The notes below the pieces were generated by a model. The model had not been told where the DNA came from. It searched no databases and was given only the letters and a program-made list of their open reading frames with translations. A stretch of DNA of 64,000 nucleotides. Origin: Lachnospiraceae bacterium. Lineage in GTDB: Bacteria > Bacillota_A > Clostridia > Lachnospirales > Lachnospiraceae. Positions 1 through 64,000 of the stretch are shown one piece after another. Numbering within the stretch: position 1 is the first letter of the stretch; each line of letters opens with the position of its first letter. The stretch is taken from assembly GCA_024690425.1 (NCBI GenBank), contig JAILCT010000180.1, positions 14,818 to 78,817 of the forward strand. Reading direction: 5' to 3'. The translations under genes were made by a program, and so were the position numbers.

Positions 1-804
1 GAGAAACTTAAGCGCTCCTATCCTGCTTAAAGGCTCATGCCGTATATCCATAGCCGTAAGATTGTCAAAGGTATTGGCAACCATAAGTATCTTGGCTCCC
101 AGGACCATCTTGGCATTATCCTTCTCCTGACCCGTCTCAAATGAATCAAGATGCCTGAATGCCTGCATCATTATCCTCTTTATCGCCGGCGTCGACGAGA
201 AGCACTCTTCGATGATGTCCGCTCCGTGAAGCTCACACTTCTTCATGTAGACTTCATCCTCGGGTTCAAGTTCTTCCTTGGTAACAAGCTCAACAGGTAT
301 GTCGAGCTTGCCTATATCATGCACGAGAGCGGCAAGTACCGTATCTCCCATCTCATCAAATCTCATACCCATGCTGCTGCCTATCAGGGCGCAAAGTATC
401 GCCACGTTGCTCGAATGCTTGACAACGTAATCCTCTGCTCCTCTTAAGTTCTGTACAAAGTTGATGGGATGGCTGATCCTTGCGAACTGTGACACATATT
501 TGTCGGCCAGCTGACGCAGCTTGGAAACCTTGCCGGTCTTCCTTACTGCCACAAGTTCATCCATAAGTGCGAACTCAGAAACGATCTGGAACTTCTCGAA
601 TTCAATATCCTCTTCAGACATGGGCGGAAGGGGTTCGGTTGGTTCAAGCACATATACACCCATAAGGCCGAAATTCCTCGCAGATTCTATACTGGCCCTG
701 GTGAGCTTGCTGTCACGTTCATAGAGCAGAACGCCCTTCTTGTTATAGATAGGCTTACCCAGCCTCATTCCTTCCTTGAGATCTTCCCTCTTAACGAACT
801 TCAT
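1..804 (-). CDS. HD-GYP-like domain protein (3' end beyond window)
   Basis: The gene runs off the left edge, so only about the first 268 residues are visible. The start ATG at 804 follows AAGGGGAG with good spacing and lies 22 bases after the stop of the GGDEF/EAL gene, so the two are probably one operon. The translation shows HDIGKLDIP at about residue 155-163, a motif of HD-domain metal-dependent phosphohydrolases, within the layout of HD-GYP proteins. The second half deviates: where HD-GYP enzymes carry HHERxDGxGYP it reads RHLDSFETG, and the usual AD-x-YDALT motif reads ANTFDNLTA. It may therefore be a degenerate, non-catalytic or altered-specificity relative. Family knowledge links such proteins to cyclic-di-GMP breakdown or sensing, which fits the neighbour. 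Confidence 0.75.
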   Translation of the reverse strand, partial: MKFVKREDLKEGMRLGKPIYNKKGVLLYERDSKLTRASIESARNFGLMGVYVLEPTEPLPPMSEEDIEFEKFQIVSEFALMDELVAVRKTGKVSKLRQLADKYVSQFARISHPINFVQNLRGAEDYVVKHSSNVAILCALIGSSMGMRFDEMGDTVLAALVHDIGKLDIPVELVTKEELEPEDEVYMKKCELHGADIIEECFSSTPAIKRIMMQAFRHLDSFETGQEKDNAKMVLGAKILMVANTFDNLTAMDIRHEPLSRIGALKFL

Positions 805-826
805 CCCTTACTCCCCTTATTCACCC

Positions 827-3800
827 TCACAGGTACTCTTTTATAAACTCCTCGAATTCATTTACAGGTATAGGTCTGGAATAATAATAACCTTGAGCGA
901 TATCACAGTCAATACTATTAAGAAAATCAAGCTGTTCCTTTGTCTCGACTCCCTCGGCGATAACATCAAGTCCGATCATCTTGGCCATCCTTACGGATGA
1001 CTCAACTATTATCTTCCCCCTCTGGGTTGACATTATCTCATCAAGGAAGAAACGGTCGATCTTCATAGTATCTATCGGCGCTTTCCTCAGCATATTTAAC
1101 GATGAATATCCGGATCCGAAATCATCCATGAGTATCCTGAAGCCGCGTGACTTTAACTCACCCATCTCTTCAAACAGTTCTGAAACATCTTCCATGAAAA
1201 GGTTCTCGGTTATTTCGATCTCAAGATACCTGTTCTCAAAGCCGTATTTCTTAACAAGACCGGTAAGAACTTCAACTATATCGGTTTCGCCTATATGACG
1301 CCTTGATACGTTTACCGATATGGGAAGCATTATCCCCCTCTCCTGCAGCTTTACTATATACTTACAGGCCTCTTCCCACATAAAGGAATCAAGCCTTGTA
1401 ATAAAGCCGTTATCCTCAAAAAGGGAAAGAAAGGTTGCGGGAACAAGGATTCCCTTGGTCGGATGCCGCCACCTTACCAGTGCCTCCGCACCGCATATCT
1501 TACCTGTTTTTATGTTGATCTGCGGCTGAAGGAACATCTCAAACTCACCGCTTGAGAGTGCCTGTTCCATCTCATTCTCTATCTCGGCCTGCTCGCGCAT
1601 CTTAAGCCTTATGACATCATCATATACAGCATAATTACTTATCGCAGTTCCCTTAAGCTGCTTCTTCACCGCCCTGGCCCTGTCACACATGAGCCTTGCG
1701 GGCATGTTCACATCAACTATCTTGTATATACCGTATACTAATGATATGGGCGCCGGTGCTTCCGGACTATTTCTCATCCGCTCACTTAACAGGGTCATAA
1801 AATCAAGCAGTGCCTGTTCGGTATCGTAAGTGTACAGAAGATTGAAGATATCGGCCTGATACCTGCAGGCAAACAGATCGGCGGGAAGTACCCGTTTTAG
1901 TTCCCTGCCCATCAGGCTTAAGCACTTGTTTCCCGCATCTATACCATATCGGTCGTTGATTATCCTGAACTTGTCGATATCAACGGATATTATGGCCATC
2001 TGCTTATCTTCATTGAGATGAACGTACTTCTCCACCTGCCTGTAGAAGGCTTCGGCATTATACAGATCCGTAACGGAATCATAGTCCGCCCTGTATTCCA
2101 TCTCCGCCTTGACCTTCATCTCCGCATCAACATTCTGGAATGTTGCAAGATACCTTACGGGCTTGTTATTAAGGCCGTGCAGCGGTTGTATGATGACCGT
2201 ATACCAGACGGGAACATTGTTCTTGTTGTAAAGACGTACCGTTGTCTTAAGTGTCTGATTCGAGGTCCTTATCTTATCAACATAATTATCGAATTCAGGC
2301 TTATCATCCTCATAGGCTTTAAGCTGGCCCACTATATCCCATGCCCCGTGCAGGCCCTTAACATTTACATCAAATATCTCATCAAACATGGGGCATACAT
2401 AGTACGTATCATCGGAAACATAGTACTCATATACAAGTATGCCCGTCATTTCGTTCACGTTCTCATGCCGCTCGTTCGACAGGGCCATCTCCTTTAGGAT
2501 GTCGCTCTTCTGCTTCATTATCTCGTAGCGGACCTTGGTCTCTATATTATCAAGCCGGTGCTTTATGTACTCATTTACATTCAACAGGATGATGAGCACT
2601 CGAGGCGAGCCGTCGGTACTTAACACTGAATAAAGATTATACCACTCATACTCATCCTCGATATTCTTAAGCCTTATCTCGGAACACAGGATGGAATTAC
2701 CAAGATGCCTTGCCTGCTTGATATATTTGGGATCGCTGACTTCCAGGAAGGTACCCTTATCCTCAGGACATACAACATTCTCGGCAAAATAATCCCTGAG
2801 CATCTGATAGTTCTTGATCCTCTTATCCATGACGCTCTTAATATTCTCTTCCTTGATCCTTATGCAGGAATTCATCGCAATATCGACATCCCAAATAACA
2901 TCCTGCATGGCAATAAGGGATGTTCTTACCCTTACCTTACTCTCGTTTATCTCCTCCTCCTGCTTCTTTACATTCTCATTTACGGAAGCGATGAGGTAGA
3001 TGTTCTTTCCATTCCTTAAGCTTACCCGGGTAGTCCTTGACTGCACCGCACTCCTTAAGGATGTTGAATATATTTCGGAATCATATGAAGACACGCCCTT
3101 GCCCATGTTCCTTATCGGGCAATCCGGACAGGGCTCCGAATAACCCTTGTTCTGCACATAACAGAGCCCCGGCTCTCCGGAATCAAGCCTGTCCTTTAAC
3201 ATGTCGTTCCTGTACAGGATATGGTAATCCTCATCAACGGCATATGCCCAGGAGCACATGGGATCGAGAATATTGGTCACGAGTTCCATTTCCTTGGTAG
3301 ACAGGATAGGATTAATGGATTTCTCCATTCTCTCCATATTCTCGTTATACATCACGTATGTATCCTTACCCGACCGCTTGGCATCATCAAGCGCCTTAAG
3401 AGCACGCTCGTAAAGAGCCGCTTCCGAGGCACCTTCCTTCTTCATGACAGCAATCCCGATCGATACCGTGATCGCACCGCCAAGCTCCTTCCATACATTC
3501 CTGACTGTCTGGCCCACATAGGCGGCACGCTCTTCAAGAATGTTTACGCTCCTTATACCCTTCATAAAGACGGCAAAGCGGTCCTTACCAACCCTGCCTA
3601 TAAGATCGGAACCCCTGAATGCACGCTTTAATATCCTTGCAATCTCAACCAGGACTCCTTCAGCGCTTATATCATTGTTTATCTCTTTCCAGTCATCATA
3701 GTCGTCTACGTCAACAAGGATCAGATTGGGAACAAAATCATCCCCGCTTCCGCCCAGGTACTCATCCGCAAACCTCGCAAAAGCTTCATCGCTGAATACA

Positions 3801-4225
3801 TGCGTAAGGCTGTCCTTATTCTTCTCCATCTCCTCATTGTGATGCTTCTCTTCATCATCAATATAGGTCATGGTCCCGTAAAGGACTTCTTCCCCGCCTT
3901 TCTTCTCTTCTTCCTTCCTTCTGCCCTTTAACTGGTACCAGAAAAACTCGCCCGAAAAGTCTAGAAAGCGCACGTACTCCATCTTTACCTTGCCCTCATC
4001 CGGAGGCAGGGTAAAAAAAGCGATCGCTTTCTTCACATCGTCATCATGGATCTTGCCCCTTATCGAGATATTCTCAACAAAGGAAGAAATGTTATTGGAG
4101 ACCGGAATGTACTTGTTTATATTATGCGAAAAGGTTATCAGGTCACGTTTAAGATCGTACTCAAAAGCAATAATATCATTAAGGTCTATAGCCTGTTTTA
4201 CCAGGTTGTCGTTCGTTTTGCTCAT
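827..4225 (-). CDS. Multi-domain GGDEF/EAL cyclic-di-GMP protein
   Basis: This is a large cytoplasmic signalling protein of about 1130 residues. In order it has an N-terminal PAS-like region, a first GGDEF-type domain (to about residue 300), two or three PAS-like regions, a second GGDEF-type domain and a C-terminal EAL domain. Both GGDEF signatures are broken: the first reads GKDRF and the second YQADIF, so cyclase activity is unlikely. The EAL domain looks intact: EALVRW, the Asn of SVNVSRRH, EITEN, DDFGSGYSSL, MKIDRF and AEGVET are all present, as in active phosphodiesterases that hydrolyse c-di-GMP to pGpG. I chose the start at 4225 (MSKTND) because GGGGGT lies just upstream and the upstream ATG at 4252 sits almost on the predicted transcription start. 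The downstream HD-GYP-like gene is probably cotranscribed. Confidence 0.9.
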   Translation of the reverse strand: MSKTNDNLVKQAIDLNDIIAFEYDLKRDLITFSHNINKYIPVSNNISSFVENISIRGKIHDDDVKKAIAFFTLPPDEGKVKMEYVRFLDFSGEFFWYQLKGRRKEEEKKGGEEVLYGTMTYIDDEEKHHNEEMEKNKDSLTHVFSDEAFARFADEYLGGSGDDFVPNLILVDVDDYDDWKEINNDISAEGVLVEIARILKRAFRGSDLIGRVGKDRFAVFMKGIRSVNILEERAAYVGQTVRNVWKELGGAITVSIGIAVMKKEGASEAALYERALKALDDAKRSGKDTYVMYNENMERMEKSINPILSTKEMELVTNILDPMCSWAYAVDEDYHILYRNDMLKDRLDSGEPGLCYVQNKGYSEPCPDCPIRNMGKGVSSYDSEIYSTSLRSAVQSRTTRVSLRNGKNIYLIASVNENVKKQEEEINESKVRVRTSLIAMQDVIWDVDIAMNSCIRIKEENIKSVMDKRIKNYQMLRDYFAENVVCPEDKGTFLEVSDPKYIKQARHLGNSILCSEIRLKNIEDEYEWYNLYSVLSTDGSPRVLIILLNVNEYIKHRLDNIETKVRYEIMKQKSDILKEMALSNERHENVNEMTGILVYEYYVSDDTYYVCPMFDEIFDVNVKGLHGAWDIVGQLKAYEDDKPEFDNYVDKIRTSNQTLKTTVRLYNKNNVPVWYTVIIQPLHGLNNKPVRYLATFQNVDAEMKVKAEMEYRADYDSVTDLYNAEAFYRQVEKYVHLNEDKQMAIISVDIDKFRIINDRYGIDAGNKCLSLMGRELKRVLPADLFACRYQADIFNLLYTYDTEQALLDFMTLLSERMRNSPEAPAPISLVYGIYKIVDVNMPARLMCDRARAVKKQLKGTAISNYAVYDDVIRLKMREQAEIENEMEQALSSGEFEMFLQPQINIKTGKICGAEALVRWRHPTKGILVPATFLSLFEDNGFITRLDSFMWEEACKYIVKLQERGIMLPISVNVSRRHIGETDIVEVLTGLVKKYGFENRYLEIEITENLFMEDVSELFEEMGELKSRGFRILMDDFGSGYSSLNMLRKAPIDTMKIDRFFLDEIMSTQRGKIIVESSVRMAKMIGLDVIAEGVETKEQLDFLNSIDCDIAQGYYYSRPIPVNEFEEFIKEYL

Positions 4226-4260
4226 CACAGTACCCCCGCGGAATAAGAGCATCCGATTAA

Positions 4261-4289
4261 ATTATACATAAATTTCGCGTTCTTAACAA
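4261..4289 (-). promoter_or_regulatory. Sigma-A type promoter of the GGDEF/EAL gene
   Basis: On the minus strand, TTGTTA (4284-4289) is followed by a 17-base spacer and TATAAT (4261-4266). The predicted transcription start is near 4254, giving a leader of about 29 bases to the ATG at 4225. Confidence 0.65.
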
Positions 4290-4298
4290 CAGGTTGCA

Positions 4299-5507
4299 TC
4301 ACACAAATTGCGAGAAGGCATAATTCCCGTAATCGATCCCCTTATCAGTCAGATAATACCTGTCCATGGTCCCGTCATGTACAAGAAGCCCCTCTTTGAC
4401 AAGGCGTTGTATCTCCCTGCCGTATACATCCGTAAGTTCTTTATCAAACTCGCGTAAAAAGTCCCCGGCTCTGACACCTTCGCACATCCGAAGACCCAGG
4501 AACATGAATTCGCTCATCTCATCTTCCGGTTTAAGAACCGTAACTTCCTCAAACCGATCATCCAAGCCGGGACCGTTGATATACTCGTCGATCCTTATCG
4601 TATTTTGATATCTGACCCCGTTTACGCAGGAGGCTGCCGCAAGACCGAACCCTATATAATCTCTTCTCCTCCAGTATGCAGTATTATGCCTGCTTTCAAA
4701 CCCCGACCTTGAAAAATTGGATATCTCATATCTTTCGTATCCCCGTTCCTTAAGGTGATCCACGGTAAAGTGATACATCGCACGCTCCAAATCCTCATCC
4801 GGCAGCTGCACATGAAGACACGGGGACGGTTCTTCTGTCTTCATATCCCTCTTCTCCTTATACATCTCATAGAACGGGGTCCCCTCTTCCAGGATAAGAC
4901 TGTATGCCGAGATATGCTTCGGTGCGGGATCAAGGCCTGTAACCGTGTCGAGAGTGAATCTGAGCGAATCCAGGGTCTGATATGGTATCGCGGTCATGAC
5001 ATCTACACTTATATTATCAAATCCGGCAGCCGCCGCAGCCTCATAAGCCTTCATAAAGTCATCAAGATCATGTATCCTTCCAAGAGCCTTAAGTTCATTA
5101 TCATTAGCCGACTGCAATCCGATGCTCAGCCTGTTTATTCCGGCTTCCCTGTATACCTTAAGCCTGTCCGCATCAAGTGTTCCCGGATTGGCTTCGATCG
5201 TTATCTCCGCATCAGCGGATACATCAAAAACCTCTCTTATCTTCTCAAGTATCCTTAAAATGAAAAAAGGCGCAAGGATACTCGGGGTACCACCGCCTAT
5301 ATAGATGGTTTTCACCGCATACTCCGTATCCTTACACCCAAATTTTTCTCTGTATCCGGATATTTCTGCCTGAAGTGCATCTATATATGATTTTGCAAGA
5401 CCGTCCTTTCGTTCCGGCATGGATACAAAATCACAATAAAGGCATTTTTTCGCGCAAAATGGGATATGTACATAAATTCCCAGAGGTTTTTTATCATTAC
5501 CGTACAT
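4299..5507 (-). CDS. hemW: HemW-type radical SAM protein (heme chaperone family)
   Basis: 402 residues. It opens with IYVHIPFC and a radical-SAM cluster motif CAKKCLYC (Cys 18, 22, 25), followed by GGGTPS and the EANPGTL and RLSIGLQS motifs typical of the HemW/HemN family. Length and N-terminus fit HemW, long annotated as oxygen-independent coproporphyrinogen oxidase but now regarded as a heme-insertion protein; true HemN carries a longer N-terminal part and a further Cys in the cluster motif. It sits 29 bases downstream of ribH with no clear terminator between, so it may be read from the rib operon. Confidence 0.9.
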   Translation of the reverse strand: MYGNDKKPLGIYVHIPFCAKKCLYCDFVSMPERKDGLAKSYIDALQAEISGYREKFGCKDTEYAVKTIYIGGGTPSILAPFFILRILEKIREVFDVSADAEITIEANPGTLDADRLKVYREAGINRLSIGLQSANDNELKALGRIHDLDDFMKAYEAAAAAGFDNISVDVMTAIPYQTLDSLRFTLDTVTGLDPAPKHISAYSLILEEGTPFYEMYKEKRDMKTEEPSPCLHVQLPDEDLERAMYHFTVDHLKERGYERYEISNFSRSGFESRHNTAYWRRRDYIGFGLAAASCVNGVRYQNTIRIDEYINGPGLDDRFEEVTVLKPEDEMSEFMFLGLRMCEGVRAGDFLREFDKELTDVYGREIQRLVKEGLLVHDGTMDRYYLTDKGIDYGNYAFSQFV

Positions 5508-5536
5508 AACTCATACCTTCGCCTAAACAGTTCCTG

Positions 5537-6010
5537 TCAGATCTGAGACATAAGGTTGACCATCTCTATCGCCGACAGGGCGCAGTCATACCCCTTGTTG
5601 CCGCCCTTGCTTCCTGCACGTGCGATCGCCTGCTCGATGTTCTCGGTCGTTATGACCCCGAACAGCACGGGGATACCGGTCTTAAGCCCCACCTGGGCAA
5701 CGCCTTTGGATACTTCATTACATACATAATCGTAATGAGTGGTGTCTCCTCTTATCACGGCACCCACACATATGACCGCATCATAATTTCCCGAAGATGC
5801 AAGCTTATCGGCTATCACCGGTATCTCAAAAGCCCCCGGGACCCAAGCTGCAGTGATATTTGATTCTTCAACACCATGCCTGACCAATCCGTCAACCGCT
5901 CCTCCCAGAAGCTTATTGACGATGATCTCATTGAAACGGGATGCAACGATCGCAACCTTCATCCCTTCCTTCGCAACTACCTTGCCTTCCACTACATTGA
6001 TCTTATTCAT
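5537..6010 (-). CDS. ribH: 6,7-dimethyl-8-ribityllumazine synthase
   Basis: 157 residues, the usual length for the beta subunit of riboflavin synthase. It condenses the 5-amino-6-ribitylaminouracil made by RibD with the 3,4-dihydroxybutanone phosphate made by RibBA. Visible family motifs are [18 protein letters not shown] and [16 protein letters not shown], whose His is the catalytic residue, and GVAQVGL. It is the last rib gene of the riboswitch-controlled operon, 55 bases after ribBA. Confidence 0.97.
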
Positions 6011-6065
6011 TTCTGTCCTCCTGATCCTGTATTGATTTACATAATTAGTTTACATAAGTATATGT

Positions 6066-7277
6066 TTATAACTTGATCTCCTTGAAAATATGTCCCATCT
6101 TCTCCTGCTTGGTCTTCATATAAAAGGCATCATATTTCTGAGGTTCTATCTCTATGGGGACTCTCTCCTTTATTTTGAGTCCGAAGCCTTCAAGGCTGTA
6201 AACCTTATCGGGGTTGTTTGTAAGAAGCCTAAGTGATCTGACTCCCAGATCCGCAAGTATCTGCGCTCCCACCCAGTACTCGCGAAGATCGGGCGCAAAG
6301 CCAAGCTTAATATTGGCTTCCACAGTATCGTAGCCCTGTTCCTGAAGTTCATAGGCCTTAAGCTTGTTTATCAGGCCTATGCCCCGGCCTTCCTGCCTCA
6401 TATACAGAAGGATCCCACGGCCTTCCTTCTCTATCTGCTTCATCGCCTGTTCGAGCTGCTTGCCGCAGTCGCATCTTCTCGAACCAAACACATCACCGGT
6501 AAGGCACTCCGAATGGACGCGGCACAATACGTCCTCACCGTCTCCGATGTCACCCTTTATCAGGGCGACGTGATGTTCACCGGTTATATCATTTACATAT
6601 CCCGCTATGTTAAAATCACCATATTCCGTAGGCATCTTGGCCACGGCTTCCCTAACCACATGTCTGGCATGTACATGCAGATAATCCTGCAGGGCCTTGA
6701 TCGTTATGAATTTAATACCATGTTCCCCAGCAAGCTCCCACAGCTTGGGAGTCCGCATCATGGTGCCGTCTTCATCCATGATCTCGCAGCACACTCCCAC
6801 TTCCTTAAGGCCTGCCAGCTTACACAGATCCACCGTGGCTTCGGTGTGCCCGTTCCTTACAAGAACCCCTCCACGCCTGGCCGTAAGGGGAAATACATGT
6901 CCCGGATGCCTGAAATCATCAGGTCCGGCTTCCTCATTACAACACTGCATGATCGTATAAGAACGCTCTACCGCAGATATACCCGTAGTTGTGTTGATAT
7001 GGTCGATTGACACGGTAAACGCGGTACTGTGATTATCCGTGTTCTCAGAGACCATCTGGGGGAAGCCAAGGTGCCTTGCCACTTCGGCACTCATAGGCGT
7101 GCATATAAGTCCCTTGCCGTACGTAGCCATGAAGTTGATATTATCCGGTGTCGCGAACTCCCCGGCACATATAAAGTCACCCTCGTTCTCACGGTCAGGA
7201 TCATCCGTCACAAGGATTATCCGTCCTGCCCGCAGCTCTTCTATCGCTTCTTCTATTGTGTTGTATTTGTACTCCAT
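6066..7277 (-). CDS. ribBA: Bifunctional DHBP synthase / GTP cyclohydrolase II
   Basis: 403 residues with two domains. Residues 1-200 are the RibB half ([10 protein letters not shown], which binds metal and ribulose 5-phosphate), making 3,4-dihydroxy-2-butanone 4-phosphate. Residues 205-403 are the RibA half, GTP cyclohydrolase II, with the zinc-cysteine set in [15 protein letters not shown] and the RQEGRGIG motif. It therefore supplies both entry precursors for riboflavin. The start is 10 bases after the ribE stop. Confidence 0.97.
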
Positions 7278-7287
7278 GATATTCTCC

Positions 7288-7944
7288 TCAACTCATAAAT
7301 TCCTCGAGCATCTCCATGGTGATCCCGCCCGAAGAATCATCCTTAGCCGGCGATACATACGGTGCCAGCAGCTTCTCCACATATTTCCCGATGATATCGG
7401 TCTCGAGATTGACCGGATCCCCTGCCTTCTTCTTAAGAAGGGTTGTCTCCTCCCCCGTATGCGGAATGATCGACACTTTAAAACAGGTATCATCAACATA
7501 GGCAACCGTTAATGATATACCGTCTATCGCTATCGAACCCTTCATAACGATCCCCTTAAGTATAGAGGAATCGGCAGCTATCGTGACCCATACTGCATTT
7601 CCGTCGTTTTTGTATTCACGTATGGTTCCTGTTCCGTCTATATGGCCGGATACTATATGGCCTCCGAAGCGTCCGTCAGCTGCCATTGCCCTCTCAAGGT
7701 TCACCTTGTCTCCTCTTCTGACGATAGAAAGAGAGGTTCGTTTCAGGGTCTCCGGCATAACATCTGCCATGAAGGAATCGGATGATATTCCGGTCACCGT
7801 CAGGCATGTCCCGTTAACGGCTATGCTGTCGCCGATCCTCGTATTCTCAAGAACCCTTGATGCCTTTATGCTTATACTTCCGCTCTTTCCGGTGGTCCCG
7901 ATATCCAATACCGTCCCCAGTTCCTCTATGATTCCGGTAAACAT
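7288..7944 (-). CDS. ribE: Riboflavin synthase, alpha subunit
   Basis: 218 residues. It begins [10 protein letters not shown], the highly conserved N-terminus of this enzyme, and contains two lumazine-binding repeats: the first has [13 protein letters not shown], and the second begins near residue 98 with [12 protein letters not shown] and has [12 protein letters not shown]. It dismutates two lumazine molecules into riboflavin and the ribitylaminopyrimidine. It lies between ribD and ribBA in the rib operon. Confidence 0.97.
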
Positions 7945-7972
7945 GACTGCTCCTTATCACGATCATTCAAAA

Positions 7973-9076
7973 TCAGCTTCTGACATAGCTGAGCTGTATA
8001 TCATCCCCATAGCGGTTAATCTCTGCCAATTTGAAAAGCTCTGCCTCATCCACCCTGTCTATTCCGATGCCTTCAACAGGAGACCTGGCACCTGCTCCGC
8101 CGAAGGCCTTGGGCGCTATAAATGCCTCCACCCTGTCAACGAGACCGGCCCTTATTAAGCTGTCGTTCAGTGTGCCTCCGCCTTCCACAAGTACACTGTC
8201 GATGCCCTGCCTGCCCAAATACTCCACAAGATATGAAACATCCACATGCCCATCCTTTTGTGGAGTCCTTACAGGTTCAATCCCTGCTTTTACAAGCTCT
8301 TCTTCCTTAACTTTTCCTTCAGCGTCATCCATGCAGTGCGCAAGTATCGTCCTGTATTCCCCGGAAGTTCTTACAATGTTTGAATCCATCGGAATGCGAA
8401 GGTGCGAATCAGCTATCACCCTTATCGGACTCTTAAGGCCGTCTATCCTCGTGTTTAGCATAGGGTCATCGGCAAGTACCGTTCCTATGCCTGCCATTAC
8501 AGCCATATACCTGTGCCTCAGATACTGGACTTTATTGCGTGACTCTTCTCCCGTTATCCACTTGGATGCCCCTGTAACGGTTGCGATCTTGCCATCCATG
8601 GTCATGGCATACTTAAGGACAACGTAAGGCCGGCCTGTTGTTATGTACTTAAAGAATACAGGATTTATCGCATCACAGTCTTCACGCATGAAGTCTTCGG
8701 TCACTTCTATGCCTGCATCCTTCAGCAGCCTGACACCCTTACCCGCAACCAGGGGATTGGGATCCCTCGATCCGATGACTACCTTCCTTATCCCGTTCTC
8801 AATGATCGCCTCGGTACAGGGAGGCTGCTTGCCGTGATGGCAGCATGGCTCAAGAGTCACATATATGGCAGAACCTTCTGCATCTTCCTTAAGTGAAGCT
8901 AATGCATCTCTCTCCGCATGAAGGTCTCCGTATCTTCTGTGATACCCTTCCCCGATGATCCTGCCATCCTTAACTATTACCGCACCCACCATGGGATTGG
9001 GATTTGTAAATCCCTCACCCTTACGGGCAAGCTCAATTGCCCTGCGCATGTATTTTTCTTCTGGTCTGTTTTCCAT
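7973..9076 (-). CDS. ribD: Bifunctional riboflavin deaminase/reductase
   Basis: 367 residues. The N-terminal half is the zinc deaminase domain (MRRAIELA, NPNPMVGAVIV, HAERDAL, PCCHHGKQPPC). The C-terminal half is the NADPH-dependent reductase (YVVLKYAMTMDGKIAT, GASKWITG, VEGGGTLN). It performs the two steps after GTP ring opening. It is the first gene of the operon; its ATG follows directly on the U-tract of the riboswitch terminator hairpin, and its likely ribosome site, GGGGG, is the 3' arm of that hairpin. Confidence 0.97.
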   Translation of the reverse strand: MENRPEEKYMRRAIELARKGEGFTNPNPMVGAVIVKDGRIIGEGYHRRYGDLHAERDALASLKEDAEGSAIYVTLEPCCHHGKQPPCTEAIIENGIRKVVIGSRDPNPLVAGKGVRLLKDAGIEVTEDFMREDCDAINPVFFKYITTGRPYVVLKYAMTMDGKIATVTGASKWITGEESRNKVQYLRHRYMAVMAGIGTVLADDPMLNTRIDGLKSPIRVIADSHLRIPMDSNIVRTSGEYRTILAHCMDDAEGKVKEEELVKAGIEPVRTPQKDGHVDVSYLVEYLGRQGIDSVLVEGGGTLNDSLIRAGLVDRVEAFIAPKAFGGAGARSPVEGIGIDRVDEAELFKLAEINRYGDDIQLSYVRS

Positions 9077-9103
9077 AAAAAACCCCCGATCTGTATCGGG
9101 GGT
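9077..9103 (-). terminator. Riboswitch-controlled terminator that also holds the ribD ribosome site
   Basis: On the minus strand CCCCCGAT, a three-base loop and ATCGGGGG are followed by six Ts and then at once the ribD ATG. The G-run is the only good Shine-Dalgarno candidate for ribD, so the hairpin can act both as intrinsic terminator and as ribosome-site sequestor. That double role is inference. Confidence 0.85.
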
Positions 9104-9140
9104 TAAAAATCATACAAAAGGATAAAGTACGTGTAACTGA

Positions 9141-9258
9141 CCTTTCTTCCATCCAGACTCTACTGTCGGTTTTGGATTCGCACCAAATCTGCCCATAGGC
9201 TCGCGGACTCATCTTACGATACACCGCCGGTCGGGAATTCCACCCTGCCCCGAAAAAT
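9141..9258 (-). ncRNA. FMN riboswitch (RFN element)
   Basis: The minus strand carries the conserved RFN blocks in order: CGGGGCAGGGTGGAATTCCC, GACCGGCGGT, AGTCCGCGAGC, GATTTGGTGCGAATCC, AAAACCGACAGT and AGTCTGGATGGAAGAA. Known function is FMN-dependent shutdown of riboflavin synthesis genes. It lies directly upstream of ribD, separated by about 35 bases from the terminator hairpin. Confidence 0.97.
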
Positions 9259-9266
9259 CAATTACT

Positions 9267-9295
9267 ATAATAAACTTCTTTACACTTAATGTCAA
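9267..9295 (-). promoter_or_regulatory. Promoter of the rib operon
   Basis: TTGACA (9290-9295), a 17-base spacer and TATTAT (9267-9272) on the minus strand. The predicted start near 9260 begins the FMN riboswitch. The -35 box follows directly on the stop codon of the ECF subunit gene. Confidence 0.8.
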
Positions 9296-9946
9296 TTATT
9301 CGGTAACTGCATCCTTCCTTACTACCTTCTCATCATCACGGAAAAGAAGGTGTGCCCTGTTAAGGGCAAGAGAAATAACGTTGGTAAGGATCGTTGATGA
9401 GATCATCTCACATACAGCATTGATACCTACAAATGCGCAGATGAAGACGATGACATTTCTTCCGTCGATAAGGCCCTGAACATACTCGGTATTTCCAAAG
9501 AGCAATACCAGCGATGACATAAAGAATACGGTATTTAAAAATGCGGAAGAAAAACCTGTTATCGCTGCCGAGAGTCCCAGCTTACCGGTCTTGCCATACA
9601 GACCCTTAAATATATATCCAAGCAGAAAACCGTCAAGTGCACGGGGAATAAAGCGCTGGATAAAAGCAAGAAAGGGATTGATGGCAAAAAGGGTTGCACC
9701 CATGCCGCTTACTCCGCCTATGCCAATGCACTGACCAAAGCTGGTAAGTCCGAACACCGAACCTACTATAAGTCCGCCAACAGGGCCACAGGTTATAGCA
9801 GCAACAGCTACGGGTATTACATTAAAAGTAATAGCCAGCGGTCCGATATTAAGATATCCGAGTGGGGTGTAGGACATAAGCAGCAAAATCGCTGTCATAA
9901 GTCCGAGAATGGTTAACTGAGTGGTAGATAATCTTTTGTTTTTCAT
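9296..9946 (-). CDS. ECF transporter substrate-binding subunit, probably pantothenate (PanT-like)
   Basis: 216 residues of mostly membrane segments. The start at 9946 (MKNKRL) follows a perfect AAGGAGGAG; the longer reading frame upstream is part of the leader RNA. LGYLNIGPLAITFNVIPVA and CGPVGGLIVGSVFGLTS match the vitamin-type S-component family (PF12822-like), which binds a vitamin and works with shared EcfA/A'/T subunits encoded elsewhere. The gene lies downstream of coaBC, the coenzyme A gene acting on phosphopantothenate, so pantothenate is the best guess; riboflavin is a second possibility given the rib operon next door. The substrate is not provable from sequence alone. Confidence 0.75.
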   Translation of the reverse strand: MKNKRLSTTQLTILGLMTAILLLMSYTPLGYLNIGPLAITFNVIPVAVAAITCGPVGGLIVGSVFGLTSFGQCIGIGGVSGMGATLFAINPFLAFIQRFIPRALDGFLLGYIFKGLYGKTGKLGLSAAITGFSSAFLNTVFFMSSLVLLFGNTEYVQGLIDGRNVIVFICAFVGINAVCEMISSTILTNVISLALNRAHLLFRDDEKVVRKDAVTE

Positions 9947-10068
9947 GATTCTCCTCCTTGTTCCTGTCCCATAACGGGTACAATACAATTGCAGATCATG
10001 AACAATATGTATTTGTTCAGATCGGTCAAGCTCCTGGCGTTGCCTTCGCATACACCGAAGCACCCTAC
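9947..10068 (-). ncRNA. Candidate structured leader RNA upstream of the ECF subunit
   Basis: A near-consensus promoter places the transcription start near 10068, leaving about 120 bases before the ECF subunit ATG. This leader contains CTTCG/CGAAG and GGC-AAC-GCC hairpins near its 5' end, a strong hairpin TGAACAA/TTGTTCA extended by GATC on both sides, and a possible closing pair of GGGTGC with GTACCC. It does not match an FMN, classical TPP, cobalamin, THF or T-box pattern that I know. A vitamin-responsive riboswitch is plausible but unproven. Confidence 0.45.
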
Positions 10069-10074
10069 ACCTTA

Positions 10075-10102
10075 ATTATATAAAACACATGCCCCCTGTC
10101 AA
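10075..10102 (-). promoter_or_regulatory. Promoter of the ECF subunit, overlapping a terminator
   Basis: TTGACA (10097-10102), a 16-base spacer and TATAAT (10075-10080) on the minus strand. The -35 box lies in the loop side of the coaBC terminator hairpin. Confidence 0.75.
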
Positions 10103-10120
10103 TACGGGAGCATGTGTTTT
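10082..10120 (-). terminator. Terminator after coaBC (A/T-flanked on both strands)
   Basis: AAAACACATGC (10082-10092) pairs perfectly with GCATGTGTTTT (10110-10120), with extra C/G pairs inside. A and T tracts flank both sides. On the minus strand it ends the coaBC transcript 62 bases past the stop. Confidence 0.75.
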
Positions 10121-10181
10121 AATGTACTATTTTTCATACAATCCGCTGCAATAAAGAGCAGGACAAAATACAATATAAGCC

Positions 10182-11384
10182 TCATATTCTGTCGATGATC
10201 GCATCAAGCAGCTCCATGGCAGCTGCCTTCTTGCTCATAAGCTCAAGCTCTCTGGTTGAATCGGCCGTTATAAGGGTCAGCACATTTGTATCTCCCTTAA
10301 ATCCCGCACCCTCAACCCTTAAGCTGTTGGCTGCGATCATATCGAGGTTCTTCTTCTCAAGCTTCTTTCTGGAGTTCTCTATCATGTTCTCGGTCTCCAT
10401 GGAGAAGCCGCACAGGAACTGTCCCGGTCTCTTGTGCTCTCCGAGGTACTTAAGGATATCCTTTGTCCTCTCCAGAGGAATCGATAAGTCCTCATCCTTC
10501 TTCTTCATCTTCTGGTCGGCAACAGTCGCCGGTCTGTAATCGGCCACTGCCGCAGCTTTAATGATTATATCCATCTCATCCGACCGTGATGTCACCTCAT
10601 TAAACATATCTTCGGCAGAAGTTATCTGAACATAATCCACAAACATGGGCGGCCTGACCGAGACCTGACCGCTTACCAGCGTAACCTGTGCGCCGCGGAG
10701 CATTGCAGCTTCAGCTATCGCATATCCCATCTTACCCGATGAATGATTCGTAATATACCTGACCGGATCAAGTGCTTCCTGGGTCGGTCCCGCCGTAACA
10801 AGGACCTTCCTTCCCTTAAGATCCTTATCGTGAGCAAGCTCATACATTATGTATGATAAGAGGATCTCCGGTTCGGGCATCTTGCCTGCTCCGGTATCAC
10901 CGCACGCAAGGTAGCCGGTTGCGGGAGTTATCACTCCGTAGCCGTAGCCTTCAAGCTTCTTAAGGTTATCCGTCACAACCGGATTCTCATACATATTGGT
11001 GTTCATGGCAGGAGAAATATACTTCTTACACCTGCATGCCATCACAGTGGTAGTCAGCATGTCATCGGCTATACCGCAGGCAAGCTTGCCAATGACATTG
11101 GCGGTTGCAGGTGCGACCATAACTACATCCGCCCTCTTGGCAAGGGATACATGTTCAACCGAGAACTCAAAGTTGCGGTCGAAGGTATCCACCAGACATT
11201 TATTCCCGGTAAGCGTCTCAAACGTTATCGGATTGATGAAGTTGGTTGCGTTCTTTGTCATGAGAACATGCACATCAGCTTCAAGTTTCTTAAGCGAACT
11301 GGCAAGCGATGCGATCTTATACGCAGCAATGCTGCCGGTCACTCCCAGCAGCACTGTTTTATTCTTAAGTGTAAAATCACTCAT
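10182..11384 (-). CDS. coaBC: Phosphopantothenoylcysteine synthetase/decarboxylase
   Basis: About 400 residues. The N-terminal CoaC flavoprotein domain has LLGVTGSIAAYK, the active-site His in VEHVSLAKRADV, PAMNTNMYENP and the substrate-clamp Cys in GYLACGDTGAGKMPEP. The C-terminal CoaB domain begins near residue 180 (KVLVTAGPTQEALDPVRYITN, SSGKMG). It performs two steps from 4'-phosphopantothenate to 4'-phosphopantetheine in coenzyme A synthesis. I prefer the ATG at 11384 (MSDFTL), spaced correctly from AAAGG; the ATG at 11393 lies directly on that site. It is the last gene of the paaK-ACT-SseB-like operon. Confidence 0.95.
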   Translation of the reverse strand: MSDFTLKNKTVLLGVTGSIAAYKIASLASSLKKLEADVHVLMTKNATNFINPITFETLTGNKCLVDTFDRNFEFSVEHVSLAKRADVVMVAPATANVIGKLACGIADDMLTTTVMACRCKKYISPAMNTNMYENPVVTDNLKKLEGYGYGVITPATGYLACGDTGAGKMPEPEILLSYIMYELAHDKDLKGRKVLVTAGPTQEALDPVRYITNHSSGKMGYAIAEAAMLRGAQVTLVSGQVSVRPPMFVDYVQITSAEDMFNEVTSRSDEMDIIIKAAAVADYRPATVADQKMKKKDEDLSIPLERTKDILKYLGEHKRPGQFLCGFSMETENMIENSRKKLEKKNLDMIAANSLRVEGAGFKGDTNVLTLITADSTRELELMSKKAAAMELLDAIIDRI

Positions 11385-11389
11385 ATCTC

Positions 11390-12853
11390 TCATCCTTTTT
11401 GAGCCTGTTTCTCCGATTCAGCCGCCTTAAGCATAGCGTCATACATTTCCCTGGTTATGTATGTGCCTGCTGCCGGAAACCTGGTCGGATTAATGGCACA
11501 GTCAAACTTGTCTATAAGTCCCTTCACCGAGTGGACCATTCCGTCCCACTCCTTACCGTATTCTGACCTCAGTCTTCTCCAGTCCGTATACATTATTATG
11601 GCATCCTTGTCACCCTTACCCTTCATTGTGGCTATGCCGGAGCCAAGATCATTACCCTCGTTATCATGCTTCATGGGGATTATAAACCTGGCCTTGAGCA
11701 TCTCAGCTCCCAGGAACCTGTAATACAGCCTGAAGTCAAGCGCCGCCTTATCATCATCCTTGTCCGGAGCATCCATCTGACCGATCAGGAGCATCCATTT
11801 TACAAGATCCGGATTCGTTACCGGTATGTTCTCGACCGGGATGCCCGAATGATCCGGCGCATCGGCAAGCATTCCTGCACTGATCGACACCTGCACGGCA
11901 TTGACGGCCGCACCGCATGCACCGTTTATATAGAAATTGCCGGCAAGGAAATTGGTTATCCCCTTCCTGTCGTCACCATTCCTTACAACGGCAAGCTCAG
12001 TCATGTCATTGTTATACAGCTTTCTGTAATGCCTCCTGTATGCCTTGGAAACCAGAAGTATGCTGGGTGGTGTACATATATAAGCCCCATCGCCGGCATC
12101 CACATTCTGTGAGAACAGATGGGCTTCACCGGTCCTCTTATCATGCACGTAGTATATCTCATCAGCATTCACTATCTTGCTGCACAGGGCCTTTATTATC
12201 TTATCGAGCCTCTTCTTCCGGTCATTGCTTACTTCTTCGTCTTCGTCCCTGCCTGCGTGATTCGTATACCAGATATTAAGCCGCCATATCTCCGAACAGT
12301 CGGTGATACTCAGCTTCTCAATCTCATCATCGGAAAGATCCAGCACCCTGTCCTTGACATAGGCATCTCCAAGTGCACTGACATAGGCATCATGTACTGC
12401 GTTCTCACCCATGTCACGTGTATAAAGGACTGTACCTACCCTGATATTCTTAACGGCTCCATCCTCAAGTATCATTGATACCAGGCAGTCGGTGGCACTC
12501 GTCACATTCTCGCCGTCCCTGTCTATTCCCTGAATAACAGTTACATCAGCTTCTCTCTTATCATCACCGAAATTAAGAAGCGAAACAGTCATACCGGCCT
12601 CGGCATTTCCCTTGAGATTACCTGTAACAACGATATTATCGGTTCCCTGTACCGGCTTGACATCAAGGATACCCATCACAAAGGATCCCCTGATAACATC
12701 CTCCTCTTCCTCCTCGGGTTCCGAAGGTCCTCCGTGGATCACATCGCCTACGATCCCGTCGTCAAGATCATTCACAAGAGAGCTCTCAAGTGCGTCTAAC
12801 TCTTCCTGCGCTGCCTCTTTCTTACCCTTCTTGAACTTATTGAATAAACCCAT
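11390..12853 (-). CDS. SseB-like domain protein with N-terminal EF-Tu-domain-2-like region
   Basis: 487 residues, soluble. After a basic N-terminus (GLFNKFKKGKK) and an acidic linker, residues about 55-150 resemble the beta-barrel domain 2 of translation GTPases (GSFVMGILDVKPVQGTDNIVV, GNLKGNAEAGM). The C-terminal third (about 340-480) resembles the SseB N-terminal family: KARFIIPM, IIMYTDWRRL and a closing INPTRFPAAGTYITREM. No enzymatic motif is visible and function is unknown. It sits between the ACT gene and coaBC, with its stop beside the coaBC start, so translation is probably coupled. Confidence 0.6.
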   Translation of the reverse strand: MGLFNKFKKGKKEAAQEELDALESSLVNDLDDGIVGDVIHGGPSEPEEEEEDVIRGSFVMGILDVKPVQGTDNIVVTGNLKGNAEAGMTVSLLNFGDDKREADVTVIQGIDRDGENVTSATDCLVSMILEDGAVKNIRVGTVLYTRDMGENAVHDAYVSALGDAYVKDRVLDLSDDEIEKLSITDCSEIWRLNIWYTNHAGRDEDEEVSNDRKKRLDKIIKALCSKIVNADEIYYVHDKRTGEAHLFSQNVDAGDGAYICTPPSILLVSKAYRRHYRKLYNNDMTELAVVRNGDDRKGITNFLAGNFYINGACGAAVNAVQVSISAGMLADAPDHSGIPVENIPVTNPDLVKWMLLIGQMDAPDKDDDKAALDFRLYYRFLGAEMLKARFIIPMKHDNEGNDLGSGIATMKGKGDKDAIIMYTDWRRLRSEYGKEWDGMVHSVKGLIDKFDCAINPTRFPAAGTYITREMYDAMLKAAESEKQAQKG

Positions 12854-12880
12854 ATTATCCCCCTTTTTTTACTCAGATGA

Positions 12881-13306
12881 TCAACCGCTTATCTCCTCAT
12901 CGGATGCAAGCTCGAATCCCTTGTCGGAAAGAAGCTTCTCTGTAGCTTCCACATCATCGACCCTCAGCACAACATATGCCCCGAACTGCTTGTTTGATGT
13001 AAACGCATAGGTATACATCAGGTTGATATTTGCCTCTTCAAGTGTCTTCAGTATTTTATAGAGGGCACCCTGCCTGTCATCCATCTTAACGGCAACCACG
13101 CTCGTCACCTTGGACAGAATGTTCTCGGCAAGCAGCGCCCTTGCCTTCTCGAGATCCGAGACTATCATCCTTACAATACCGTAATCTTCGGAATCCCCGA
13201 TACTCAGCGCCCTTATATTAACATCTGACTCAGAAATGCCTTTAAGCACCTCCGACAGCCTTCCCTGCTTGTTCTCAATAAACACCGACAACTGCCTTAC
13301 TGCCAT
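12881..13306 (-). CDS. Tandem ACT domain protein
   Basis: 141 residues with two ACT-type modules: residues 1-65 (QLSVFIENKQGRLSEVLKGI, LSIGDSEDYGIVRMIV) and 70-136 (VVAVKMDDRQGALYKILKTL, YTYAFTSNKQFGAYVVLRV). ACT domains bind amino acids or related small ligands. Such stand-alone pairs are commonly found beside phenylacetate-CoA ligase genes in Clostridia, as here (39 bases after paaK), which suggests aromatic amino-acid-type sensing for that enzyme. That link is inference. Confidence 0.85.
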   Translation of the reverse strand: MAVRQLSVFIENKQGRLSEVLKGISESDVNIRALSIGDSEDYGIVRMIVSDLEKARALLAENILSKVTSVVAVKMDDRQGALYKILKTLEEANINLMYTYAFTSNKQFGAYVVLRVDDVEATEKLLSDKGFELASDEEISG

Positions 13307-13345
13307 ACATCCACCTCCTGTTATTACAGCATCATATGTTTCTTC

Positions 13346-14650
13346 CTAATGCAGCTTCCTGTTATCAATAACCCTGACAGCCTTACCTTCACTTCTCTGT
13401 ATTGTCTTAGGCGGGACAAGATGGATCTTGGGTCCTATGCCTAACATCGTACGCATTGCCGCTGCCAGTTCCTTCTCCCTGGCCTGCATATCGGCAATGT
13501 TATCCGAGAACTGATCCGGTGTGAGCTCAACATCTATATCAAGAGTATCAGTATTGTTCTTACGGTCAACATAGATCATATAGTTGGGCGTATAACCCTC
13601 ATTGAGCAGAACTGTCTCTATCTGGCTCGGGAATACATTGACACCCCTTATGATCATCATATCATCGCTTCTTCCCATGGGCTTGCACATCTTGACATGA
13701 GTACGTCCGCAGGAACACTTGCCTCTCGTCAGAACACATATGTCTCTTGTCCTGTAACGAAGAAGCGGAAATGCCTCCTTGTCAAGTGCCGTAAATACGA
13801 GCTCTCCCTTTTCTCCTTCCGGGAGTACTTCTCCTGTATCAGGATCGATTATCTCAGCGTAAAAATGATCCTCGTTTATATGCATTCCGGTCTGCTCACT
13901 GCACTCAAATGCAACTCCCGGTCCGCTTGTCTCGGTAAGACCGTAAATATCATATGCCTTGATGCCCAGGCCTTCTTCTATCGCATGCCGCATCTCCTCT
14001 GTCCAGGGTTCTGCTCCGAAAATACCGGCCTTAAGCTTATTATCCTCAGGCTTATATCCCCTGTCCCTTAATGACTCTGCAACAAAAGCCGCATAGCTTG
14101 GTGTACAGCAGAGGATCGTTGCATCCAGGTCCATCATGAACTGGATCTGGCGCTCGGTATTGCCCGAAGACATGGGCAGAGTCATAGCTCCCAGTTTATG
14201 GGCCCCTCCGTGAAGACCCGCACCTCCGGTAAAGAGGCCGTACCCGTATGCCACCTGAACAACATCCTCATCGGTACCTCCGGCTGCAACTATAGCTCTT
14301 GCGCAGCACTCCTCCCACAGATCGATATCATGCTGTGTATAGAAGGCGACCACCCTTTTACCTGTGGTTCCCGAAGTCGAATGTATCCTTACACAATTCT
14401 TAAGGGGTGTTGCAAGCAACCCGTACGGATAGCACTCCCTAAGATCATCCTTCTTAAGGAAAGGAAGCTTCTTTATATCATCCACTCCCTTTATGTCTTC
14501 CGGCTTAACCCCTTTTTTATCCATCAGGTCCCTGTAATACTTAACGTTGTCATAAACATGCCTGACCTGCTTAACTATCTTCTCATTTTGTATCCTGCGA
14601 ATCTCTTCATATGGAGCAGTCTCTATCTCCGGTTGAAAATATTGTCCCAT
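13346..14650 (-). CDS. paaK: Phenylacetate-CoA ligase
   Basis: 434 residues, normal for this adenylate-forming enzyme. Visible are the AMP-binding loop STSGTTGKRVVAF, YGLTETSGPGVAFEC, RYRTRDI, a Cys cluster (CSCGRTHVKMC) and the C-terminal PaaK motif MIIRGVNVFPSQIE. It activates phenylacetate, or a related arylacetate, to its CoA thioester. I set the start at 14650 (MGQYFQ), directly behind GAGGAGG; the upstream in-frame ATG at 14677 has no ribosome site. First gene of an operon with the ACT protein, SseB-like protein and coaBC. Confidence 0.93.
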   Translation of the reverse strand: MGQYFQPEIETAPYEEIRRIQNEKIVKQVRHVYDNVKYYRDLMDKKGVKPEDIKGVDDIKKLPFLKKDDLRECYPYGLLATPLKNCVRIHSTSGTTGKRVVAFYTQHDIDLWEECCARAIVAAGGTDEDVVQVAYGYGLFTGGAGLHGGAHKLGAMTLPMSSGNTERQIQFMMDLDATILCCTPSYAAFVAESLRDRGYKPEDNKLKAGIFGAEPWTEEMRHAIEEGLGIKAYDIYGLTETSGPGVAFECSEQTGMHINEDHFYAEIIDPDTGEVLPEGEKGELVFTALDKEAFPLLRYRTRDICVLTRGKCSCGRTHVKMCKPMGRSDDMMIIRGVNVFPSQIETVLLNEGYTPNYMIYVDRKNNTDTLDIDVELTPDQFSDNIADMQAREKELAAAMRTMLGIGPKIHLVPPKTIQRSEGKAVRVIDNRKLH

Positions 14651-14681
14651 CGGGCTTTCCTCCTCGTAATTCTTCAAAACA

Positions 14682-14711
14682 ATTCTAATATTTCAAAGCA
14701 TTATTCGTCAA
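14682..14711 (-). promoter_or_regulatory. Promoter of the paaK operon
   Basis: TTGACG (14706-14711), an 18-base spacer and TAGAAT (14682-14687) on the minus strand, about 30 bases upstream of the paaK start. Confidence 0.6.
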
Positions 14712-14739
14712 TGCTTTTAGCGTGTGTATTTTAACAAAA

Positions 14740-15630
14740 TTATACCTGTCCCGACCTTTTTAACCCCTCGGCAAGCGGAGTGGTCTCAGGCAGGAGTTCC
14801 ATAAACCTCTCTGATGAATAATATGCGGACTCTTCCGCCCTTAAAGGAAAGGGAAGAGGGATATTCTTCTCATACACATCCCTGACAGATACATCAACCT
14901 TCTCAAACGGCGTGCCAAGAGAACTCAGAGCCTCCTCAAATATGTCATAGGTTATACGTTCCCCGCTGCAGAAATTATATGCTTCCTCCGTCTCATCCGG
15001 AGTAAGCTCGCACAGGTTCTTAAGAGCCATTGCCGCATCCCTTACATATATCATCTGCCAGTATCCGTCGGCCCCTTCCGGATGCAATATCTGCCCCGCC
15101 CTGTTGATCCATTCAAAATAAAGGCTCTCTCTTGGCGCATAATTAAGAGGCCCGTAAAGAACTGCCGGCCTTACGGAGATGCCCTTTATCATATAGCGTT
15201 TCGCCGCTTCATGAAGCTCATGTTCGAGCGAAACCTTGCCGGCTATATATTCCCCTTCGGGTCCTTCCTTAAAAGCATCCGCAAGAGGCGACTCTTCATC
15301 TATTACACCATCTCCCGGATTTCTGTATACATCAACCGTGCTTATAAAGATGTATTCTGAGAGCCTGCCCGTGTCAAGGAATCTCAGTATCCCCTCAATG
15401 TCGCCTTTCTCATAAGCGCAAAAATCAACCACGGTATCATATCCTTCACCGGAAAGGCCAAGTGCCTTCAGGCCATCCTCATCATGCCTGTCGCCCGTCA
15501 GTTCCCTGACGCCTTCAAGGCCGATCTTAATGCTGCCCCTGTTCAGTACCGTGATCTCATGATCCTTATGCGCAAGCTGCACGAACCATCTTCCGAAGAA
15601 ATAGCTCCCGCCTATCACAAGTATTTTCAT
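14740..15630 (-). CDS. NAD-dependent epimerase/dehydratase family protein
   Basis: 296 residues of the extended short-chain dehydrogenase type. The N-terminus [17 protein letters not shown] is a Rossmann nucleotide-binding loop (usual GxxGxxG, here GGSYFFG). [13 protein letters not shown] and [12 protein letters not shown] follow, then a region with [14 protein letters not shown]. The usual YxxxK catalytic pair is represented only by YIAGKVSLE, so a Y-IAG-K match is possible. It resembles chloroplast CSP41-type and sugar-epimerase-like proteins; substrate unknown. Its start overlaps the copA stop by 4 bases, so it is translationally coupled. Confidence 0.75.
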
Positions 15631-18209
15631 ACTATACCCGTAACCGTATAATCCTTATCTTCCACTGCCTTCTTAAGCACTTCATCAGACACATCCTCAG
15701 ACAGCCTGACCACAGCGTTATTCTTCTCATGGCTTACCAGGGCTTCGGTCACACCCTCTACTGCTTCCAAGGCCTTCCTGACTGTTGCTTCACAGTGGGC
15801 GCACATCATTCCTTCTATACTTATCGTCTTCTCCATTACATTATCCTCCGCTTTATTTTTAATATTTTTATCCTCTTTATTCCCTGTATTTCCTTTTATC
15901 TCCGTGCCGGTTTCCCCTGTCTTTATATCATCCGGCAGGCTGACCCCCGCACGCGGACGGTCCTTTGTTTTATCATAGATCCTTACAAGATTAAGCCTCA
16001 GGGCATTGCTTACGACACAGAAGCTTGAAAGGCTCATGGCCGCTGCGCCGAACATAGGACTCAATTTAAGACCCAGCTTATAGTATGCTCCCGCAGCGAG
16101 CGGGATTCCTATTATATTGTATATGAATGCCCAGAAGAGATTCTCATGTATGTTCCTGAGTGTCGCCCTTGACAATGCTATTGCTGCAGGTACATCAGAA
16201 ATATCGCTCTTCATAAGGACCACATCAGCCGCGTCTATTGCAATATCCGTACCGGCTCCTATTGCAATGCCGGTATCTGCGCACGTAAGCGCCGGGGCAT
16301 CATTTATCCCGTCCCCTACCATTATAACCTTGCCGTATTTCTTAAGGTTCTCAATCGTCATTGCCTTGCCTTCGGGGTAAAGACCGGCAACTATCCTGTC
16401 AACCCCTGCCTTACCTCCTATGGCTGCCGCCGTGCGTTCATTATCTCCGGTTAACATAACTGTCGAGATACCCATACCCTTCAGTCTCTTTATCGCTTCG
16501 GCCGCTTCATCTCTTATGGTATCCGCAACAGCTATTATACCCAGTACCTTTGCATCGTCCGCAAAGAAAAGCGGGGTCTTGCCGTCTGCGGCGAGCTTAT
16601 CTGCAAGGGAAGATAGCTCATCGATACCTTCCCTGTCGGAGCATTCGGATGTTATGTAAATCAAATTGCCCCCGTACAGTGTCCTGCCCGCATACATACC
16701 CTTAAGTCCCCTGCCGGGTATTGCCGCAAAGTCATCCAAAGTCCCCGATGTATCTATCTTCCTCTTATCGCACTCATCCCTTACAGCCCTGCTCAAGGGG
16801 TGTTCACTCCTCCCTTCAAGGGTTCCTGCAAGCTTTAAGAATTCTACCTCATCGATCCTAAGAGGAATGATATCGGTCACAACAGGCTGCCCCTTGGTCA
16901 CTGTTCCCGTCTTATCAAGAACCACTATCTCAGCCCTTCCGGCCGATTCAAGAGAAGCCGCAGTCTTAAACAGTATTCCCTTCCTTGCACCCACTCCGTT
17001 ACCTACCATGATCGCAACCGGTGTTGCAAGTCCCAGGGCACACGGGCAGCTTATGACAAGGACCGAGATCGCCCTTGTTACCGAAAATCCGGGATCCATG
17101 CCCAAAAGCATCCATACGATAAAAGTCACAAGCGAGATTCCTATCACAACAGGTACAAAAACTCCCGATACCCTGTCTGCTGTCTTGGCTATCGGAGCCT
17201 TGGTGGCAGCAGCATCCGAGACCATGCGGATTATCCTTGAAAGTGTTGTGTCCTCCGCAACCCTTACGGCCCTGCATTCAAGATATCCCGATGTATTGAT
17301 GGTGGCAGCTGATACAATGTCTCCTTCTGCCTTATCAACAGGGATGCTCTCTCCCGTAAGTGCCGATTCATCAACTGCCGATACTCCGGATATCACAACA
17401 CCGTCAACAGGTATGGAATCACCGGGCCTTACGGCAAAGATATCGCCTTTTTCCACAACATCGATGGGAACCTCCTCCTCATGTCCGTCCCGTATGAGCC
17501 TTGCAGTCTGCGGAGACAGGCTCATAAGTCCCTTAAGGGCATCTGTTGTTTTGCCCTTGCTCCTTGCTTCAAGCATCTTACCGACAGTAATGAGAGTTAA
17601 GATCATCGCCGCAGATTCAAAATAGAGCTCATGATAATATCCCCTCACGGCATCCATATCCCCGTTTCCGGATGCATTGCACATCAATATGAAGGTAAAT
17701 ACGCTGTAAAGAAATGAAATACCGCTCCCAAGGGCCACAAGCGTATCCATGTTGGGCGCCCTGTGAAGCAGGCTCGTAAACCCGCTGACAAAAAACCTGC
17801 TGTTTATGGCCATAATGATCAGGCATAAGATCATCTGGGCAATGGTTAACATAACGTGATCATCCCGAAAGAAGCCGGGAACAGGAAGAGACAACATGGT
17901 ATGTCCCATCGACAGATACATAAGGAGTATCAGAAATATGAGGGATGCTGCGAGTCTCCTGATGAGAACAGGCGTCTCAAGATCCTTAAGGTCTTCAAGT
18001 CCGGTGCTGCCCTCCTTGACTCCCGCGCCATATCCGGCAGCCTTGACAGCTTCGATTATATCAGAATCCGAGGCATTGCCCTCCACGCCCATAAGGCCTG
18101 TAAGCAGGCTGACTGAGCAGGAGGTAACACCTTCAACGGAAGAAACTGCCTTCTCTACCCGCGCCTGGCAGGCTGCGCAGCTCATTCCTGTAACTTCATA
18201 CTGTTTCAT
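15627..18209 (-). CDS. copA: Copper-transporting P-type ATPase with HMA domains at both ends
   Basis: About 860 residues. It begins with a heavy-metal-binding domain ([11 protein letters not shown]), then P1B-ATPase membrane segments with the CPC metal site ([13 protein letters not shown]), the TGES actuator motif, the phosphorylated Asp in DKTGT and [10 protein letters not shown]. The C-terminus adds a Lys/Asp/Asn-rich linker and a second HMA domain ([16 protein letters not shown]), which in many species is the separate chaperone CopZ. I start at 18209 (MKQYEV), 4 bases after the upp stop; the longer frame would overlap upp by about 100 bases. Predicted to export Cu(I). Confidence 0.93.
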
Positions 18210-18213
18210 ATCA

Positions 18214-18858
18214 TCACTTCGTTCCGAATATCCTGTCTCCCGCGTCTCCGAGTCCGGGGCAGATATAGGCATCTGCATTAAGCTCCCTGTCAAGATGTCC
18301 CACATAGATCTGAACATCCGGATGAGCCTTGTTCAGTCTCTCAAGTCCCTCGGGTGCGGCTATTATACACATAAACTTAATATTCACTCCGCCATGCATC
18401 TTGATCTGGTTTATCGCATCAACAGCCGAACCTCCGGTTGCAAGCATAGGATCCATAACCACAATGGTCCTCTGCTCTATCGGGCTTGGAAGCTTGCAGT
18501 AGTATTCCTGAGGTTCATGAGTCTCCTCATCACGGTACATTCCTATATGTCCCACCTTGGCTGTCGGAACAAGCGCCAGAACTCCGCTGACCATACCCAG
18601 GCCTGCTCGGAGGATCGGTACAAGGGCCAGCTTACGGCCGGCGATCATAGGTGTCCTGCACTTCTCGATCGGGGTCTCGACCTCCACCTCCTCCATCGGG
18701 AGATCGCTCAATGCCTCAAATCCCTCAAGCATTGCTATCTCCTCAACAAGCTTGCGGAACTCATTGGTCCCTGTATTCTTATCCCTTAGCATGGATATCT
18801 TATGCTGTATAAGCGGATGCTTTGATATTGTGATATTCTCAATATTTCCGTAACTCAT
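18214..18858 (-). CDS. upp: Uracil phosphoribosyltransferase
   Basis: 214 residues, close to the usual 209. Motifs are [14 protein letters not shown], the PRPP loop [12 protein letters not shown], and the C-terminal uracil-binding [16 protein letters not shown]. It converts uracil and PRPP to UMP. It is 17 bases downstream of the uracil permease gene, so uptake and salvage are linked in one transcript. Confidence 0.97.
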
Positions 18859-18875
18859 ATCTTCCTCCTGATGGT

Positions 18876-20303
18876 TTATTTATCCTCTTCCTTTGCTTCT
18901 TCCTTACCGTCCGAACTTGTGATGTACACTCCCCTGCTCATGTCTCCCTTGGGATTTGAACCGAAGTTGTAATCATTGCCCGGAAGGATCGCATTTAAGA
19001 TTATTCCGGCGATCGCAGCGATCGCAAGAGCCGTCAGTGTGATGGATGTTGATCCGATATTAAATGTAAGACCGTCCGAAAAGCCCAGGCCGCATACAAA
19101 TATGACACCGGCAATGATCAGGTTCCTTGATTTTGTAAGGTCAACCCTGTTCTCTACAATATTCCTTACACCTATTGCCGAGATCATTCCGTACAGCATA
19201 AATGATATTCCGCCGATTATAGCTGTGGGCATGGTGGATATTATGGCCGAGAACTTGGGAACGAATGAAAGGATTATGGCCATGACTGCGGCGATCCTTA
19301 TTACAAGAGGATCATATACCTTGGACAGTTCGAGCACACCCGTATTCTCACCATATGTGGTGTTGGCCGGACCGCCTATAAGACCTGCAAACGCGGTAGC
19401 AAGTCCGTCACCTGTAAGCGTTCTGTGAAGACCAGGCTTCTCAATAAAGTTCTCCCCCACCGTAGCCGATATCGCAGACATATCCCCTATGTGTTCCATC
19501 ATAGAGGCGATCGCGATCGGAGCCATGACTAAAATGGCTGTAATATCAAACTTGCAGATCTGGAAATGCGGGAGTCCCAAAAACGCCGATGATGCCACCG
19601 AAGAATAATCGATCAGTGCACTTCCGTCGGGGTTGGTAAAACCCAGAGCATTGAATATGACTGCTACAACATATGAGATGACAACACCCATAAGGATAGG
19701 GATGATCTTGAACATTCCCTTCCCCCAGATATTGAAAATGATGACCACTGCAAGCGCTATGAAGGCAAGCAGCCAGTCGGTGGATGCATTGGAAATTGCC
19801 GATCCGGCAAGGGACAGACCTATGCATATGATGATAGGACCGGTCACTATCGGAGGCAGGAACCTCATAACCTTATGTATGCCTACAAGCTTGATCACAC
19901 CTGCAAGCACAAAATACAGGCATCCCGCAACAACAATACCTCCGCAGGCATATGCAGCCTTTTCATCGGCACCCATCGATGCGAACTTGCCCATGTTAAG
20001 ATTGGCAACCGTATAAAAGCCCCCGAGGAAAGCAAACGACGAACCAAGGAAAGCAGGAACCTTAAACTTGGAACATACGTGAAAAATAAGTGTTCCCACT
20101 CCGGCGCAGAAAAGCGTTACGGCGACCGTAAGTCCCCTTGTGACCGGCTGACCCGTTGCCTCCTTGAAATATCCTCCCACAAGGATGGGCACAAGGACCG
20201 TCGCACCAAACATCGCAAACATATGCTGCAGGCCCAGGATAAAGAGCTTGCCCTTACCCAGTTTCTTCGCATCCCTGATGGGTTCAATACCTTTTTGTTC
20301 CAT
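18876..20303 (-). CDS. uraA: Uracil permease (NCS2 family)
   Basis: About 475 residues with some 14 membrane segments. The N-terminus [20 protein letters not shown] and [18 protein letters not shown] are typical for uracil permeases of the UraA/PyrP type. The start at 20303 is spaced correctly behind GGGAGG. First gene of the uraA-upp-copA-epimerase run. Between its promoter and start I see no PyrR-binding loop that I can recognise with confidence. Confidence 0.95.
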
Positions 20304-20351
20304 AATCATCCTCCCTAATACATTCAGAATACCTATGATTCCATCTTCTCC

Positions 20352-20380
20352 ATTCTAATACCTGGGGAGCGGTTTATCAA
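20352..20380 (-). promoter_or_regulatory. Promoter of uraA-upp operon
   Basis: TTGATA (20375-20380), a 17-base spacer and TAGAAT (20352-20357) on the minus strand, giving a leader of about 40 bases. Confidence 0.65.
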
Positions 20381-20389
20381 TACAAAATA

Positions 20390-20416
20390 TTGTGGCTTCG
20401 AAATATTTTGCCACAA
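20390..20416. promoter_or_regulatory. Inverted repeat between divergent genes, candidate operator
   Basis: TTGTGGC (20390-20396) and GCCACAA (20410-20416) are perfect inverted copies with a 13-base AT-rich centre. The site lies just upstream of the uraA -35 box and about 85 bases before the plus-strand acyltransferase gene, in an unusually AT-rich gap. The binding protein is unknown. Confidence 0.4.
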
Positions 20417-20500
20417 AATATATATATTTTTTGTCTATTCTGTTTGAAAAATCAAAAATGTATGATAAGCTTAAAAAGATGAAATTTCAGAGGGAAGCCA

Positions 20501-21763
20501 ATGAACGATAACTGGTATAAGCTTGATAACGTGGCCAAGGTATTTCTTGCCGCATATAACAAACGTAATCCCCGGTCAATACGGGTAAGCTGTGTATTAA
20601 ATGAAGAGGTGGATCCCAAGATCCTTCAGGATGCCCTTGATCTTACCGTAAGGCTGCGCCCTCAGTTTCAGGTCAGGATAAGAAGAGGGATCTTCTGGAA
20701 CTATCTTGAGCAGACCGATGAACATGCATTGGTAACAAAGGAAACGCTCGGACCGTGTCCCGCATTATACGGGGATAAGTACAAAGGTGTCCTGCATTAT
20801 ATGGTCACTTATTACGGGAACAGGATCAACATCGATATGTCCCATGCCATAAGCGACGGAACGGGTGCCTTTATTCTCCTTAAGCTTCTTGTTCTCAACT
20901 ATCTGAAGTTAAGGCATCCCGGCAGGCTGGATGAAGTGTCCATTGACGATTCCGCATCTTCGGATGACCGTTTCAGGAACAGTTACGATCATTTCTACGA
21001 TGATTCGGCAGGTTCCATTCCCAAGACCATCCTCAACAAGAAGAAGCTGGCCTTCCAGATATCAAGCCGTAAGCTTCCCTATAACCAGCTCCAGTATATG
21101 GAAGTCCACATGGAATCGAATAAGGTCCTTGCCGCAGCCAAGGCAATGAAGGTCAGCCTGACAAGCTACCTCGGTGCCCATCTGATGCTTGCCATCCTTG
21201 AGGATATGCCATTCCGGCAGCGCAAGCGGCCGGTAAATATCTCTATACCGGTCAACCTTCGGAATTATTATCCGTCGAGCACGCTGCGGAACTTCTTTAA
21301 CAATATAGATGTTTCCCATGTATACAGCGGTGACGAGACACTTGAGACACTGGCTCTTGAATTCGATGAGAAGTTAAAGCAGGCTCTCGATCCTGATCTT
21401 ATCAGGAAACAGATGAACCGGTATCAGAGTATAGAACAGTTCTTTCTGACAAGAATGGTGCCCCTCTTTATCAAGCAGCCTGTCGTACGAATGTTTTCGG
21501 CAAGGGAGACCAAGACAGTGACAGCAGTCCTGTCGAATTTAGGCCCAATAAAAATGCCTGAAGAAACCCTTCCCTATATAAAGGGATTTACGGATTTCTG
21601 TTCTACGGATAACTTGTTCATAACCATAACCAGCTATGGAAACGACCTGGTCCTCGGAATAGCCAGCTCGTACAACGGTACCGGCGTGATCAGAAGGCTT
21701 CTGCATGCCCTGAAGTCCTTGGATATCGATATTTATCTTCATGCAACGGAGGTTATTCGTTAA
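20501..21763 (+). CDS. Condensation-domain-like acyltransferase family protein
   Basis: 420 residues, cytoplasmic. MSHAISDGTGAF matches the HxxxDG catalytic signature of the BAHD / condensation / alcohol acetyltransferase superfamily. The fold layout fits too: an early LTVRLRPQFQVRI and a late PVNLRNYYPSSTLRNFFNN. The acyl donor and acceptor are unknown; wax ester synthase or alcohol acetyltransferase-type chemistry is possible. It is cotranscribed with the next gene, 3 bases downstream. AGAGGGA precedes the ATG. Confidence 0.7.
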   Translation: MNDNWYKLDNVAKVFLAAYNKRNPRSIRVSCVLNEEVDPKILQDALDLTVRLRPQFQVRIRRGIFWNYLEQTDEHALVTKETLGPCPALYGDKYKGVLHYMVTYYGNRINIDMSHAISDGTGAFILLKLLVLNYLKLRHPGRLDEVSIDDSASSDDRFRNSYDHFYDDSAGSIPKTILNKKKLAFQISSRKLPYNQLQYMEVHMESNKVLAAAKAMKVSLTSYLGAHLMLAILEDMPFRQRKRPVNISIPVNLRNYYPSSTLRNFFNNIDVSHVYSGDETLETLALEFDEKLKQALDPDLIRKQMNRYQSIEQFFLTRMVPLFIKQPVVRMFSARETKTVTAVLSNLGPIKMPEETLPYIKGFTDFCSTDNLFITITSYGNDLVLGIASSYNGTGVIRRLLHALKSLDIDIYLHATEVIR

Positions 21764-21766
21764 GAT

Positions 21767-22423
21767 ATGAAAAGATGTCTGAACTGCAACATAGAAATAG
21801 GCGGGAACACGGATACCTGTCCCCTCTGTCAGAACTCCCTGACAGGTGAACCCACACCCGATAACTGGCCCCTTCCGAGGAAGCTCAAGGCACAGGCCTT
21901 CCTGTACAAGCTCCAGCTCTTTCTTGCACTTGCCTTAACGGTTGTGGGTTTGTCTCTTGATTTTCTGCTCGAACTGAACACAGGTAAACACTACAGTCTC
22001 ATAATAGCCCTGTGGCTTATAGTATTCGAATGGGATCTGGGAAGAAACATCAAGCGCCTTTTCGTGATAACAAGAACCATCAGCGTTTCCGTTCTTCATA
22101 TATGTATACTCCTGCTCATTACAGGCTGGTATTTCGGTTTCTTTGAAATAATGGCATTTATGATCGTACCGATACTTCTTGGTGCCCTTTTACTGTTAAA
22201 CCTTGTATTCTCCATGGTGGATACCACAGGTAATGCAATGGTCTATTTTCTCGTGAACATACTTACTATAATGATAATATACGGTGTAATGAGGGCAAGG
22301 CATATATCTACCGGCCTTACATGGGATATATCCCTCATCACAAGCCTGGTAGCCCTTATAGGTATTATCATATTCAAGGGACGCAAGGTATCAAACGAAG
22401 TCCGCAAACGTATAAACTTCTGA
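21767..22423 (+). CDS. Zinc-ribbon membrane protein (DUF6320-like)
   Basis: 218 residues. A short N-terminal zinc ribbon (CLNCNIEIGGNTDTCPLC, Cys 5, 8, 18, 21) is followed by about six membrane segments ending in a basic tail. This layout matches a family I recall as DUF6320, common in Lachnospiraceae. It lies 3 bases after the acyltransferase-like gene, so the two probably act together, perhaps in envelope or lipid chemistry. Function unknown. Confidence 0.65.
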   Translation: MKRCLNCNIEIGGNTDTCPLCQNSLTGEPTPDNWPLPRKLKAQAFLYKLQLFLALALTVVGLSLDFLLELNTGKHYSLIIALWLIVFEWDLGRNIKRLFVITRTISVSVLHICILLLITGWYFGFFEIMAFMIVPILLGALLLLNLVFSMVDTTGNAMVYFLVNILTIMIIYGVMRARHISTGLTWDISLITSLVALIGIIIFKGRKVSNEVRKRINF

Positions 22424-22449
22424 TCCGTATCCGTTTTATCGGATTTCCC

Positions 22450-23898
22450 TTAAGGCAGAACGAATACCTGTCCAATCTCTATCATGTTGGGATTACTTAT
22501 CTGACCCGAATTGGCTTCATATATCTCAACCCATCTTGATCCATCACCATAGTGCGCCCTGGCAATGTTCCACAGGCAGTCACCCTTGACAACCTTATAG
22601 GAATCACCGGATCCTTCGATCTCATCGGATGATTTACCGCTGTCTGAGGAAACATCCACTGTCTCTTCATTTCCCTTCTTTACATCCGATACAATCTCCT
22701 CTGCTTCTTCCTTCGCATCATTTATGATCTCTTCAGCATCATCCGTGGCATCTACTATGATTTCTTCAGCGTCGTCCTTCGCATCATTTATGATCTTTTC
22801 AGCATCGTCCTTAGCATCAACTATGATCGCTTCGGCATCTTCTTTTGCTTTATTTATGATCTCTTCTGCTTCTGCCCTGGCATCTTCAATGATCTTCTCA
22901 GCTTCTTCTGCCTCTTCACCCTGTGAATCTTCCGGCTCTTCCTCAGCCTCTTCCTCTGCAGCGGCAGCACGTATTTCTTCGGCTTCCTTTCTGGCGTCTT
23001 CGATCATAGCCTCGGCTTCAGCTTTTGCGATCGCCACTATCTCCTCAGCTTCCTGTTTTGCATCATCCAGTATAGCTGTCTCAAGCTCATCAGTTATATC
23101 CGCTTCATCGGATTTATCTTCTTCATCTATGTCTTCTTCGTCTATATCTTCTTCGTCTGCATCCGCTTCGTCTTCGTCTATGTCTGCTTCGTCTGCGTCT
23201 GCTTCCTCTTCGTCTATATCTTCTTCATCTGTGTCAGCTTCTTCTTCGTCTATATCTTCTTCATCCGTGTCAGCTTCCTCTTCATCTATATCTTCTTCAT
23301 CCGTGTCAGCTTCTTCTATATCTTCCTCTTCTGTATCTTCTTCCTCTTCATCTGGATCTTCTTTGTCTGCATCCTCTTCAACTTCTGCTTCTTCAGCTGC
23401 TTCTTTCTCCTCAGCTTCCACCTGTTCTACTGTCTTGGGAAGGTAATCATCAATATCTGTATCATCGTTAACAACGATTATCTCTACATTTGAGATACCC
23501 TTGGCCATTATCTTCTGGAATATAAGCATTCCCTGATTGTCGCTTCCTATGGTGGAAAGATAATCCGAAAGGTAACCCGAAACATCTCCTGTTATATTTA
23601 CATCGGTCTCTCCGTCCTTATTAACCTTAATATCAGCAGATATAACCTCGGCACCTGCATTCTCATAAATCTTTCTTAATTCTTCGATCTTGTCTTCCAC
23701 ATCGTCTTTGTCCCGGCTCGGATCGGCAAACAGTATCACAAGCTTTCCTGAATAATCGGAATATTCGCTTCCATCATTCTTTTCTGACGCAAATGCCTTA
23801 TCCGCATTAACGTATACACCTGTCGTCGACAATAATAAAGCACAGAGCATTATCCTTACCACTGCTCTTTTGATCATATTTTTTGTTTTTCTCTTCAT
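22450..23898 (-). CDS. Secreted acidic repeat protein with C-terminal LysM domain
   Basis: 482 residues. A signal peptide (basic MKRKTKNMIKR, hydrophobic stretch, cut near VNADKA) is followed by a folded region of about 110 residues containing KLVILFADPSRD. Next comes a tract of near-perfect acidic repeats of the type DTDEEDIDEEEA, then a long series of 11-residue units of the type DAEEIINDAKD predicted to form a coiled coil. The C-terminal 50 residues are a LysM domain (YKVVKGDCLWNIARAHYGDGS) that binds peptidoglycan. It is probably a wall-attached stalk protein. AGAGGGGA precedes the start. It has no close neighbours in its operon. Confidence 0.75.
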   Translation of the reverse strand: MKRKTKNMIKRAVVRIMLCALLLSTTGVYVNADKAFASEKNDGSEYSDYSGKLVILFADPSRDKDDVEDKIEELRKIYENAGAEVISADIKVNKDGETDVNITGDVSGYLSDYLSTIGSDNQGMLIFQKIMAKGISNVEIIVVNDDTDIDDYLPKTVEQVEAEEKEAAEEAEVEEDADKEDPDEEEEDTEEEDIEEADTDEEDIDEEEADTDEEDIDEEEADTDEEDIDEEEADADEADIDEDEADADEEDIDEEDIDEEDKSDEADITDELETAILDDAKQEAEEIVAIAKAEAEAMIEDARKEAEEIRAAAAEEEAEEEPEDSQGEEAEEAEKIIEDARAEAEEIINKAKEDAEAIIVDAKDDAEKIINDAKDDAEEIIVDATDDAEEIINDAKEEAEEIVSDVKKGNEETVDVSSDSGKSSDEIEGSGDSYKVVKGDCLWNIARAHYGDGSRWVEIYEANSGQISNPNMIEIGQVFVLP

Positions 23899-23997
23899 AG
23901 TGATTCCCCTCTGATATATTGATGTTCAGTTTACATAATTCAAAATCATATTTTCGGGCATAAACTGCCCATACTTAAAGCGACTCTATCATAGCAG

Positions 23998-24044
23998 AAA
24001 AAAGCTGATGTGTTAAGCCCCCGAAGGGTCTCACGCATCAGCTT
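23998..24044 (-). terminator. Terminator after the PAP2-family gene
   Basis: AAGCTGATG (24002-24010) pairs with CATCAGCTT (24036-24044), with an inner CCC/GGG stem. On the minus strand the hairpin is followed by six Ts. Confidence 0.8.
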
Positions 24045-24166
24045 CTCACCGGTTTGCAACCGTATATGGTATACATAACATCAACATTTTGTATTCGTTT
24101 TTTTTCTCAAAACTAGATATGGCCTGCAGCTCTAAATTGTGAACAGTTTATTAAATTTTTATAAAA

Positions 24167-24853
24167 TCACGTTTTGCTCTTATCAACCGCAGGTTCCAGT
24201 CCTCTTCTGTATGCATATGCAGATACCAGCTTGTCTGCGATCACAAAGAGGATAAGTCCTCCCAATACATCAATGAGGGAATGCTGCTTAATAAAGACTG
24301 TCGACAGTATTATCAGGACAGACGTGATATCAATACCCAGCCGGAATCCGGGCTTTAAAAACAGCTTCGTATGAGATCTCCTGACGGCCTGCATAGCAAC
24401 GCAGGTATTGTAAACATGTATGCTCGGAAACACGTTGGTCGATGTATCTATATGGTACAGATAGGAAACCATTGAGCAGAATATATTGTCCCTTGGCAGT
24501 ACATAAGGCCTCAGATAAAGCTTGGTAGGCATAAGTATCGAGATCACGATAAAGACGCTCATACCAAACACCAGCATGTAGCTCATCCTTCTGTACTCCG
24601 TTTCTTTTGTAAAAAGAAGATAGAAACATACTATAGGGACCATTATGAACCAGGCAAAGTACGGTATGACGAAATACTCGCAGAAGGGGATCATCTTATC
24701 CAGGCTGCCGTAAGTATAAAAATACTCAGGAGCATCGATCCTCTCAATAAGCGAGAACATAAGCATATACACCGTGAAAAATATGAACAGCGGCATAAAT
24801 CTGTTCATCTTGTACTTTGTTATATTAATGTACTGCCGTATCCTTTTATTCAT
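24167..24853 (-). CDS. PAP2-family membrane phosphatase/transferase
   Basis: 228 residues with about six membrane segments. FPSIHVYNTCVA and KQHSLIDVLGGLI are the two conserved PAP2 motifs (PSxH and SxxxHxxxD-like), as in phosphatidic acid phosphatase and inositol-phosphoceramide-synthase-type enzymes. It probably acts on a lipid phosphate at the outer membrane face. No Shine-Dalgarno is visible and the promoter puts the transcription start at the ATG, so the mRNA may be leaderless. It is a single-gene unit between its own promoter and terminator. Confidence 0.75.
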   Translation of the reverse strand: MNKRIRQYINITKYKMNRFMPLFIFFTVYMLMFSLIERIDAPEYFYTYGSLDKMIPFCEYFVIPYFAWFIMVPIVCFYLLFTKETEYRRMSYMLVFGMSVFIVISILMPTKLYLRPYVLPRDNIFCSMVSYLYHIDTSTNVFPSIHVYNTCVAMQAVRRSHTKLFLKPGFRLGIDITSVLIILSTVFIKQHSLIDVLGGLILFVIADKLVSAYAYRRGLEPAVDKSKT

Positions 24854-24860
24854 GAAAGAA

Positions 24861-24889
24861 ATAATATCGCCATCACATTAACTTGTCAA
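24861..24889 (-). promoter_or_regulatory. Promoter of the PAP2-family gene
   Basis: TTGACA (24884-24889), a 17-base spacer and TATTAT (24861-24866) on the minus strand. The predicted transcription start (about 24854) falls within a base or two of the ATG at 24853. Confidence 0.75.
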
Positions 24890-24909
24890 TAGATTCAGCA
24901 TCCATTCGC

Positions 24910-27900
24910 CTATGTGACTTTAAGGACAGACAGTATACCATCATAATCAAAATTCATGCTCAGTTCCCTGACCTTGTCAAGGAGCCCGCGTTCCTCATCC
25001 GGTAATACGTATCCCGAAATATCATCAAGCGCACTCTCTATCGAGTCTATATCCATGTTTGCGGCAGCCTCACGGATCGTATCACATACCACGCCGATAA
25101 GGTCGGCATCAGCCCGGGGGCTGTCCCCGTCTGTCCTGACCTTATCTTCCTTTTGGCATATATCCTTAAGGACTTCCTTAAACGAAAGATAATACGTTAT
25201 CAGCTTGTCATGATTTTCTTCTATATAAGATATATTGCCTTCCTTACCTGCATATTCAAGGGCAAGAGCCTCTCCCGCAAGACCTGCTGCACCTATTATA
25301 TTGGCCATGCTCTTAAGGGCATGGACCTTTATCGTATAGCCGGGCCAGTCCTTCCTCTCATACAGGTCCATAAGTTCACCCGATTTTTCATCGATCGAAT
25401 CGTAGAATATTTTAAGGGTATTGGAATAGTCCTCACAAGATCCGCTGTTCTTTATGCCTGCCTTGGAATCTATGCCCTCAAGATCCGAAAATCTCGGGTC
25501 TTCGATCATTCCCCCTACGATCCCTTCATATATATCGGTTTCTGTGCTTTCGGCTGTGCTGTATTTATCTCCCGGGAGGAAGTCCATCAACATAAGCTCC
25601 AGCTTTTTGCCATCTACGGGCTTGCTCAGATAATCGTCAAATCCCATTTCAATATAGTCATCCCGTGCCCCCGATATGGCATTGGCTGTCAGTATGATAC
25701 ATGGTTTTGTGCTGTTGGGATTCTCATGTGCACCCTTTATCCTGTTAAACAGTTCCAGGCCGTCCATACCCGGCATCATATGATCAAGAAGCAGAATGTC
25801 ATACTCATTTTCTTCAATGAGATTTAATGCTTCATCACCGCTAAGCGCAGTATCGATCCTTATGTGGGTCTGCTTGAGAAGGCCCCTTATGACCTTTAAG
25901 TTCATCTCGGCGTCATCAACAACAAGAATTCGCGCGTTTGGTGCCACGAAGCTTCGTGAGTAACCCGTCGCCTTCTCATCAGCTTTTCCCGGACTGTCCG
26001 CATCACCGACCTTTTCATCGGAAATGATACCCTGGTCAAGTTCAAATGAAAACTCCGAGCCCTCACCGTATTTACTTGACACTTCGAGCCTGCTGCCCAT
26101 CATTTCAAGAAGCTTCTGGACTATGCTCATGCCAAGGCCTGTTCCCTCAACAGTCCTGTTATGTTCAAGGTCTATCCTCTCAAATGCCCCGAACAGCCTG
26201 TCAAGATCGGCCTTTCTTATGCCTATTCCCGTATCCTTTATGCACACCCTTATCCTGGCCATGCGCCTGTCGCGTGACTTTAGCCCGATACTTAGCGATA
26301 CTCCTCCCCTTTCCGTGTATTTAACGGCATTTGTAAGGATATTGATCATGCATTGGGCAACCCTTACCGAGTCACCGAACAGATATCTGGGGGTATCTTC
26401 ACCGATACTTACATCTACCTTAAGGCCCTTGGCTTCAGCCCTTGGGGATATCATCTCTATTGCATCCTCAACCAGCTCAACGAGGTCATACTTGTCGGCA
26501 ACAAGCTCCATCTTTCCGGCTTCGATCTTGGAAAAATCAAGTATATTGTTAACAAGCGAGAGGAGTACATTGCCTGATCTCTTTATATTGGAAGCATATT
26601 CCCTGACAGGCTTCTCCCTGCTCTCCCTGAGTATCAGTTCGTCCATTCCGAGCACGGCGTTGATAGGTGTCCGTATCTCATGTGACATATTTGCCAGGAA
26701 TGCACTCTTTGCCTTGGTTGACTCCTCAGCTATACGGTTCCTGACTTCAAGCTCCTGAACCATGGTCTTTTCATAGTATATGCAGTTCTCTTTCTGGTTA
26801 AATCCGTTGTATATGGCGTATGCCATCTGTTTACAGGAATCATATCCGCAGCATGTGCAGTTTATGCTCCGGGATTCGGCGCTGAACTTGTTCATGCTGT
26901 TAAACACACGGTCAAGTTCATCATTACCGGGAGTATGGTATATGCAATCTCCCGACAGGTCACTGTAATTCCTTATATAATCATCAAGGTTGAGGTTCTC
27001 AAACTGTCTGTTATAGCTCTCGAGCCGTTCCTGCGGTGTATCGCTCCTTGACCACGGGCTCTTCGGAGTACTCTTCTTCGCCTCTTCTCTTATCCTCAGA
27101 AGCTCATATAAGGCCTCTTCTGTCTTGGATTTTTCGCTGTCAACAGCCGTACCGCATATACATCCTGCCGAACAGTTAAGTGCATCAATAAGAAGATACG
27201 GTGTTTCGGAGTTAATGATCTTTTCACTGTTGCGATGAAGCCATTCATACAGGTGTTTCTCACCTTCAACCTGACGGATAAAGATATCATCTCCCAGAAA
27301 CCATCTGACGTTCTCAGCCAGTCCTCCGGGGGTGGGATAATATGAACCAAGTCCGTATTCCACTTCACTTCCCGACGGCTGCCCTTCTATCTTATGTTCC
27401 TCAACATACTTCATCAGATGTTCAAATGTAACATTATATTGAACAAGGCCCTTATTGTTCGGATCATCGATCTCTATCTTCTTGGCTATGCATGGACTAA
27501 TAAAGGCGAACTTATCAGTGATCTTGAGTTCCTGTCTTGCATATATCGCGGCACACATAAGGGGGCTCTGTACCGGGAAGAGCTTGGGCAGGAGCTCCGG
27601 TATATAATGCTCTATGTATGACACTACCGCAGGGCATGGTTGCGATATCCCCCCGTAAAAATCATGCTCCTTTATGTAATTAAGATAACCCCATGTGGTG
27701 ATATCCGCGCCGAATGACACGCTCAAGATTCGGTTGACACCCATTGCCTTCAATCCGCCGAGAACCCTCTCGTACCGGTCCGGATAATTGGCCCTGAAGG
27801 CAGGTGCAAGAAGGAGTGATATGTTATCACCCCTCTTAAGATCATCAAAAAACCTGTCTGTATCATCGCTGAACTCACGGGCATGATGCTCACATACATC

Positions 27901-28056
27901 TATGCAGGACCCGCAGGCAACACACTTGCTGCCGTCGACAACTATACGCGACTTCCCGTTCTCCTGTTTAAAAATACACGCACCGATCGCCGAGCATACC
28001 TTAATACATTTATTACATCCTATGCAATTGTCATTGGTATAGACAATTGAATCCAT
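24910..28056 (-). CDS. [FeFe]-hydrogenase-like sensor fused to hybrid histidine kinase
   Basis: 1048 residues, no membrane segment. Order: two 4Fe-4S ferredoxin motifs (Cys 11/14/17/21 and 45/48/51/55); a hydrogenase large-subunit domain (about 75-310) with candidate H-cluster ligands Cys141 (SQPCP), Cys189 (SPCIAKK), Cys295 and Cys299 (NCSAGC); a further Fe-S motif (Cys400/403/408/425); HisKA with His459; an ATPase domain (DTGIGI, EGTGLGMSI); a receiver with Asp758; an HPt with His912; and a C-terminal domain shared with two other kinases here. The Cys preceding the first ligand, the proton-relay Cys of catalytic enzymes, is Pro140, and the usual TSCCP is QPCP. I infer a redox/H2-type sensor rather than a hydrogenase. 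Known sensory (group C) [FeFe]-hydrogenases are the nearest concept. It is the last gene of the four-gene operon, 6 bases after the response regulator. Confidence 0.9.
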   Translation of the reverse strand: MDSIVYTNDNCIGCNKCIKVCSAIGACIFKQENGKSRIVVDGSKCVACGSCIDVCEHHAREFSDDTDRFFDDLKRGDNISLLLAPAFRANYPDRYERVLGGLKAMGVNRILSVSFGADITTWGYLNYIKEHDFYGGISQPCPAVVSYIEHYIPELLPKLFPVQSPLMCAAIYARQELKITDKFAFISPCIAKKIEIDDPNNKGLVQYNVTFEHLMKYVEEHKIEGQPSGSEVEYGLGSYYPTPGGLAENVRWFLGDDIFIRQVEGEKHLYEWLHRNSEKIINSETPYLLIDALNCSAGCICGTAVDSEKSKTEEALYELLRIREEAKKSTPKSPWSRSDTPQERLESYNRQFENLNLDDYIRNYSDLSGDCIYHTPGNDELDRVFNSMNKFSAESRSINCTCCGYDSCKQMAYAIYNGFNQKENCIYYEKTMVQELEVRNRIAEESTKAKSAFLANMSHEIRTPINAVLGMDELILRESREKPVREYASNIKRSGNVLLSLVNNILDFSKIEAGKMELVADKYDLVELVEDAIEMISPRAEAKGLKVDVSIGEDTPRYLFGDSVRVAQCMINILTNAVKYTERGGVSLSIGLKSRDRRMARIRVCIKDTGIGIRKADLDRLFGAFERIDLEHNRTVEGTGLGMSIVQKLLEMMGSRLEVSSKYGEGSEFSFELDQGIISDEKVGDADSPGKADEKATGYSRSFVAPNARILVVDDAEMNLKVIRGLLKQTHIRIDTALSGDEALNLIEENEYDILLLDHMMPGMDGLELFNRIKGAHENPNSTKPCIILTANAISGARDDYIEMGFDDYLSKPVDGKKLELMLMDFLPGDKYSTAESTETDIYEGIVGGMIEDPRFSDLEGIDSKAGIKNSGSCEDYSNTLKIFYDSIDEKSGELMDLYERKDWPGYTIKVHALKSMANIIGAAGLAGEALALEYAGKEGNISYIEENHDKLITYYLSFKEVLKDICQKEDKVRTDGDSPRADADLIGVVCDTIREAAANMDIDSIESALDDISGYVLPDEERGLLDKVRELSMNFDYDGILSVLKVT

Positions 28057-28062
28057 TTAAGA

Positions 28063-28824
28063 TCACATCCTGCTTGCAAAAAATACCTTAAGCCACTGAA
28101 GCAGATCCGGCTTGGGAGTCGATTTTAGTATATAGCCGTCCGGTTTAAGGGCAATTACCTGCTTGACAGATTCCGCATCCCCTATACCGGTAAGGAACAC
28201 TACAGGTATACGGGCTGTTTCCGGCTCGCTCCTTAACATCCTGAGGACCTGCGGTCCCGTAGTTACAGGCATTTCATAGTCAAGAAGCACCAGGTCCACA
28301 TTCTTCTTCATCAGGAAGCTTATAGCCTGCATCCCGGATGTTACTATGAACACCTGATAGTCTGCCTTAAGCCAGTCCCTGACTATCCTTACAAAAGAAG
28401 GATCATCATCCACGACCAGTATGCTCTTGGAGGTCATACGGTTCTTGCGTATTTTCAGAACGGAACTGATTCCCGCAATAAAGCTGTCCATATCGAGCGG
28501 CCTGTCATACCACTCGGTTATCCTCACATCCGGTATCTGTATCTGCAGCGCCTGACGGTCAAGCCTCTCTCCGATCACGACCAGGTCCTTCTCTTTTTCC
28601 TTGACTATATCATTTATATATACGATTGTATCCCTGAGCTCATCAACGTCATCCGCCAGGTACAGGACGAACACTTCGGCCGCTTCTTCAAATGCACTTA
28701 TTGTCGTTACATCCGGTTCACAGGATACAACATCCATGCCCGCATCGCAAAGCTTGCGGTATACTCCCTTTACGATAACGCCGTGCGAATTGCTGATCAA
28801 TACAATCTTCCCGTTTTCTTCCAT
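28063..28824 (-). CDS. Double-receiver response regulator
   Basis: About 253 residues with no output domain. Residues 1-125 look like a receiver fold lacking the acidic phosphorylation set (pseudo-receiver). Residues 133-250 are a full receiver: ILVVDDDPS, the phospho-acceptor Asp near 182 (LVLLDYEMP) and a Lys in YILKSTPKP. It could shuttle phosphate between the hybrid kinases and their HPt domains in the same operon. The ATG at 28824 overlaps the upstream stop (TGATG); GTG at 28827 is also possible. AGGAGG lies upstream. Confidence 0.85.
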   Translation of the reverse strand: MEENGKIVLISNSHGVIVKGVYRKLCDAGMDVVSCEPDVTTISAFEEAAEVFVLYLADDVDELRDTIVYINDIVKEKEKDLVVIGERLDRQALQIQIPDVRITEWYDRPLDMDSFIAGISSVLKIRKNRMTSKSILVVDDDPSFVRIVRDWLKADYQVFIVTSGMQAISFLMKKNVDLVLLDYEMPVTTGPQVLRMLRSEPETARIPVVFLTGIGDAESVKQVIALKPDGYILKSTPKPDLLQWLKVFFASRM

Positions 28825-31800
28825 CACCTGCTGCCTCCTGCTTCTCTTATTGTATCCCTGATCCCTTCATAATCAAATTCTTCCGCATATTTCCTTATCT
28901 TATCCATAACACGTCCGACCTTGGCCGGCAATATATAGCCGTCAAGTTCCAAAAGTGCATCCTCAATACCGGATATATCCATGGCTTCTGCCGCTTCGCT
29001 TACCGCTTCGTACATGCTCTCGATTATATAATCATCTGCAACAGGCCCTTTCTTTATATCTCTCTCCTTCTCATCATCCTTTCCACACACCTCGTCAAGT
29101 ATATCCTTTAAGCTCAAGTAGTGCTTCATGAAGCCTTCGTGGTTGTTGCGGATATACTCTTCGTCCATCTCCTTGGATGCCGTTTCGAGTCTCTGAGCCT
29201 CATCACCCAGCGACTTGGCGCCTATTATACGGGCGGATGACTTCAGGGCATGAACGCGTATCCCGTATGATGCCCAGTCTTCCAGTTCATAGAAGTTCTC
29301 AATTTCCTTGTATTTCTCATCTATCGAATCATAGAATATCTCAAGGACAGGCTTGTATGATTCCTCTCCTCCGCAATTTCTGATACCTTCTTCCCCATCG
29401 ATCCCATCAAGCTTCTCATACCATTTAAGATCCGCCTCAGGAACATTATCATTCTCTTCTTCCGTTTTCTCGTGCGATACAGATGTATCAGCATCATCTT
29501 CTTCCCCGTAATCTGTCATCCGTTCGGTCTCTTCAGGTATCATAGCACTTAAGTTATAATGTCCCTCTCCCGTTTTCATATACAGGATACCGAATGTACC
29601 CGGACCGCAGTTGACAGCTGTAGTTGCGGATGCGGGCTGGAATACCAGCCGGTTTACTTCTATCCTCATCCTTATCTGTTCTTCTATCCAGTCAATCTCA
29701 TCCCGGCTCAGCCCGACATATGCGACTATGATAAGGTCCCTGTCTATTTCATGTTCATGTCCCTTTATTACATAATCGATATACCGCCTCCAAGCCCGGC
29801 TCATACTTCCGAACATGAGCCGGCCCGCTTCCATCCTGCCGTCCTTAAGCTGTATCACCGGATGAAGCATGAAGGACTTGGCAACCATGTTAAAGTTCTT
29901 GCTTATATGACCTGCCATGGCCATAAAATCCGTTTTACCGACTATATAAGTGCATGGGAATCTTTTCTTAAGTGCTTCCACTTCTTCGACTATGGCACCA
30001 ACATCATAATTCTGCAGGGCCATCCTGTACGCTGCAAGGACCAGCATGCCCATAGATCCCGACAGCCTTCCCGAGTCTATTATCGTTACATTACCGAAAG
30101 CCCTGGCTGCCTGAACTGCCCTGCCATATTCGCGAAGTGTATTTCCTGCTGCGGTTATATGTATAACATGCCTTGCCTTGTTGAGCTCGTTTGCAAAAAA
30201 CTGCTCTAAATCAATAATATCCGGGGACTGAGTCCTTGCAGTCCTTCCGCCTACCATCAGATACTTGGTAACCTCAGCGGCTTCTATCTCATGTTCGTCA
30301 AGGAATACACCCTTATCCGTACTTACCTTATAAGGAATAACCCCTATATTGAGGCTCCTTATGACGGATGCGGGCAGGTCGCACATCGAGCTTGTGGTGA
30401 TGGCTACGGACGATTTTCTGACGAAGGTTTCCGTTTCAACAACCGTCTCATCCTGCACAGAATCACTTGTCCTTAATACCTTATCCTTAGGCAGGTGCAA
30501 CAGGAGCATGGCTTCAAGCTGCTCTCCGGAAACAGGTTTACATAAATATCCCTCGAATCCTGAGATCCTGTATAACTCCTGATTCTGTGCCCCGGCATTT
30601 GCAGTAAGCACAATGACCGGTGTGGATCTGTTAAGACCGCCTGCCTGACCTCTGATATGGCCAAGGCACTCAATGCCGTTCATTTCCGGCATCAGGTGGT
30701 CCATAAGGATAACGTCATACTGCTTAAGAAGTGTGAGCCTTAGAGCCTCAGCTCCGCTCATCGCTGTCTCCACATCGATCCTGGTATCTGCAAGAAGCTT
30801 GGTTTCAACCCTTAAATTAAGTTCATTGTCATCAACAATAAGTACTGATGCTTCCGGTGCTTCAAAGCTCTGCTTATACAGGGGACGTTCATTCTTGCCG
30901 GCTTTATTGCCGATTATGATATTTCCGACTGCCTGGGGATTGATTATCGACTGTCTGAGCTTTACGACAAACGTGCTGCCCTGCATATATACGCTGTTGA
31001 CAGTGATCTCGCCTCCCATAAGATCCACAAGCTGTTTTACTATCGATAATCCAAGACCTGTTCCCTCTATATTTCTGTTTTTCTCCTCATCCATTCGTTT
31101 AAAGGCATCAAAAAGATGGGGGATGGCTTCCTTCTTGATCCCGATCCCTGTGTCGCTGACGGCAAAAGTCAGGATGACCTCATTATCGCCCATAGGGTCG
31201 CTCTCAACATAAAGCTTAACGAGCCCTTCATTGGTATACTTGATAGCATTGGTAAGGATATTGATAAGTATCTGCTTGATACGGACTTCATCACCGAACA
31301 GTTCTGTGGGTGTAGAAGGATCGATGTCTATCTTGAAGCGCAGGCCCTTGCTCTCCGCCCTTGCCCAGACCATGTTGACTATCTCCGAAAGTATGTCACC
31401 TATACAGTAGCTTACCGGTATAATATCCATATTACCGGACTCAAGCTTGCTCATATCAAGGATGTCATTGATTATGGCAAGAAGCATCCTGCCCGCTCCC
31501 TCGATGCTCCTCGAATCCCTGGCTACTTCTTCAGGTATGTCATTACGGCGTAATATGATCTCATTCAGACCCAGTATGGTACTGATAGGGGTACGGATCT
31601 CATGACTCATATTCGAGAAGAACTTATTCTGCGCCCAGTTAAGCCTTTCTACCTTCTGCGCCTCCTCTTTTGCCCTTTTATTCTCATCCGTGTACAGAAC
31701 ATTCTGAAAGGCAACCGCCGAATATGTAACAAAGCCCAGGACAATCACTGACACTGCCGCATCCGCATAGAACATAAACCTTGTATGTTCATGTATATAC

Positions 31801-32240
31801 TCCGGATAGATATATGATATCCTAAACTCTGCAAGTGTCATGATCGTAAGCAGGGCAAGCATGGCATATCTCCACGCTCCCTTCAATATAATACCTATAT
31901 AAAGATAGCAAAAGACGATCCATATGACTGCACCGCCAAAAAAACCGCCCCCAAAAAAGAAAACCACAGGCAGGATAAAAAACGTTATCGCAAGAGCAAT
32001 GATTATGGCACCGAGCTTAAGCCTGTTGAACTTAATGGCACATACTGCTATGATCGGTGTCATTATCAGGGTTATTCCAAGCACAACCGTCTCAACTATA
32101 TGCTCTCCTATGATTATGTCCCCGACAAATGCGCAGAAAAGGCCTGTGACACCTATTGCGGTTATCATGGAAAATACGCGTACGCTAAAGTCAATCCCGG
32201 GATTTCGTATAAAATCAATAAACCTTCTTATTGTTCTCAT
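28824..32240 (-). CDS. Membrane hybrid histidine kinase with internal DegV domain and HPt
   Basis: 1138 residues. About six membrane segments (20-180) with little extracellular sequence, then HisKA with His213 (MSHEIRTP), an ATPase domain (NAIKYT, DTGIGI, EGTGLGLSI) and a receiver with Asp514. Residues about 610-890 form a DegV-type fatty-acid-binding domain: ITTSSMCDLP, GVIPYKV, RTARTQSPD, IDSGRLSGSMGMLVLAA and GPGTFGILYM all line up with that family, although SSGLSGT is AAGNT and the last motif has Asn for His. An HPt with His997 and the shared C-terminal domain follow. I infer that a bound lipid-like ligand tunes the relay. Its start overlaps the upstream kinase (ATGA) and its stop overlaps the response regulator. 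Confidence 0.88.
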   Translation of the reverse strand: MRTIRRFIDFIRNPGIDFSVRVFSMITAIGVTGLFCAFVGDIIIGEHIVETVVLGITLIMTPIIAVCAIKFNRLKLGAIIIALAITFFILPVVFFFGGGFFGGAVIWIVFCYLYIGIILKGAWRYAMLALLTIMTLAEFRISYIYPEYIHEHTRFMFYADAAVSVIVLGFVTYSAVAFQNVLYTDENKRAKEEAQKVERLNWAQNKFFSNMSHEIRTPISTILGLNEIILRRNDIPEEVARDSRSIEGAGRMLLAIINDILDMSKLESGNMDIIPVSYCIGDILSEIVNMVWARAESKGLRFKIDIDPSTPTELFGDEVRIKQILINILTNAIKYTNEGLVKLYVESDPMGDNEVILTFAVSDTGIGIKKEAIPHLFDAFKRMDEEKNRNIEGTGLGLSIVKQLVDLMGGEITVNSVYMQGSTFVVKLRQSIINPQAVGNIIIGNKAGKNERPLYKQSFEAPEASVLIVDDNELNLRVETKLLADTRIDVETAMSGAEALRLTLLKQYDVILMDHLMPEMNGIECLGHIRGQAGGLNRSTPVIVLTANAGAQNQELYRISGFEGYLCKPVSGEQLEAMLLLHLPKDKVLRTSDSVQDETVVETETFVRKSSVAITTSSMCDLPASVIRSLNIGVIPYKVSTDKGVFLDEHEIEAAEVTKYLMVGGRTARTQSPDIIDLEQFFANELNKARHVIHITAAGNTLREYGRAVQAARAFGNVTIIDSGRLSGSMGMLVLAAYRMALQNYDVGAIVEEVEALKKRFPCTYIVGKTDFMAMAGHISKNFNMVAKSFMLHPVIQLKDGRMEAGRLMFGSMSRAWRRYIDYVIKGHEHEIDRDLIIVAYVGLSRDEIDWIEEQIRMRIEVNRLVFQPASATTAVNCGPGTFGILYMKTGEGHYNLSAMIPEETERMTDYGEEDDADTSVSHEKTEEENDNVPEADLKWYEKLDGIDGEEGIRNCGGEESYKPVLEIFYDSIDEKYKEIENFYELEDWASYGIRVHALKSSARIIGAKSLGDEAQRLETASKEMDEEYIRNNHEGFMKHYLSLKDILDEVCGKDDEKERDIKKGPVADDYIIESMYEAVSEAAEAMDISGIEDALLELDGYILPAKVGRVMDKIRKYAEEFDYEGIRDTIREAGGSR

Positions 32241-34336
32241 GCGCTCTTCCCTCCCCTGTCCTTAGTGAGAAAGGAGGCAAGCACCCTCTTCATTACCCTC
32301 TCAAATTCGCCCATGCCCACCGGCTTGGCTATGAAACCATCGAAGCCCTCAGCTATAAACATTTCCCTGGCCTCGCTGACTGCATTGGCCGTAAGAGCGA
32401 CTATGGCACATTCCCTGCCCATTTCATTGCTCATGACCCGCAGCCTCTTCATGGTTTCCACACCATCCATTTCAGGCATCATATGATCCATAAATATGAC
32501 ATCATATTCATTGTTACGGTACTTACGGAGTGCTTCCCTGCCGCTGCTTGCGACATCGGTTATCATTCCGTAATCCCTGAACAGACCCGAAGCCACAACA
32601 AGGTTCATTACCTCATCATCAACGATAAGAGCTCTGGCGCCTGTGAAATCCGGCTTCTCTTCCATCTCTCCAAGCCTCAGGTTTTCATAATCTTCACCTG
32701 CATTGATTATATTTATAAGAGAAAGCGCGTACAGGGGCTTGGGCATATGGAGAACATTGCTTCCCGCATCGGGTTTAAATCCATCCTGTGCGCATACGGC
32801 AACACAGAACCTCCTACTGATCTCATTAAAGAATCTCCTGTCTTCATCGTACTCTTCCCGGCCTGTAAAGAGGTTGGTCACATTCATCCTGTCGCATACA
32901 CTCTTAAGGCTCTTAAGATTGGTAACCGTGTGGACAGGAACCCTTAATCCATGTGACAGGTTCTCTATCATCCTGTGGTAATAGTCCCGTATCTCAGGAG
33001 TACTGTACTTCTCTGTTCTTATATAAACTACCACACATCTCCCGGCTCCGGAATCAACCTCAAGGCAGGGTTCATGCGCCGATACTTCCTGCGGAACACT
33101 GATTCGTATAAGAGTTCCCTTACCGGGTTCACTCTCTGTCTTTACAAAGCCGTTCATCGCATGTACGGTGCCGTATACTATAGTGAATCCAAGACCGATG
33201 CCGCCGGTCGAGCGGTCTCTTCCCTTATCGGCCTGAAACAGGTTACTTGACAGCAGGAGCTTGTCTTCACTTGTCATTCCCTTACCCGTATCCGCTACTT
33301 CTATGTCAAGATTTACACCATAATCACGAGGCACAGCGGATACCCTCAGATTAATGCAGCCTCTATCGGTAAACTTAATGGAATTGGACAGAAGGTGTTT
33401 TATGATCTTCTTTATCCTTACCGGGTCTCCGATCAGCTGGGCAGGGACATTCGGGTCAAGATCAACTATAAATTCCAGCTTCTTCTGTTCCATCATCGGT
33501 GCCTCGGACTCGATCACATCATTTACGATCGAAGTGATCATGTACTTTACTTTGCCAATGTGGAGCCTTCCTCCCAGTATTTCGTTGTAATCAAGGATAT
33601 CACCGACCTGATCGGCGAGGCGCTCTCCAGCTTCGTTTATGGCAATTACACGTTCATCCTTACCCTCATTCATCATAAGGGCAGACATACCTGTAACAAC
33701 ATTTATCGGCGTACGGAATTCATGTGATATGTTTGACAGGAAATCTTCCATGCTCTCATTGGCCTTCCTGGCCTCATCTATATAGAGTTCCATTCCCTGC
33801 CTGGTCTTATGCCGCTGGTCTATGGCATATTTGCATATATTGTATACTATCACGACCGCACATAAGTGAAGAAATATCCTGGAAACGGTAAGCGTATCCC
33901 TGGATATCCCTCCATTTCTTGATGCAAGATAGAACTGTGCACATTCCACTGCGACGAATTCGAGCATCGCATAATCCTGATACCGCTTCTTGTCGGCCCC
34001 CGAAAGAGTTATCATCATAAGAACAGAAATCAGCGCAACATCAAAAAAGCTGGTGTAATGAACTCCGTGGAACAGGGCCGCAGTCATGATAAAGGCAACG
34101 TAAAATGACTCCCTTATTTCGGGGGTATACAGCTGCAGAACATAAAAAACCCACATCAGCACGATACCCAGCGCAATAACAGGCAGCATCCAGAACTCCC
34201 ATTTTAGGAGTATACCCTCAACTATCAGGGCGGTAGCTCCAAGCGTTCCGACAAGTATCATGATCAAATGCAGGTTCATCAGTCGGTTATCGTCATTTAT
34301 GGTCGAACCCTTAAGGGTTCCTATCGGCTTGTTCAT
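32237..34336 (-). CDS. Membrane hybrid histidine kinase
   Basis: 699 residues. Five or six membrane segments (20-170), HisKA with His205 (ISHEFRTP), and an ATPase domain (NSIKFT, ADTGKGM, GGIGLGFTI). Residues about 430-555 look like a receiver-like domain lacking a clear phospho-acceptor, followed by a true receiver with Asp617 (YDVIFMDHMMPEMDG) and Lys in FIAKPVG. There is no HPt, so phosphate would leave through HPt domains of the two other hybrids. First gene of the operon; GGGAG precedes the ATG. Confidence 0.9.
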   Translation of the reverse strand: MNKPIGTLKGSTINDDNRLMNLHLIMILVGTLGATALIVEGILLKWEFWMLPVIALGIVLMWVFYVLQLYTPEIRESFYVAFIMTAALFHGVHYTSFFDVALISVLMMITLSGADKKRYQDYAMLEFVAVECAQFYLASRNGGISRDTLTVSRIFLHLCAVVIVYNICKYAIDQRHKTRQGMELYIDEARKANESMEDFLSNISHEFRTPINVVTGMSALMMNEGKDERVIAINEAGERLADQVGDILDYNEILGGRLHIGKVKYMITSIVNDVIESEAPMMEQKKLEFIVDLDPNVPAQLIGDPVRIKKIIKHLLSNSIKFTDRGCINLRVSAVPRDYGVNLDIEVADTGKGMTSEDKLLLSSNLFQADKGRDRSTGGIGLGFTIVYGTVHAMNGFVKTESEPGKGTLIRISVPQEVSAHEPCLEVDSGAGRCVVVYIRTEKYSTPEIRDYYHRMIENLSHGLRVPVHTVTNLKSLKSVCDRMNVTNLFTGREEYDEDRRFFNEISRRFCVAVCAQDGFKPDAGSNVLHMPKPLYALSLINIINAGEDYENLRLGEMEEKPDFTGARALIVDDEVMNLVVASGLFRDYGMITDVASSGREALRKYRNNEYDVIFMDHMMPEMDGVETMKRLRVMSNEMGRECAIVALTANAVSEAREMFIAEGFDGFIAKPVGMGEFERVMKRVLASFLTKDRGGKSA

Positions 34337-34377
34337 AGAATTCTCCCGGCATTATTTACCATAGTGACCCAAGGAAA

Positions 34378-34406
34378 ATTATACAATTTTTCAGTGTCTT
34401 TTACAA
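34378..34406 (-). promoter_or_regulatory. Promoter of the four-gene phosphorelay operon
   Basis: TTGTAA (34401-34406), a 17-base spacer and TATAAT (34378-34383) on the minus strand, 42 bases upstream of the first kinase gene. No terminator or further promoter is visible down to 24910. Confidence 0.7.
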
Positions 34407-34451
34407 TATTTTTCAGACATTTCAGTGCAATTGTGACGTATTTGCTTTATT

Positions 34452-34691
34452 TCAGATTTTTTTCTTCAGGTATTCCATAAGCCTGTCATAATTATCGGGA
34501 ACATGGGGGAAATTGCAGTCAATACAGGTCTTTACCCTGATGCCGTCCTTCTCCTTTATCCTGTAATTGCCCGGACAATCCGTATCATAAAGCGGACAGT
34601 AGCAGAACAGACAGTTTATCTCCTTAAGTCCGCGATGGCAGGGATAGTATTCGCACTCCCTGTTTTCAAAAAACCTGCTTGAGTTGTCCAT
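34452..34691 (-). CDS. Small cysteine-rich protein of cobalamin-linked type
   Basis: 79 residues with eight Cys in the pattern C13, C18, C27, C30, C32, C39, C56, C59 (RECEYYPCHRG, CLFCYCPLY, CIDCNFPH). This matches a family I know as the cysteine-rich small domain (PF04071-like), which often accompanies cobalamin biosynthesis genes; here it follows cbiB, the cobD-type gene and cobI. Metal or Fe-S binding is likely, role unknown. Last gene of the operon, 16 bases after the membrane protein. Confidence 0.8.
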   Translation of the reverse strand: MDNSSRFFENRECEYYPCHRGLKEINCLFCYCPLYDTDCPGNYRIKEKDGIRVKTCIDCNFPHVPDNYDRLMEYLKKKI

Positions 34692-34707
34692 TATCCTTAC
34701 CCTTCCC

Positions 34708-35565
34708 CTAAAAAGTCATGCGGAATATATCATATATCTTATCCCACATAATCCAGTGTCCGTCTAACTTAATAACAGTAAATTCACACCTGTTCACAAC
34801 GCTTACCGGTCCGTCAGACAGGCTTCCCGAAATATTCTGCGTACAGTAAAGCCTGTATCCGCCTGAAATTTTTGCATCCTTCATCTTATCAGTGAGCTGC
34901 TTAAGTGCAGATGACAGTTCGGAATCTGCCGCTCTTGCATAGCTTGATACGGCAAGATCGCTTATTATCCCTTCAAGGGCATCCCCTATCACAAGAAGCT
35001 CCCCGTCCGTAAGCGGAACCGCTTCGTTTACGGTGATCGAATACTTCCGGTCCTCTCCGTATCTTGCACAGCTTCTGTCATACTCAGCCCTGTATGTATC
35101 CGCCGAGGCTTCAAGTGCCATGTTATAATCCTCATAACCGTGCTGGACTTCCCTTAGCTTTTCGAAAGATCGTCTGGCAAGCCCGTTGCCGTAAGCATAA
35201 CTTAATTCCTCGCCGTTTAAGTCCTCTTTATTTAAGTACTCCTCATATATCTTCACAGGCTCCCTGTAACCCGGATCAAGCTGCCATGCGGCAAAAAACA
35301 GTACTGCTGCAAGGATGAAAAGGGACACCCCAAGAGCAAGGATCAGCTTCCCGTGCCTTTTGGATATATGATTTTTACGTACGGGAGCAGGACCTGCATC
35401 CGAAGGCTTGTCAGCAGCCTTTTCCTTATACTTTCCTTCATCTTCCGCGTATTCATCCAGTTCCTTCAGCAGCTCCTCTGGCTCATCCGTTTCCGGTTCT
35501 GTCCTGTGAGGCCGGCTCTCATCAAGGATTATCACATGCTTTACATCTTTATCGTCACGCATCAT
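34708..35565 (-). CDS. Single-pass membrane protein, function unknown
   Basis: 285 residues. The N-terminal 70 residues are acidic and hydrophilic, with Pro- and Lys-rich parts. One membrane segment follows (about 73-93, LILALGVSLFILAAVLFFAAW), then an outside domain of about 190 residues without a recognisable motif. The orientation (Lys/Arg before the segment) suggests a cytoplasmic N-terminus. Its start overlaps the cobI stop, so it is translationally coupled to the cobalamin genes, though no cobalamin role is evident. Confidence 0.6.
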   Translation of the reverse strand: MMRDDKDVKHVIILDESRPHRTEPETDEPEELLKELDEYAEDEGKYKEKAADKPSDAGPAPVRKNHISKRHGKLILALGVSLFILAAVLFFAAWQLDPGYREPVKIYEEYLNKEDLNGEELSYAYGNGLARRSFEKLREVQHGYEDYNMALEASADTYRAEYDRSCARYGEDRKYSITVNEAVPLTDGELLVIGDALEGIISDLAVSSYARAADSELSSALKQLTDKMKDAKISGGYRLYCTQNISGSLSDGPVSVVNRCEFTVIKLDGHWIMWDKIYDIFRMTF

Positions 35566-36272
35566 TTATTCTCCGCCACCCATCCGTCAGCTATAAGAAT
35601 ATTCATGTAGCCCCAGTCATCGGGGATCTCGGATGCAGAATAAACAGCCTCTTCCCCCGGAAGGGTGCATTCGGAAATGCCCGCCGTCATGCCGCCTTCC
35701 TGCTCATACCTTATAAGGGCCTCTTTAAGGGCTGCCAGTCTCCTCCCCGTCTTCATAAACACCTTGGTCCCGGGCAGCTTAAGGGCTTCATCAGGGGCAA
35801 TGCTCGCAGGGAGCACATGTACAGGGTTATCCTCCCTGCCAAGGGATATGTCAAGCCTGTCTGCCGCCGCTATAAAGGACGGTACTCCGCTCACGCGTCC
35901 GGTCATATATCCGTCCTTCCTGACTATCTCTTCCACATAATCAAAAGTCGAATATAGTGAAGGCGAGCCTATCGTAAGAAAAATAACATTTCTTCCTCTT
36001 TCAAGATAAGCCTCCGTTCTCTTAGCCACTCTCTCATGAAAGAGCATCAGTTCTTCCCTGTCCATCTTCATGGGGAACGGCTCAAACAAACACTCTTTAT
36101 CCCCGATATTGCCGCATGCCTGTGCTGCTATGTTATAAGCCCTGCAGGATTCCTTATCACCTGCCGGAAGCATCAGCACATCCGCTTCCTCAATGGTCTT
36201 AACGGCCTTAACGGTCATAAGCTCCGGATCTCCCGGACCCACACCCACGCCGATGAATATTCCTCTATCCAT
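35562..36272 (-). CDS. cobI: Precorrin-2 C20-methyltransferase (CobI/CbiL type)
   Basis: 236 residues of the tetrapyrrole methylase fold. The N-terminal IGVGVGPGDPELMTVKAV and the SAM loop FLTIGSPSLYSTF are characteristic of the C20 enzyme, as are YVEEIV and VSGVPSFIAAADRL. It methylates precorrin-2 or cobalt-factor II at C20. It overlaps the preceding decarboxylase gene by 8 bases, with GGGATGTGA as the ribosome site inside that gene. Confidence 0.92.
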   Translation of the reverse strand: MDRGIFIGVGVGPGDPELMTVKAVKTIEEADVLMLPAGDKESCRAYNIAAQACGNIGDKECLFEPFPMKMDREELMLFHERVAKRTEAYLERGRNVIFLTIGSPSLYSTFDYVEEIVRKDGYMTGRVSGVPSFIAAADRLDISLGREDNPVHVLPASIAPDEALKLPGTKVFMKTGRRLAALKEALIRYEQEGGMTAGISECTLPGEEAVYSASEIPDDWGYMNILIADGWVAENK

Positions 36273-37356
36273 GCTTCACATCCCTTATCTTTTTTATCTC
36301 TTCGATAAGCTCTTCGTTATCTTCACGGCCGGATACCGCTATACGATAGTAGGATCTGTCCGTATCATGATACTTCATCATATCCGAACAATCCCTTATA
36401 TCCATTCCCCGTTTATTCAACTCATCCTTAAGTCCGGCCGGGCCCTCTGCCATCACAAAGTCAGCTTCCGGCCTTCCTATAATTCTCAAACCGGCTTCCA
36501 AAAGGCCTTTTTCCAGACAGGTCCTGTTTCCCCTGATATACCCGACTGTTCTTTCGCAGTAGACTTCATCCCTTAAGGCCTGCAGGGCCGCCTCATATGC
36601 GGGTGCCGATACGTTCCATGGCTGCATCGCATCCCTTATCCCCTCTAAAAGGCTCCCGTCCGCACCGGTAAGATATCCCAGCCTGAGCCCCGGCATGGCA
36701 TAGAACTTGGTGAATGCATCAAGTACAAGAACATTCTTATGAATACCCGTCATGCCGGTCATCGTTATCTCATCATATCTGCCGCAAAACCTCAAAAAGC
36801 ATTCATCAACAACAAGCAGTATCCCGCATTCATCAAGTGCACAGGCCATTCTCTCCATCCTGTCCCTCTCTATGAGTTCTCCCGTAGGATTGTTGGGATT
36901 ACATATGAACACGATCCTGACAGGACTGCCTGTAAGATGAGAGGAACATGCCCACTCTGCAAGTTCATCCATTCTGGGAGCAAGGGCAAAATCATCCTCT
37001 TCATCTGTTATGAATACGTTATTCCTGCCTCCCGATGCTTCAACCGCATATCCGTATTCCGTGAATGTAGGTGCAGCAGTAACAGCACCGTATCCCGGGT
37101 ACTTATGACCGATATGATGGCAAATGGCATATATCAGCTCGCAGGAACCGTTTCCTAAGATGACTCCGTTACCGCCGTTCCTTTCCGACAGCTCTCTTAT
37201 AAGTTCATCATTTTGTATATCAGGATAGCGCAGCGTATCACCGAGTGCCCTGTAAGCAGCCTCAATACAGCCTCCCGGAATGCCGAGCGGATTAATGTTG
37301 ACCGAAAAATCAAGCCTTATGCTCTTGTCGCTTCCGCCATGTATCCTTAAATTCAT
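36265..37356 (-). CDS. cobD: Threonine-phosphate decarboxylase-like aminotransferase
   Basis: 363 residues of the fold-type I PLP family, with HGGSDKSIRLDFSVNINPLG at the N-terminus, ICNPNNPTG, the PLP Lys in AFTKFYAMPGLRLGYL, and a final RIAVSGREDNEELIEE. It resembles CobD, which makes aminopropanol phosphate for the cobalamin lower loop; histidinol-phosphate aminotransferase is the close alternative. The neighbour CbiB uses that product. I start at 37356 (MNLRIHGG), where ATGA overlaps the cbiB stop; the longer frame has no ribosome site. Confidence 0.88.
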   Translation of the reverse strand: MNLRIHGGSDKSIRLDFSVNINPLGIPGGCIEAAYRALGDTLRYPDIQNDELIRELSERNGGNGVILGNGSCELIYAICHHIGHKYPGYGAVTAAPTFTEYGYAVEASGGRNNVFITDEEDDFALAPRMDELAEWACSSHLTGSPVRIVFICNPNNPTGELIERDRMERMACALDECGILLVVDECFLRFCGRYDEITMTGMTGIHKNVLVLDAFTKFYAMPGLRLGYLTGADGSLLEGIRDAMQPWNVSAPAYEAALQALRDEVYCERTVGYIRGNRTCLEKGLLEAGLRIIGRPEADFVMAEGPAGLKDELNKRGMDIRDCSDMMKYHDTDRSYYRIAVSGREDNEELIEEIKKIRDVKHG

Positions 37357-38354
37357 ATCCTGTTCCATATAAGCAGTACAAGGAGAAAGATAAGCCATGT
37401 AAGCACTGCGGTTGTAAGCATTATCTTGCAGGCATTCCTTATATCTTCCGTATCGGGACGCCGTATGTCATCGCCTATCGTCGGCTTCCTGTACAGATTT
37501 CCGAAATAATACGCATCACCGCCAAGCATGATCTCAAGCGCACCTGCCATCGCAGCTTCCGTATGGGCCGAGTTGGGACTTGAGTGATTCTTCCTGTCTC
37601 TAAAGAAAACATGCATGGACTTGCGGGCATCATACCCGTTAAGCCCCGATGCCCATACCATTATGATCCCCGAAAGCCTTGCCGGGATAAAGTTCAGAAT
37701 GTCATCCATCCTGGCAGAGAATCTTCCCAAATACAGATATCGCTCATTCTTGTATCCGACCATTGAATCCAGGGTATTCACCGCCTTGTAGAAAAGCATC
37801 CCCGGAAGACCGAACAGCATCATGTAAAACATGGGGGCAACGATACCGTCTGATGTGTTCTCTGCAACGGTCTCGACAGCCGCCTTTATTATCCCCTCTT
37901 TATCAAGCCTGTCGGTATCACGTCCGACTATCATGGATACAGCCAGCCTGGCACTGTCTGTATCATCGTTCTTAAGAGCCCTGTACACCTTCATCGTCTC
38001 CGTAAACAGCGATCTTGTTGCAAGGAGCTGGAAGCATACAAAAACCGACAGGGCATAACACAGGTGTCTGTTTATTCTACCCGCAAGATAAACCACAAGG
38101 TATGGAATAGCCGTACCCGTCACCGTAACAACGGCAAAGAGGATGATACCCATAAGATACTTTTTGCCCCTGTCCTTATCTTCTGCCTCTTTTGGATCAA
38201 AAGCCTTATACAGAATACCCTCGGCTCCCTTGACAAGCCTGCCCATAAAGACGACCAAATGCGGCAGTCCTCCCGGATCCCCAAATATAAGATCCAGGAT
38301 AAATGCCGCAAACAGTATGATCGTTCGTAGTTTTAACCCTGACAGCATGGTCAT
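37353..38354 (-). CDS. cbiB: Adenosylcobinamide-phosphate synthase
   Basis: 333 residues, about six membrane segments. Motifs are LDLIFGDPGGLPHLVVFMGR, ETVAENTSDGIVAPMFYM, KAVNTLDSMVGYKNERY and GRFSARMDDILNFIPARL, all typical of CbiB. It joins adenosylcobyric acid with aminopropanol (or its phosphate). Its start overlaps the upstream response regulator stop (ATGA). Confidence 0.94.
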   Translation of the reverse strand: MTMLSGLKLRTIILFAAFILDLIFGDPGGLPHLVVFMGRLVKGAEGILYKAFDPKEAEDKDRGKKYLMGIILFAVVTVTGTAIPYLVVYLAGRINRHLCYALSVFVCFQLLATRSLFTETMKVYRALKNDDTDSARLAVSMIVGRDTDRLDKEGIIKAAVETVAENTSDGIVAPMFYMMLFGLPGMLFYKAVNTLDSMVGYKNERYLYLGRFSARMDDILNFIPARLSGIIMVWASGLNGYDARKSMHVFFRDRKNHSSPNSAHTEAAMAGALEIMLGGDAYYFGNLYRKPTIGDDIRRPDTEDIRNACKIMLTTAVLTWLIFLLVLLIWNRI

Positions 38355-39127
38355 TGCTTCTCATCCGCCGTTACAAAATCCGAGTAGCTCACTCCCGTAT
38401 ACTTCTTAAAGCACCGGCCGAAATAATTGGGATCCGGGATTCCCACCCGGTCTGCGGTAACAAACATCTTACTCCCGGTTCTGGCAAGCCGTTTGGCCTC
38501 CTCCATCCTTACTTCAGTCAGATATTCCACAAAGTTCTTACCAGTATCCTGCTTGAACTTGCGCGACAGATAAGACGATGAAAAGCCGAAATGCTGGGCT
38601 GCATATGCGAGGTTCAGCCTGGAGTCGGTATAATTCTCCTCTATATACTTCCTTATGATCTCGGACTGGTCCTGGCTTCCCGGATCAGCCTTCTCCCCCA
38701 CCGCTTCATCCTCAGACACAATGTATAAGTCATCAGATCTCTTTGCGTCAAGCCTCTCCTTGACACGCTTTAAGACCTTGGTGATCTCCGAACCCACCAT
38801 GGGCTTTAGCATGTATTCAAACACCGGAAGGGATACACACTTTCTTGCATACTCGAACTGGTCTATCGCCGTCATTATTATGATTATAAGGTCAGGATAC
38901 CTGTCCGTTGCAAGCTGGGTGAACTCTATCCCGTTCATGAATGGCATGGATATGTCCACAAATACCAGGTCCGGGCGAAGGTCATCTATGATGTTGATCG
39001 CTTCGATCCCGCTTGTTGCCTCACCGACAACCTCCATATCAAGTTCATCCCATTTGATAAGTGCGCGAAGCAGCTTTCTGGCGTTCTCCTCATCATCAAT
39101 TATCATTACCCTGTATGGTCTGTTCAT
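38351..39127 (-). CDS. YesN-type response regulator (AraC output)
   Basis: 258 residues. Receiver 1-125 (VMIIDDEENA, Asp58 in LVFVDISMP, Lys in YMLKP) and a C-terminal AraC-type DNA-binding domain (about 155-255: YAAQHFGFSSSYLSRKFKQD, VGIPDPNYFGRCFKKYTG). The partner is the upstream sensor kinase, whose gene it overlaps by 32 bases. It is fused by overlap to the cobalamin genes; targets are not shown. Confidence 0.9.
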   Translation of the reverse strand: MNRPYRVMIIDDEENARKLLRALIKWDELDMEVVGEATSGIEAINIIDDLRPDLVFVDISMPFMNGIEFTQLATDRYPDLIIIIMTAIDQFEYARKCVSLPVFEYMLKPMVGSEITKVLKRVKERLDAKRSDDLYIVSEDEAVGEKADPGSQDQSEIIRKYIEENYTDSRLNLAYAAQHFGFSSSYLSRKFKQDTGKNFVEYLTEVRMEEAKRLARTGSKMFVTADRVGIPDPNYFGRCFKKYTGVSYSDFVTADEKQ

Positions 39128-40925
39128 CTGATCCGTCCGTTTCTTTCCTGTTTTCCGTATTTATCGCTTTATCTATGATAAATTCGACTTCCGTATATTC
39201 TCCTTCTTCGCTCCTTATGGCAACCACATCATCTCTGTTGCAGTATATCCTTACCCTCTCAATGGTGCCCCACAGACCGAAGCTTGATTCTTCATCCTTC
39301 TCTTTATCGTGCCGGTCCCTGCTGAGGATCTTATCTATCCTGTCCTTACTCATACCCACGCCAGTGTCCCTGACGCACAGATGTAGGATCCCGTCTTTTT
39401 TTCGTGCAGATATCCTTATCTGGCCCTTCTCACCCTTAAGGCGGATACCATGATAGATGGAATTCTCAACAAGAGGCTGGAGGATGAGCTTTGGAACGAT
39501 ACAGTCATTTACATCCTCATCTATATCGTATTCATCTTCTATAATATCGCCATATCTTAACTTCTGCAACGCAAGATAGTCCTTCACTATGTTGACTTCC
39601 CTGTAAAGCCTTATCTCCCTTCCGCCCTTGCTGAGGAAATTACGGTAGAAGCTTCCCAGTGTCTCAAGTGCTTCATGTACATTGCCCGCTCCCGCTTCAA
39701 GTGCCATAAATCCTATAGTCTCAAGTGAATTGTAGAGAAAGTGCGGCTTGATCTGTTCCTGAAGCACCCTCAGTTCCGCTCTTCTCAGTGTCTTCTCCTG
39801 GTCAACCAGTGTTTCAATAAGCTCATTTACATGATCGATCATGTTATTGTAGTCGCCCTTGAGCATATTGAGCTCAGCATATGGGATCTCCGTATCTATC
39901 TTCTTAAGCTCTCCGGATCTTCTGTTCTTCTCCATGGCATTTGAAAGCATAAACACCGGCGAAGTTATGTTCCTTGAAACAAAGGCTCCGACAACTGCCG
40001 CTCCGAGTATAAAGATAAGGAGCAGGATCACAAGAACATATATGATCGCATAGGGAGTACCCTCGGTTCCGTACGGGGATACCCTGATAAGCACAAGCGG
40101 AGTATCCTCTATCCTGCTTGAGGCAACCAACGTAAGTCCCTTCTGGTCCTTTACCGTCACAAAAGATGTTCCGCTTAACATGGACGAGGAATTAAAGAAC
40201 CTCTTGTATTCCCTGTTGCCCGCAACATAGGTTCCGTCATATCCCACGACACATATGTTGTCATAATTGAGCTTGTTGAGCATCCTGTCTATTACATCGG
40301 GCATGATATTCATGAACATTATCCCGGTCCTCTTCTGAGTGTACAGATCGTATATTGCCCTGCCTATCGAGATGACCGAACTTCCATCCTTCTTCCGGGC
40401 TATATGATTGGAATTTAAGGAAATAACAGCCCGTCCCTTGGCTGCACGGATATCGCCCTTCCAATACTCATCATTTATGACATTATAATCATAATCGTAT
40501 GATACGCGGTCTGTTGCCACCATGATAAGGTCTTCCCTGAATACCATGACGGAATCGACCCCTTCCTTTACATTAAGGATATCCATTATCCCATACCTTG
40601 CATCATTTATCATTCCCATGTCGACCGCATCGGCATCCGCACGCAAAAAGGTCGTAAGCCTATGATCGGTCATTATAAGCCTTGAAATCTCACTGTAATT
40701 GTTTATGTTGGACTTAATGGAATCGGACAGGGACGCAAGTTCAGTCTCCGCTTCCCTCACTGCATGGTTTCTTCTCTCATTTTCCGTAATAAGATAAACG
40801 GATATGCCAAATGAAATGATCACTGCAAAGATTATCCCAAGGAAAACCAGTTTAAGGGTTCTTGACAGGGATCTCCCTGTTTTGTTCTTATCGAAAAATA
40901 TGCGTTTATCTCTCTCATTACCCAT
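39096..40925 (-). CDS. YesM-type sensor histidine kinase
   Basis: 609 residues. One membrane segment near 28-48, an extracellular sensor domain of about 240 residues (Cache-like), a second segment (about 285-312), a HAMP-like stretch, and the His kinase domain with the phospho-acceptor in LQEQIKPHFLYNSLETIG (about residue 395) and the ATPase motif VRDTGVGMS. The ligand is unknown. No ribosome site precedes the ATG, and the predicted transcription start coincides with it. Confidence 0.9.
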   Translation of the reverse strand: MGNERDKRIFFDKNKTGRSLSRTLKLVFLGIIFAVIISFGISVYLITENERRNHAVREAETELASLSDSIKSNINNYSEISRLIMTDHRLTTFLRADADAVDMGMINDARYGIMDILNVKEGVDSVMVFREDLIMVATDRVSYDYDYNVINDEYWKGDIRAAKGRAVISLNSNHIARKKDGSSVISIGRAIYDLYTQKRTGIMFMNIMPDVIDRMLNKLNYDNICVVGYDGTYVAGNREYKRFFNSSSMLSGTSFVTVKDQKGLTLVASSRIEDTPLVLIRVSPYGTEGTPYAIIYVLVILLLIFILGAAVVGAFVSRNITSPVFMLSNAMEKNRRSGELKKIDTEIPYAELNMLKGDYNNMIDHVNELIETLVDQEKTLRRAELRVLQEQIKPHFLYNSLETIGFMALEAGAGNVHEALETLGSFYRNFLSKGGREIRLYREVNIVKDYLALQKLRYGDIIEDEYDIDEDVNDCIVPKLILQPLVENSIYHGIRLKGEKGQIRISARKKDGILHLCVRDTGVGMSKDRIDKILSRDRHDKEKDEESSFGLWGTIERVRIYCNRDDVVAIRSEEGEYTEVEFIIDKAINTENRKETDGSDEQTIQGNDN

Positions 40926-40931
40926 AGGACC

Positions 40932-40960
40932 ACTATATCATCTTTTTCTTCTTTAAGCAA
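40932..40960 (-). promoter_or_regulatory. Promoter of the YesMN-cobalamin operon
   Basis: TTGCTT (40955-40960), a 17-base spacer and TATAGT (40932-40937) on the minus strand. The start is predicted at about 40925, the first base of the kinase ATG. Confidence 0.5.
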
Positions 40961-40980
40961 AAGCACAGCCGTGATATAAT
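40952..40980 (+). promoter_or_regulatory. Weak promoter of the plus-strand hybrid kinase
   Basis: TTTAAG (40952-40957), a 17-base spacer and a perfect TATAAT (40975-40980). It overlaps the divergent promoter on the opposite strand, so the two could interfere. Confidence 0.5.
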
Positions 40981-41022
40981 AAGAACGTACCCGGCAAATG
41001 ACCCGACTGAAGGTGAGCCTAT

Positions 41023-43425
41023 TTGATAAAAAAGATAAAGAACTTACTAGATGATCCTAACATGGATCTGCAGAGCAGGTCTTTCATTCTGTTGTCGGTC
41101 ATTGCTCTTATAGGATTGATGCTGGCGCTCGTGAGCGGGCTGATAATCGGTCAGGATCCGGCAGCCAACTTTTCCCTTCTTATCGAGTTTATCCTGTTCT
41201 CCGGCATCATGTTCTGGGCAGTCAATTTTAACAAGCTCAAGCAGGCGATGGTTGTCATAGCTGCCTTTCTTACCTTTGTATTCCTGCCTTTGGCTTTCTT
41301 TACCAGCGGAGGCGCTGCAGGCGGGACTCCCGTATGGTTTGCATTTTCCAATTTCTACATAATCATGATCCTCACAGGGAAGCCCAAGGTCTTCTTTTTA
41401 TCCGCCGAGAGCGTGATAATCTGCATCTGCTGGCTGATCGGATACTTTTATCCCGAATATATTACGGAGTTTACCAGGAAAGGCGCTTATATTGATTCGG
41501 CAGCCACACTCTTTATAGTCGGGATCATAATGACTCTCCTCACAAGTTATCAGGCGCTCCTGTTCAAAAAGGAGAATGAACGGGTGAACAGCCAGAAAAA
41601 AGAGATCGAGGAACTGAACCGTTCACAGAACCGCTTCTTCTCAAGTATGAGCCACGAGATACGTACCCCCATCAATTCCATCCTCGGGCTTAACGAAGTG
41701 ATCCTTCGTCAGGATGACGCTTCAGATGAGATAATAAGAGACGCTAACAATATCCAGGGTGCGGGCCGGATGCTCCTCTCCCTGATCAACGATATCCTTG
41801 ATCTGTCCAAGCTGGAGGCCGGAGGTATGGACATCGTTCCCGTGGATTACAGGATAAGCGATGTTATTTCGGAAGTTATAAACATGATATGGCTCAGAGC
41901 CTACGGAAAGGGCCTTACGCTTGAAGCGGATATCGATCCCGGTATCCCGTCCGTCCTGTTCGGAGATGAAGTCCGCTTAAAGCAGATAATCATAAATCTT
42001 TTGAACAACGCGGTAAAGTATACAAGTGCAGGATCTGTGGGGGTCAGCGTTAAGTATGAAAAACCGTTTGATAATCAGATACGGCTTCTCATATCCGTAA
42101 CCGATACTGGCATGGGTATAAAGGAGGAGGTTATCCCTGAACTATTTGAGGTGTTTAAACGTGTGGACCTTAAGAAGAACCGGAACATAGAAGGTACGGG
42201 GCTTGGCCTTGCTATTGTAAAGCATCTTGTTGACCTTATGGGCGGAAACATCACGGTAAACAGTGTGTATGGGCAGGGCTCTGCCTTCATGGTAAGCCTT
42301 CTTCAGGATATCGTTGATCCAAAGCCCATTGGCAATATCAATCTGTCCGCTCATGATGCTGTAAGGCAGAAATATACCCGTATGTTTACGGCGTCTGAAG
42401 CCAGCCTGCTCATTGTTGATGACAACGAGTTAAATCTTGAGGTTGAGAAGAAGCTTATAAAGGATACTCTGATAAATGTAGACACAGCTTCCAACGGTCC
42501 GGATGCACTTACTCTCACAATGAAGAAACACTACGATGTTATCTTTATGGATCATCTTATGCCGGAAATGGACGGTGTCGAATGTCTTAATAAGATCCGC
42601 AGCCAGGAGAACGGCAAGTGCACGGATGTTCCGGTCATCGTATTTACAGCCAATGCCGGAAGCGACAACATAGAACTGTATAACAGGGCCGGCTTTAACG
42701 GATACCTTATGAAGCCGGCAGCAGGGATCAAGCTTGAAGAGGCTCTCCTTAAATACATCCCCGAAGAAAAGATCAATTTATGTGAAGTTAAGCAGGCAGA
42801 CATTGGGGAAGCAGACAATGAGAAAACAGGCAGCAATACCCCTGACACGGCAGAAGCTTATACCGGCTTTGACAGCATAGACGGTATTGATGTTAAGACG
42901 GGTATCGCCAACTGCGGAGACGAGGAAGGCTACAGATCTGTCCTTAGTATCTTCCATGATTCCATCCCCGAAATCTCACAGGAGCTTAAAAAGTATTATG
43001 ATTCCGGCGACTGTGAGAATTATACGATAAGGATCCATGGTCTGAAGAGCTCGGCAAGGATCATAGGTGCACACGCTCTCGCAGAACTTGCCCAGGACCT
43101 TGAGAATGCCGGTAAGATGGGCAATGTTGATTTTATAAAGGATCATCATCAGGAGATGATGGATCTGTATATAGGCTATGACAGTAAGCTTAAAGGATTC
43201 CAGAATGCGGATACGGATCCCATTGTTGAGGCGGATCAGAGCCTGATACTCACCATGTATGATGAGATCCTCGAAGCTGCGGAGGAAATGGACATTGACA
43301 GGATGGAGAAAGCCTTTAAGGAAATGGAGGGTTACAGGATCCCCGAAAGCGAAGAAGCCCGGTTCAAAAAAGTAAAGAAATGTTACGAGAATTTTGATTA
43401 CGAAGGGATCATATCACTGTTATAG
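41023..43425 (+). CDS. Membrane hybrid histidine kinase with HPt, TTG start
   Basis: 800 residues. Six membrane segments (20-180) resembling those of the DegV-containing kinase at 28824-32240, HisKA with His211 (MSHEIRTPINS), ATPase domain (DTGMGI, EGTGLGLAI), receiver with Asp510 (YDVIFMDHLMPEMDG), HPt with His672 and the shared C-terminal domain. It is a close paralogue of that kinase without the DegV insert. The start is TTG, the only one in place behind GAAGGTGAG. It is a single-gene unit between its promoter and a strong terminator. Confidence 0.9.
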   Translation: MIKKIKNLLDDPNMDLQSRSFILLSVIALIGLMLALVSGLIIGQDPAANFSLLIEFILFSGIMFWAVNFNKLKQAMVVIAAFLTFVFLPLAFFTSGGAAGGTPVWFAFSNFYIIMILTGKPKVFFLSAESVIICICWLIGYFYPEYITEFTRKGAYIDSAATLFIVGIIMTLLTSYQALLFKKENERVNSQKKEIEELNRSQNRFFSSMSHEIRTPINSILGLNEVILRQDDASDEIIRDANNIQGAGRMLLSLINDILDLSKLEAGGMDIVPVDYRISDVISEVINMIWLRAYGKGLTLEADIDPGIPSVLFGDEVRLKQIIINLLNNAVKYTSAGSVGVSVKYEKPFDNQIRLLISVTDTGMGIKEEVIPELFEVFKRVDLKKNRNIEGTGLGLAIVKHLVDLMGGNITVNSVYGQGSAFMVSLLQDIVDPKPIGNINLSAHDAVRQKYTRMFTASEASLLIVDDNELNLEVEKKLIKDTLINVDTASNGPDALTLTMKKHYDVIFMDHLMPEMDGVECLNKIRSQENGKCTDVPVIVFTANAGSDNIELYNRAGFNGYLMKPAAGIKLEEALLKYIPEEKINLCEVKQADIGEADNEKTGSNTPDTAEAYTGFDSIDGIDVKTGIANCGDEEGYRSVLSIFHDSIPEISQELKKYYDSGDCENYTIRIHGLKSSARIIGAHALAELAQDLENAGKMGNVDFIKDHHQEMMDLYIGYDSKLKGFQNADTDPIVEADQSLILTMYDEILEAAEEMDIDRMEKAFKEMEGYRIPESEEARFKKVKKCYENFDYEGIISLL

Positions 43426-43431
43426 AATTAT

Positions 43432-43459
43432 AAAAGGGGACGCGTGAGCGTCCCCTTTT
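43432..43459. terminator. Bidirectional terminator
   Basis: AAAAGGGGACGC and GCGTCCCCTTTT form a perfect 12-pair stem with a 4-base loop. It lies between the convergent plus-strand hybrid kinase and the minus-strand ABC permease, and serves both. Confidence 0.85.
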
Positions 43460-43470
43460 CATGTCTGTAT

Positions 43471-44328
43471 TTAACCCTTAACAGCACCTGCGATAAAGGA
43501 ATCCTGGATCCTTCTGCACAGGAAGATGTAAACAATAAGCGTGGGGAAGGTTGCGATAACAAGTGCCGCACCTATGGGACCCCAGTCTGTTGTGTATGCA
43601 CCTGACAGAGCCTTGATACCTACAGGCAGTGTCCTGTGCTGGGAATCGGAAATAAATACGTTGGCAAACATAAACTCGTTCCAGCACTGAAGGAATGCAT
43701 AGATTCCGATCGTTGCATATGCGGGTTTAAGAAGCGGTACTATTATCTTTCCGAAAGTTCCCCATAAACCACATCCGTCAATCCTTGCCGCCTCATCAAG
43801 GTCAAATGGTATATCTACCATAAAACCGGTACATATAAGGATCGACATTGAAAGAGTAAATGCTGAATAAGGCACGATAAGTGTCGAATAGTGGTTGAGC
43901 CAGTGAAGCTTACTGAGTATTACGTATACCGGTACTATCGATGCCTGAAGGGGGATCGTAAGACCAAGCATAAAGAATGCATTGGTGAGGTTCGCTCCCC
44001 TCCATTTGATCCTGGTTATAGCATAGGTAGCCATCATGGCTGCCATGATCGATATCAGGATTGAAACAACCGTAACCAATACGCTGTTCACGAAATACAG
44101 GCCCATGTTTCCGGTCTTCATAGCGGATACATAGTTAGACCACAACCATTCCTTGGGAAGGCCGACCACATTCTCACCGAATATTTCCTCGTTGGATTTC
44201 AGAGAAAATGTGAACATGAAATAAATCGGGAAAATATTAATAAATGCCCAGACCACAAGGAGGATATAAGCCAGTACTCTAACAGCCGGGTTTGATTTTT
44301 TTAATGTGTAATTCTCTTCTAATTGCAC
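43471..44328 (-). CDS. CUT1 sugar ABC transporter permease (MalG type)
   Basis: 285 residues with six membrane segments and the EAA coupling loop (DEAARIDGCGLWGTFGKIIVP). N-terminal sequence NIFPIYFMFTFSLKSNEEIF is typical of the second permease of oligosaccharide transporters. I set the start at GTG 44328, correctly spaced behind AAGGAGGG; the longer frame would overlap the upstream gene. The ATPase partner is not in the window, as is usual for CUT1 systems that share MsmX. Confidence 0.92.
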   Translation of the reverse strand: MQLEENYTLKKSNPAVRVLAYILLVVWAFINIFPIYFMFTFSLKSNEEIFGENVVGLPKEWLWSNYVSAMKTGNMGLYFVNSVLVTVVSILISIMAAMMATYAITRIKWRGANLTNAFFMLGLTIPLQASIVPVYVILSKLHWLNHYSTLIVPYSAFTLSMSILICTGFMVDIPFDLDEAARIDGCGLWGTFGKIIVPLLKPAYATIGIYAFLQCWNEFMFANVFISDSQHRTLPVGIKALSGAYTTDWGPIGAALVIATFPTLIVYIFLCRRIQDSFIAGAVKG

Positions 44329-44341
44329 TTTCCATCCCTCC

Positions 44342-45247
44342 TTATGCTTCTTTGTCCTTAAATGCCGCTGAGATCGCCAGTGCAAAAGCAAAACACAGAA
44401 TGATCAGCATGACGGATATTGTGGAACCCATTCCATACCTGTTTCTTAAGAAGAGCATATCCTCAAGCAGGGTAGACGGTACTTCTGTCTTATGAGTAGG
44501 TCCGGCATTGGTTATGATGCGGACAAGGTCATAAGTCTTAAGTGAACCGGTTACCGCGAAGATGACGCTGGTCCTTATTATCGGCTTGATCGTGGGGATG
44601 ACCACATACCAATCAACCTGCCAGTTGGTCGCTCCATCAAGCATTGCGGCTTCACGAAGATCCGTCGATACGCCCTTGACACCTGCATACATAAGGAGCA
44701 TATGATATCCTACGTACTGCCATATGGTGGGAACCACTACAGACCCGAGTGCTGTCTTGGGATCACCGACCCAGATGTGCTGCCAGTCTACAAGACCTAC
44801 TGCTGCAAGAGCCCTGTTTAAGATACCGTAATCAGGATTATATATCTTTAACCACAACTGACCGATAACAACTGTAGAAATAAGTACGGGCATGAAGAAA
44901 ACCGTAAGGAAAAACCTCTCTCCCTTATACTTTCGTCCCAGCAGCAATGCAAGAAGCAGAGAAAAAGGAAGCTGGACAAACACAGAAAAAAACGCAATGA
45001 TGAGAGCGTTCTTAAGGGATGTCATCCAGTTGATCGATCCGCTCTTGAACAGATCGATGTAATTCTTGAAACCTATAAATTCTCCAGGAGAAAAACCATT
45101 CCATTTCTGAAAGCTCCTGTATACCGATACGGCTATAGGTGCGATCAGGATACCTACAAACAGAAGTATCGCAGGAAGTAAAAAAAGAAAGATGTCTAAT
45201 CCCGTTTTGAATTTCCTGTTTTTTGATTTTGTTTTGTTTTCAGACAT
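44342..45247 (-). CDS. CUT1 sugar ABC transporter permease (MalF/UgpA type)
   Basis: 301 residues, six membrane segments. FLLPAILLFVGILIAPIAVS, FSLLLALLLGRKYKGERFF and the EAA loop (REAAMLDGATNWQVDWYVVIP) identify the first permease of a CUT1 system. It is downstream of the binding-protein gene behind a terminator-like hairpin and 13 bases before the second permease start. Confidence 0.93.
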   Translation of the reverse strand: MSENKTKSKNRKFKTGLDIFLFLLPAILLFVGILIAPIAVSVYRSFQKWNGFSPGEFIGFKNYIDLFKSGSINWMTSLKNALIIAFFSVFVQLPFSLLLALLLGRKYKGERFFLTVFFMPVLISTVVIGQLWLKIYNPDYGILNRALAAVGLVDWQHIWVGDPKTALGSVVVPTIWQYVGYHMLLMYAGVKGVSTDLREAAMLDGATNWQVDWYVVIPTIKPIIRTSVIFAVTGSLKTYDLVRIITNAGPTHKTEVPSTLLEDMLFLRNRYGMGSTISVMLIILCFAFALAISAAFKDKEA

Positions 45248-45274
45248 TTTTTAAATACCTTCCGATAATAATTA

Positions 45275-45315
45275 AACCCTTCCCTGCCTCCCCTAAAGGA
45301 GACATGGGAAGGGTT
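45275..45315 (-). terminator. Attenuating hairpin after the binding-protein gene
   Basis: AACCCTTCCC and GGGAAGGGTT form a 10-pair stem, with an extra CTCC/GGAG stem inside, then TTTAATTATTAT on the minus strand. The weak T-tract would leave some readthrough, giving more binding protein than permease. Confidence 0.6.
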
Positions 45316-45351
45316 CAAACTTCTAATATCTTATCCTAAGCGGATACGCGA

Positions 45352-46722
45352 TTACCTTAAGTCGCTTGCAAGACCCTCAATGAAGCCTGCACCGTCGATC
45401 TGTGAACCGTATACCTGGTCTACATATGAAAGGTAAACCTGAGCATCGTCAGCTGTCATAGCGGTATCACCAAAGAGTACCATTGAATCAGCGTTTGCTA
45501 CGATCTCAGCAACAGTCTGGGTAAGAGGATTGATCTCGCTCGTATCACCGTAAGGTGTCCATGCAGGAAGTCCACAACCATCAAGGTATCCGTAATGGCA
45601 GATGTACTTACCAAGCTCCATTGCGTAATCAGCTGCCTTGTCAGCGTTAGCTGAAGAAGCTGCTACAGCAAGTGTATCTGAAGGACCACCGATGAGCTGG
45701 CCAAGCTTAGACTTGGAAGAATCGATAACGGGGAACTCGGCAACCTTAACCTTATCCTTGAAGTTCTCATCGCCTGCGAAGTCTGCACAGTTCCATGTAC
45801 CATTCATGTAGAATGCGTACTTGCCTGCCATGAAGTTAGCCTTAACTTCGTCGTTTGTAAGACCTATACCTGCGGGATCGAAGTATTCCTTGGTGATCAT
45901 TTCCTGGAAAGTATCAACTGCATCAGCAATACCCTGGTTATTCCATGTAGCACCGTTTACGAATACGTCATTGAGCTCAGCAGCACCGATAGACTTCTCG
46001 ATGATAGACTCAAGATACTCGGTTACACACCATGTTTCCTTACCTGCACATCCGAAAGGAATGATTCCCTTAGCCTTAAGGTCGTCACAGCACTTGATGA
46101 AGTCTTCGTATGTTCCGGGGATCTCATCGTAGCCTGCTTCCTTAAGAAGATCCATGTTAGCGAAAAGACCAACGATGTTCATTGTAAGCGGAACACCGTA
46201 GTGCTTGCCTTCATAAGTAGAGTTGCCCATCATAACCTCGGGAAGCTCATCCTTATACTTAGCGTAAACATCATCAAGGCAGTAAACCTTACCTGCGTTT
46301 ACGAAATCACCAAGGAATGCACATGACCATGTGAAGAAGATGTCAGGCATTTCATCTGCTGATACAGCAGCCTTGATCTTGGTCTTGTATGACTCGTTCT
46401 CAAATGCTTCCCAGTTAAGGGTGATGTTAGGATATAACTCCTGCATGTCAGCGATAGCTGCTTCATAAGAGTGACGGTTTGAATCACTCTCGGTAGCTAT
46501 ACACCACATGTTAAGTGTAAGAGCTTCGTCAGAAGCTGCCTCCTCAGCGGGAGCCTCCTCCTCAGCGGGAGCTGCCTCCTCGGTCTTCTCCTCAGCGGGA
46601 GCTGCCTCTTCAGCGGGAGCTGCGGGAGCTGCCTCCGTTGATGCTGCGTTGCCACCACAGGCTGTAAGGGAAATTGCCATAACGCCTGCAAGTAACATAG
46701 AAACTACGCGTCTCATTTTCAT
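45352..46722 (-). CDS. Sugar ABC transporter substrate-binding lipoprotein
   Basis: 456 residues. Signal peptide with lipobox SLTACGG (Cys22), a low-complexity Ala/Pro/Glu linker with several APAEE-type repeats (about 28-65), then the solute-binding fold (LTLNMWCIATESDSN, MPDIFFTWSCAFLGDFV, FMAGKYAFYMNGTWNCADF). It is the binding partner for the two permeases downstream. AAGGAGG precedes the ATG. The sugar is unknown; extracytoplasmic, lipid-anchored. Confidence 0.93.
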   Translation of the reverse strand: MKMRRVVSMLLAGVMAISLTACGGNAASTEAAPAAPAEEAAPAEEKTEEAAPAEEEAPAEEAASDEALTLNMWCIATESDSNRHSYEAAIADMQELYPNITLNWEAFENESYKTKIKAAVSADEMPDIFFTWSCAFLGDFVNAGKVYCLDDVYAKYKDELPEVMMGNSTYEGKHYGVPLTMNIVGLFANMDLLKEAGYDEIPGTYEDFIKCCDDLKAKGIIPFGCAGKETWCVTEYLESIIEKSIGAAELNDVFVNGATWNNQGIADAVDTFQEMITKEYFDPAGIGLTNDEVKANFMAGKYAFYMNGTWNCADFAGDENFKDKVKVAEFPVIDSSKSKLGQLIGGPSDTLAVAASSANADKAADYAMELGKYICHYGYLDGCGLPAWTPYGDTSEINPLTQTVAEIVANADSMVLFGDTAMTADDAQVYLSYVDQVYGSQIDGAGFIEGLASDLR

Positions 46723-46788
46723 AACTAACCTCCTTAATAAAAAATGATTAATGTTTTTATCTAAAGCGGTTGCCCGCCTTGGACCTGA

Positions 46789-47346
46789 TTATTTATCCTT
46801 CCCCGTCGAGGTCCTTACCATGGGCCATGGGTACTCGATCTTAAGCTCATCCCCATCCTGACTGTAATAAAGGAGCGTGTCCTCGATGGGGTCCGTATAC
46901 ATGAGCTTTATGGTTCCGGCCTGTTTATCAATGAGGTAATTGCCAAAAAAGATGTTTTCCTCACTGAAGGTCCCTTCTTTAGAAAACTGGAACTGGTTCC
47001 TTCCGTTCTCCTCGATCCACAGACCTACGATACCGCCTCCCTTGCCGTCCTCTTCCCTGTGGTAGACTGCCGGCTTGTAAAAATATATCTGATCGTGGGC
47101 TTCATCAGCCACATACCTGTGATCCACCGTGTTACCGGATCCGTCTGTCATGCTGATAAAGGTATCGTTCTTAGTATATGTGTATTCCTCACCGTCAAGC
47201 GTTGCCCTTCCGTCTTCATACAGGACCAGTGCATCTTTCTCGGGTTCGTGGTTATAGGCCCAGTGTTCAGCCTTGTCGCCGCACCCGGTAAGGAGAAAGG
47301 ATACCGCCATTACCGTTGTGAGTGCACTTATCATCAAGTGTTTCAT
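46789..47346 (-). CDS. Small lipoprotein, function unknown
   Basis: About 185 residues. Lipobox LLTGCG (Cys22) after a short hydrophobic leader. The mature part is a compact beta-type domain (LVLYEDGRATLDGEEYTYTKND, GIVGLWIEENGRNQFQFSKEG) with internal similarity between its two halves, resembling the DUF-type lipoproteins seen in Lachnospiraceae. It is 66 bases upstream of the binding-protein gene and may be cotranscribed. The ATG at 47346 lies behind AGG. Confidence 0.65.
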   Translation of the reverse strand: MKHLMISALTTVMAVSFLLTGCGDKAEHWAYNHEPEKDALVLYEDGRATLDGEEYTYTKNDTFISMTDGSGNTVDHRYVADEAHDQIYFYKPAVYHREEDGKGGGIVGLWIEENGRNQFQFSKEGTFSEENIFFGNYLIDKQAGTIKLMYTDPIEDTLLYYSQDGDELKIEYPWPMVRTSTGKDK

Positions 47347-47467
47347 AAGCAAACCTATCTAATTATCTTATTCACAGATTATACATAAAATATACATAAT
47401 TTAGCCAAGATGTTGAATGTAAAAATTTTACTCTTACAAGCACTTTTTTTACTTCTTGCACACAAGA

Positions 47468-47523
47468 AAAAGAAGTATCGGAAAATTTTTGTGCATATTG
47501 CAAAAATCTCCGACACTTCTTTT
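47468..47523 (-). terminator. Terminator of purL
   Basis: AAAGAAGT-TCGGA pairs with TCCGA-ACTTCTTT around an AT-rich loop; a T-rich tract follows on the minus strand. It lies 45 bases past the purL stop. Confidence 0.75.
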
Positions 47524-47567
47524 GTTAACAATACCGAATTTGTTTAATGACCTGACAAATTATTACA

Positions 47568-50500
47568 TCACTTGAAATATTTTACACCCGATTCAAATAT
47601 CTTCATATCCTGGTCACCGTAGATATTTACCGCTACCGACTCTCCTGTCCTCTCGGCATGACCCATCTTACCGAAGCATCTTCCGTCCTCGGAAGTGATG
47701 CCCTCGATAGCCATATAGGATCCGTTTACGTTCCATTCCTCGTCCATGCTTATATTGCCGTCAAAGTCACAATACCGCGTAGCCACCTGACCGTTTGCAA
47801 AGAGTTTCTTAAGCCACTCATCATTTGCAACAAACCTGCCCTCTCCGTGAGATGCGGGGATAACATAGGTCCCTCCGAGACTGGCTCCCATAAGCCAGGG
47901 TGACTTGTTTGAAACGACCCTCGTGTAGACCATCTTGGATATATGGCGGTTTATGGTATTAAATGTAAGGGTGGGTGAATTCTCATCCTGACCCGTTATA
48001 TTTCCACCCGGAACAAGACCCAGTTTTACAAGTGCCTGAAAACCGTTACAGATACCCAGTGCCAGTCCGTCCCGCTCGTTAAGAAGCTTCATCACGGCTT
48101 CCTTCAGGGCTTCGTTCTGGAATGCGGTTGCGAAGAACTTGGCCGAGCCGTCCGGCTCATCACCTGCCGAAAAGCCGCCGGGGAACATGATGATCTGGGA
48201 CTTCTCAATGCCCTTCCTAAACTCTCCCACCGATTCGCGGATGTCCTCGGCGGTTAAGTTCCTGAATACCTGTGTTATGACATCGGCTCCGGCACGTTCA
48301 AATGCCTTCGCCGAATCGTACTCGCAGTTGGTGCCGGGGAATACCGGTATGAAAACGGTAGGCCTTGCCACCTTGTTCTTGCATACATAAACATTGCTCT
48401 CTTTATACAGATCGCACTCAAGCGGAGTATTATCCTTCACCGCCTTGGTCGGGAATACCTTCTCAAGAGGTGCCTTCCAGGCTTCAAGGGCCTCTTCCTC
48501 ACTTAGTGAAACATTACCGTAGCTGAAGGTCTTATCATCCGTAACTTCACCTATCACGGTATGTTCAACGCTTAAGAGCGCAAGCTTATCGGCGGGAACC
48601 TCGGCTACGATAGAGCCAAAGCCAGGGCTGAAGAGTTCTTTTGCATCAACCGAGCCGTCAAGCTTAAAGCCAAGACCGTTACCGAAGGCCATCTTGGAAA
48701 CGGCTGCGATCACGCCCTTACCGTCAAGCGCGTAGGCCGAAACTACCTTCTTATCCTCCATGTCCTTATGAAGGGCCGTATAGAGGCTCATTACCTTATC
48801 ATAATCAGGCAGGTCGTATTCGTCCCGTCCTGTCTTTATGAGTACCAGCTTATTGCCTGCTGCCTTGAGTTCGGGAGTAATGATGTCACCCTCCCTTGCA
48901 ACATCGACCGCAAAGGATACAAGCGTGGGCGGAACATCTATATCATTGAAGGTTCCTGACATGGAATCCTTGCCGCCTATTGAAGGAAGGCCGAAACGCA
49001 ACTGGGCTTCAAAGGCTCCGAGCAATGCCGTAAAGGGCTGGCTCCACCTTGAAGGCTTATCCGACATCCTCCTGAAATATTCCTGAAAGGTAAACCTTAT
49101 CTTCTTCCAGTCGCCGCCGGTCGCAACTATCCTTGCCATTGATTCAAGGACTGCGTATACGGCTCCATGGTAGGGACTCCATGAAGACAGATAGGGATCG
49201 AAACCATAGCTCATCATGGTAACGGTATCGCACTTACCCTTAAGGACCGGAAGCTTGGCCACCATGGTCTGGGTCTCGGTCAGCTGGTACTTACCGCCGT
49301 ATGGCATGAATACCGAGGCTGCTCCGATGGAACCGTCAAACATCTCGACAAGACCCTTCTGCGAGCAGACATTTAAGTCTTTAAGAGTACCCAGCCATGC
49401 CCCCTTAACGTCATTCTTCTTAAGGGCATCATCAACCGCATCTATCTCATATTTATCGAAATACTTCTTCTTATCATCCGGCACGTCTGCGAAAACATCG
49501 GTCTCCTGGTGGGCACCGTTTGTATCAAGGAAGGCACGGGATATGTTCACTATCTCCTTCCCCCTCCATGAAAGGACAAGACGGGGTTCCTCGGTAACGA
49601 CCGCAACCTGTGTTGCCTCGAGGTTCTCCTGAGCTGCATATTTCATAAACTCATCAACATCCGAAGGAGCAACGACAACGGCCATCCTCTCCTGGGACTC
49701 GGATATGGCAAGTTCGGTACCATCTAAACCCGCATATTTCTTGGGCACCTTGTCAAGATCCACCTTAAGGCCTGCTGCCAGCTCGCCGATGGCAACCGAA
49801 ACGCCGCCGGCACCAAAATCATTACACTTCCTTATGAGCTTACTTACCTCGGGCCTCCTGAAGAGTCTCTGGAGCTTACGCTCGGTAGGTGCATTACCCT
49901 TCTGGACCTCGGCCCCGCAGGTATCTATGGACTGCTCGGTATGTGCCTTAGATGATCCGGTAGCACCGCCGCAGCCGTCACGGCCCGTACGTCCGCCAAG
50001 GAGGATGATGATATCTCCCGGATCGGAGGTCTCACGGATAACGTTCTTCCTGGGTGCCGCACCCATTACGGCTCCTATCTCCATTCTCTTGGCCACATAG
50101 TCGGGATGATATATCTCCTTGACATAACCGGTCGCAAGACCTATCTGGTTACCGTAGGATGAATAACCCGAAGCCGCACCGCGTACAAGCTTCTTCTGGG
50201 GAAGCTTACCCCTTAAGGTATCCTTTATAGATACCGTGGGATCGGCAGCACCGGTAACTCGCATTGCCTGATATACGTAGGACCTTCCCGAAAGGGGATC
50301 CCTTATAGCCCCGCCCAGACAGGTCGCAGCGCCACCGAAGGGCTCGATCTCGGTCGGGTGATTGTGCGTTTCATTCTTAAAGCTTACCAGCCATTCCTCA
50401 GTCTTACCGTCTATCTCGACAGGTACAACGATCGAACATGCATTGATCTCATCCGACTCCTCCTGGTCGTTAAGCTTACCCTCCTTCTTAAGCTTGCGCA

Positions 50501-51341
50501 TTGCAAGAAGGGCGATGTCCATAAGACATACGAACTTGTCATCACGGCCCTTAAACATCTCATTGTGGGTCTCTATATACTTCTTATAGGTATCCTCGAT
50601 GGGCTTCCTGTAGTAGCCATCGGCAAAATCAACCGTCTTAAGTTCCGTAGAAAAGGTGGTATGGCGGCAATGGTCTGACCAGTAGGTATCAAGTACCCTG
50701 ATCTCGGTCATGGACGGATCTCGGTCTTCCTCATTCTTAAAGTAATTCTGTATATGGAGAAAATCCTTAAAGGTCATGGCAAGACCCAGGGAATCATAAA
50801 GGGCCTTAAGCTTATCCTCAGCCATATCCTTAAAGCCGCTAAAGATTATGACATCGGCCGGCTCATCGAATTTCGTTATAAGGGTATCGGGCTTCTTCAT
50901 GCCCGTCTCCCTTGAATCAACGGGGTTTATGCAGTAGGCCTTGATCTCTTCAAGCTGTTCGTCACTTAAGCCCCCTTCGAAGCAATAGGTGACAGCTGTC
51001 TTTATCACGGGATCCTCATCCTCTTTAAGGAAGCGGACACACTGGACTGCCGAATCGGCCCTCTGGTCGAACTGGCCGGGAAGATATTCAACGGAGAAGA
51101 CCTTCGCATCGGGGCTCCTGTCGAAATCCTCCTCATATAGTATATCAAGGGGCGGCTCGGAAAATACCGTTACCTTGGCCCTCTCAAAAGTCTCATCGGA
51201 CAGGTTCTCGATATCGTACCTGATGAGCTCACGGACCCCGGTAATGTCCTTAAAGCCGAGATAATTCCTTATCTCCTCGTGAAGCTCCCTTGCCTTTACG
51301 GCGTAGGGTTCCTTCTTCTCTACATAAATCCGCTTAACCAT
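47568..51341 (-). CDS. purL: Phosphoribosylformylglycinamidine synthase (fused PurL-PurQ)
   Basis: 1257 residues, the single-chain form in which the synthetase and glutaminase are fused. The N-terminal and AIRS-type domains show TEIRVLDTYWSDHCRHTTF, NETHNHPTEIEPFGGAATC and GGRTGRDGCGGATGSS. The C-terminal type-1 glutaminase (from about residue 980) has FPGGFSAGDEPDGSA and the catalytic Cys in LALGICNGFQALV. It makes FGAM in purine synthesis. No other pur gene is next to it. Confidence 0.96.
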   Translation of the reverse strand: MVKRIYVEKKEPYAVKARELHEEIRNYLGFKDITGVRELIRYDIENLSDETFERAKVTVFSEPPLDILYEEDFDRSPDAKVFSVEYLPGQFDQRADSAVQCVRFLKEDEDPVIKTAVTYCFEGGLSDEQLEEIKAYCINPVDSRETGMKKPDTLITKFDEPADVIIFSGFKDMAEDKLKALYDSLGLAMTFKDFLHIQNYFKNEEDRDPSMTEIRVLDTYWSDHCRHTTFSTELKTVDFADGYYRKPIEDTYKKYIETHNEMFKGRDDKFVCLMDIALLAMRKLKKEGKLNDQEESDEINACSIVVPVEIDGKTEEWLVSFKNETHNHPTEIEPFGGAATCLGGAIRDPLSGRSYVYQAMRVTGAADPTVSIKDTLRGKLPQKKLVRGAASGYSSYGNQIGLATGYVKEIYHPDYVAKRMEIGAVMGAAPRKNVIRETSDPGDIIILLGGRTGRDGCGGATGSSKAHTEQSIDTCGAEVQKGNAPTERKLQRLFRRPEVSKLIRKCNDFGAGGVSVAIGELAAGLKVDLDKVPKKYAGLDGTELAISESQERMAVVVAPSDVDEFMKYAAQENLEATQVAVVTEEPRLVLSWRGKEIVNISRAFLDTNGAHQETDVFADVPDDKKKYFDKYEIDAVDDALKKNDVKGAWLGTLKDLNVCSQKGLVEMFDGSIGAASVFMPYGGKYQLTETQTMVAKLPVLKGKCDTVTMMSYGFDPYLSSWSPYHGAVYAVLESMARIVATGGDWKKIRFTFQEYFRRMSDKPSRWSQPFTALLGAFEAQLRFGLPSIGGKDSMSGTFNDIDVPPTLVSFAVDVAREGDIITPELKAAGNKLVLIKTGRDEYDLPDYDKVMSLYTALHKDMEDKKVVSAYALDGKGVIAAVSKMAFGNGLGFKLDGSVDAKELFSPGFGSIVAEVPADKLALLSVEHTVIGEVTDDKTFSYGNVSLSEEEALEAWKAPLEKVFPTKAVKDNTPLECDLYKESNVYVCKNKVARPTVFIPVFPGTNCEYDSAKAFERAGADVITQVFRNLTAEDIRESVGEFRKGIEKSQIIMFPGGFSAGDEPDGSAKFFATAFQNEALKEAVMKLLNERDGLALGICNGFQALVKLGLVPGGNITGQDENSPTLTFNTINRHISKMVYTRVVSNKSPWLMGASLGGTYVIPASHGEGRFVANDEWLKKLFANGQVATRYCDFDGNISMDEEWNVNGSYMAIEGITSEDGRCFGKMGHAERTGESVAVNIYGDQDMKIFESGVKYFK

Positions 51342-51452
51342 TCGTTATCTCCTCCTAATATTTATGTAAGAAGTACTCCGTACTTCTTTTGAACACGCTC
51401 GCCGCTAAGGCATCATAAGGGCTCCACCACTTCGTGGTACCCCTCATGATCA
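51342..51452 (-). promoter_or_regulatory. Structured leader of purL
   Basis: The leader from the predicted start near 51452 holds two strong hairpins: ATCATGAGGG with CCCTTATGAT around ACCAC/GTGGT, and AAGAAGTAC with GTACTTCTT just before the ribosome site. No T-tract follows either, so they may affect translation or RNA stability. It does not match a purine riboswitch. Confidence 0.4.
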
Positions 51453-51458
51453 ACAAAA

Positions 51459-51487
51459 AGTATAGCAATTCTTACCTGCACTTGCAA
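51459..51487 (-). promoter_or_regulatory. Promoter of purL
   Basis: TTGCAA (51482-51487), a 17-base spacer and TATACT (51459-51464) on the minus strand. Confidence 0.7.
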
Positions 51488-51497
51488 TAATAAAAAC

Positions 51498-52574
51498 CTA
51501 TTCTTCCTTGCCCCCGTTCCGCCTGTACTTGGCGGGTGTTATACCCTTCTGTTCAATGAATTTCTGTATGAAATAATCAACGTCCTTATAGCCCACCTTC
51601 TCGGCGATCAGGGATATCTTGTCATCCGTATTCAGGAGCATGGAGGACGCCTCGTTTATCCTTATCTGGCACAGGTAGTCCTTAAAGGACTGGTTGTATT
51701 TCTTCTTAAACATCTGGCCCAGGTATGCCGGGTTTACATAATATTTCTTACTCAGGTCCCTGAGGGTCAGGTTGTCGGCGTAATTCTTCTTGATCTCCTT
51801 CTCAACCTCCGAAAGGACGCCCCTTGAAGCGTTCTTTCTAAGCTGCCCCAGATATTCCGCATACCCCAGGGCGAACCTCTTAAGGTGGACCCTTGAACCC
51901 TTGGTCCTTCCCGCATCATATACATTCTCGCTTATATAATTAAGGACCTCCTCCTGGTCAACGGTCTCATCCTGCTGCACGGCCAGATGTATGAGCTGGA
52001 CCTGGAGATAATTAAGGTTCATCGAGAGAATATCCTCGGTCATGCCCACGCTGTACATCTTATCGTAGAGGGCATCGACGCTTAAGTTCATGGCTCCCAT
52101 CTCATTGGTATCTATGGCCCTTATAAGGTCATCGAGCTCCTTCTTATAGAGAACGACCTTGTTTTTCTCATCATGGACCTCATCTTCCCTCTTCACCATC
52201 CTGCCCTCGGAATAAACCCGCTTCAGTATATCCGTGAGCTGGTCCTTGTTTATCGGCTTTAAAAGGTATTCCATGCAGGTATACCTTATGGCCTGCTGGG
52301 CATAGGCAAAATCATTATATCCGGAAAGAACGACAAAATAAGCATCTGACAGGCCCTCTTCCCTTATCCTCTTAAGGAGTTCAAGGCCGGACATGACCGG
52401 CATGCTTATATCAGATATTATAAGATCGACGCTGTTTTCCTTAAGATAGTCATAGGCCTCGCCCCCGTTTGAGGCGCACTTTACTATCTTATAGCCCAGG
52501 TCTTCCCAGTCTATAAGGACCGAAAGTCCCTGCATTATAAACGGCTCGTCATCCACAAGCATTACTTTAAGCAT
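51498..52574 (-). CDS. YesN-type response regulator (AraC output)
   Basis: About 358 residues. Receiver (VMLVDDEPFIMQGL, Asp near residue 55 in LIISDISMP, Lys in YLLKP), a central region of about 125 residues, and an AraC-type DNA-binding domain (DLSKKYYVNPAYLGQMFKKK, EKVGYKDVDYFIQKF). It pairs with the sensor kinase 12 bases upstream. Such pairs usually control sugar uptake genes. I prefer the ATG at 52574, correctly spaced behind GAGGGA. Confidence 0.9.
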   Translation of the reverse strand: MLKVMLVDDEPFIMQGLSVLIDWEDLGYKIVKCASNGGEAYDYLKENSVDLIISDISMPVMSGLELLKRIREEGLSDAYFVVLSGYNDFAYAQQAIRYTCMEYLLKPINKDQLTDILKRVYSEGRMVKREDEVHDEKNKVVLYKKELDDLIRAIDTNEMGAMNLSVDALYDKMYSVGMTEDILSMNLNYLQVQLIHLAVQQDETVDQEEVLNYISENVYDAGRTKGSRVHLKRFALGYAEYLGQLRKNASRGVLSEVEKEIKKNYADNLTLRDLSKKYYVNPAYLGQMFKKKYNQSFKDYLCQIRINEASSMLLNTDDKISLIAEKVGYKDVDYFIQKFIEQKGITPAKYRRNGGKEE

Positions 52575-52586
52575 GATCATTCCCTC

Positions 52587-54365
52587 TTACACTGCTACAT
52601 TTAATGTATCAAGCGGGATACCAATAAATATGGTGGTACCCACTCCCTTTTCACTCTCTATACGGACAAATGCCCTGTTATTCGTGAGCATCTTAAGTCT
52701 TAGGCAGGCGTTTATCATACCAACGTGCCTGTCTGTCTTAAGATCGTCTATCGAGACTTCCTTAAGTCTTGCATTGAGTGATTCTGCCTCCTCCTCACTC
52801 ATACCTTCGCCGGTATCCTCAACCTCCATGAATAAGCTGTCGTCCTGCTCATAAACCCTTACGTAGATATGGGTAGCACCGGCCTTGTTCTCGGCTCCGT
52901 GGACACAGGCATTCTCAACGAAGGTCTCAAGGGTCAGCTTGGGCAGATAGTAGTTCTCGCACCCGTTCTTTATGCTTATCTGGTAGCTGAGCTTGTCCCC
53001 GAACCTGTATTTCTGCAGGTCAAGATAGGCTTCAACGAACTTGAGCTCGTCCTTTATCCTCACATGGTCGTCCGACCAGTCAACGTTCTGCCTCTGGAGG
53101 ACCGCCAGCCTCTCGATCATGCCCGCAGTCTCATCCTCCCGCTTGATTATGGAATGCATCCTGATGCTCTCAAGCACGTTAAAGAGGAAATGAGGATTTA
53201 TCTGCGAATGCAGGGCCAGAAGCTCCGCCTGCTGCCTTGCTATATCTATCTCCTGTTTCTCAAGCCTGTCCTCGTAGACGGTCTTGATAAGCTCCTTAAG
53301 CCTTATTACCATCCGGTTGTAGTTCTTCATAAGGCTTCCTATCTCATCGCTTCCCTGTATGTCCTCTATGACTTCAAGGGAATCGCTTCCCTCGTTCACG
53401 GAATCAAAGGCCTGGGACAGCCTGGTCAGCCTCCTTACGAAGGACCTGTTGATGATATAGAGCAGGGCCGCCGGAAGAAAGACGTTTATAAGGAGGAGGA
53501 AGAAGAAGGTTGGCGCGTGATCTTTAAAGGAAAGACCCACTTCGTCGTCCACATCCTTGACAAGGACCCGCAGGTTCATGCCATATACCTCAAAGTCATC
53601 CTCGTAGGCAAACTTCATATCCTTCGTCAGCCTGTCAAAATCAACCGATACATCGGAATAACCCTCACTTGAATAGAGGATCTCGTCGCCCGTGCACAGA
53701 TATACCGGCATCGCATACTTCATGCCTGCAAGGTGTCTGGCCATTGCGCCGTAATCCATATCTACCTTTATGTACTTGTCGTATTTGAGGTTCTTGTAAT
53801 AGTTGAGACGTCTGACGACGGCGATACGCTTCCTGTATTTCTCGGTTACCCGCCTGTCATCTATAAAGTATTTGATAAGTATAAGATCCTGGTCGGATGA
53901 TTCTATGGCCCTAAGCCACTCCTCCCCCTCCTGGGTGTCAAGCCTTGCGAAGGTACCGCCGCTGACTATGGTGGGGTTTGAGGTGTACATTACGATTATC
54001 TGGTCCCTGCTGCCTATGTTTATCGATGTGAAGGGCTGGTTCAGCATTTCATACCTTGCAGCGTAGAAATCCGCCGTGGTCGGGTAATCCATATCCAGGA
54101 ATTCATTGATCTTGCGGTTAATATAGACTCCCTTGGTTGCCGTGACCGCTTCCTCAACATTATTGATAAGATCGTTCTGGACCGAGGTCGCTATATCGGC
54201 CATCTCATACCGCTTCCTGGCTTCCTCGTCCTGACGTATGAGCCCAAGGATGACCGTATCTGTGACAACCAGGGGCACAAGAACGCAAAAAACGAACAAT
54301 ACGATCAGCTTCCATCTGATCGTAAGGTCGTCCATTATTCCCTTTATGTGAGATTTCTTGCCCAT
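52587..54365 (-). CDS. YesM-type sensor histidine kinase
   Basis: 592 residues. Membrane segment near 15-38, an extracellular sensor domain (about 45-275), a second segment (about 280-303), HAMP-like stretch, His kinase domain with LHSQINPHFLFNVLESIR (phospho-acceptor near residue 390) and ATPase motif VEDTGEGMS. The sensor part differs from that of the other YesM here. First gene of the pair. Confidence 0.9.
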   Translation of the reverse strand: MGKKSHIKGIMDDLTIRWKLIVLFVFCVLVPLVVTDTVILGLIRQDEEARKRYEMADIATSVQNDLINNVEEAVTATKGVYINRKINEFLDMDYPTTADFYAARYEMLNQPFTSINIGSRDQIIVMYTSNPTIVSGGTFARLDTQEGEEWLRAIESSDQDLILIKYFIDDRRVTEKYRKRIAVVRRLNYYKNLKYDKYIKVDMDYGAMARHLAGMKYAMPVYLCTGDEILYSSEGYSDVSVDFDRLTKDMKFAYEDDFEVYGMNLRVLVKDVDDEVGLSFKDHAPTFFFLLLINVFLPAALLYIINRSFVRRLTRLSQAFDSVNEGSDSLEVIEDIQGSDEIGSLMKNYNRMVIRLKELIKTVYEDRLEKQEIDIARQQAELLALHSQINPHFLFNVLESIRMHSIIKREDETAGMIERLAVLQRQNVDWSDDHVRIKDELKFVEAYLDLQKYRFGDKLSYQISIKNGCENYYLPKLTLETFVENACVHGAENKAGATHIYVRVYEQDDSLFMEVEDTGEGMSEEEAESLNARLKEVSIDDLKTDRHVGMINACLRLKMLTNNRAFVRIESEKGVGTTIFIGIPLDTLNVAV

Positions 54366-54402
54366 GAGGGTATTCTATCATATTTTCCGGCTACATAAAA
54401 GC

Positions 54403-54432
54403 AGGGACGGATGTATCACTACATCCGTCCCT
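54403..54432 (-). terminator. Terminator of the small gene at 54447
   Basis: AGGGACGGATGT pairs perfectly with ACATCCGTCCCT over 12 bases with a 6-base loop. GCTTTTA follows on the minus strand. Confidence 0.75.
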
Positions 54433-54446
54433 CTGTCCTGTAATCC

Positions 54447-54710
54447 TTATTCAGCAAATGGATTAACATCCATTACCCTTGCGGCGTTCATCCGTCCGAT
54501 CTGCAGCTGCATATCCATGACATCCACGAAGTTCTTGGTCTCACCAAGCCTTAAGGGATTCTCATTCACAGCCGTCTCGGTCAGGCCCGAGAAATCGGAT
54601 CTTGAAGCAGCAGTGTCGGAACCGATACCCCGGATCTTATTCAGGCTTGCCGAACTTACTGCGTTTGTATTGTATACGTAAGGGCTTGCTCCCACAGCAC
54701 CTATTCTCAT
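54447..54710 (-). CDS. Small protein of unknown function
   Basis: 87 residues, starting at 54710 (MRIGAV) directly behind AAAGGAGG. It is rich in Ser, Ala and Asn at the N-terminus (VYNTNAVSSASLNK) and has a predicted amphipathic helix at the C-terminus (NFVDVMDMQLQIGRMNAARVM). No signal peptide or membrane segment. It resembles small proteins I associate with Lachnospiraceae, but I do not know a function. It has its own promoter and terminator. Confidence 0.65.
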   Translation of the reverse strand: MRIGAVGASPYVYNTNAVSSASLNKIRGIGSDTAASRSDFSGLTETAVNENPLRLGETKNFVDVMDMQLQIGRMNAARVMDVNPFAE

Positions 54711-54752
54711 AATGCCTCCTTTACGCAAACGTCACATATATACCTATATGTA

Positions 54753-54781
54753 ATATTACACCATCATCCCCCATATGTCAA
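54753..54781 (-). promoter_or_regulatory. Promoter of the small gene at 54447
   Basis: TTGACA (54776-54781), a 17-base spacer and TAATAT (54753-54758) on the minus strand. The -35 box abuts the inverted repeat behind trmD. Confidence 0.7.
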
Positions 54782-54815
54782 GAGTGAGTCAGGGGACGTA
54801 TCTTTTGACTCACTC
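54782..54815. repeat. Inverted repeat overlapping the trmD stop
   Basis: GAGTGAGTCA (54782-54791) and TGACTCACTC (54806-54815) pair perfectly around GGGGACGTATCTTT. The trmD stop codon lies inside the right arm. A related element sits at 55894-55937, so this is likely a repeat family that also serves as a transcript end. Confidence 0.6.
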
Positions 54816-55553
54816 AAGTCCTCTGTGTATATTACGTTTTCTGTAAAGATCAGGGCGGCGTTCCAGGGTCCGCTGCATGGACTGTTCATGGCGCCACTTC
54901 TCTATATTGGCATGGTGGCCGGATAAGAGGACCTCCGGGACCTGCTTATCGTGCCAGACCTCAGGCCTTGAATACTGGGGATACTCAAGAAGGTTATCCT
55001 GAAAGGATTCAAATTCGGCCGATACGTCGTTATTGAGAACTCCCGGTATCAAACGTGATACTGCATCCACGAGGATCATTGCCGGCAGCTCGCCTCCGGT
55101 AAGAACGTAGTCTCCTATGGAAATGTTATCAGTGACTATCTCTTCAAGGACCCGCTCATCGATCCCCTCATAGTGGCCGCACAGGAGGACCAGATCTTCT
55201 TCTTTCGCAAGTTCACGGGCCTTATTCTGGTTAAAGATCTCACCCTGGGGAGTCAGATAAATGACTCTGGGCCTTATATCACCGGATGTACCGCCTTCAG
55301 CCTGACCCTTCCTTAGCTCTATCCTCTTTACGATATCCTCATAACACAGATATACAGGCTCCGCCTGCATCAGCATGCCGGCACCGCCTCCGTATATGTA
55401 ATCATCCACCTTATTGTGCTTGTTAAAGGCAAAATCACGGATGTTCACAGCCTCTATATCGATTATCTCATTCTCCATGGCCCGGCCTATGATGCTCTCG
55501 GAAAGCCCCTGCATCACCATCTCGGGAAATAGCGTCATAATATGGAAATGCAT
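54810..55553 (-). CDS. trmD: tRNA (guanine-37-N1) methyltransferase
   Basis: 247 residues, the usual length. The SPOUT methylase motifs [54 protein letters not shown] and [12 protein letters not shown] are all present. It methylates G37 of tRNAs to keep reading frame. The usual neighbour rimM is not directly upstream; a 102-residue gene is. Confidence 0.97.
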
Positions 55554-55560
55554 CTTAACC

Positions 55561-55869
55561 TCATTCCAGAATATTGATTATGCTGGTCCTTAAGGCTTCC
55601 ACGGCTTTTTCAAGCTTCTCCCTGCTCTTCCCGGCCGATCGTCCCTTTTTTATATCTTTGTTTATATCAATGATAAGTTTCTGGACCAGTTTGGTAGTAT
55701 CGCTTATCTGCACCTTCTCTACTATCGTAAGCGGGGACCGCTCGCTCTTAACACCCTGTCCCGCGCGCTCAACGAGTGACTCTGCTTCCCTGATAAGGGC
55801 TGCAAGGTCTTCATCGGCTTCCAGATTCGAATTTACTGTTTTATCGTATTGCCTCTTAAAAATGACCAT
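55561..55869 (-). CDS. Small soluble helical protein, function unknown
   Basis: 102 residues, mostly charged and predicted helical ([29 protein letters not shown]), with no signal peptide or membrane segment. It lies 7 bases before trmD and probably shares its transcript. I do not recognise the family. Confidence 0.55.
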
Positions 55870-55893
55870 ATGGCTCTTTCCCGTTTAATGAAT

Positions 55894-55937
55894 TGAGTCA
55901 GGAGATACGTCCCCTGACTCATTCGTCCCCTGACTCA
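55894..55937. repeat. Inverted repeat related to the one behind trmD
   Basis: TGAGTCAGG (55894-55902) and CCTGACTCA (55913-55921) form a stem, with a second GTCCCCTGACTCA copy at 55925-55937. Read on the minus strand it carries the same GAGTCAGGGGACGTATC core as the element at 54782-54815, in opposite orientation. Confidence 0.6.
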
Positions 55938-55953
55938 TTAATCCCATGACGAG

Positions 55954-56036
55954 TGCCGGCGGTGGGACTTGAACCCACACGTGGTTGCCCACAACAGATT
56001 TTGAGTCTGCCTCGTCTGCCATTCCGACACGCCGGC
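55954..56036 (-). tRNA. tRNA-Leu (anticodon CAA)
   Basis: 83 bases. The acceptor arm GCCGGCG / CGCCGGC closes with a discriminator A. The anticodon loop is CTCAAAA between GCAGA and TCTGT, giving CAA (reads UUG). A long variable arm (TGTGGGCAACCACG) fits a Leu tRNA, and GGTTCAAGTCC is the T loop. CCA is not encoded. Confidence 0.93.
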
Positions 56037-56070
56037 TTCAGGGACCTGCGTCCCTAAAAACAACTACTAG

Positions 56071-56099
56071 ATGATAGCATACACAGTAGGAATTATCAA
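56071..56099 (-). promoter_or_regulatory. Promoter of tRNA-Leu
   Basis: TTGATA (56094-56099), a 17-base spacer and TATCAT (56071-56076) on the minus strand. The -35 box overlaps the lysA stop codon. Confidence 0.6.
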
Positions 56100-57349
56100 G
56101 TCTCGTAGAAGGCGAACATATCCTCGAAGGTCTCCCTGCGTCTTATGAGCTTAGCTGTCCCGTCCGAGCAGATAAGGACCTCGGCGGGGCGGAGCCTTGT
56201 GTTGTATGAAGAACACATGGAATAACCGTAGGCACCCGCATCGAGCACACAGATAAGGTCGTTGTCCTTGACCTTGGGAAGCTGCCTGTCCTTACACAGG
56301 ACATCGCCCGACTCACAGATATTGCCGCACACGGTAACGGCTTCCATCTTATCAGCCTTGCGTTTTACAACCTTACCCTTGGATATTACCTCTATATCAT
56401 GCCATGAATCATACATGGAAGGGCGGACCAAAACGTTCATACCGATATCCGTGCCCACATACTTTACTCCCGAATTCTGCTTTAACGAATGTACCCTTCC
56501 AAGAAGCACACCGCCCTCGGCAACACAGTACCTTCCGGGCTCACTCTTAAAGAGGGGGGCACATCCGTATTCCTTTACAAAATCATCAAGCTTTTCCGTG
56601 AATTCCTTCGACAGGGTCTCCATATCGAATTCCTTCTCATCATCAAGCTTGTGGTAGGGGATCCCGAAACCGCCGCCAAAATCAATAAACTCAAGATTCT
56701 CAAACCTCCCGGCTATCCTTAAGAGATTGTCAACAGCCGCTAAGAAAGGGGCCGGATCCATATACTGGGAACCGACGTGCTGGTTGATACCTATTATCTT
56801 AAGATCATACTTCTTCGCGATCTTAAATATTCCGTCAATATCTTCCTCGGCTATACCGAACTTGGTCTTCTTGCCTGCTGTAACCACCTTCTCATGATGG
56901 CCCGCTCCCACGCCGGGATTGATCCTTACCGCGCACTTTCCTCCGGGATTGATGGTCCCATAGAGTTCAAGCTGATCCAGACTGTCGAGACTTATCGGTA
57001 TGTCATTGTCTATGGCGAACCGCATCTCATCAGCCGATACATTATTGGGTACATAGAATATCCTGTCCGGTGTAAAACCGGCTGCAAGGAGCATGCGCAT
57101 CTCGCCCTCACTCATGGCATCGGCATTTACGCCTACCGACAGTGCTATCTTTAATATCTCAAGGTTTGTATTGGTCTTGCATGAATAATTGGCCCTGTAG
57201 GGATACTTCCTGATGACACCTGCAACCTTGAGCATCCTGTCCCTGATTATGTCTTCATTATAGACATACAGAGGGGTACCGTACTGCCTTGCCAGTCCCT
57301 CCGGGTCGTTCCCTTTGAAAAAATCAACACTTTGGATAAATGATTCCAT
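56096..57349 (-). CDS. lysA: Diaminopimelate decarboxylase
   Basis: 417 residues of the alanine-racemase-like PLP fold. Motifs: the PLP Lys in YSCKTNTN, HVGSQYMDP, FIDFGGGFGIPY, EPGRYCVAEGG, and the substrate-side CGNICESGDVL and AGAYGYSMCSSYNTR. It converts meso-diaminopimelate to lysine. It is the last gene of the run that begins with the giant acidic protein and hisH-hisF. Confidence 0.93.
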   Translation of the reverse strand: MESFIQSVDFFKGNDPEGLARQYGTPLYVYNEDIIRDRMLKVAGVIRKYPYRANYSCKTNTNLEILKIALSVGVNADAMSEGEMRMLLAAGFTPDRIFYVPNNVSADEMRFAIDNDIPISLDSLDQLELYGTINPGGKCAVRINPGVGAGHHEKVVTAGKKTKFGIAEEDIDGIFKIAKKYDLKIIGINQHVGSQYMDPAPFLAAVDNLLRIAGRFENLEFIDFGGGFGIPYHKLDDEKEFDMETLSKEFTEKLDDFVKEYGCAPLFKSEPGRYCVAEGGVLLGRVHSLKQNSGVKYVGTDIGMNVLVRPSMYDSWHDIEVISKGKVVKRKADKMEAVTVCGNICESGDVLCKDRQLPKVKDNDLICVLDAGAYGYSMCSSYNTRLRPAEVLICSDGTAKLIRRRETFEDMFAFYET

Positions 57350-57361
57350 AATTCTCCTCCT

Positions 57362-58534
57362 CTATTCACTTTCTATAAAGCCTTCTACGCCCCTTAAGGA
57401 GCCATCCGATGTAAGATTAGACTTGCCATCGCTTGATTTTGCAATGATGTACTGACCCTTTACCCCGGAATCTTCATCGCTTATCTTCTTGGCCACACCG
57501 TTCTCGGCCGTGTAAGAATAACTTACCACGCCTCCTGCCTTGGCGGTTCCCTCAAGCCTCATAGTCCCGTTCTCAAGTCCGTCCGTGTAATTGCCCTTTA
57601 TTATCTGCTTGCTAAGGCCCGCCGGACCAACCTTGTCCTTATAGTAATTGGATGTTGCCGTACCCTCGCCGTTGGGCTTATCATTGCTCCATTCGCCGTC
57701 ATAGACGAAGGAACCTATGGCCGATGACTCGGAATACACAGCCCTCATGAGTATACCGTGGCCGTTTCGCATATCCGAAGAAAAGTCACCGTAATAGTAG
57801 TATCCGTCCCTGTAAACGGCAATACCCTTGCCCTCGCGCACTCCCTCGGGAGTCTTGGTCCCGTAATAAAATGAATTATCACCTATGACCTCATCGGCAA
57901 AGTCAGTAAATTCCTCGGTCCTCATCATTTCCTTGACCGCATCGAGATCCTCGCCTTCAAAGCATTCAAAGAGCTTCTGCAGGGTTGCAGCATGCTCCTG
58001 TTCCACAGCCTCGCGCTCGGCTTCCTCGGCTGCCCTTGCTTCCTCTTCAGCCTGGATCCTGGCCCTCTCCTCCATGACCGCATCGATCTTCTGCTTCATG
58101 GTCTCATCGCCGGTAGTGTCGTAGCCGTTCTGGAGAGACGCGAGCATGTTATCCTCATCGTCAAGGCTCTCATAAATATTGGCTATCCCCCAATAAGGGG
58201 TCTTATTCATCTTATTGTAAAGGAGGGCCTGCTGGTACAGTTCCACAGCCTCAACCGAATTATCCTTACTCTCTGCCAGCTTGATATATGCATATGATAT
58301 GGCATTCTTTATCTCTTCGCTCTCGGGCTCGTAATTTAGGGCATCATCATAGTACTTGATCGCCGTTTCATAATCACCCGAATCCATGTGTTCGCTGCCG
58401 GTCCTTAAGAGGTCAGCCAGCTTGTTGGCTTCCGAATGATTGCTGACACCGTAATAAACGCCCAGTATTATCGCTATGACTATGATAACGGCCGTGGCTA
58501 TCCCCATTACCAGCCTTGCCTTTTTTGTATCCAC
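57362..58534 (-). CDS. TPR and MORN repeat membrane protein
   Basis: 390 residues. One membrane segment (about 10-30, MGIATAVIIVIAIILGVYYG), then tetratricopeptide-type helices (ETAIKYYDDALNYEPESEEI), a charged coiled coil (about 150-185), and MORN-type repeats from about 225 (REGKGIAVYRDGYYYYGDFSS, RNGHGILM, PNGEGTATSNYY, TYTDGLENG-like). The start is GTG at 58534, one base after the ung stop and behind GGAGG. Likely an envelope scaffold; no enzyme motif. Confidence 0.75.
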   Translation of the reverse strand: MDTKKARLVMGIATAVIIVIAIILGVYYGVSNHSEANKLADLLRTGSEHMDSGDYETAIKYYDDALNYEPESEEIKNAISYAYIKLAESKDNSVEAVELYQQALLYNKMNKTPYWGIANIYESLDDEDNMLASLQNGYDTTGDETMKQKIDAVMEERARIQAEEEARAAEEAEREAVEQEHAATLQKLFECFEGEDLDAVKEMMRTEEFTDFADEVIGDNSFYYGTKTPEGVREGKGIAVYRDGYYYYGDFSSDMRNGHGILMRAVYSESSAIGSFVYDGEWSNDKPNGEGTATSNYYKDKVGPAGLSKQIIKGNYTDGLENGTMRLEGTAKAGGVVSYSYTAENGVAKKISDEDSGVKGQYIIAKSSDGKSNLTSDGSLRGVEGFIESE

Positions 58535-59224
58535 TTATCTATCCTCCGCCCCAAGATCCTCTATCTGCCAATCTATGGGTTTAATACCGTTTTTCTCAAG
58601 AAAGTCATTGGCCTTCGAAAAATGCCTGCATCCGAAAAAGCCCCTGTAAGCCGAAAGCGGTGACGGATGCGGTGCCGTAAGGACCAGATGTTTCCTGTTT
58701 GTGAGCATGGGCTTCTTGGTCTGCGCCGGTCTTCCCCAGAGCATGTACACTATGGGCCTGTCCTGTTCGTTAAGGATCCTGATGGCCGCATCGGTGAATT
58801 CCTCCCAGCCTATCCCCTTATGGGAATTGGCCGCCGAAGCACGTACAGTCAGGACGGTATTTAGAAGCATAACGCCCTGCCTTGCCCATTTCTCAAGATA
58901 TCCGTTATCCGGGATATAACATCCCAGATCATCATGAAGTTCCTTGTATATATTAACAAGTGACGGCGGAATATCAATACCCGGTTTTACAGAAAATGAA
59001 AGTCCGTGTGCCTGACCCGGTTCATGATAGGGATCCTGACCCAGGATAAGCACCTTAACTTCGCCAAGAGGTGTAAGAGTAAATGCATTGAAAATGTCGT
59101 CGGCAGGCGGATATATGGTCCTGCTCCTGTATTCTGAACGCACTTTTTCATACAGGTCCTTATAATAGGGCTTTTTGAATTCGGGGCTCAGCGGACCCAG
59201 CCAGTCATTACTAATAGCAGCCAT
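58535..59224 (-). CDS. ung: Uracil-DNA glycosylase
   Basis: 229 residues, the normal size. Motif A with the catalytic Asp is GQDPYHEPGQAHGLSFSV, and motif B is HPSPLSAYRGFFGCRHFSKAN. It removes uracil from DNA. Its ATG overlaps the hisF stop by one base (TAATG), so it is translated with the histidine genes. Confidence 0.97.
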   Translation of the reverse strand: MAAISNDWLGPLSPEFKKPYYKDLYEKVRSEYRSRTIYPPADDIFNAFTLTPLGEVKVLILGQDPYHEPGQAHGLSFSVKPGIDIPPSLVNIYKELHDDLGCYIPDNGYLEKWARQGVMLLNTVLTVRASAANSHKGIGWEEFTDAAIRILNEQDRPIVYMLWGRPAQTKKPMLTNRKHLVLTAPHPSPLSAYRGFFGCRHFSKANDFLEKNGIKPIDWQIEDLGAEDR

Positions 59225-59985
59225 TACAGTCTTACCGATACTCCCTTTCCCCTGAGGTATTCCTTTACCTGTGAAATCTCAAGCTCTTTATAATGAAAGA
59301 GGGATGCCGCAAGAGCCGCATCTGCCCTGCCCTCCGTAAGTGCCTCGTAAAAATGCTCCTTAGATCCTGCTCCGCCCGATGCTATAACAGGTATATCAAC
59401 GTTCTCGGATACGGTCCTTGTAAGCTCTATATCATATCCGTTCTTGGTCCCGTCGCAGTCCATGCTCGTAAGCAGTATCTCTCCAGCCCCGAGCCTGCAG
59501 GCCTTTATCGCCCACTCAACGGCGTCGATCCCCATATCTACCCTTCCGCCGTTTTTAAAGATGTTAAAACCGGAACCGTCTTCCCTTCTCTTGGCGTCAA
59601 TAGCCACAACAACACACTGACTCCCGAACTTATCGGCAGCCCTTGATATAAGGTCCGGATCCATTATTGCTGCGGAATTGACCGCAACCTTATCAGCGCC
59701 TTCGCGCAGGATCATCTTAAAATCATCCACGCTCCTTATACCGCCGCCAACGGTAAAGGGTATGAATATCGTCTCGGCTATCTTCCTTACAAGCTCCGTC
59801 TTTATATTCCTCGCATCCGAAGATGCGGTTATATCAAGGAAAACAAGTTCGTCGGCGCCCGATGCATCATACAGCTTGCTTACTTCTATCGGATCGCCGG
59901 CGTCCCTCAGATTGATAAAATTGGTCCCCTTGACAACCCTTCCGTTATTCACATCCAGACAGGGGATTATACGTTTGGTGTACAT
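59224..59985 (-). CDS. hisF: Imidazole glycerol phosphate synthase, cyclase subunit
   Basis: 253 residues, a TIM barrel. The catalytic Asp residues lie in [14 protein letters not shown] and [31 protein letters not shown] closes it. With HisH it makes the imidazole ring of histidine and releases AICAR. It lies 56 bases after hisH. Confidence 0.97.
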
Positions 59986-60041
59986 GTATTTCTCCTAGTT
60001 TTACAGATCCTTATAAGTATTTGGAACAGGCTCTAAATGTT

Positions 60042-60647
60042 CTAAATAGTCATAAAGTTTTTAAGTATCGTAAGGCCCACCGATGAGGATTTCTCCGGAT
60101 GGAACTGGCAGGCAAACACATTATCCTTCTCGACCGAAGCGTGAATACAGGTATTGTACTGAGTTTCTGCCTTTACGATGCTGTCATCGGCCGCCTTCAG
60201 ATAATAGGAATGAACGAAATAAACATAGGCTCCTTCATCAATCCCCTTATAGAGCCTTCCGTCATTCTTAAGATGCAGCGAATTCCAGCCCATATGGGGG
60301 ATCTTTTCATATTCTCCCTTGGGTATCCTTAAGATATCTCCCTTAAGAAGGGACAGGCCCTTAACTCCCGGAGCCTCTTCACTTGTATCAAACATAAGCT
60401 GGAGGCCCAGACATATTCCCAAAAAAGGAGTGCCATCCCCGACTACTTCCTTTATAACCTCTTCAAGTCCGTAGCCGCGGATCCTGTTCATGGCATCCCC
60501 GAAAGCACCTACGCCGGGCAGAATGACCTTGTCCGCATTAAGGATCTTATCCGGATCCCTCGTGACTAATACCTCTCCGCCAAGGTACATAATGGCCTTC
60601 TCAACACTCTTTATATTTCCAGCATCATAATCAATCACTGCGATCAT
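60042..60647 (-). CDS. hisH: Imidazole glycerol phosphate synthase, glutaminase subunit
   Basis: 201 residues, a class-I glutaminase. The catalytic triad is visible: Cys in FLGICLGLQLMF and His-x-Glu in ACQFHPEKSS. It supplies ammonia to HisF. The start overlaps the stop of the acidic repeat protein (ATGA), an unusual neighbour for a histidine gene. Confidence 0.97.
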   Translation of the reverse strand: MIAVIDYDAGNIKSVEKAIMYLGGEVLVTRDPDKILNADKVILPGVGAFGDAMNRIRGYGLEEVIKEVVGDGTPFLGICLGLQLMFDTSEEAPGVKGLSLLKGDILRIPKGEYEKIPHMGWNSLHLKNDGRLYKGIDEGAYVYFVHSYYLKAADDSIVKAETQYNTCIHASVEKDNVFACQFHPEKSSSVGLTILKNFMTI

Positions 60648-63600
60648 AACTCATCCTCAAATTCCGATTCCTCACCCTCTATAACGGGATTGGTCACAAG
60701 ATCCTCCTCTGTTTCCTCCACTTCCTCCGTTTCCTGAGGCTGGACATCCCCGGACGGCTCAAGGAAATCATGCAGGGCCCACGTATAGGCCTGCGAATCC
60801 TCTATCGCCAGGAAGGTCCTGGCCTGGGCCGGCGATAAGGAGAATGTTGTATTAAGCTCCGAATTTATCTGGTTCTCGTAGCTTGTAAACTGTTCGCCGA
60901 TACCGTACTGTTGAGCACTCTCACGGTCCGCATCAACTTCCTTAAGTGCCTGTACAAGGGCATTGAGAGCATCTATCCTCATTCCCATCTTAAGGTAATT
61001 CCTGTAGGAACGAAGCCTTGTTTCAAGCTTATATAGGATCAGGTTCTTATTATAGAGCTCCTGCTGCTCTTCGTTCAGCCTGTGGCCCGTAAGTGACATA
61101 TATGTTGAGGCATAATCACCCTCTTCGAATGCCACATGAGCGTTGCCCACGTCATTGTAATACGGTATTACCATGGCAGCCATGCCTATAAGTATACCTA
61201 CCGAAAGGTTAAAGGCCATTATGAGACCTACCTTCTTCTTGGGAAGTTTGGGCATCTTGAGAAGCTCAGTATCTCTGGGTTTCTTTTCCTTCTTGACCTT
61301 TTCCTTTTTGGGCTTCTTCTCTTTCTTTTCCTTGGGCTTTTTCTCTTTCTTAGGCTTCTTTTCCTTCTTTCCTTTCTTCTTGCCCTTTCCTTCCTCTTCC
61401 TCGTCGCCCAGTTCCTTTAAGATCTGCTCGTTATCGGCAGCTCCGGCCTTGGCGATATCGGTGGCTGATTCCTCGGCAAATACAAGAGGTATCTCCTCCC
61501 CCTGCTCATCGGGAACCTCAGTGAGGCTTTCTATCACTCGTGCGAAGAAGCCTTTCTTGGCCTTCTTCCTGGAAGCGGCCTCATCACCATTTTCAACCAC
61601 CTCAAGATCCACACCCTCGTATTCGGGTATGTCGGTAAACTCAAGTCCCGCAAGAGCCGTATCCATATCTGCCTTAAGCTCGGCTTCCTCCGGCGTGAGC
61701 TCTTCCTCGGTCTTTACTTCAACTTCAGGATCTACTGCACCTTTCTTCCTGTTCTTCTTTTCTTCCTTTTCCCTGCGTTTTCTTTCTTTTTCGGCTTCCT
61801 TGGCGGCCTTTTTAGCCTCTTTTTCCTTTTTGCGTCTCTCGGCAGGACTCAGATCTTCCTCTGACTCCTCATCATCGCCGTCAATATCGGGAAGCGTTAC
61901 CTCTTCCTTTTCAAGGGCTCCGGGATCGACAGCCTCAAAATTATCGTTCTTCTCAAGCAGGTCTCCGATCTCGGATATCTCTGTGTCATCCGAATCCGCA
62001 AGCATCGCATCAAGATCAACATCCTCTTGTGCGGGCGCATTGGTCGGATCTCCCATATCCTCTATTGATTTAAGAAGGGAATCTATCTCTTCCTCGGTCA
62101 TTATCTCATCGCCCGGGGCAGATCCTGCTTCTTCTTTCTCTTCCGTTGCTTCTTCTGATGTATCCCCTGCCTCTTCCGCTTCATCCGAAGGAAGTTCGGG
62201 TATTTCATCCGCAGGGATCTCATCTACGGGAACCTCGTCAACAGATATATCTTCTGCAGGAGCTTCCTCAGCAGGAGTTTCCTCAGCAGGAACATCTTCA
62301 TCTCCGAAGGAAGTTGTAAGATCGATATTGCCTTCTTCTCCTTCTTCAACGGGTGTATCCTCAATCGGAAGCTCATCTGCGGGGATCGCGTCTGCCGGGA
62401 TCTCTTCCGCAGGTATCTCTTCTGCAGGTATCTCTTCTGTGGGTATTTCTTCCTCTACTACAGGAACTTCTTCTGCTGCAGGTTCTTCCACAGGTATTTC
62501 CTCTACTGCAGGGATTTCTTCTGTGGGTATTTCTTCTGTGGGCTGATCTTCTACAGCAGGCTCATCTGCAGAAATCTCCTCCGCCGGTGCTTCCTCTGCC
62601 GCTTCAGCTGCATCGAGGGTCTCATTGATCATATCCGCAATTTCGGCTATCTCGGCCGATGCTTCATCAGCTGCCGTGTCGTCTATTATGGAGTCAACAA
62701 GACCAATATCCTCAAGGACCTTTTCTTCCTCAGTCTTCTCTTCTGTTATCTCCGGTATTATATCCCGGATCTCGGTATCGGATATCTCTGTTTCTGACGC
62801 AGGTATCTCAGGTTCAGTTTCTGCTGTTTCAGGAGCCTCGTCCTCGGCCTCTTCGATCTCTTCGGGGATCTCCGTCTCGACATCCGCAGCCGGAACCTCT
62901 ATATCGGCAAGGCCTGCCAGCATCTCATCCGTATTGTCGGCTATATCATCGAATCCCGGAACATTAACTTCAATATCATCTATAGATGTGATCTTCTTGG
63001 CTTCCGGTGTCTCGGCCGCCAGGGTTTCATCGACATCATCCAGGATACCGTCAAGGACTGACAGATCTATATCATCTTTGGAAACATCCTTCTTCAGCTT
63101 AACATCAGACAGGGTTTCATTTATCTCGGCCTTGACATCGTCATCTTTTAAGCGGTTGAATATAGCTTCTATCTCCTCCGCTTCTTCTTTTTCCTTCTTC
63201 TTCTCTTCCTTCTTGTCAAATGCAGCGAGAAGGGCTTCCATCTCGGCTTCCGACATGGTGTCTTCTTCCTCAACTGCAGGTGTTTCCTCTACTACTGCAG
63301 GGATCTCTTCCTCAACTACCGGAACCTCTTCTGCTGTAGGTTCTTCTACTGGTATCTCCTCTACTACAGGGATTTCCTCTTCTATAGCCGAAACTTCCTC
63401 TTCAACTACAGGGATCTCTTCCTCAACTGCAGGAGCTTCTTCTACTACCGGTTCTTCTACAGGGATTTCCTCTACTTCAGGAATTTCTTCTTCTACAGCC
63501 GGAACTTCCTCTTCTACAACGGGTATCTCTTCTTCAACTGCAGGAACCTCTTCTACTACAGGCTCTTCTACAGGGATTTCCTCTGCTTCAGGAATTTCTT

Positions 63601-64000
63601 CTTCTACAGCAGGAACTTCCTCTTCTACCACAGGGATTTCCTCTTCTACTGCAGGAACTTCCTCCTCTACAGCAGGAACCTCTTCCTCCACTGCAGGGAT
63701 TTCTTCTACGGCCGGAACTTCCTCCTCTACAGCAGGAATCTCTTCTTCCACTGCAGGAGCTTCTTCTACTACAGGTTCTTCTACTGGTATTTCCTCTACT
63801 GCAGGGATCTCATCCTCTACAGCCGGAACTTCTTCTTCAACTACCGGCTCTTCTATAGAAACTTCCACTTCCTCTACAGGAACCTCCTCAACTACAGTTT
63901 CTACTTCCGCTTCTTCGGGCACTTCCTCGACCGGCACTTCCTCAACTGCCGCTTCCTCAACAACCTCCTCGGTCTTCTCAGGGAAATCAAGTCCGGGTAT
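60644..64000 (-). CDS. Giant acidic Val/Glu/Pro repeat membrane protein (5' end beyond window)
   Basis: The frame is open to the right edge, so the N-terminus is missing; at least 1118 residues are visible. Residues up to about 245 consist of repeats of the type VPAVEEEIP. A long acidic low-complexity region follows (about 245-700), then a Lys/Glu-rich tract with GKKKGKKEKKPKKEKKP, one membrane segment (VGLIMAFNLSVGILIGMAAM) and an outer or C-terminal domain of about 170 residues with helical, TPR-like features. No family is recognised. The domain order loosely recalls FimV-like polar scaffold proteins, but no homology is claimed. It overlaps hisH by 4 bases. Confidence 0.6.
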   Translation of the reverse strand: MPGLDFPEKTEEVVEEAAVEEVPVEEVPEEAEVETVVEEVPVEEVEVSIEEPVVEEEVPAVEDEIPAVEEIPVEEPVVEEAPAVEEEIPAVEEEVPAVEEIPAVEEEVPAVEEEVPAVEEEIPVVEEEVPAVEEEIPEAEEIPVEEPVVEEVPAVEEEIPVVEEEVPAVEEEIPEVEEIPVEEPVVEEAPAVEEEIPVVEEEVSAIEEEIPVVEEIPVEEPTAEEVPVVEEEIPAVVEETPAVEEEDTMSEAEMEALLAAFDKKEEKKKEKEEAEEIEAIFNRLKDDDVKAEINETLSDVKLKKDVSKDDIDLSVLDGILDDVDETLAAETPEAKKITSIDDIEVNVPGFDDIADNTDEMLAGLADIEVPAADVETEIPEEIEEAEDEAPETAETEPEIPASETEISDTEIRDIIPEITEEKTEEEKVLEDIGLVDSIIDDTAADEASAEIAEIADMINETLDAAEAAEEAPAEEISADEPAVEDQPTEEIPTEEIPAVEEIPVEEPAAEEVPVVEEEIPTEEIPAEEIPAEEIPADAIPADELPIEDTPVEEGEEGNIDLTTSFGDEDVPAEETPAEEAPAEDISVDEVPVDEIPADEIPELPSDEAEEAGDTSEEATEEKEEAGSAPGDEIMTEEEIDSLLKSIEDMGDPTNAPAQEDVDLDAMLADSDDTEISEIGDLLEKNDNFEAVDPGALEKEEVTLPDIDGDDEESEEDLSPAERRKKEKEAKKAAKEAEKERKRREKEEKKNRKKGAVDPEVEVKTEEELTPEEAELKADMDTALAGLEFTDIPEYEGVDLEVVENGDEAASRKKAKKGFFARVIESLTEVPDEQGEEIPLVFAEESATDIAKAGAADNEQILKELGDEEEEGKGKKKGKKEKKPKKEKKPKEKKEKKPKKEKVKKEKKPRDTELLKMPKLPKKKVGLIMAFNLSVGILIGMAAMVIPYYNDVGNAHVAFEEGDYASTYMSLTGHRLNEEQQELYNKNLILYKLETRLRSYRNYLKMGMRIDALNALVQALKEVDADRESAQQYGIGEQFTSYENQINSELNTTFSLSPAQARTFLAIEDSQAYTWALHDFLEPSGDVQPQETEEVEETEEDLVTNPVIEGEESEFEDEL

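What the first reader, a model, noticed from the sequence alone, without database searches (positions are those of the whole stretch)
24910..28056. Iron-sulfur hydrogenase-like sensor fused to a full kinase-receiver-HPt chain
Seen: two ferredoxin motifs, an [FeFe]-hydrogenase-type domain with four conserved candidate H-cluster Cys (141, 189, 295, 299), a further four-Cys motif (400-425), then HisKA, ATPase, receiver and HPt in one chain. The first loop is QPCP rather than TSCCP, so the Cys that relays protons in catalytic hydrogenases is missing. Known: sensory [FeFe]-hydrogenases exist. Inference: this is a direct H2 or redox sensor whose signal enters a phosphorelay in one polypeptide. The complete fusion is unusual.
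Basis: partly seen in the sequence, partly recalled or inferred. Interest (0 to 1): 0.88.

Follow-up and report, generated by a model that had tools for sequence, protein, structure and literature searches.

The report
Hydrogenase-like sensor fused to kinase
This bacterial signalling protein uses a recycled hydrogen-handling enzyme as its sensor and wires it straight into a phosphate-relay switch; it is one member of a named but barely studied class, and it sits in a conserved cluster of kinases that probably work together.

Summary
Confirmed: window 24910-28056 (minus strand) encodes 1048 aa: two [4Fe-4S] motifs, an [FeFe]-hydrogenase H-domain with all four H-cluster Cys, a Cx2Cx4Cx16C cluster, HisKA-HATPase-REC and a weak HPt. 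AlphaFold and fold search place residues 1-370 in the hydrogenase fold. The pocket (CpI C299->Pro, M353->Ser, M497->Leu) resembles putative sensory, PAS-less enzymes such as TamHydS. The fusion is not unusual: 106 of 120 listed proteins (query included) share sensor-HK-REC-HPt. In trees the module forms its own clade, in which kinase, chemoreceptor and c-di-GMP outputs were exchanged. New here: a conserved cluster (DegV-domain kinase and double-receiver protein each in 12 of 16 fully flanked kinase-type loci, 0 of 22 others), orthologues lacking the ATPase, and a fusion with the double-receiver protein. These suggest a multi-kinase relay rather than a self-contained chain. H2 is the best-guess signal but unproven: 15 of 33 genomes with the kinase-type sensor have no HydE, HydF or HydG above profile cut-offs, yet their sensor pocket is conserved. 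Verdict: new variant of a known kind.

The parts
24910..28056 (-). 1048-aa [FeFe]-hydrogenase-type sensor, HisKA-HATPase-REC-HPt hybrid kinase (the finding)
27877..28047 (-). two N-terminal [4Fe-4S] ferredoxin motifs (residues 4-60)
   Evidence: Pfam Fer4 hits; Cys 11/14/17/21/45/48/51/55 present in 41 of 41 kinase-type ORFs
27151..27816 (-). H-domain (residues 81-302) with H-cluster Cys 141, 189, 295, 299; QPCP, SPCIAKKIE and DALNCSAGC loops
   Evidence: Pfam; CpI alignment; AlphaFold and fold search
26782..26859 (-). C-terminal four-Cys motif C400-x2-C403-x4-C408-x16-C425
   Evidence: sequence; conserved 41 of 41 kinase-type ORFs
26623..26781 (-). predicted continuous helix 426-478 joining the last cluster Cys to the phospho-acceptor helix (H459)
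   Evidence: AlphaFold: helix 426-453 at high confidence; helix 426-478 in a lower-confidence 700-aa model
26032..26712 (-). HisKA (449-514) and HATPase_c (561-675)
25594..25929 (-). receiver domain (710-821), D758
25216..25416 (-). HPt domain (881-947), H912; weak Pfam score, VHALKS motif
28063..28827 (-). 254-aa double-receiver-like protein (RR2): only the C-terminal half matches Response_reg; 6 bp upstream of the sensor gene
   Evidence: conserved neighbour; fused to the sensor kinase in P0020
28824..32240 (-). 1138-aa membrane hybrid kinase with a DegV domain (612-889) between REC and HPt; overlaps RR2 by 4 bp
   Evidence: conserved neighbour; five hydrophobic segments by a crude scan
32237..34336 (-). 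699-aa membrane hybrid kinase (HisKA-HATPase-REC), first gene of the presumed operon, 4-bp overlap with the next
34378..34406 (-). sigma-70-like promoter match TTGTAA-17-TATAAT upstream of the four-gene run
   Evidence: consensus match only, (3 found, 1.5 expected by shuffling)

Best explanation
It is a cytosolic hybrid histidine kinase whose input is a non-catalytic or weakly catalytic [FeFe]-hydrogenase module. SHOWN by sequence and prediction: hydrogenase fold, complete Fe-S and H-cluster ligand set, loss of catalytic proton-relay residues, a direct junction (no PAS found) through a predicted helix to the phospho-acceptor domain, the phosphorelay residues, and a conserved cluster with two membrane hybrid kinases (one with a DegV domain) and a double-receiver protein. 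INFERRED: H2, or the reduced-ferredoxin pool in balance with it, sets the redox or ligand state of the H-cluster. This shifts the module and its C-terminal [4Fe-4S] domain, moves the helix 426-478, and changes phosphorylation of H459 (in cis, or in trans by the neighbouring kinases). Phosphate then passes to D758, H912 and the shared receiver protein, so that fermentation redox state is integrated with the signals read by the two membrane kinases.
Against: No H2, redox or kinase measurement exists for any member here. 15 of 33 genomes with the kinase-type sensor have none of HydE/F/G over the profile cut-offs, and sensor presence is not associated with HydG across the family (23 of 45 with the sensor, 74 of 175 without; Fisher p 0.32). 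In TamHydS the C-terminal cluster does not respond to H2 (PMC13104023 abstract), so a redox relay through that cluster is doubtful. No other hydrogenase gene turned up among the 24 window ORFs scanned. 4 of 16 fully flanked kinase-type loci lack the DegV kinase. The helix junction is at low confidence in the longer model. The four-gene run itself holds no DNA-binding output.
Confidence: 0.5

Rival explanations
1. Maturase-independent Fe-S redox sensor: the module keeps only the [4Fe-4S] half of the H-cluster (which needs no HydEFG) plus three other cubanes, and reads ferredoxin redox state or a small ligand, not H2.
For: 15 of 33 kinase-type genomes have none of HydE/F/G over the cut-offs, including the isolates XBB2008 (G008) and Butyrivibrio sp. 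CB08 (G025); a Lachnospiraceae HydG query finds nothing in either. H-cluster Cys, P140, S187, K192 and L293 are the same in 16 HydEFG-positive and 15 HydEFG-negative sensors, and the negatives are not more variable overall (228 invariant columns against 207 of 440). Negatives cluster on the sensor tree: 5 changes against a shuffled mean of 10.6, 0 of 500 shuffles as low; 14 of 15 lie in one 19-row subclade.
Against: That subclade has support 84 only and also holds 3 positives; starred branches force just 1 change. K192, equivalent of the CpI lysine near a cyanide ligand (role recalled), is invariant in negatives too, which a [2Fe]-free sensor would not need. HydEFG-negative genomes often also hold catalytic-looking hydrogenases with TSCCP, so missing HydEFG may mean another maturation route or assembly gaps. 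L001, nearest to the window protein among searched genomes, is HydEFG-positive.
Confidence: 0.25
2. The module is mainly a partner in a hetero-kinase complex: the neighbouring membrane kinases supply the phosphate, and the hydrogenase-like protein only gates or scaffolds the relay to the double-receiver protein. (Partly compatible with the best explanation.)
For: ATPase-less orthologues keep HisKA, REC and HPt; conserved cluster; fusion with the double-receiver protein and with a dCache kinase.
Against: 37 of 41 kinase-type locus ORFs keep the HATPase, and the window protein has recognisable ATP-binding motifs; several kinase-type loci show no cluster neighbour in the stretch held, some of them short.
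Confidence: 0.3
3. It is a working hydrogenase that happens to carry a kinase: slow H2 turnover is the function.
For: TamHydS and TmHydS, with altered pockets, are slow but active enzymes (PMC8163306 introduction read; PMC10055695 passages).
Against: No redox-partner gene among the 24 window ORFs scanned; CpI proton-relay Glu282 falls in a four-residue gap, Glu279 in or beside it, and C299 is Pro; kinase, MCP and c-di-GMP outputs are exchanged while the module stays.
Confidence: 0.05

Closest known systems
TamHydS (Thermoanaerobacter mathranii, group D / M2e [FeFe]-hydrogenase)
   Same: Two N-terminal [4Fe-4S] motifs, H-domain, Cx2Cx4Cx16C, no PAS; Ser and Leu at the M353 and M497 positions.
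   Different: TamHydS is stand-alone. Its C-terminal residues E392-D393 are matched in 5 of 5 stand-alone proteins L143-L147, and D403 in 3 of 5, but none of them in the window protein. In the tree the fused family is apart from that set.
TmHydS and PAS-bearing group C (M2f, HydDB C3-like) enzymes
   Same: Putative sensory, C299 lost, C-terminal four-Cys motif.
   Different: Those carry PAS and TmHydS has Gly/Ser at M353/M497; the window protein has no PAS hit and has Ser/Leu, and falls in another clade.
HydDB groups C1 'histidine kinase-linked (putative)' and C2 'chemotactic (putative)'
   Same: H2 sensing proposed, linked to histidine kinases or to MCPs. The module family here holds both kinds of output.
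   Different: HydDB sequences could not be compared. In one described C1 case the kinase is a separate gene (Vallitalea peg.4378/4376). Hydrogenedentota C1 proteins carry a HATPase domain but the authors hardly found H-cluster motifs; here all four Cys are present.
[NiFe] group 2b/2c regulatory hydrogenases
   Same: A hydrogenase used as H2 sensor with a histidine kinase (2b) or diguanylate cyclase (2c, putative) output.
   Different: Unrelated metal site; here sensor and kinase are one chain.
Tripartite hybrid kinases (BarA, TorS, ArcB)
   Same: HisKA-HATPase-REC-HPt order; best NCBIfam kinase scores BarA 331 and TorS 323 bits.
   Different: Far under those families' cut-offs (890 and 676.5 bits); Fe-S input in the cytosol instead.

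Membership tests
[FeFe]-hydrogenase H-domain superfamily | H-domain sequence and fold | tested here: met
[FeFe]-hydrogenase H-domain superfamily | four H-cluster cysteines | tested here: met
   C141/189/295/299; present in 82 of 82 related ORFs
[FeFe]-hydrogenase H-domain superfamily | bound H-cluster with [2Fe] subsite | not testable with these tools
   needs FTIR/EPR; maturases present in G001 (nearest searched genome), absent in many others
Catalytic group A/B enzymes | TSCCP proton-relay Cys | tested here: not met
   P140 at the C299 position
Putative sensory groups C/D | C-terminal Cx2Cx4Cx16C and loss of C299 | tested here: met
   C400/403/408/425, P140; definition from PMC8163306
PAS-type group C (TmHydS, C3-like) | PAS domain after the C-terminal cluster | tested here: not met
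   no PAS in the Pfam scan at E 0.01; predicted helix right after the cluster
Group D (TamHydS) | Ser/Thr at M353, no PAS | tested here: met
   S187, no PAS
Group D (TamHydS) | C-terminal E392-D393 and D403, and placement with the stand-alone set | tested here: not met
   residues differ; the fused family is a separate 100/100 clade. The TamHydS sequence itself was not available; L143-L147 stood in for it
HydDB C1/C2 | k-NN placement in HydDB | not testable with these tools
   no HydDB sequences held; the kinase-type clade is nested among MCP-linked sequences in a fast tree
Tripartite hybrid histidine kinase | H, ATP-binding, D and HPt-H in one chain | tested here: met
   H459, N/G boxes, D758, H912; HPt below the Pfam cut-off

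The most novel reading that the evidence does not exclude
A lineage of Lachnospiraceae has kept a complete [FeFe]-hydrogenase sensor, pocket conserved, after losing HydE, HydF and HydG: either the hydrogenase fold senses redox or a ligand with only its [4Fe-4S] half and no [2Fe] cofactor, or these bacteria build the H-cluster by an unknown route. The module drives a multi-kinase relay that also reads a DegV-type ligand domain.
Probability: 0.2. Interest if true: 0.82.

Novelty: new variant of a known kind. Interest (0 to 1): 0.56.

Why it matters
How sensory [FeFe]-hydrogenases pass on their signal is open: the TamHydS authors ask it outright and can only point to a kinase-like and a regulator gene beside the enzyme (PMC8163306 passages). 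Here a similar PAS-less module is covalently joined to a histidine kinase, to a chemoreceptor tail and to c-di-GMP enzymes, so a ligand response could be read as simple phosphorylation. H2 level is central to rumen fermentation and methane, and many of the relatives come from rumen samples. The mismatch between sensor and maturases offers a natural test of whether the [2Fe] half of the H-cluster is needed at all.

Tried and rejected
Pseudogene or chance assembly: rejected; full-length relatives at 88% identity and below with the motifs kept. MCP-type relatives first taken by me for phosphatase-linked ones: wrong, the nine scanned without a kinase carry MCPsignal, MCP-REC, GGDEF or GGDEF-EAL. 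Group D membership: first suggested by the Ser/Leu pocket, dropped after the C-terminal residues and the tree. A fatty-acid signal for the neighbouring DegV domain: weakened; where the two aligned DegV structures read a TSQP-like motif, SS-like and H, the window reads RTQSP, AA and N (the roles of those residues are recalled). Change of the sensor in HydEFG-negative genomes: 3 columns (62, 180, 361) are invariant in positives with 3 or more deviants in negatives, none of them a cluster ligand; position 120 differs in frequency (T 6, C 10 in positives; T 14, C 1 in negatives). N-box/G2-box patterns are strict; 8 of 41 locus ORFs fail them while still matching the HATPase, so I use only the HATPase count. 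Withheld sequence as cause of missing HydEFG: no N in 460,704 bases taken from G008, overlaps included, which does not exclude it elsewhere. Of 46 HydG-negative genomes with strong hydrogenase matches, 13 hold HydF (the other 4 genomes of that call were G008 and G025, both without HydF, and G048 and G132, HydG-positive): such mixed cases are probably assembly breaks. Completeness of single genomes is not printed although 90 was asked for. The VIA-align table barely covers residues beyond about 370, so I claim nothing on the fold of the C-terminal cluster domain. Papers asked for and not held: Greening 2016 and Zheng 2014. That this cluster is not described in print rests on ten searches of an open-access library only.

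Rows dropped: the fast tree left out ORFs with a sensor match under 60 bits or under 330 residues (so 4 of 5 stand-alone group D rows) and two duplicate loci (L112, L133; the identical pair L060/L116 stayed in), and used 5 of 10 group A and 5 of 14 group B rows; the careful tree used 47 rows chosen by me, with all five group D rows. HydE/F/G were tested in 39 genomes reached from 40 chosen loci of 80, and HydG/HydF, not HydE, in 44 of the 45 sensor-bearing genomes (the 45th, G008, is). One search tested 118 of the 120 listed proteins (those with a kinase H-box or HATPase match). The cross-table uses handles that I copied.
Full report
1. WHAT IS THERE. The ORF runs from 28056 down to 24910 on the minus strand, ATG to stop, 1048 aa. 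Pfam finds, in order, Fer4 motifs (within 4-60), Fe_hyd_lg_C (81-302, 92.1 bits), FeS PF04060 (398-427, 22.1 bits, cut-off 23), HisKA (449-514), HATPase_c (561-675), Response_reg (710-821) and a weak Hpt (881-947, 16.6 bits, cut-off 24.6). A crude hydropathy scan finds no membrane segment, so the protein is probably cytosolic. The window's source is not told; the names of the nearest relatives point to Lachnospiraceae.

3. HOW COMMON AND HOW CONSERVED. The protein search scored 7996 candidates (a capped set), of which 5230 match residues 1-440; the best 120, the query included, are listed. Of those 120, 92 are sensor-HK-REC-HPt-tail, 12 the same without tail, 1 has a further double receiver (P0020), 1 an N-terminal dCache kinase (106 with HPt in all), 10 have an RR2-like C terminus in place of HPt (15 to 62 bits), 3 end at REC and 1 is a GGDEF protein; all 120 have Pro and Ser at the C299 and M353 positions. 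A scan of GTDB species genomes with this one protein gave 281 relatives, the best 80 kept; most titles say Lachnospiraceae, a few Eubacterium, Butyrivibrio, Roseburia, Oscillospiraceae and the like, and many name rumen samples. In 82 ORFs of these 80 loci the H-cluster Cys, P140, S187 and K192 are invariant (41 of 41 kinase-type, 41 of 41 others). 'Unusual' is therefore not right for the fusion.

4. OUTPUTS ARE EXCHANGED. Other ORFs carry MCPsignal, MCP-REC, GGDEF or GGDEF-EAL after the same module. A fast tree of 133 rows puts the window protein in a supported 46-row set (42 kinase, 3 GGDEF, 1 truncated) nested among MCP-linked rows; the kinase label needs 7 changes, at least 5 forced by starred branches, though FastTree stars deserve less trust where long rows are present. 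A careful tree of 47 chosen rows gives a 100/100 clade for the whole effector-fused family, apart from group A, group B, the PAS-bearing group C type and the stand-alone group D type; there the kinase label needs 7 changes (5-7 in bootstraps) but only 2 are forced by starred branches. Exchange of outputs is well supported; its exact number is not.

5. THE CLUSTER. In the window four genes run together on the minus strand with 4-bp overlaps or a 6-bp gap: a 699-aa membrane hybrid kinase, a 1138-aa membrane hybrid kinase with a DegV domain and HPt, a 254-aa double-receiver-like protein, and the sensor kinase. A promoter-like match lies about 42 bases upstream of the first (consensus only). Among kinase-type loci with at least 8 kb upstream and 6.5 kb downstream, the DegV kinase is present in 12 of 16, the double-receiver protein in 12 of 16 and the 699-aa type in 10 of 16; among other sensor loci each is 0 of 22 (any kinase at all: 14 of 16 and 2 of 22). 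Over all 41 kinase-type loci, short ones included, the counts are 19, 19 and 15. L011, L019, L024 and L033 are fully flanked and lack the DegV kinase. Gene order varies between loci, which makes plain synteny of a whole region a poor explanation.

6. MECHANISM. A direct helix from the Fe-S domain to the kinase is therefore likely, not shown. Two facts speak for action across chains: the HATPase is missing in 4 of 41 kinase-type locus ORFs (L008, L009, L010, L014), each in a locus with ATPase-bearing kinases of the cluster, and in 12 of 118 listed homologues tested; and P0020 fuses the whole sensor kinase to the double-receiver protein (134 bits). I infer a relay in which several kinases feed one set of receivers. 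In 4 of 41 loci a REC-GGDEF gene is also near, so c-di-GMP is a possible end of the chain; in the window no such gene adjoins.

7. WHAT IT SENSES. H2 is the natural guess and was proposed for groups C and D as a whole. In Ruminococcus albus a group C enzyme is co-transcribed with H2-regulated genes (PMC6776011 passages). Against a simple H2 story: of 39 genomes with the module, 17 have HydE, HydF and HydG over the cut-offs, 18 none, 4 a mixture; of the 33 with the kinase type, 16, 15 and 2. The negatives include the isolates XBB2008 and CB08. A HydG query from a Lachnospiraceae relative (G018) was run on 36 genomes: G018 itself, 4 that lack HydG but hold HydF, and 31 without HydG and HydF over the cut-offs (HydE tested in 13 of these); outside G018 only 5 genomes match at all, at 32% identity or less. 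Negatives cluster on the sensor tree, though the subclade that holds 14 of 15 has support 84 and also 3 positives, and the ligand and key pocket residues do not differ. The anomaly is wider than the sensor: in 220 Lachnospiraceae genomes 201 hold a strong [FeFe]-hydrogenase match (E 1e-45 or better) but only 97 hold HydG, and none of the 19 without such a match has HydG. Hackmann and Firkins (PMC4478896 passages) had already noted a lone HydA large subunit in 20 butyrivibrio genomes and favoured Ech for H2. I cannot decide between real loss, assembly breaks, withheld sequence or another maturation route; the window's own genome is not held, and the nearest relative searched is maturase-positive.

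8. COMPARISON AND NOVELTY. HydDB already lists 'C1 histidine kinase-linked (putative)' and 'C2 chemotactic (putative)' (PMC5037454 passages); Hydrogenedentota C1 proteins with a HATPase domain and C3 proteins with a kinase domain are in print (PMC11406978 passages). So the kind is known. I found no description, in ten searches of an open-access library, of the PAS-less module with exchangeable outputs, of the conserved DegV-kinase/double-receiver cluster, of ATPase-less orthologues, or of the maturase mismatch; subscription papers were out of reach. I class it as a new variant of a known kind, interest 0.56.

Noticed in passing
window 28824-32240 (-): Hybrid kinase with a DegV (FakB-type) domain between REC and HPt, conserved near the sensor kinase; positions that read TSQP-like, SS-like and H in the aligned DegV structures are changed, so it may bind something other than fatty acid.
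   Followed up: partly
Real loss, assembly gaps or another maturation route.
   Followed up: partly
L008 9992-12649, L009 and L010 9992-12637, L014 6238-8886: Orthologues of the sensor kinase with no HATPase match but with HisKA, REC and HPt, each in a locus with ATPase-bearing kinases.
   Followed up: yes
L029 7667-12160, L035 7604-12163, protein P0037: About 1500-aa chains with an N-terminal dCache plus kinase part fused in front of the hydrogenase-type sensor kinase: two inputs in one chain.
   Followed up: partly
L046 4832-7264, L055 9989-12355, L060 9974-12349: Hydrogenase-type module fused to an MCP signalling domain and a receiver in one protein.
   Followed up: no
L109 1491-4501, L123, L124, L127, L129: More distant hydrogenase-type modules fused to HK-REC chains, possibly separate origins of the kinase fusion.
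   Followed up: partly
window 22450-23898 (-): 482-aa protein with a LysM domain and a long Asp/Glu-rich repeat region.
   Followed up: no
window 11390-12853 (-) and 60644-63937 (-): Long ORFs (487 and 1097 aa) without a Pfam match at E 1e-4.
   Followed up: no
L063 (G038:C59:138450-139748): The sensor match in the Roseburia hominis record reads through one in-frame TGA; possible broken gene, described only.
   Followed up: no
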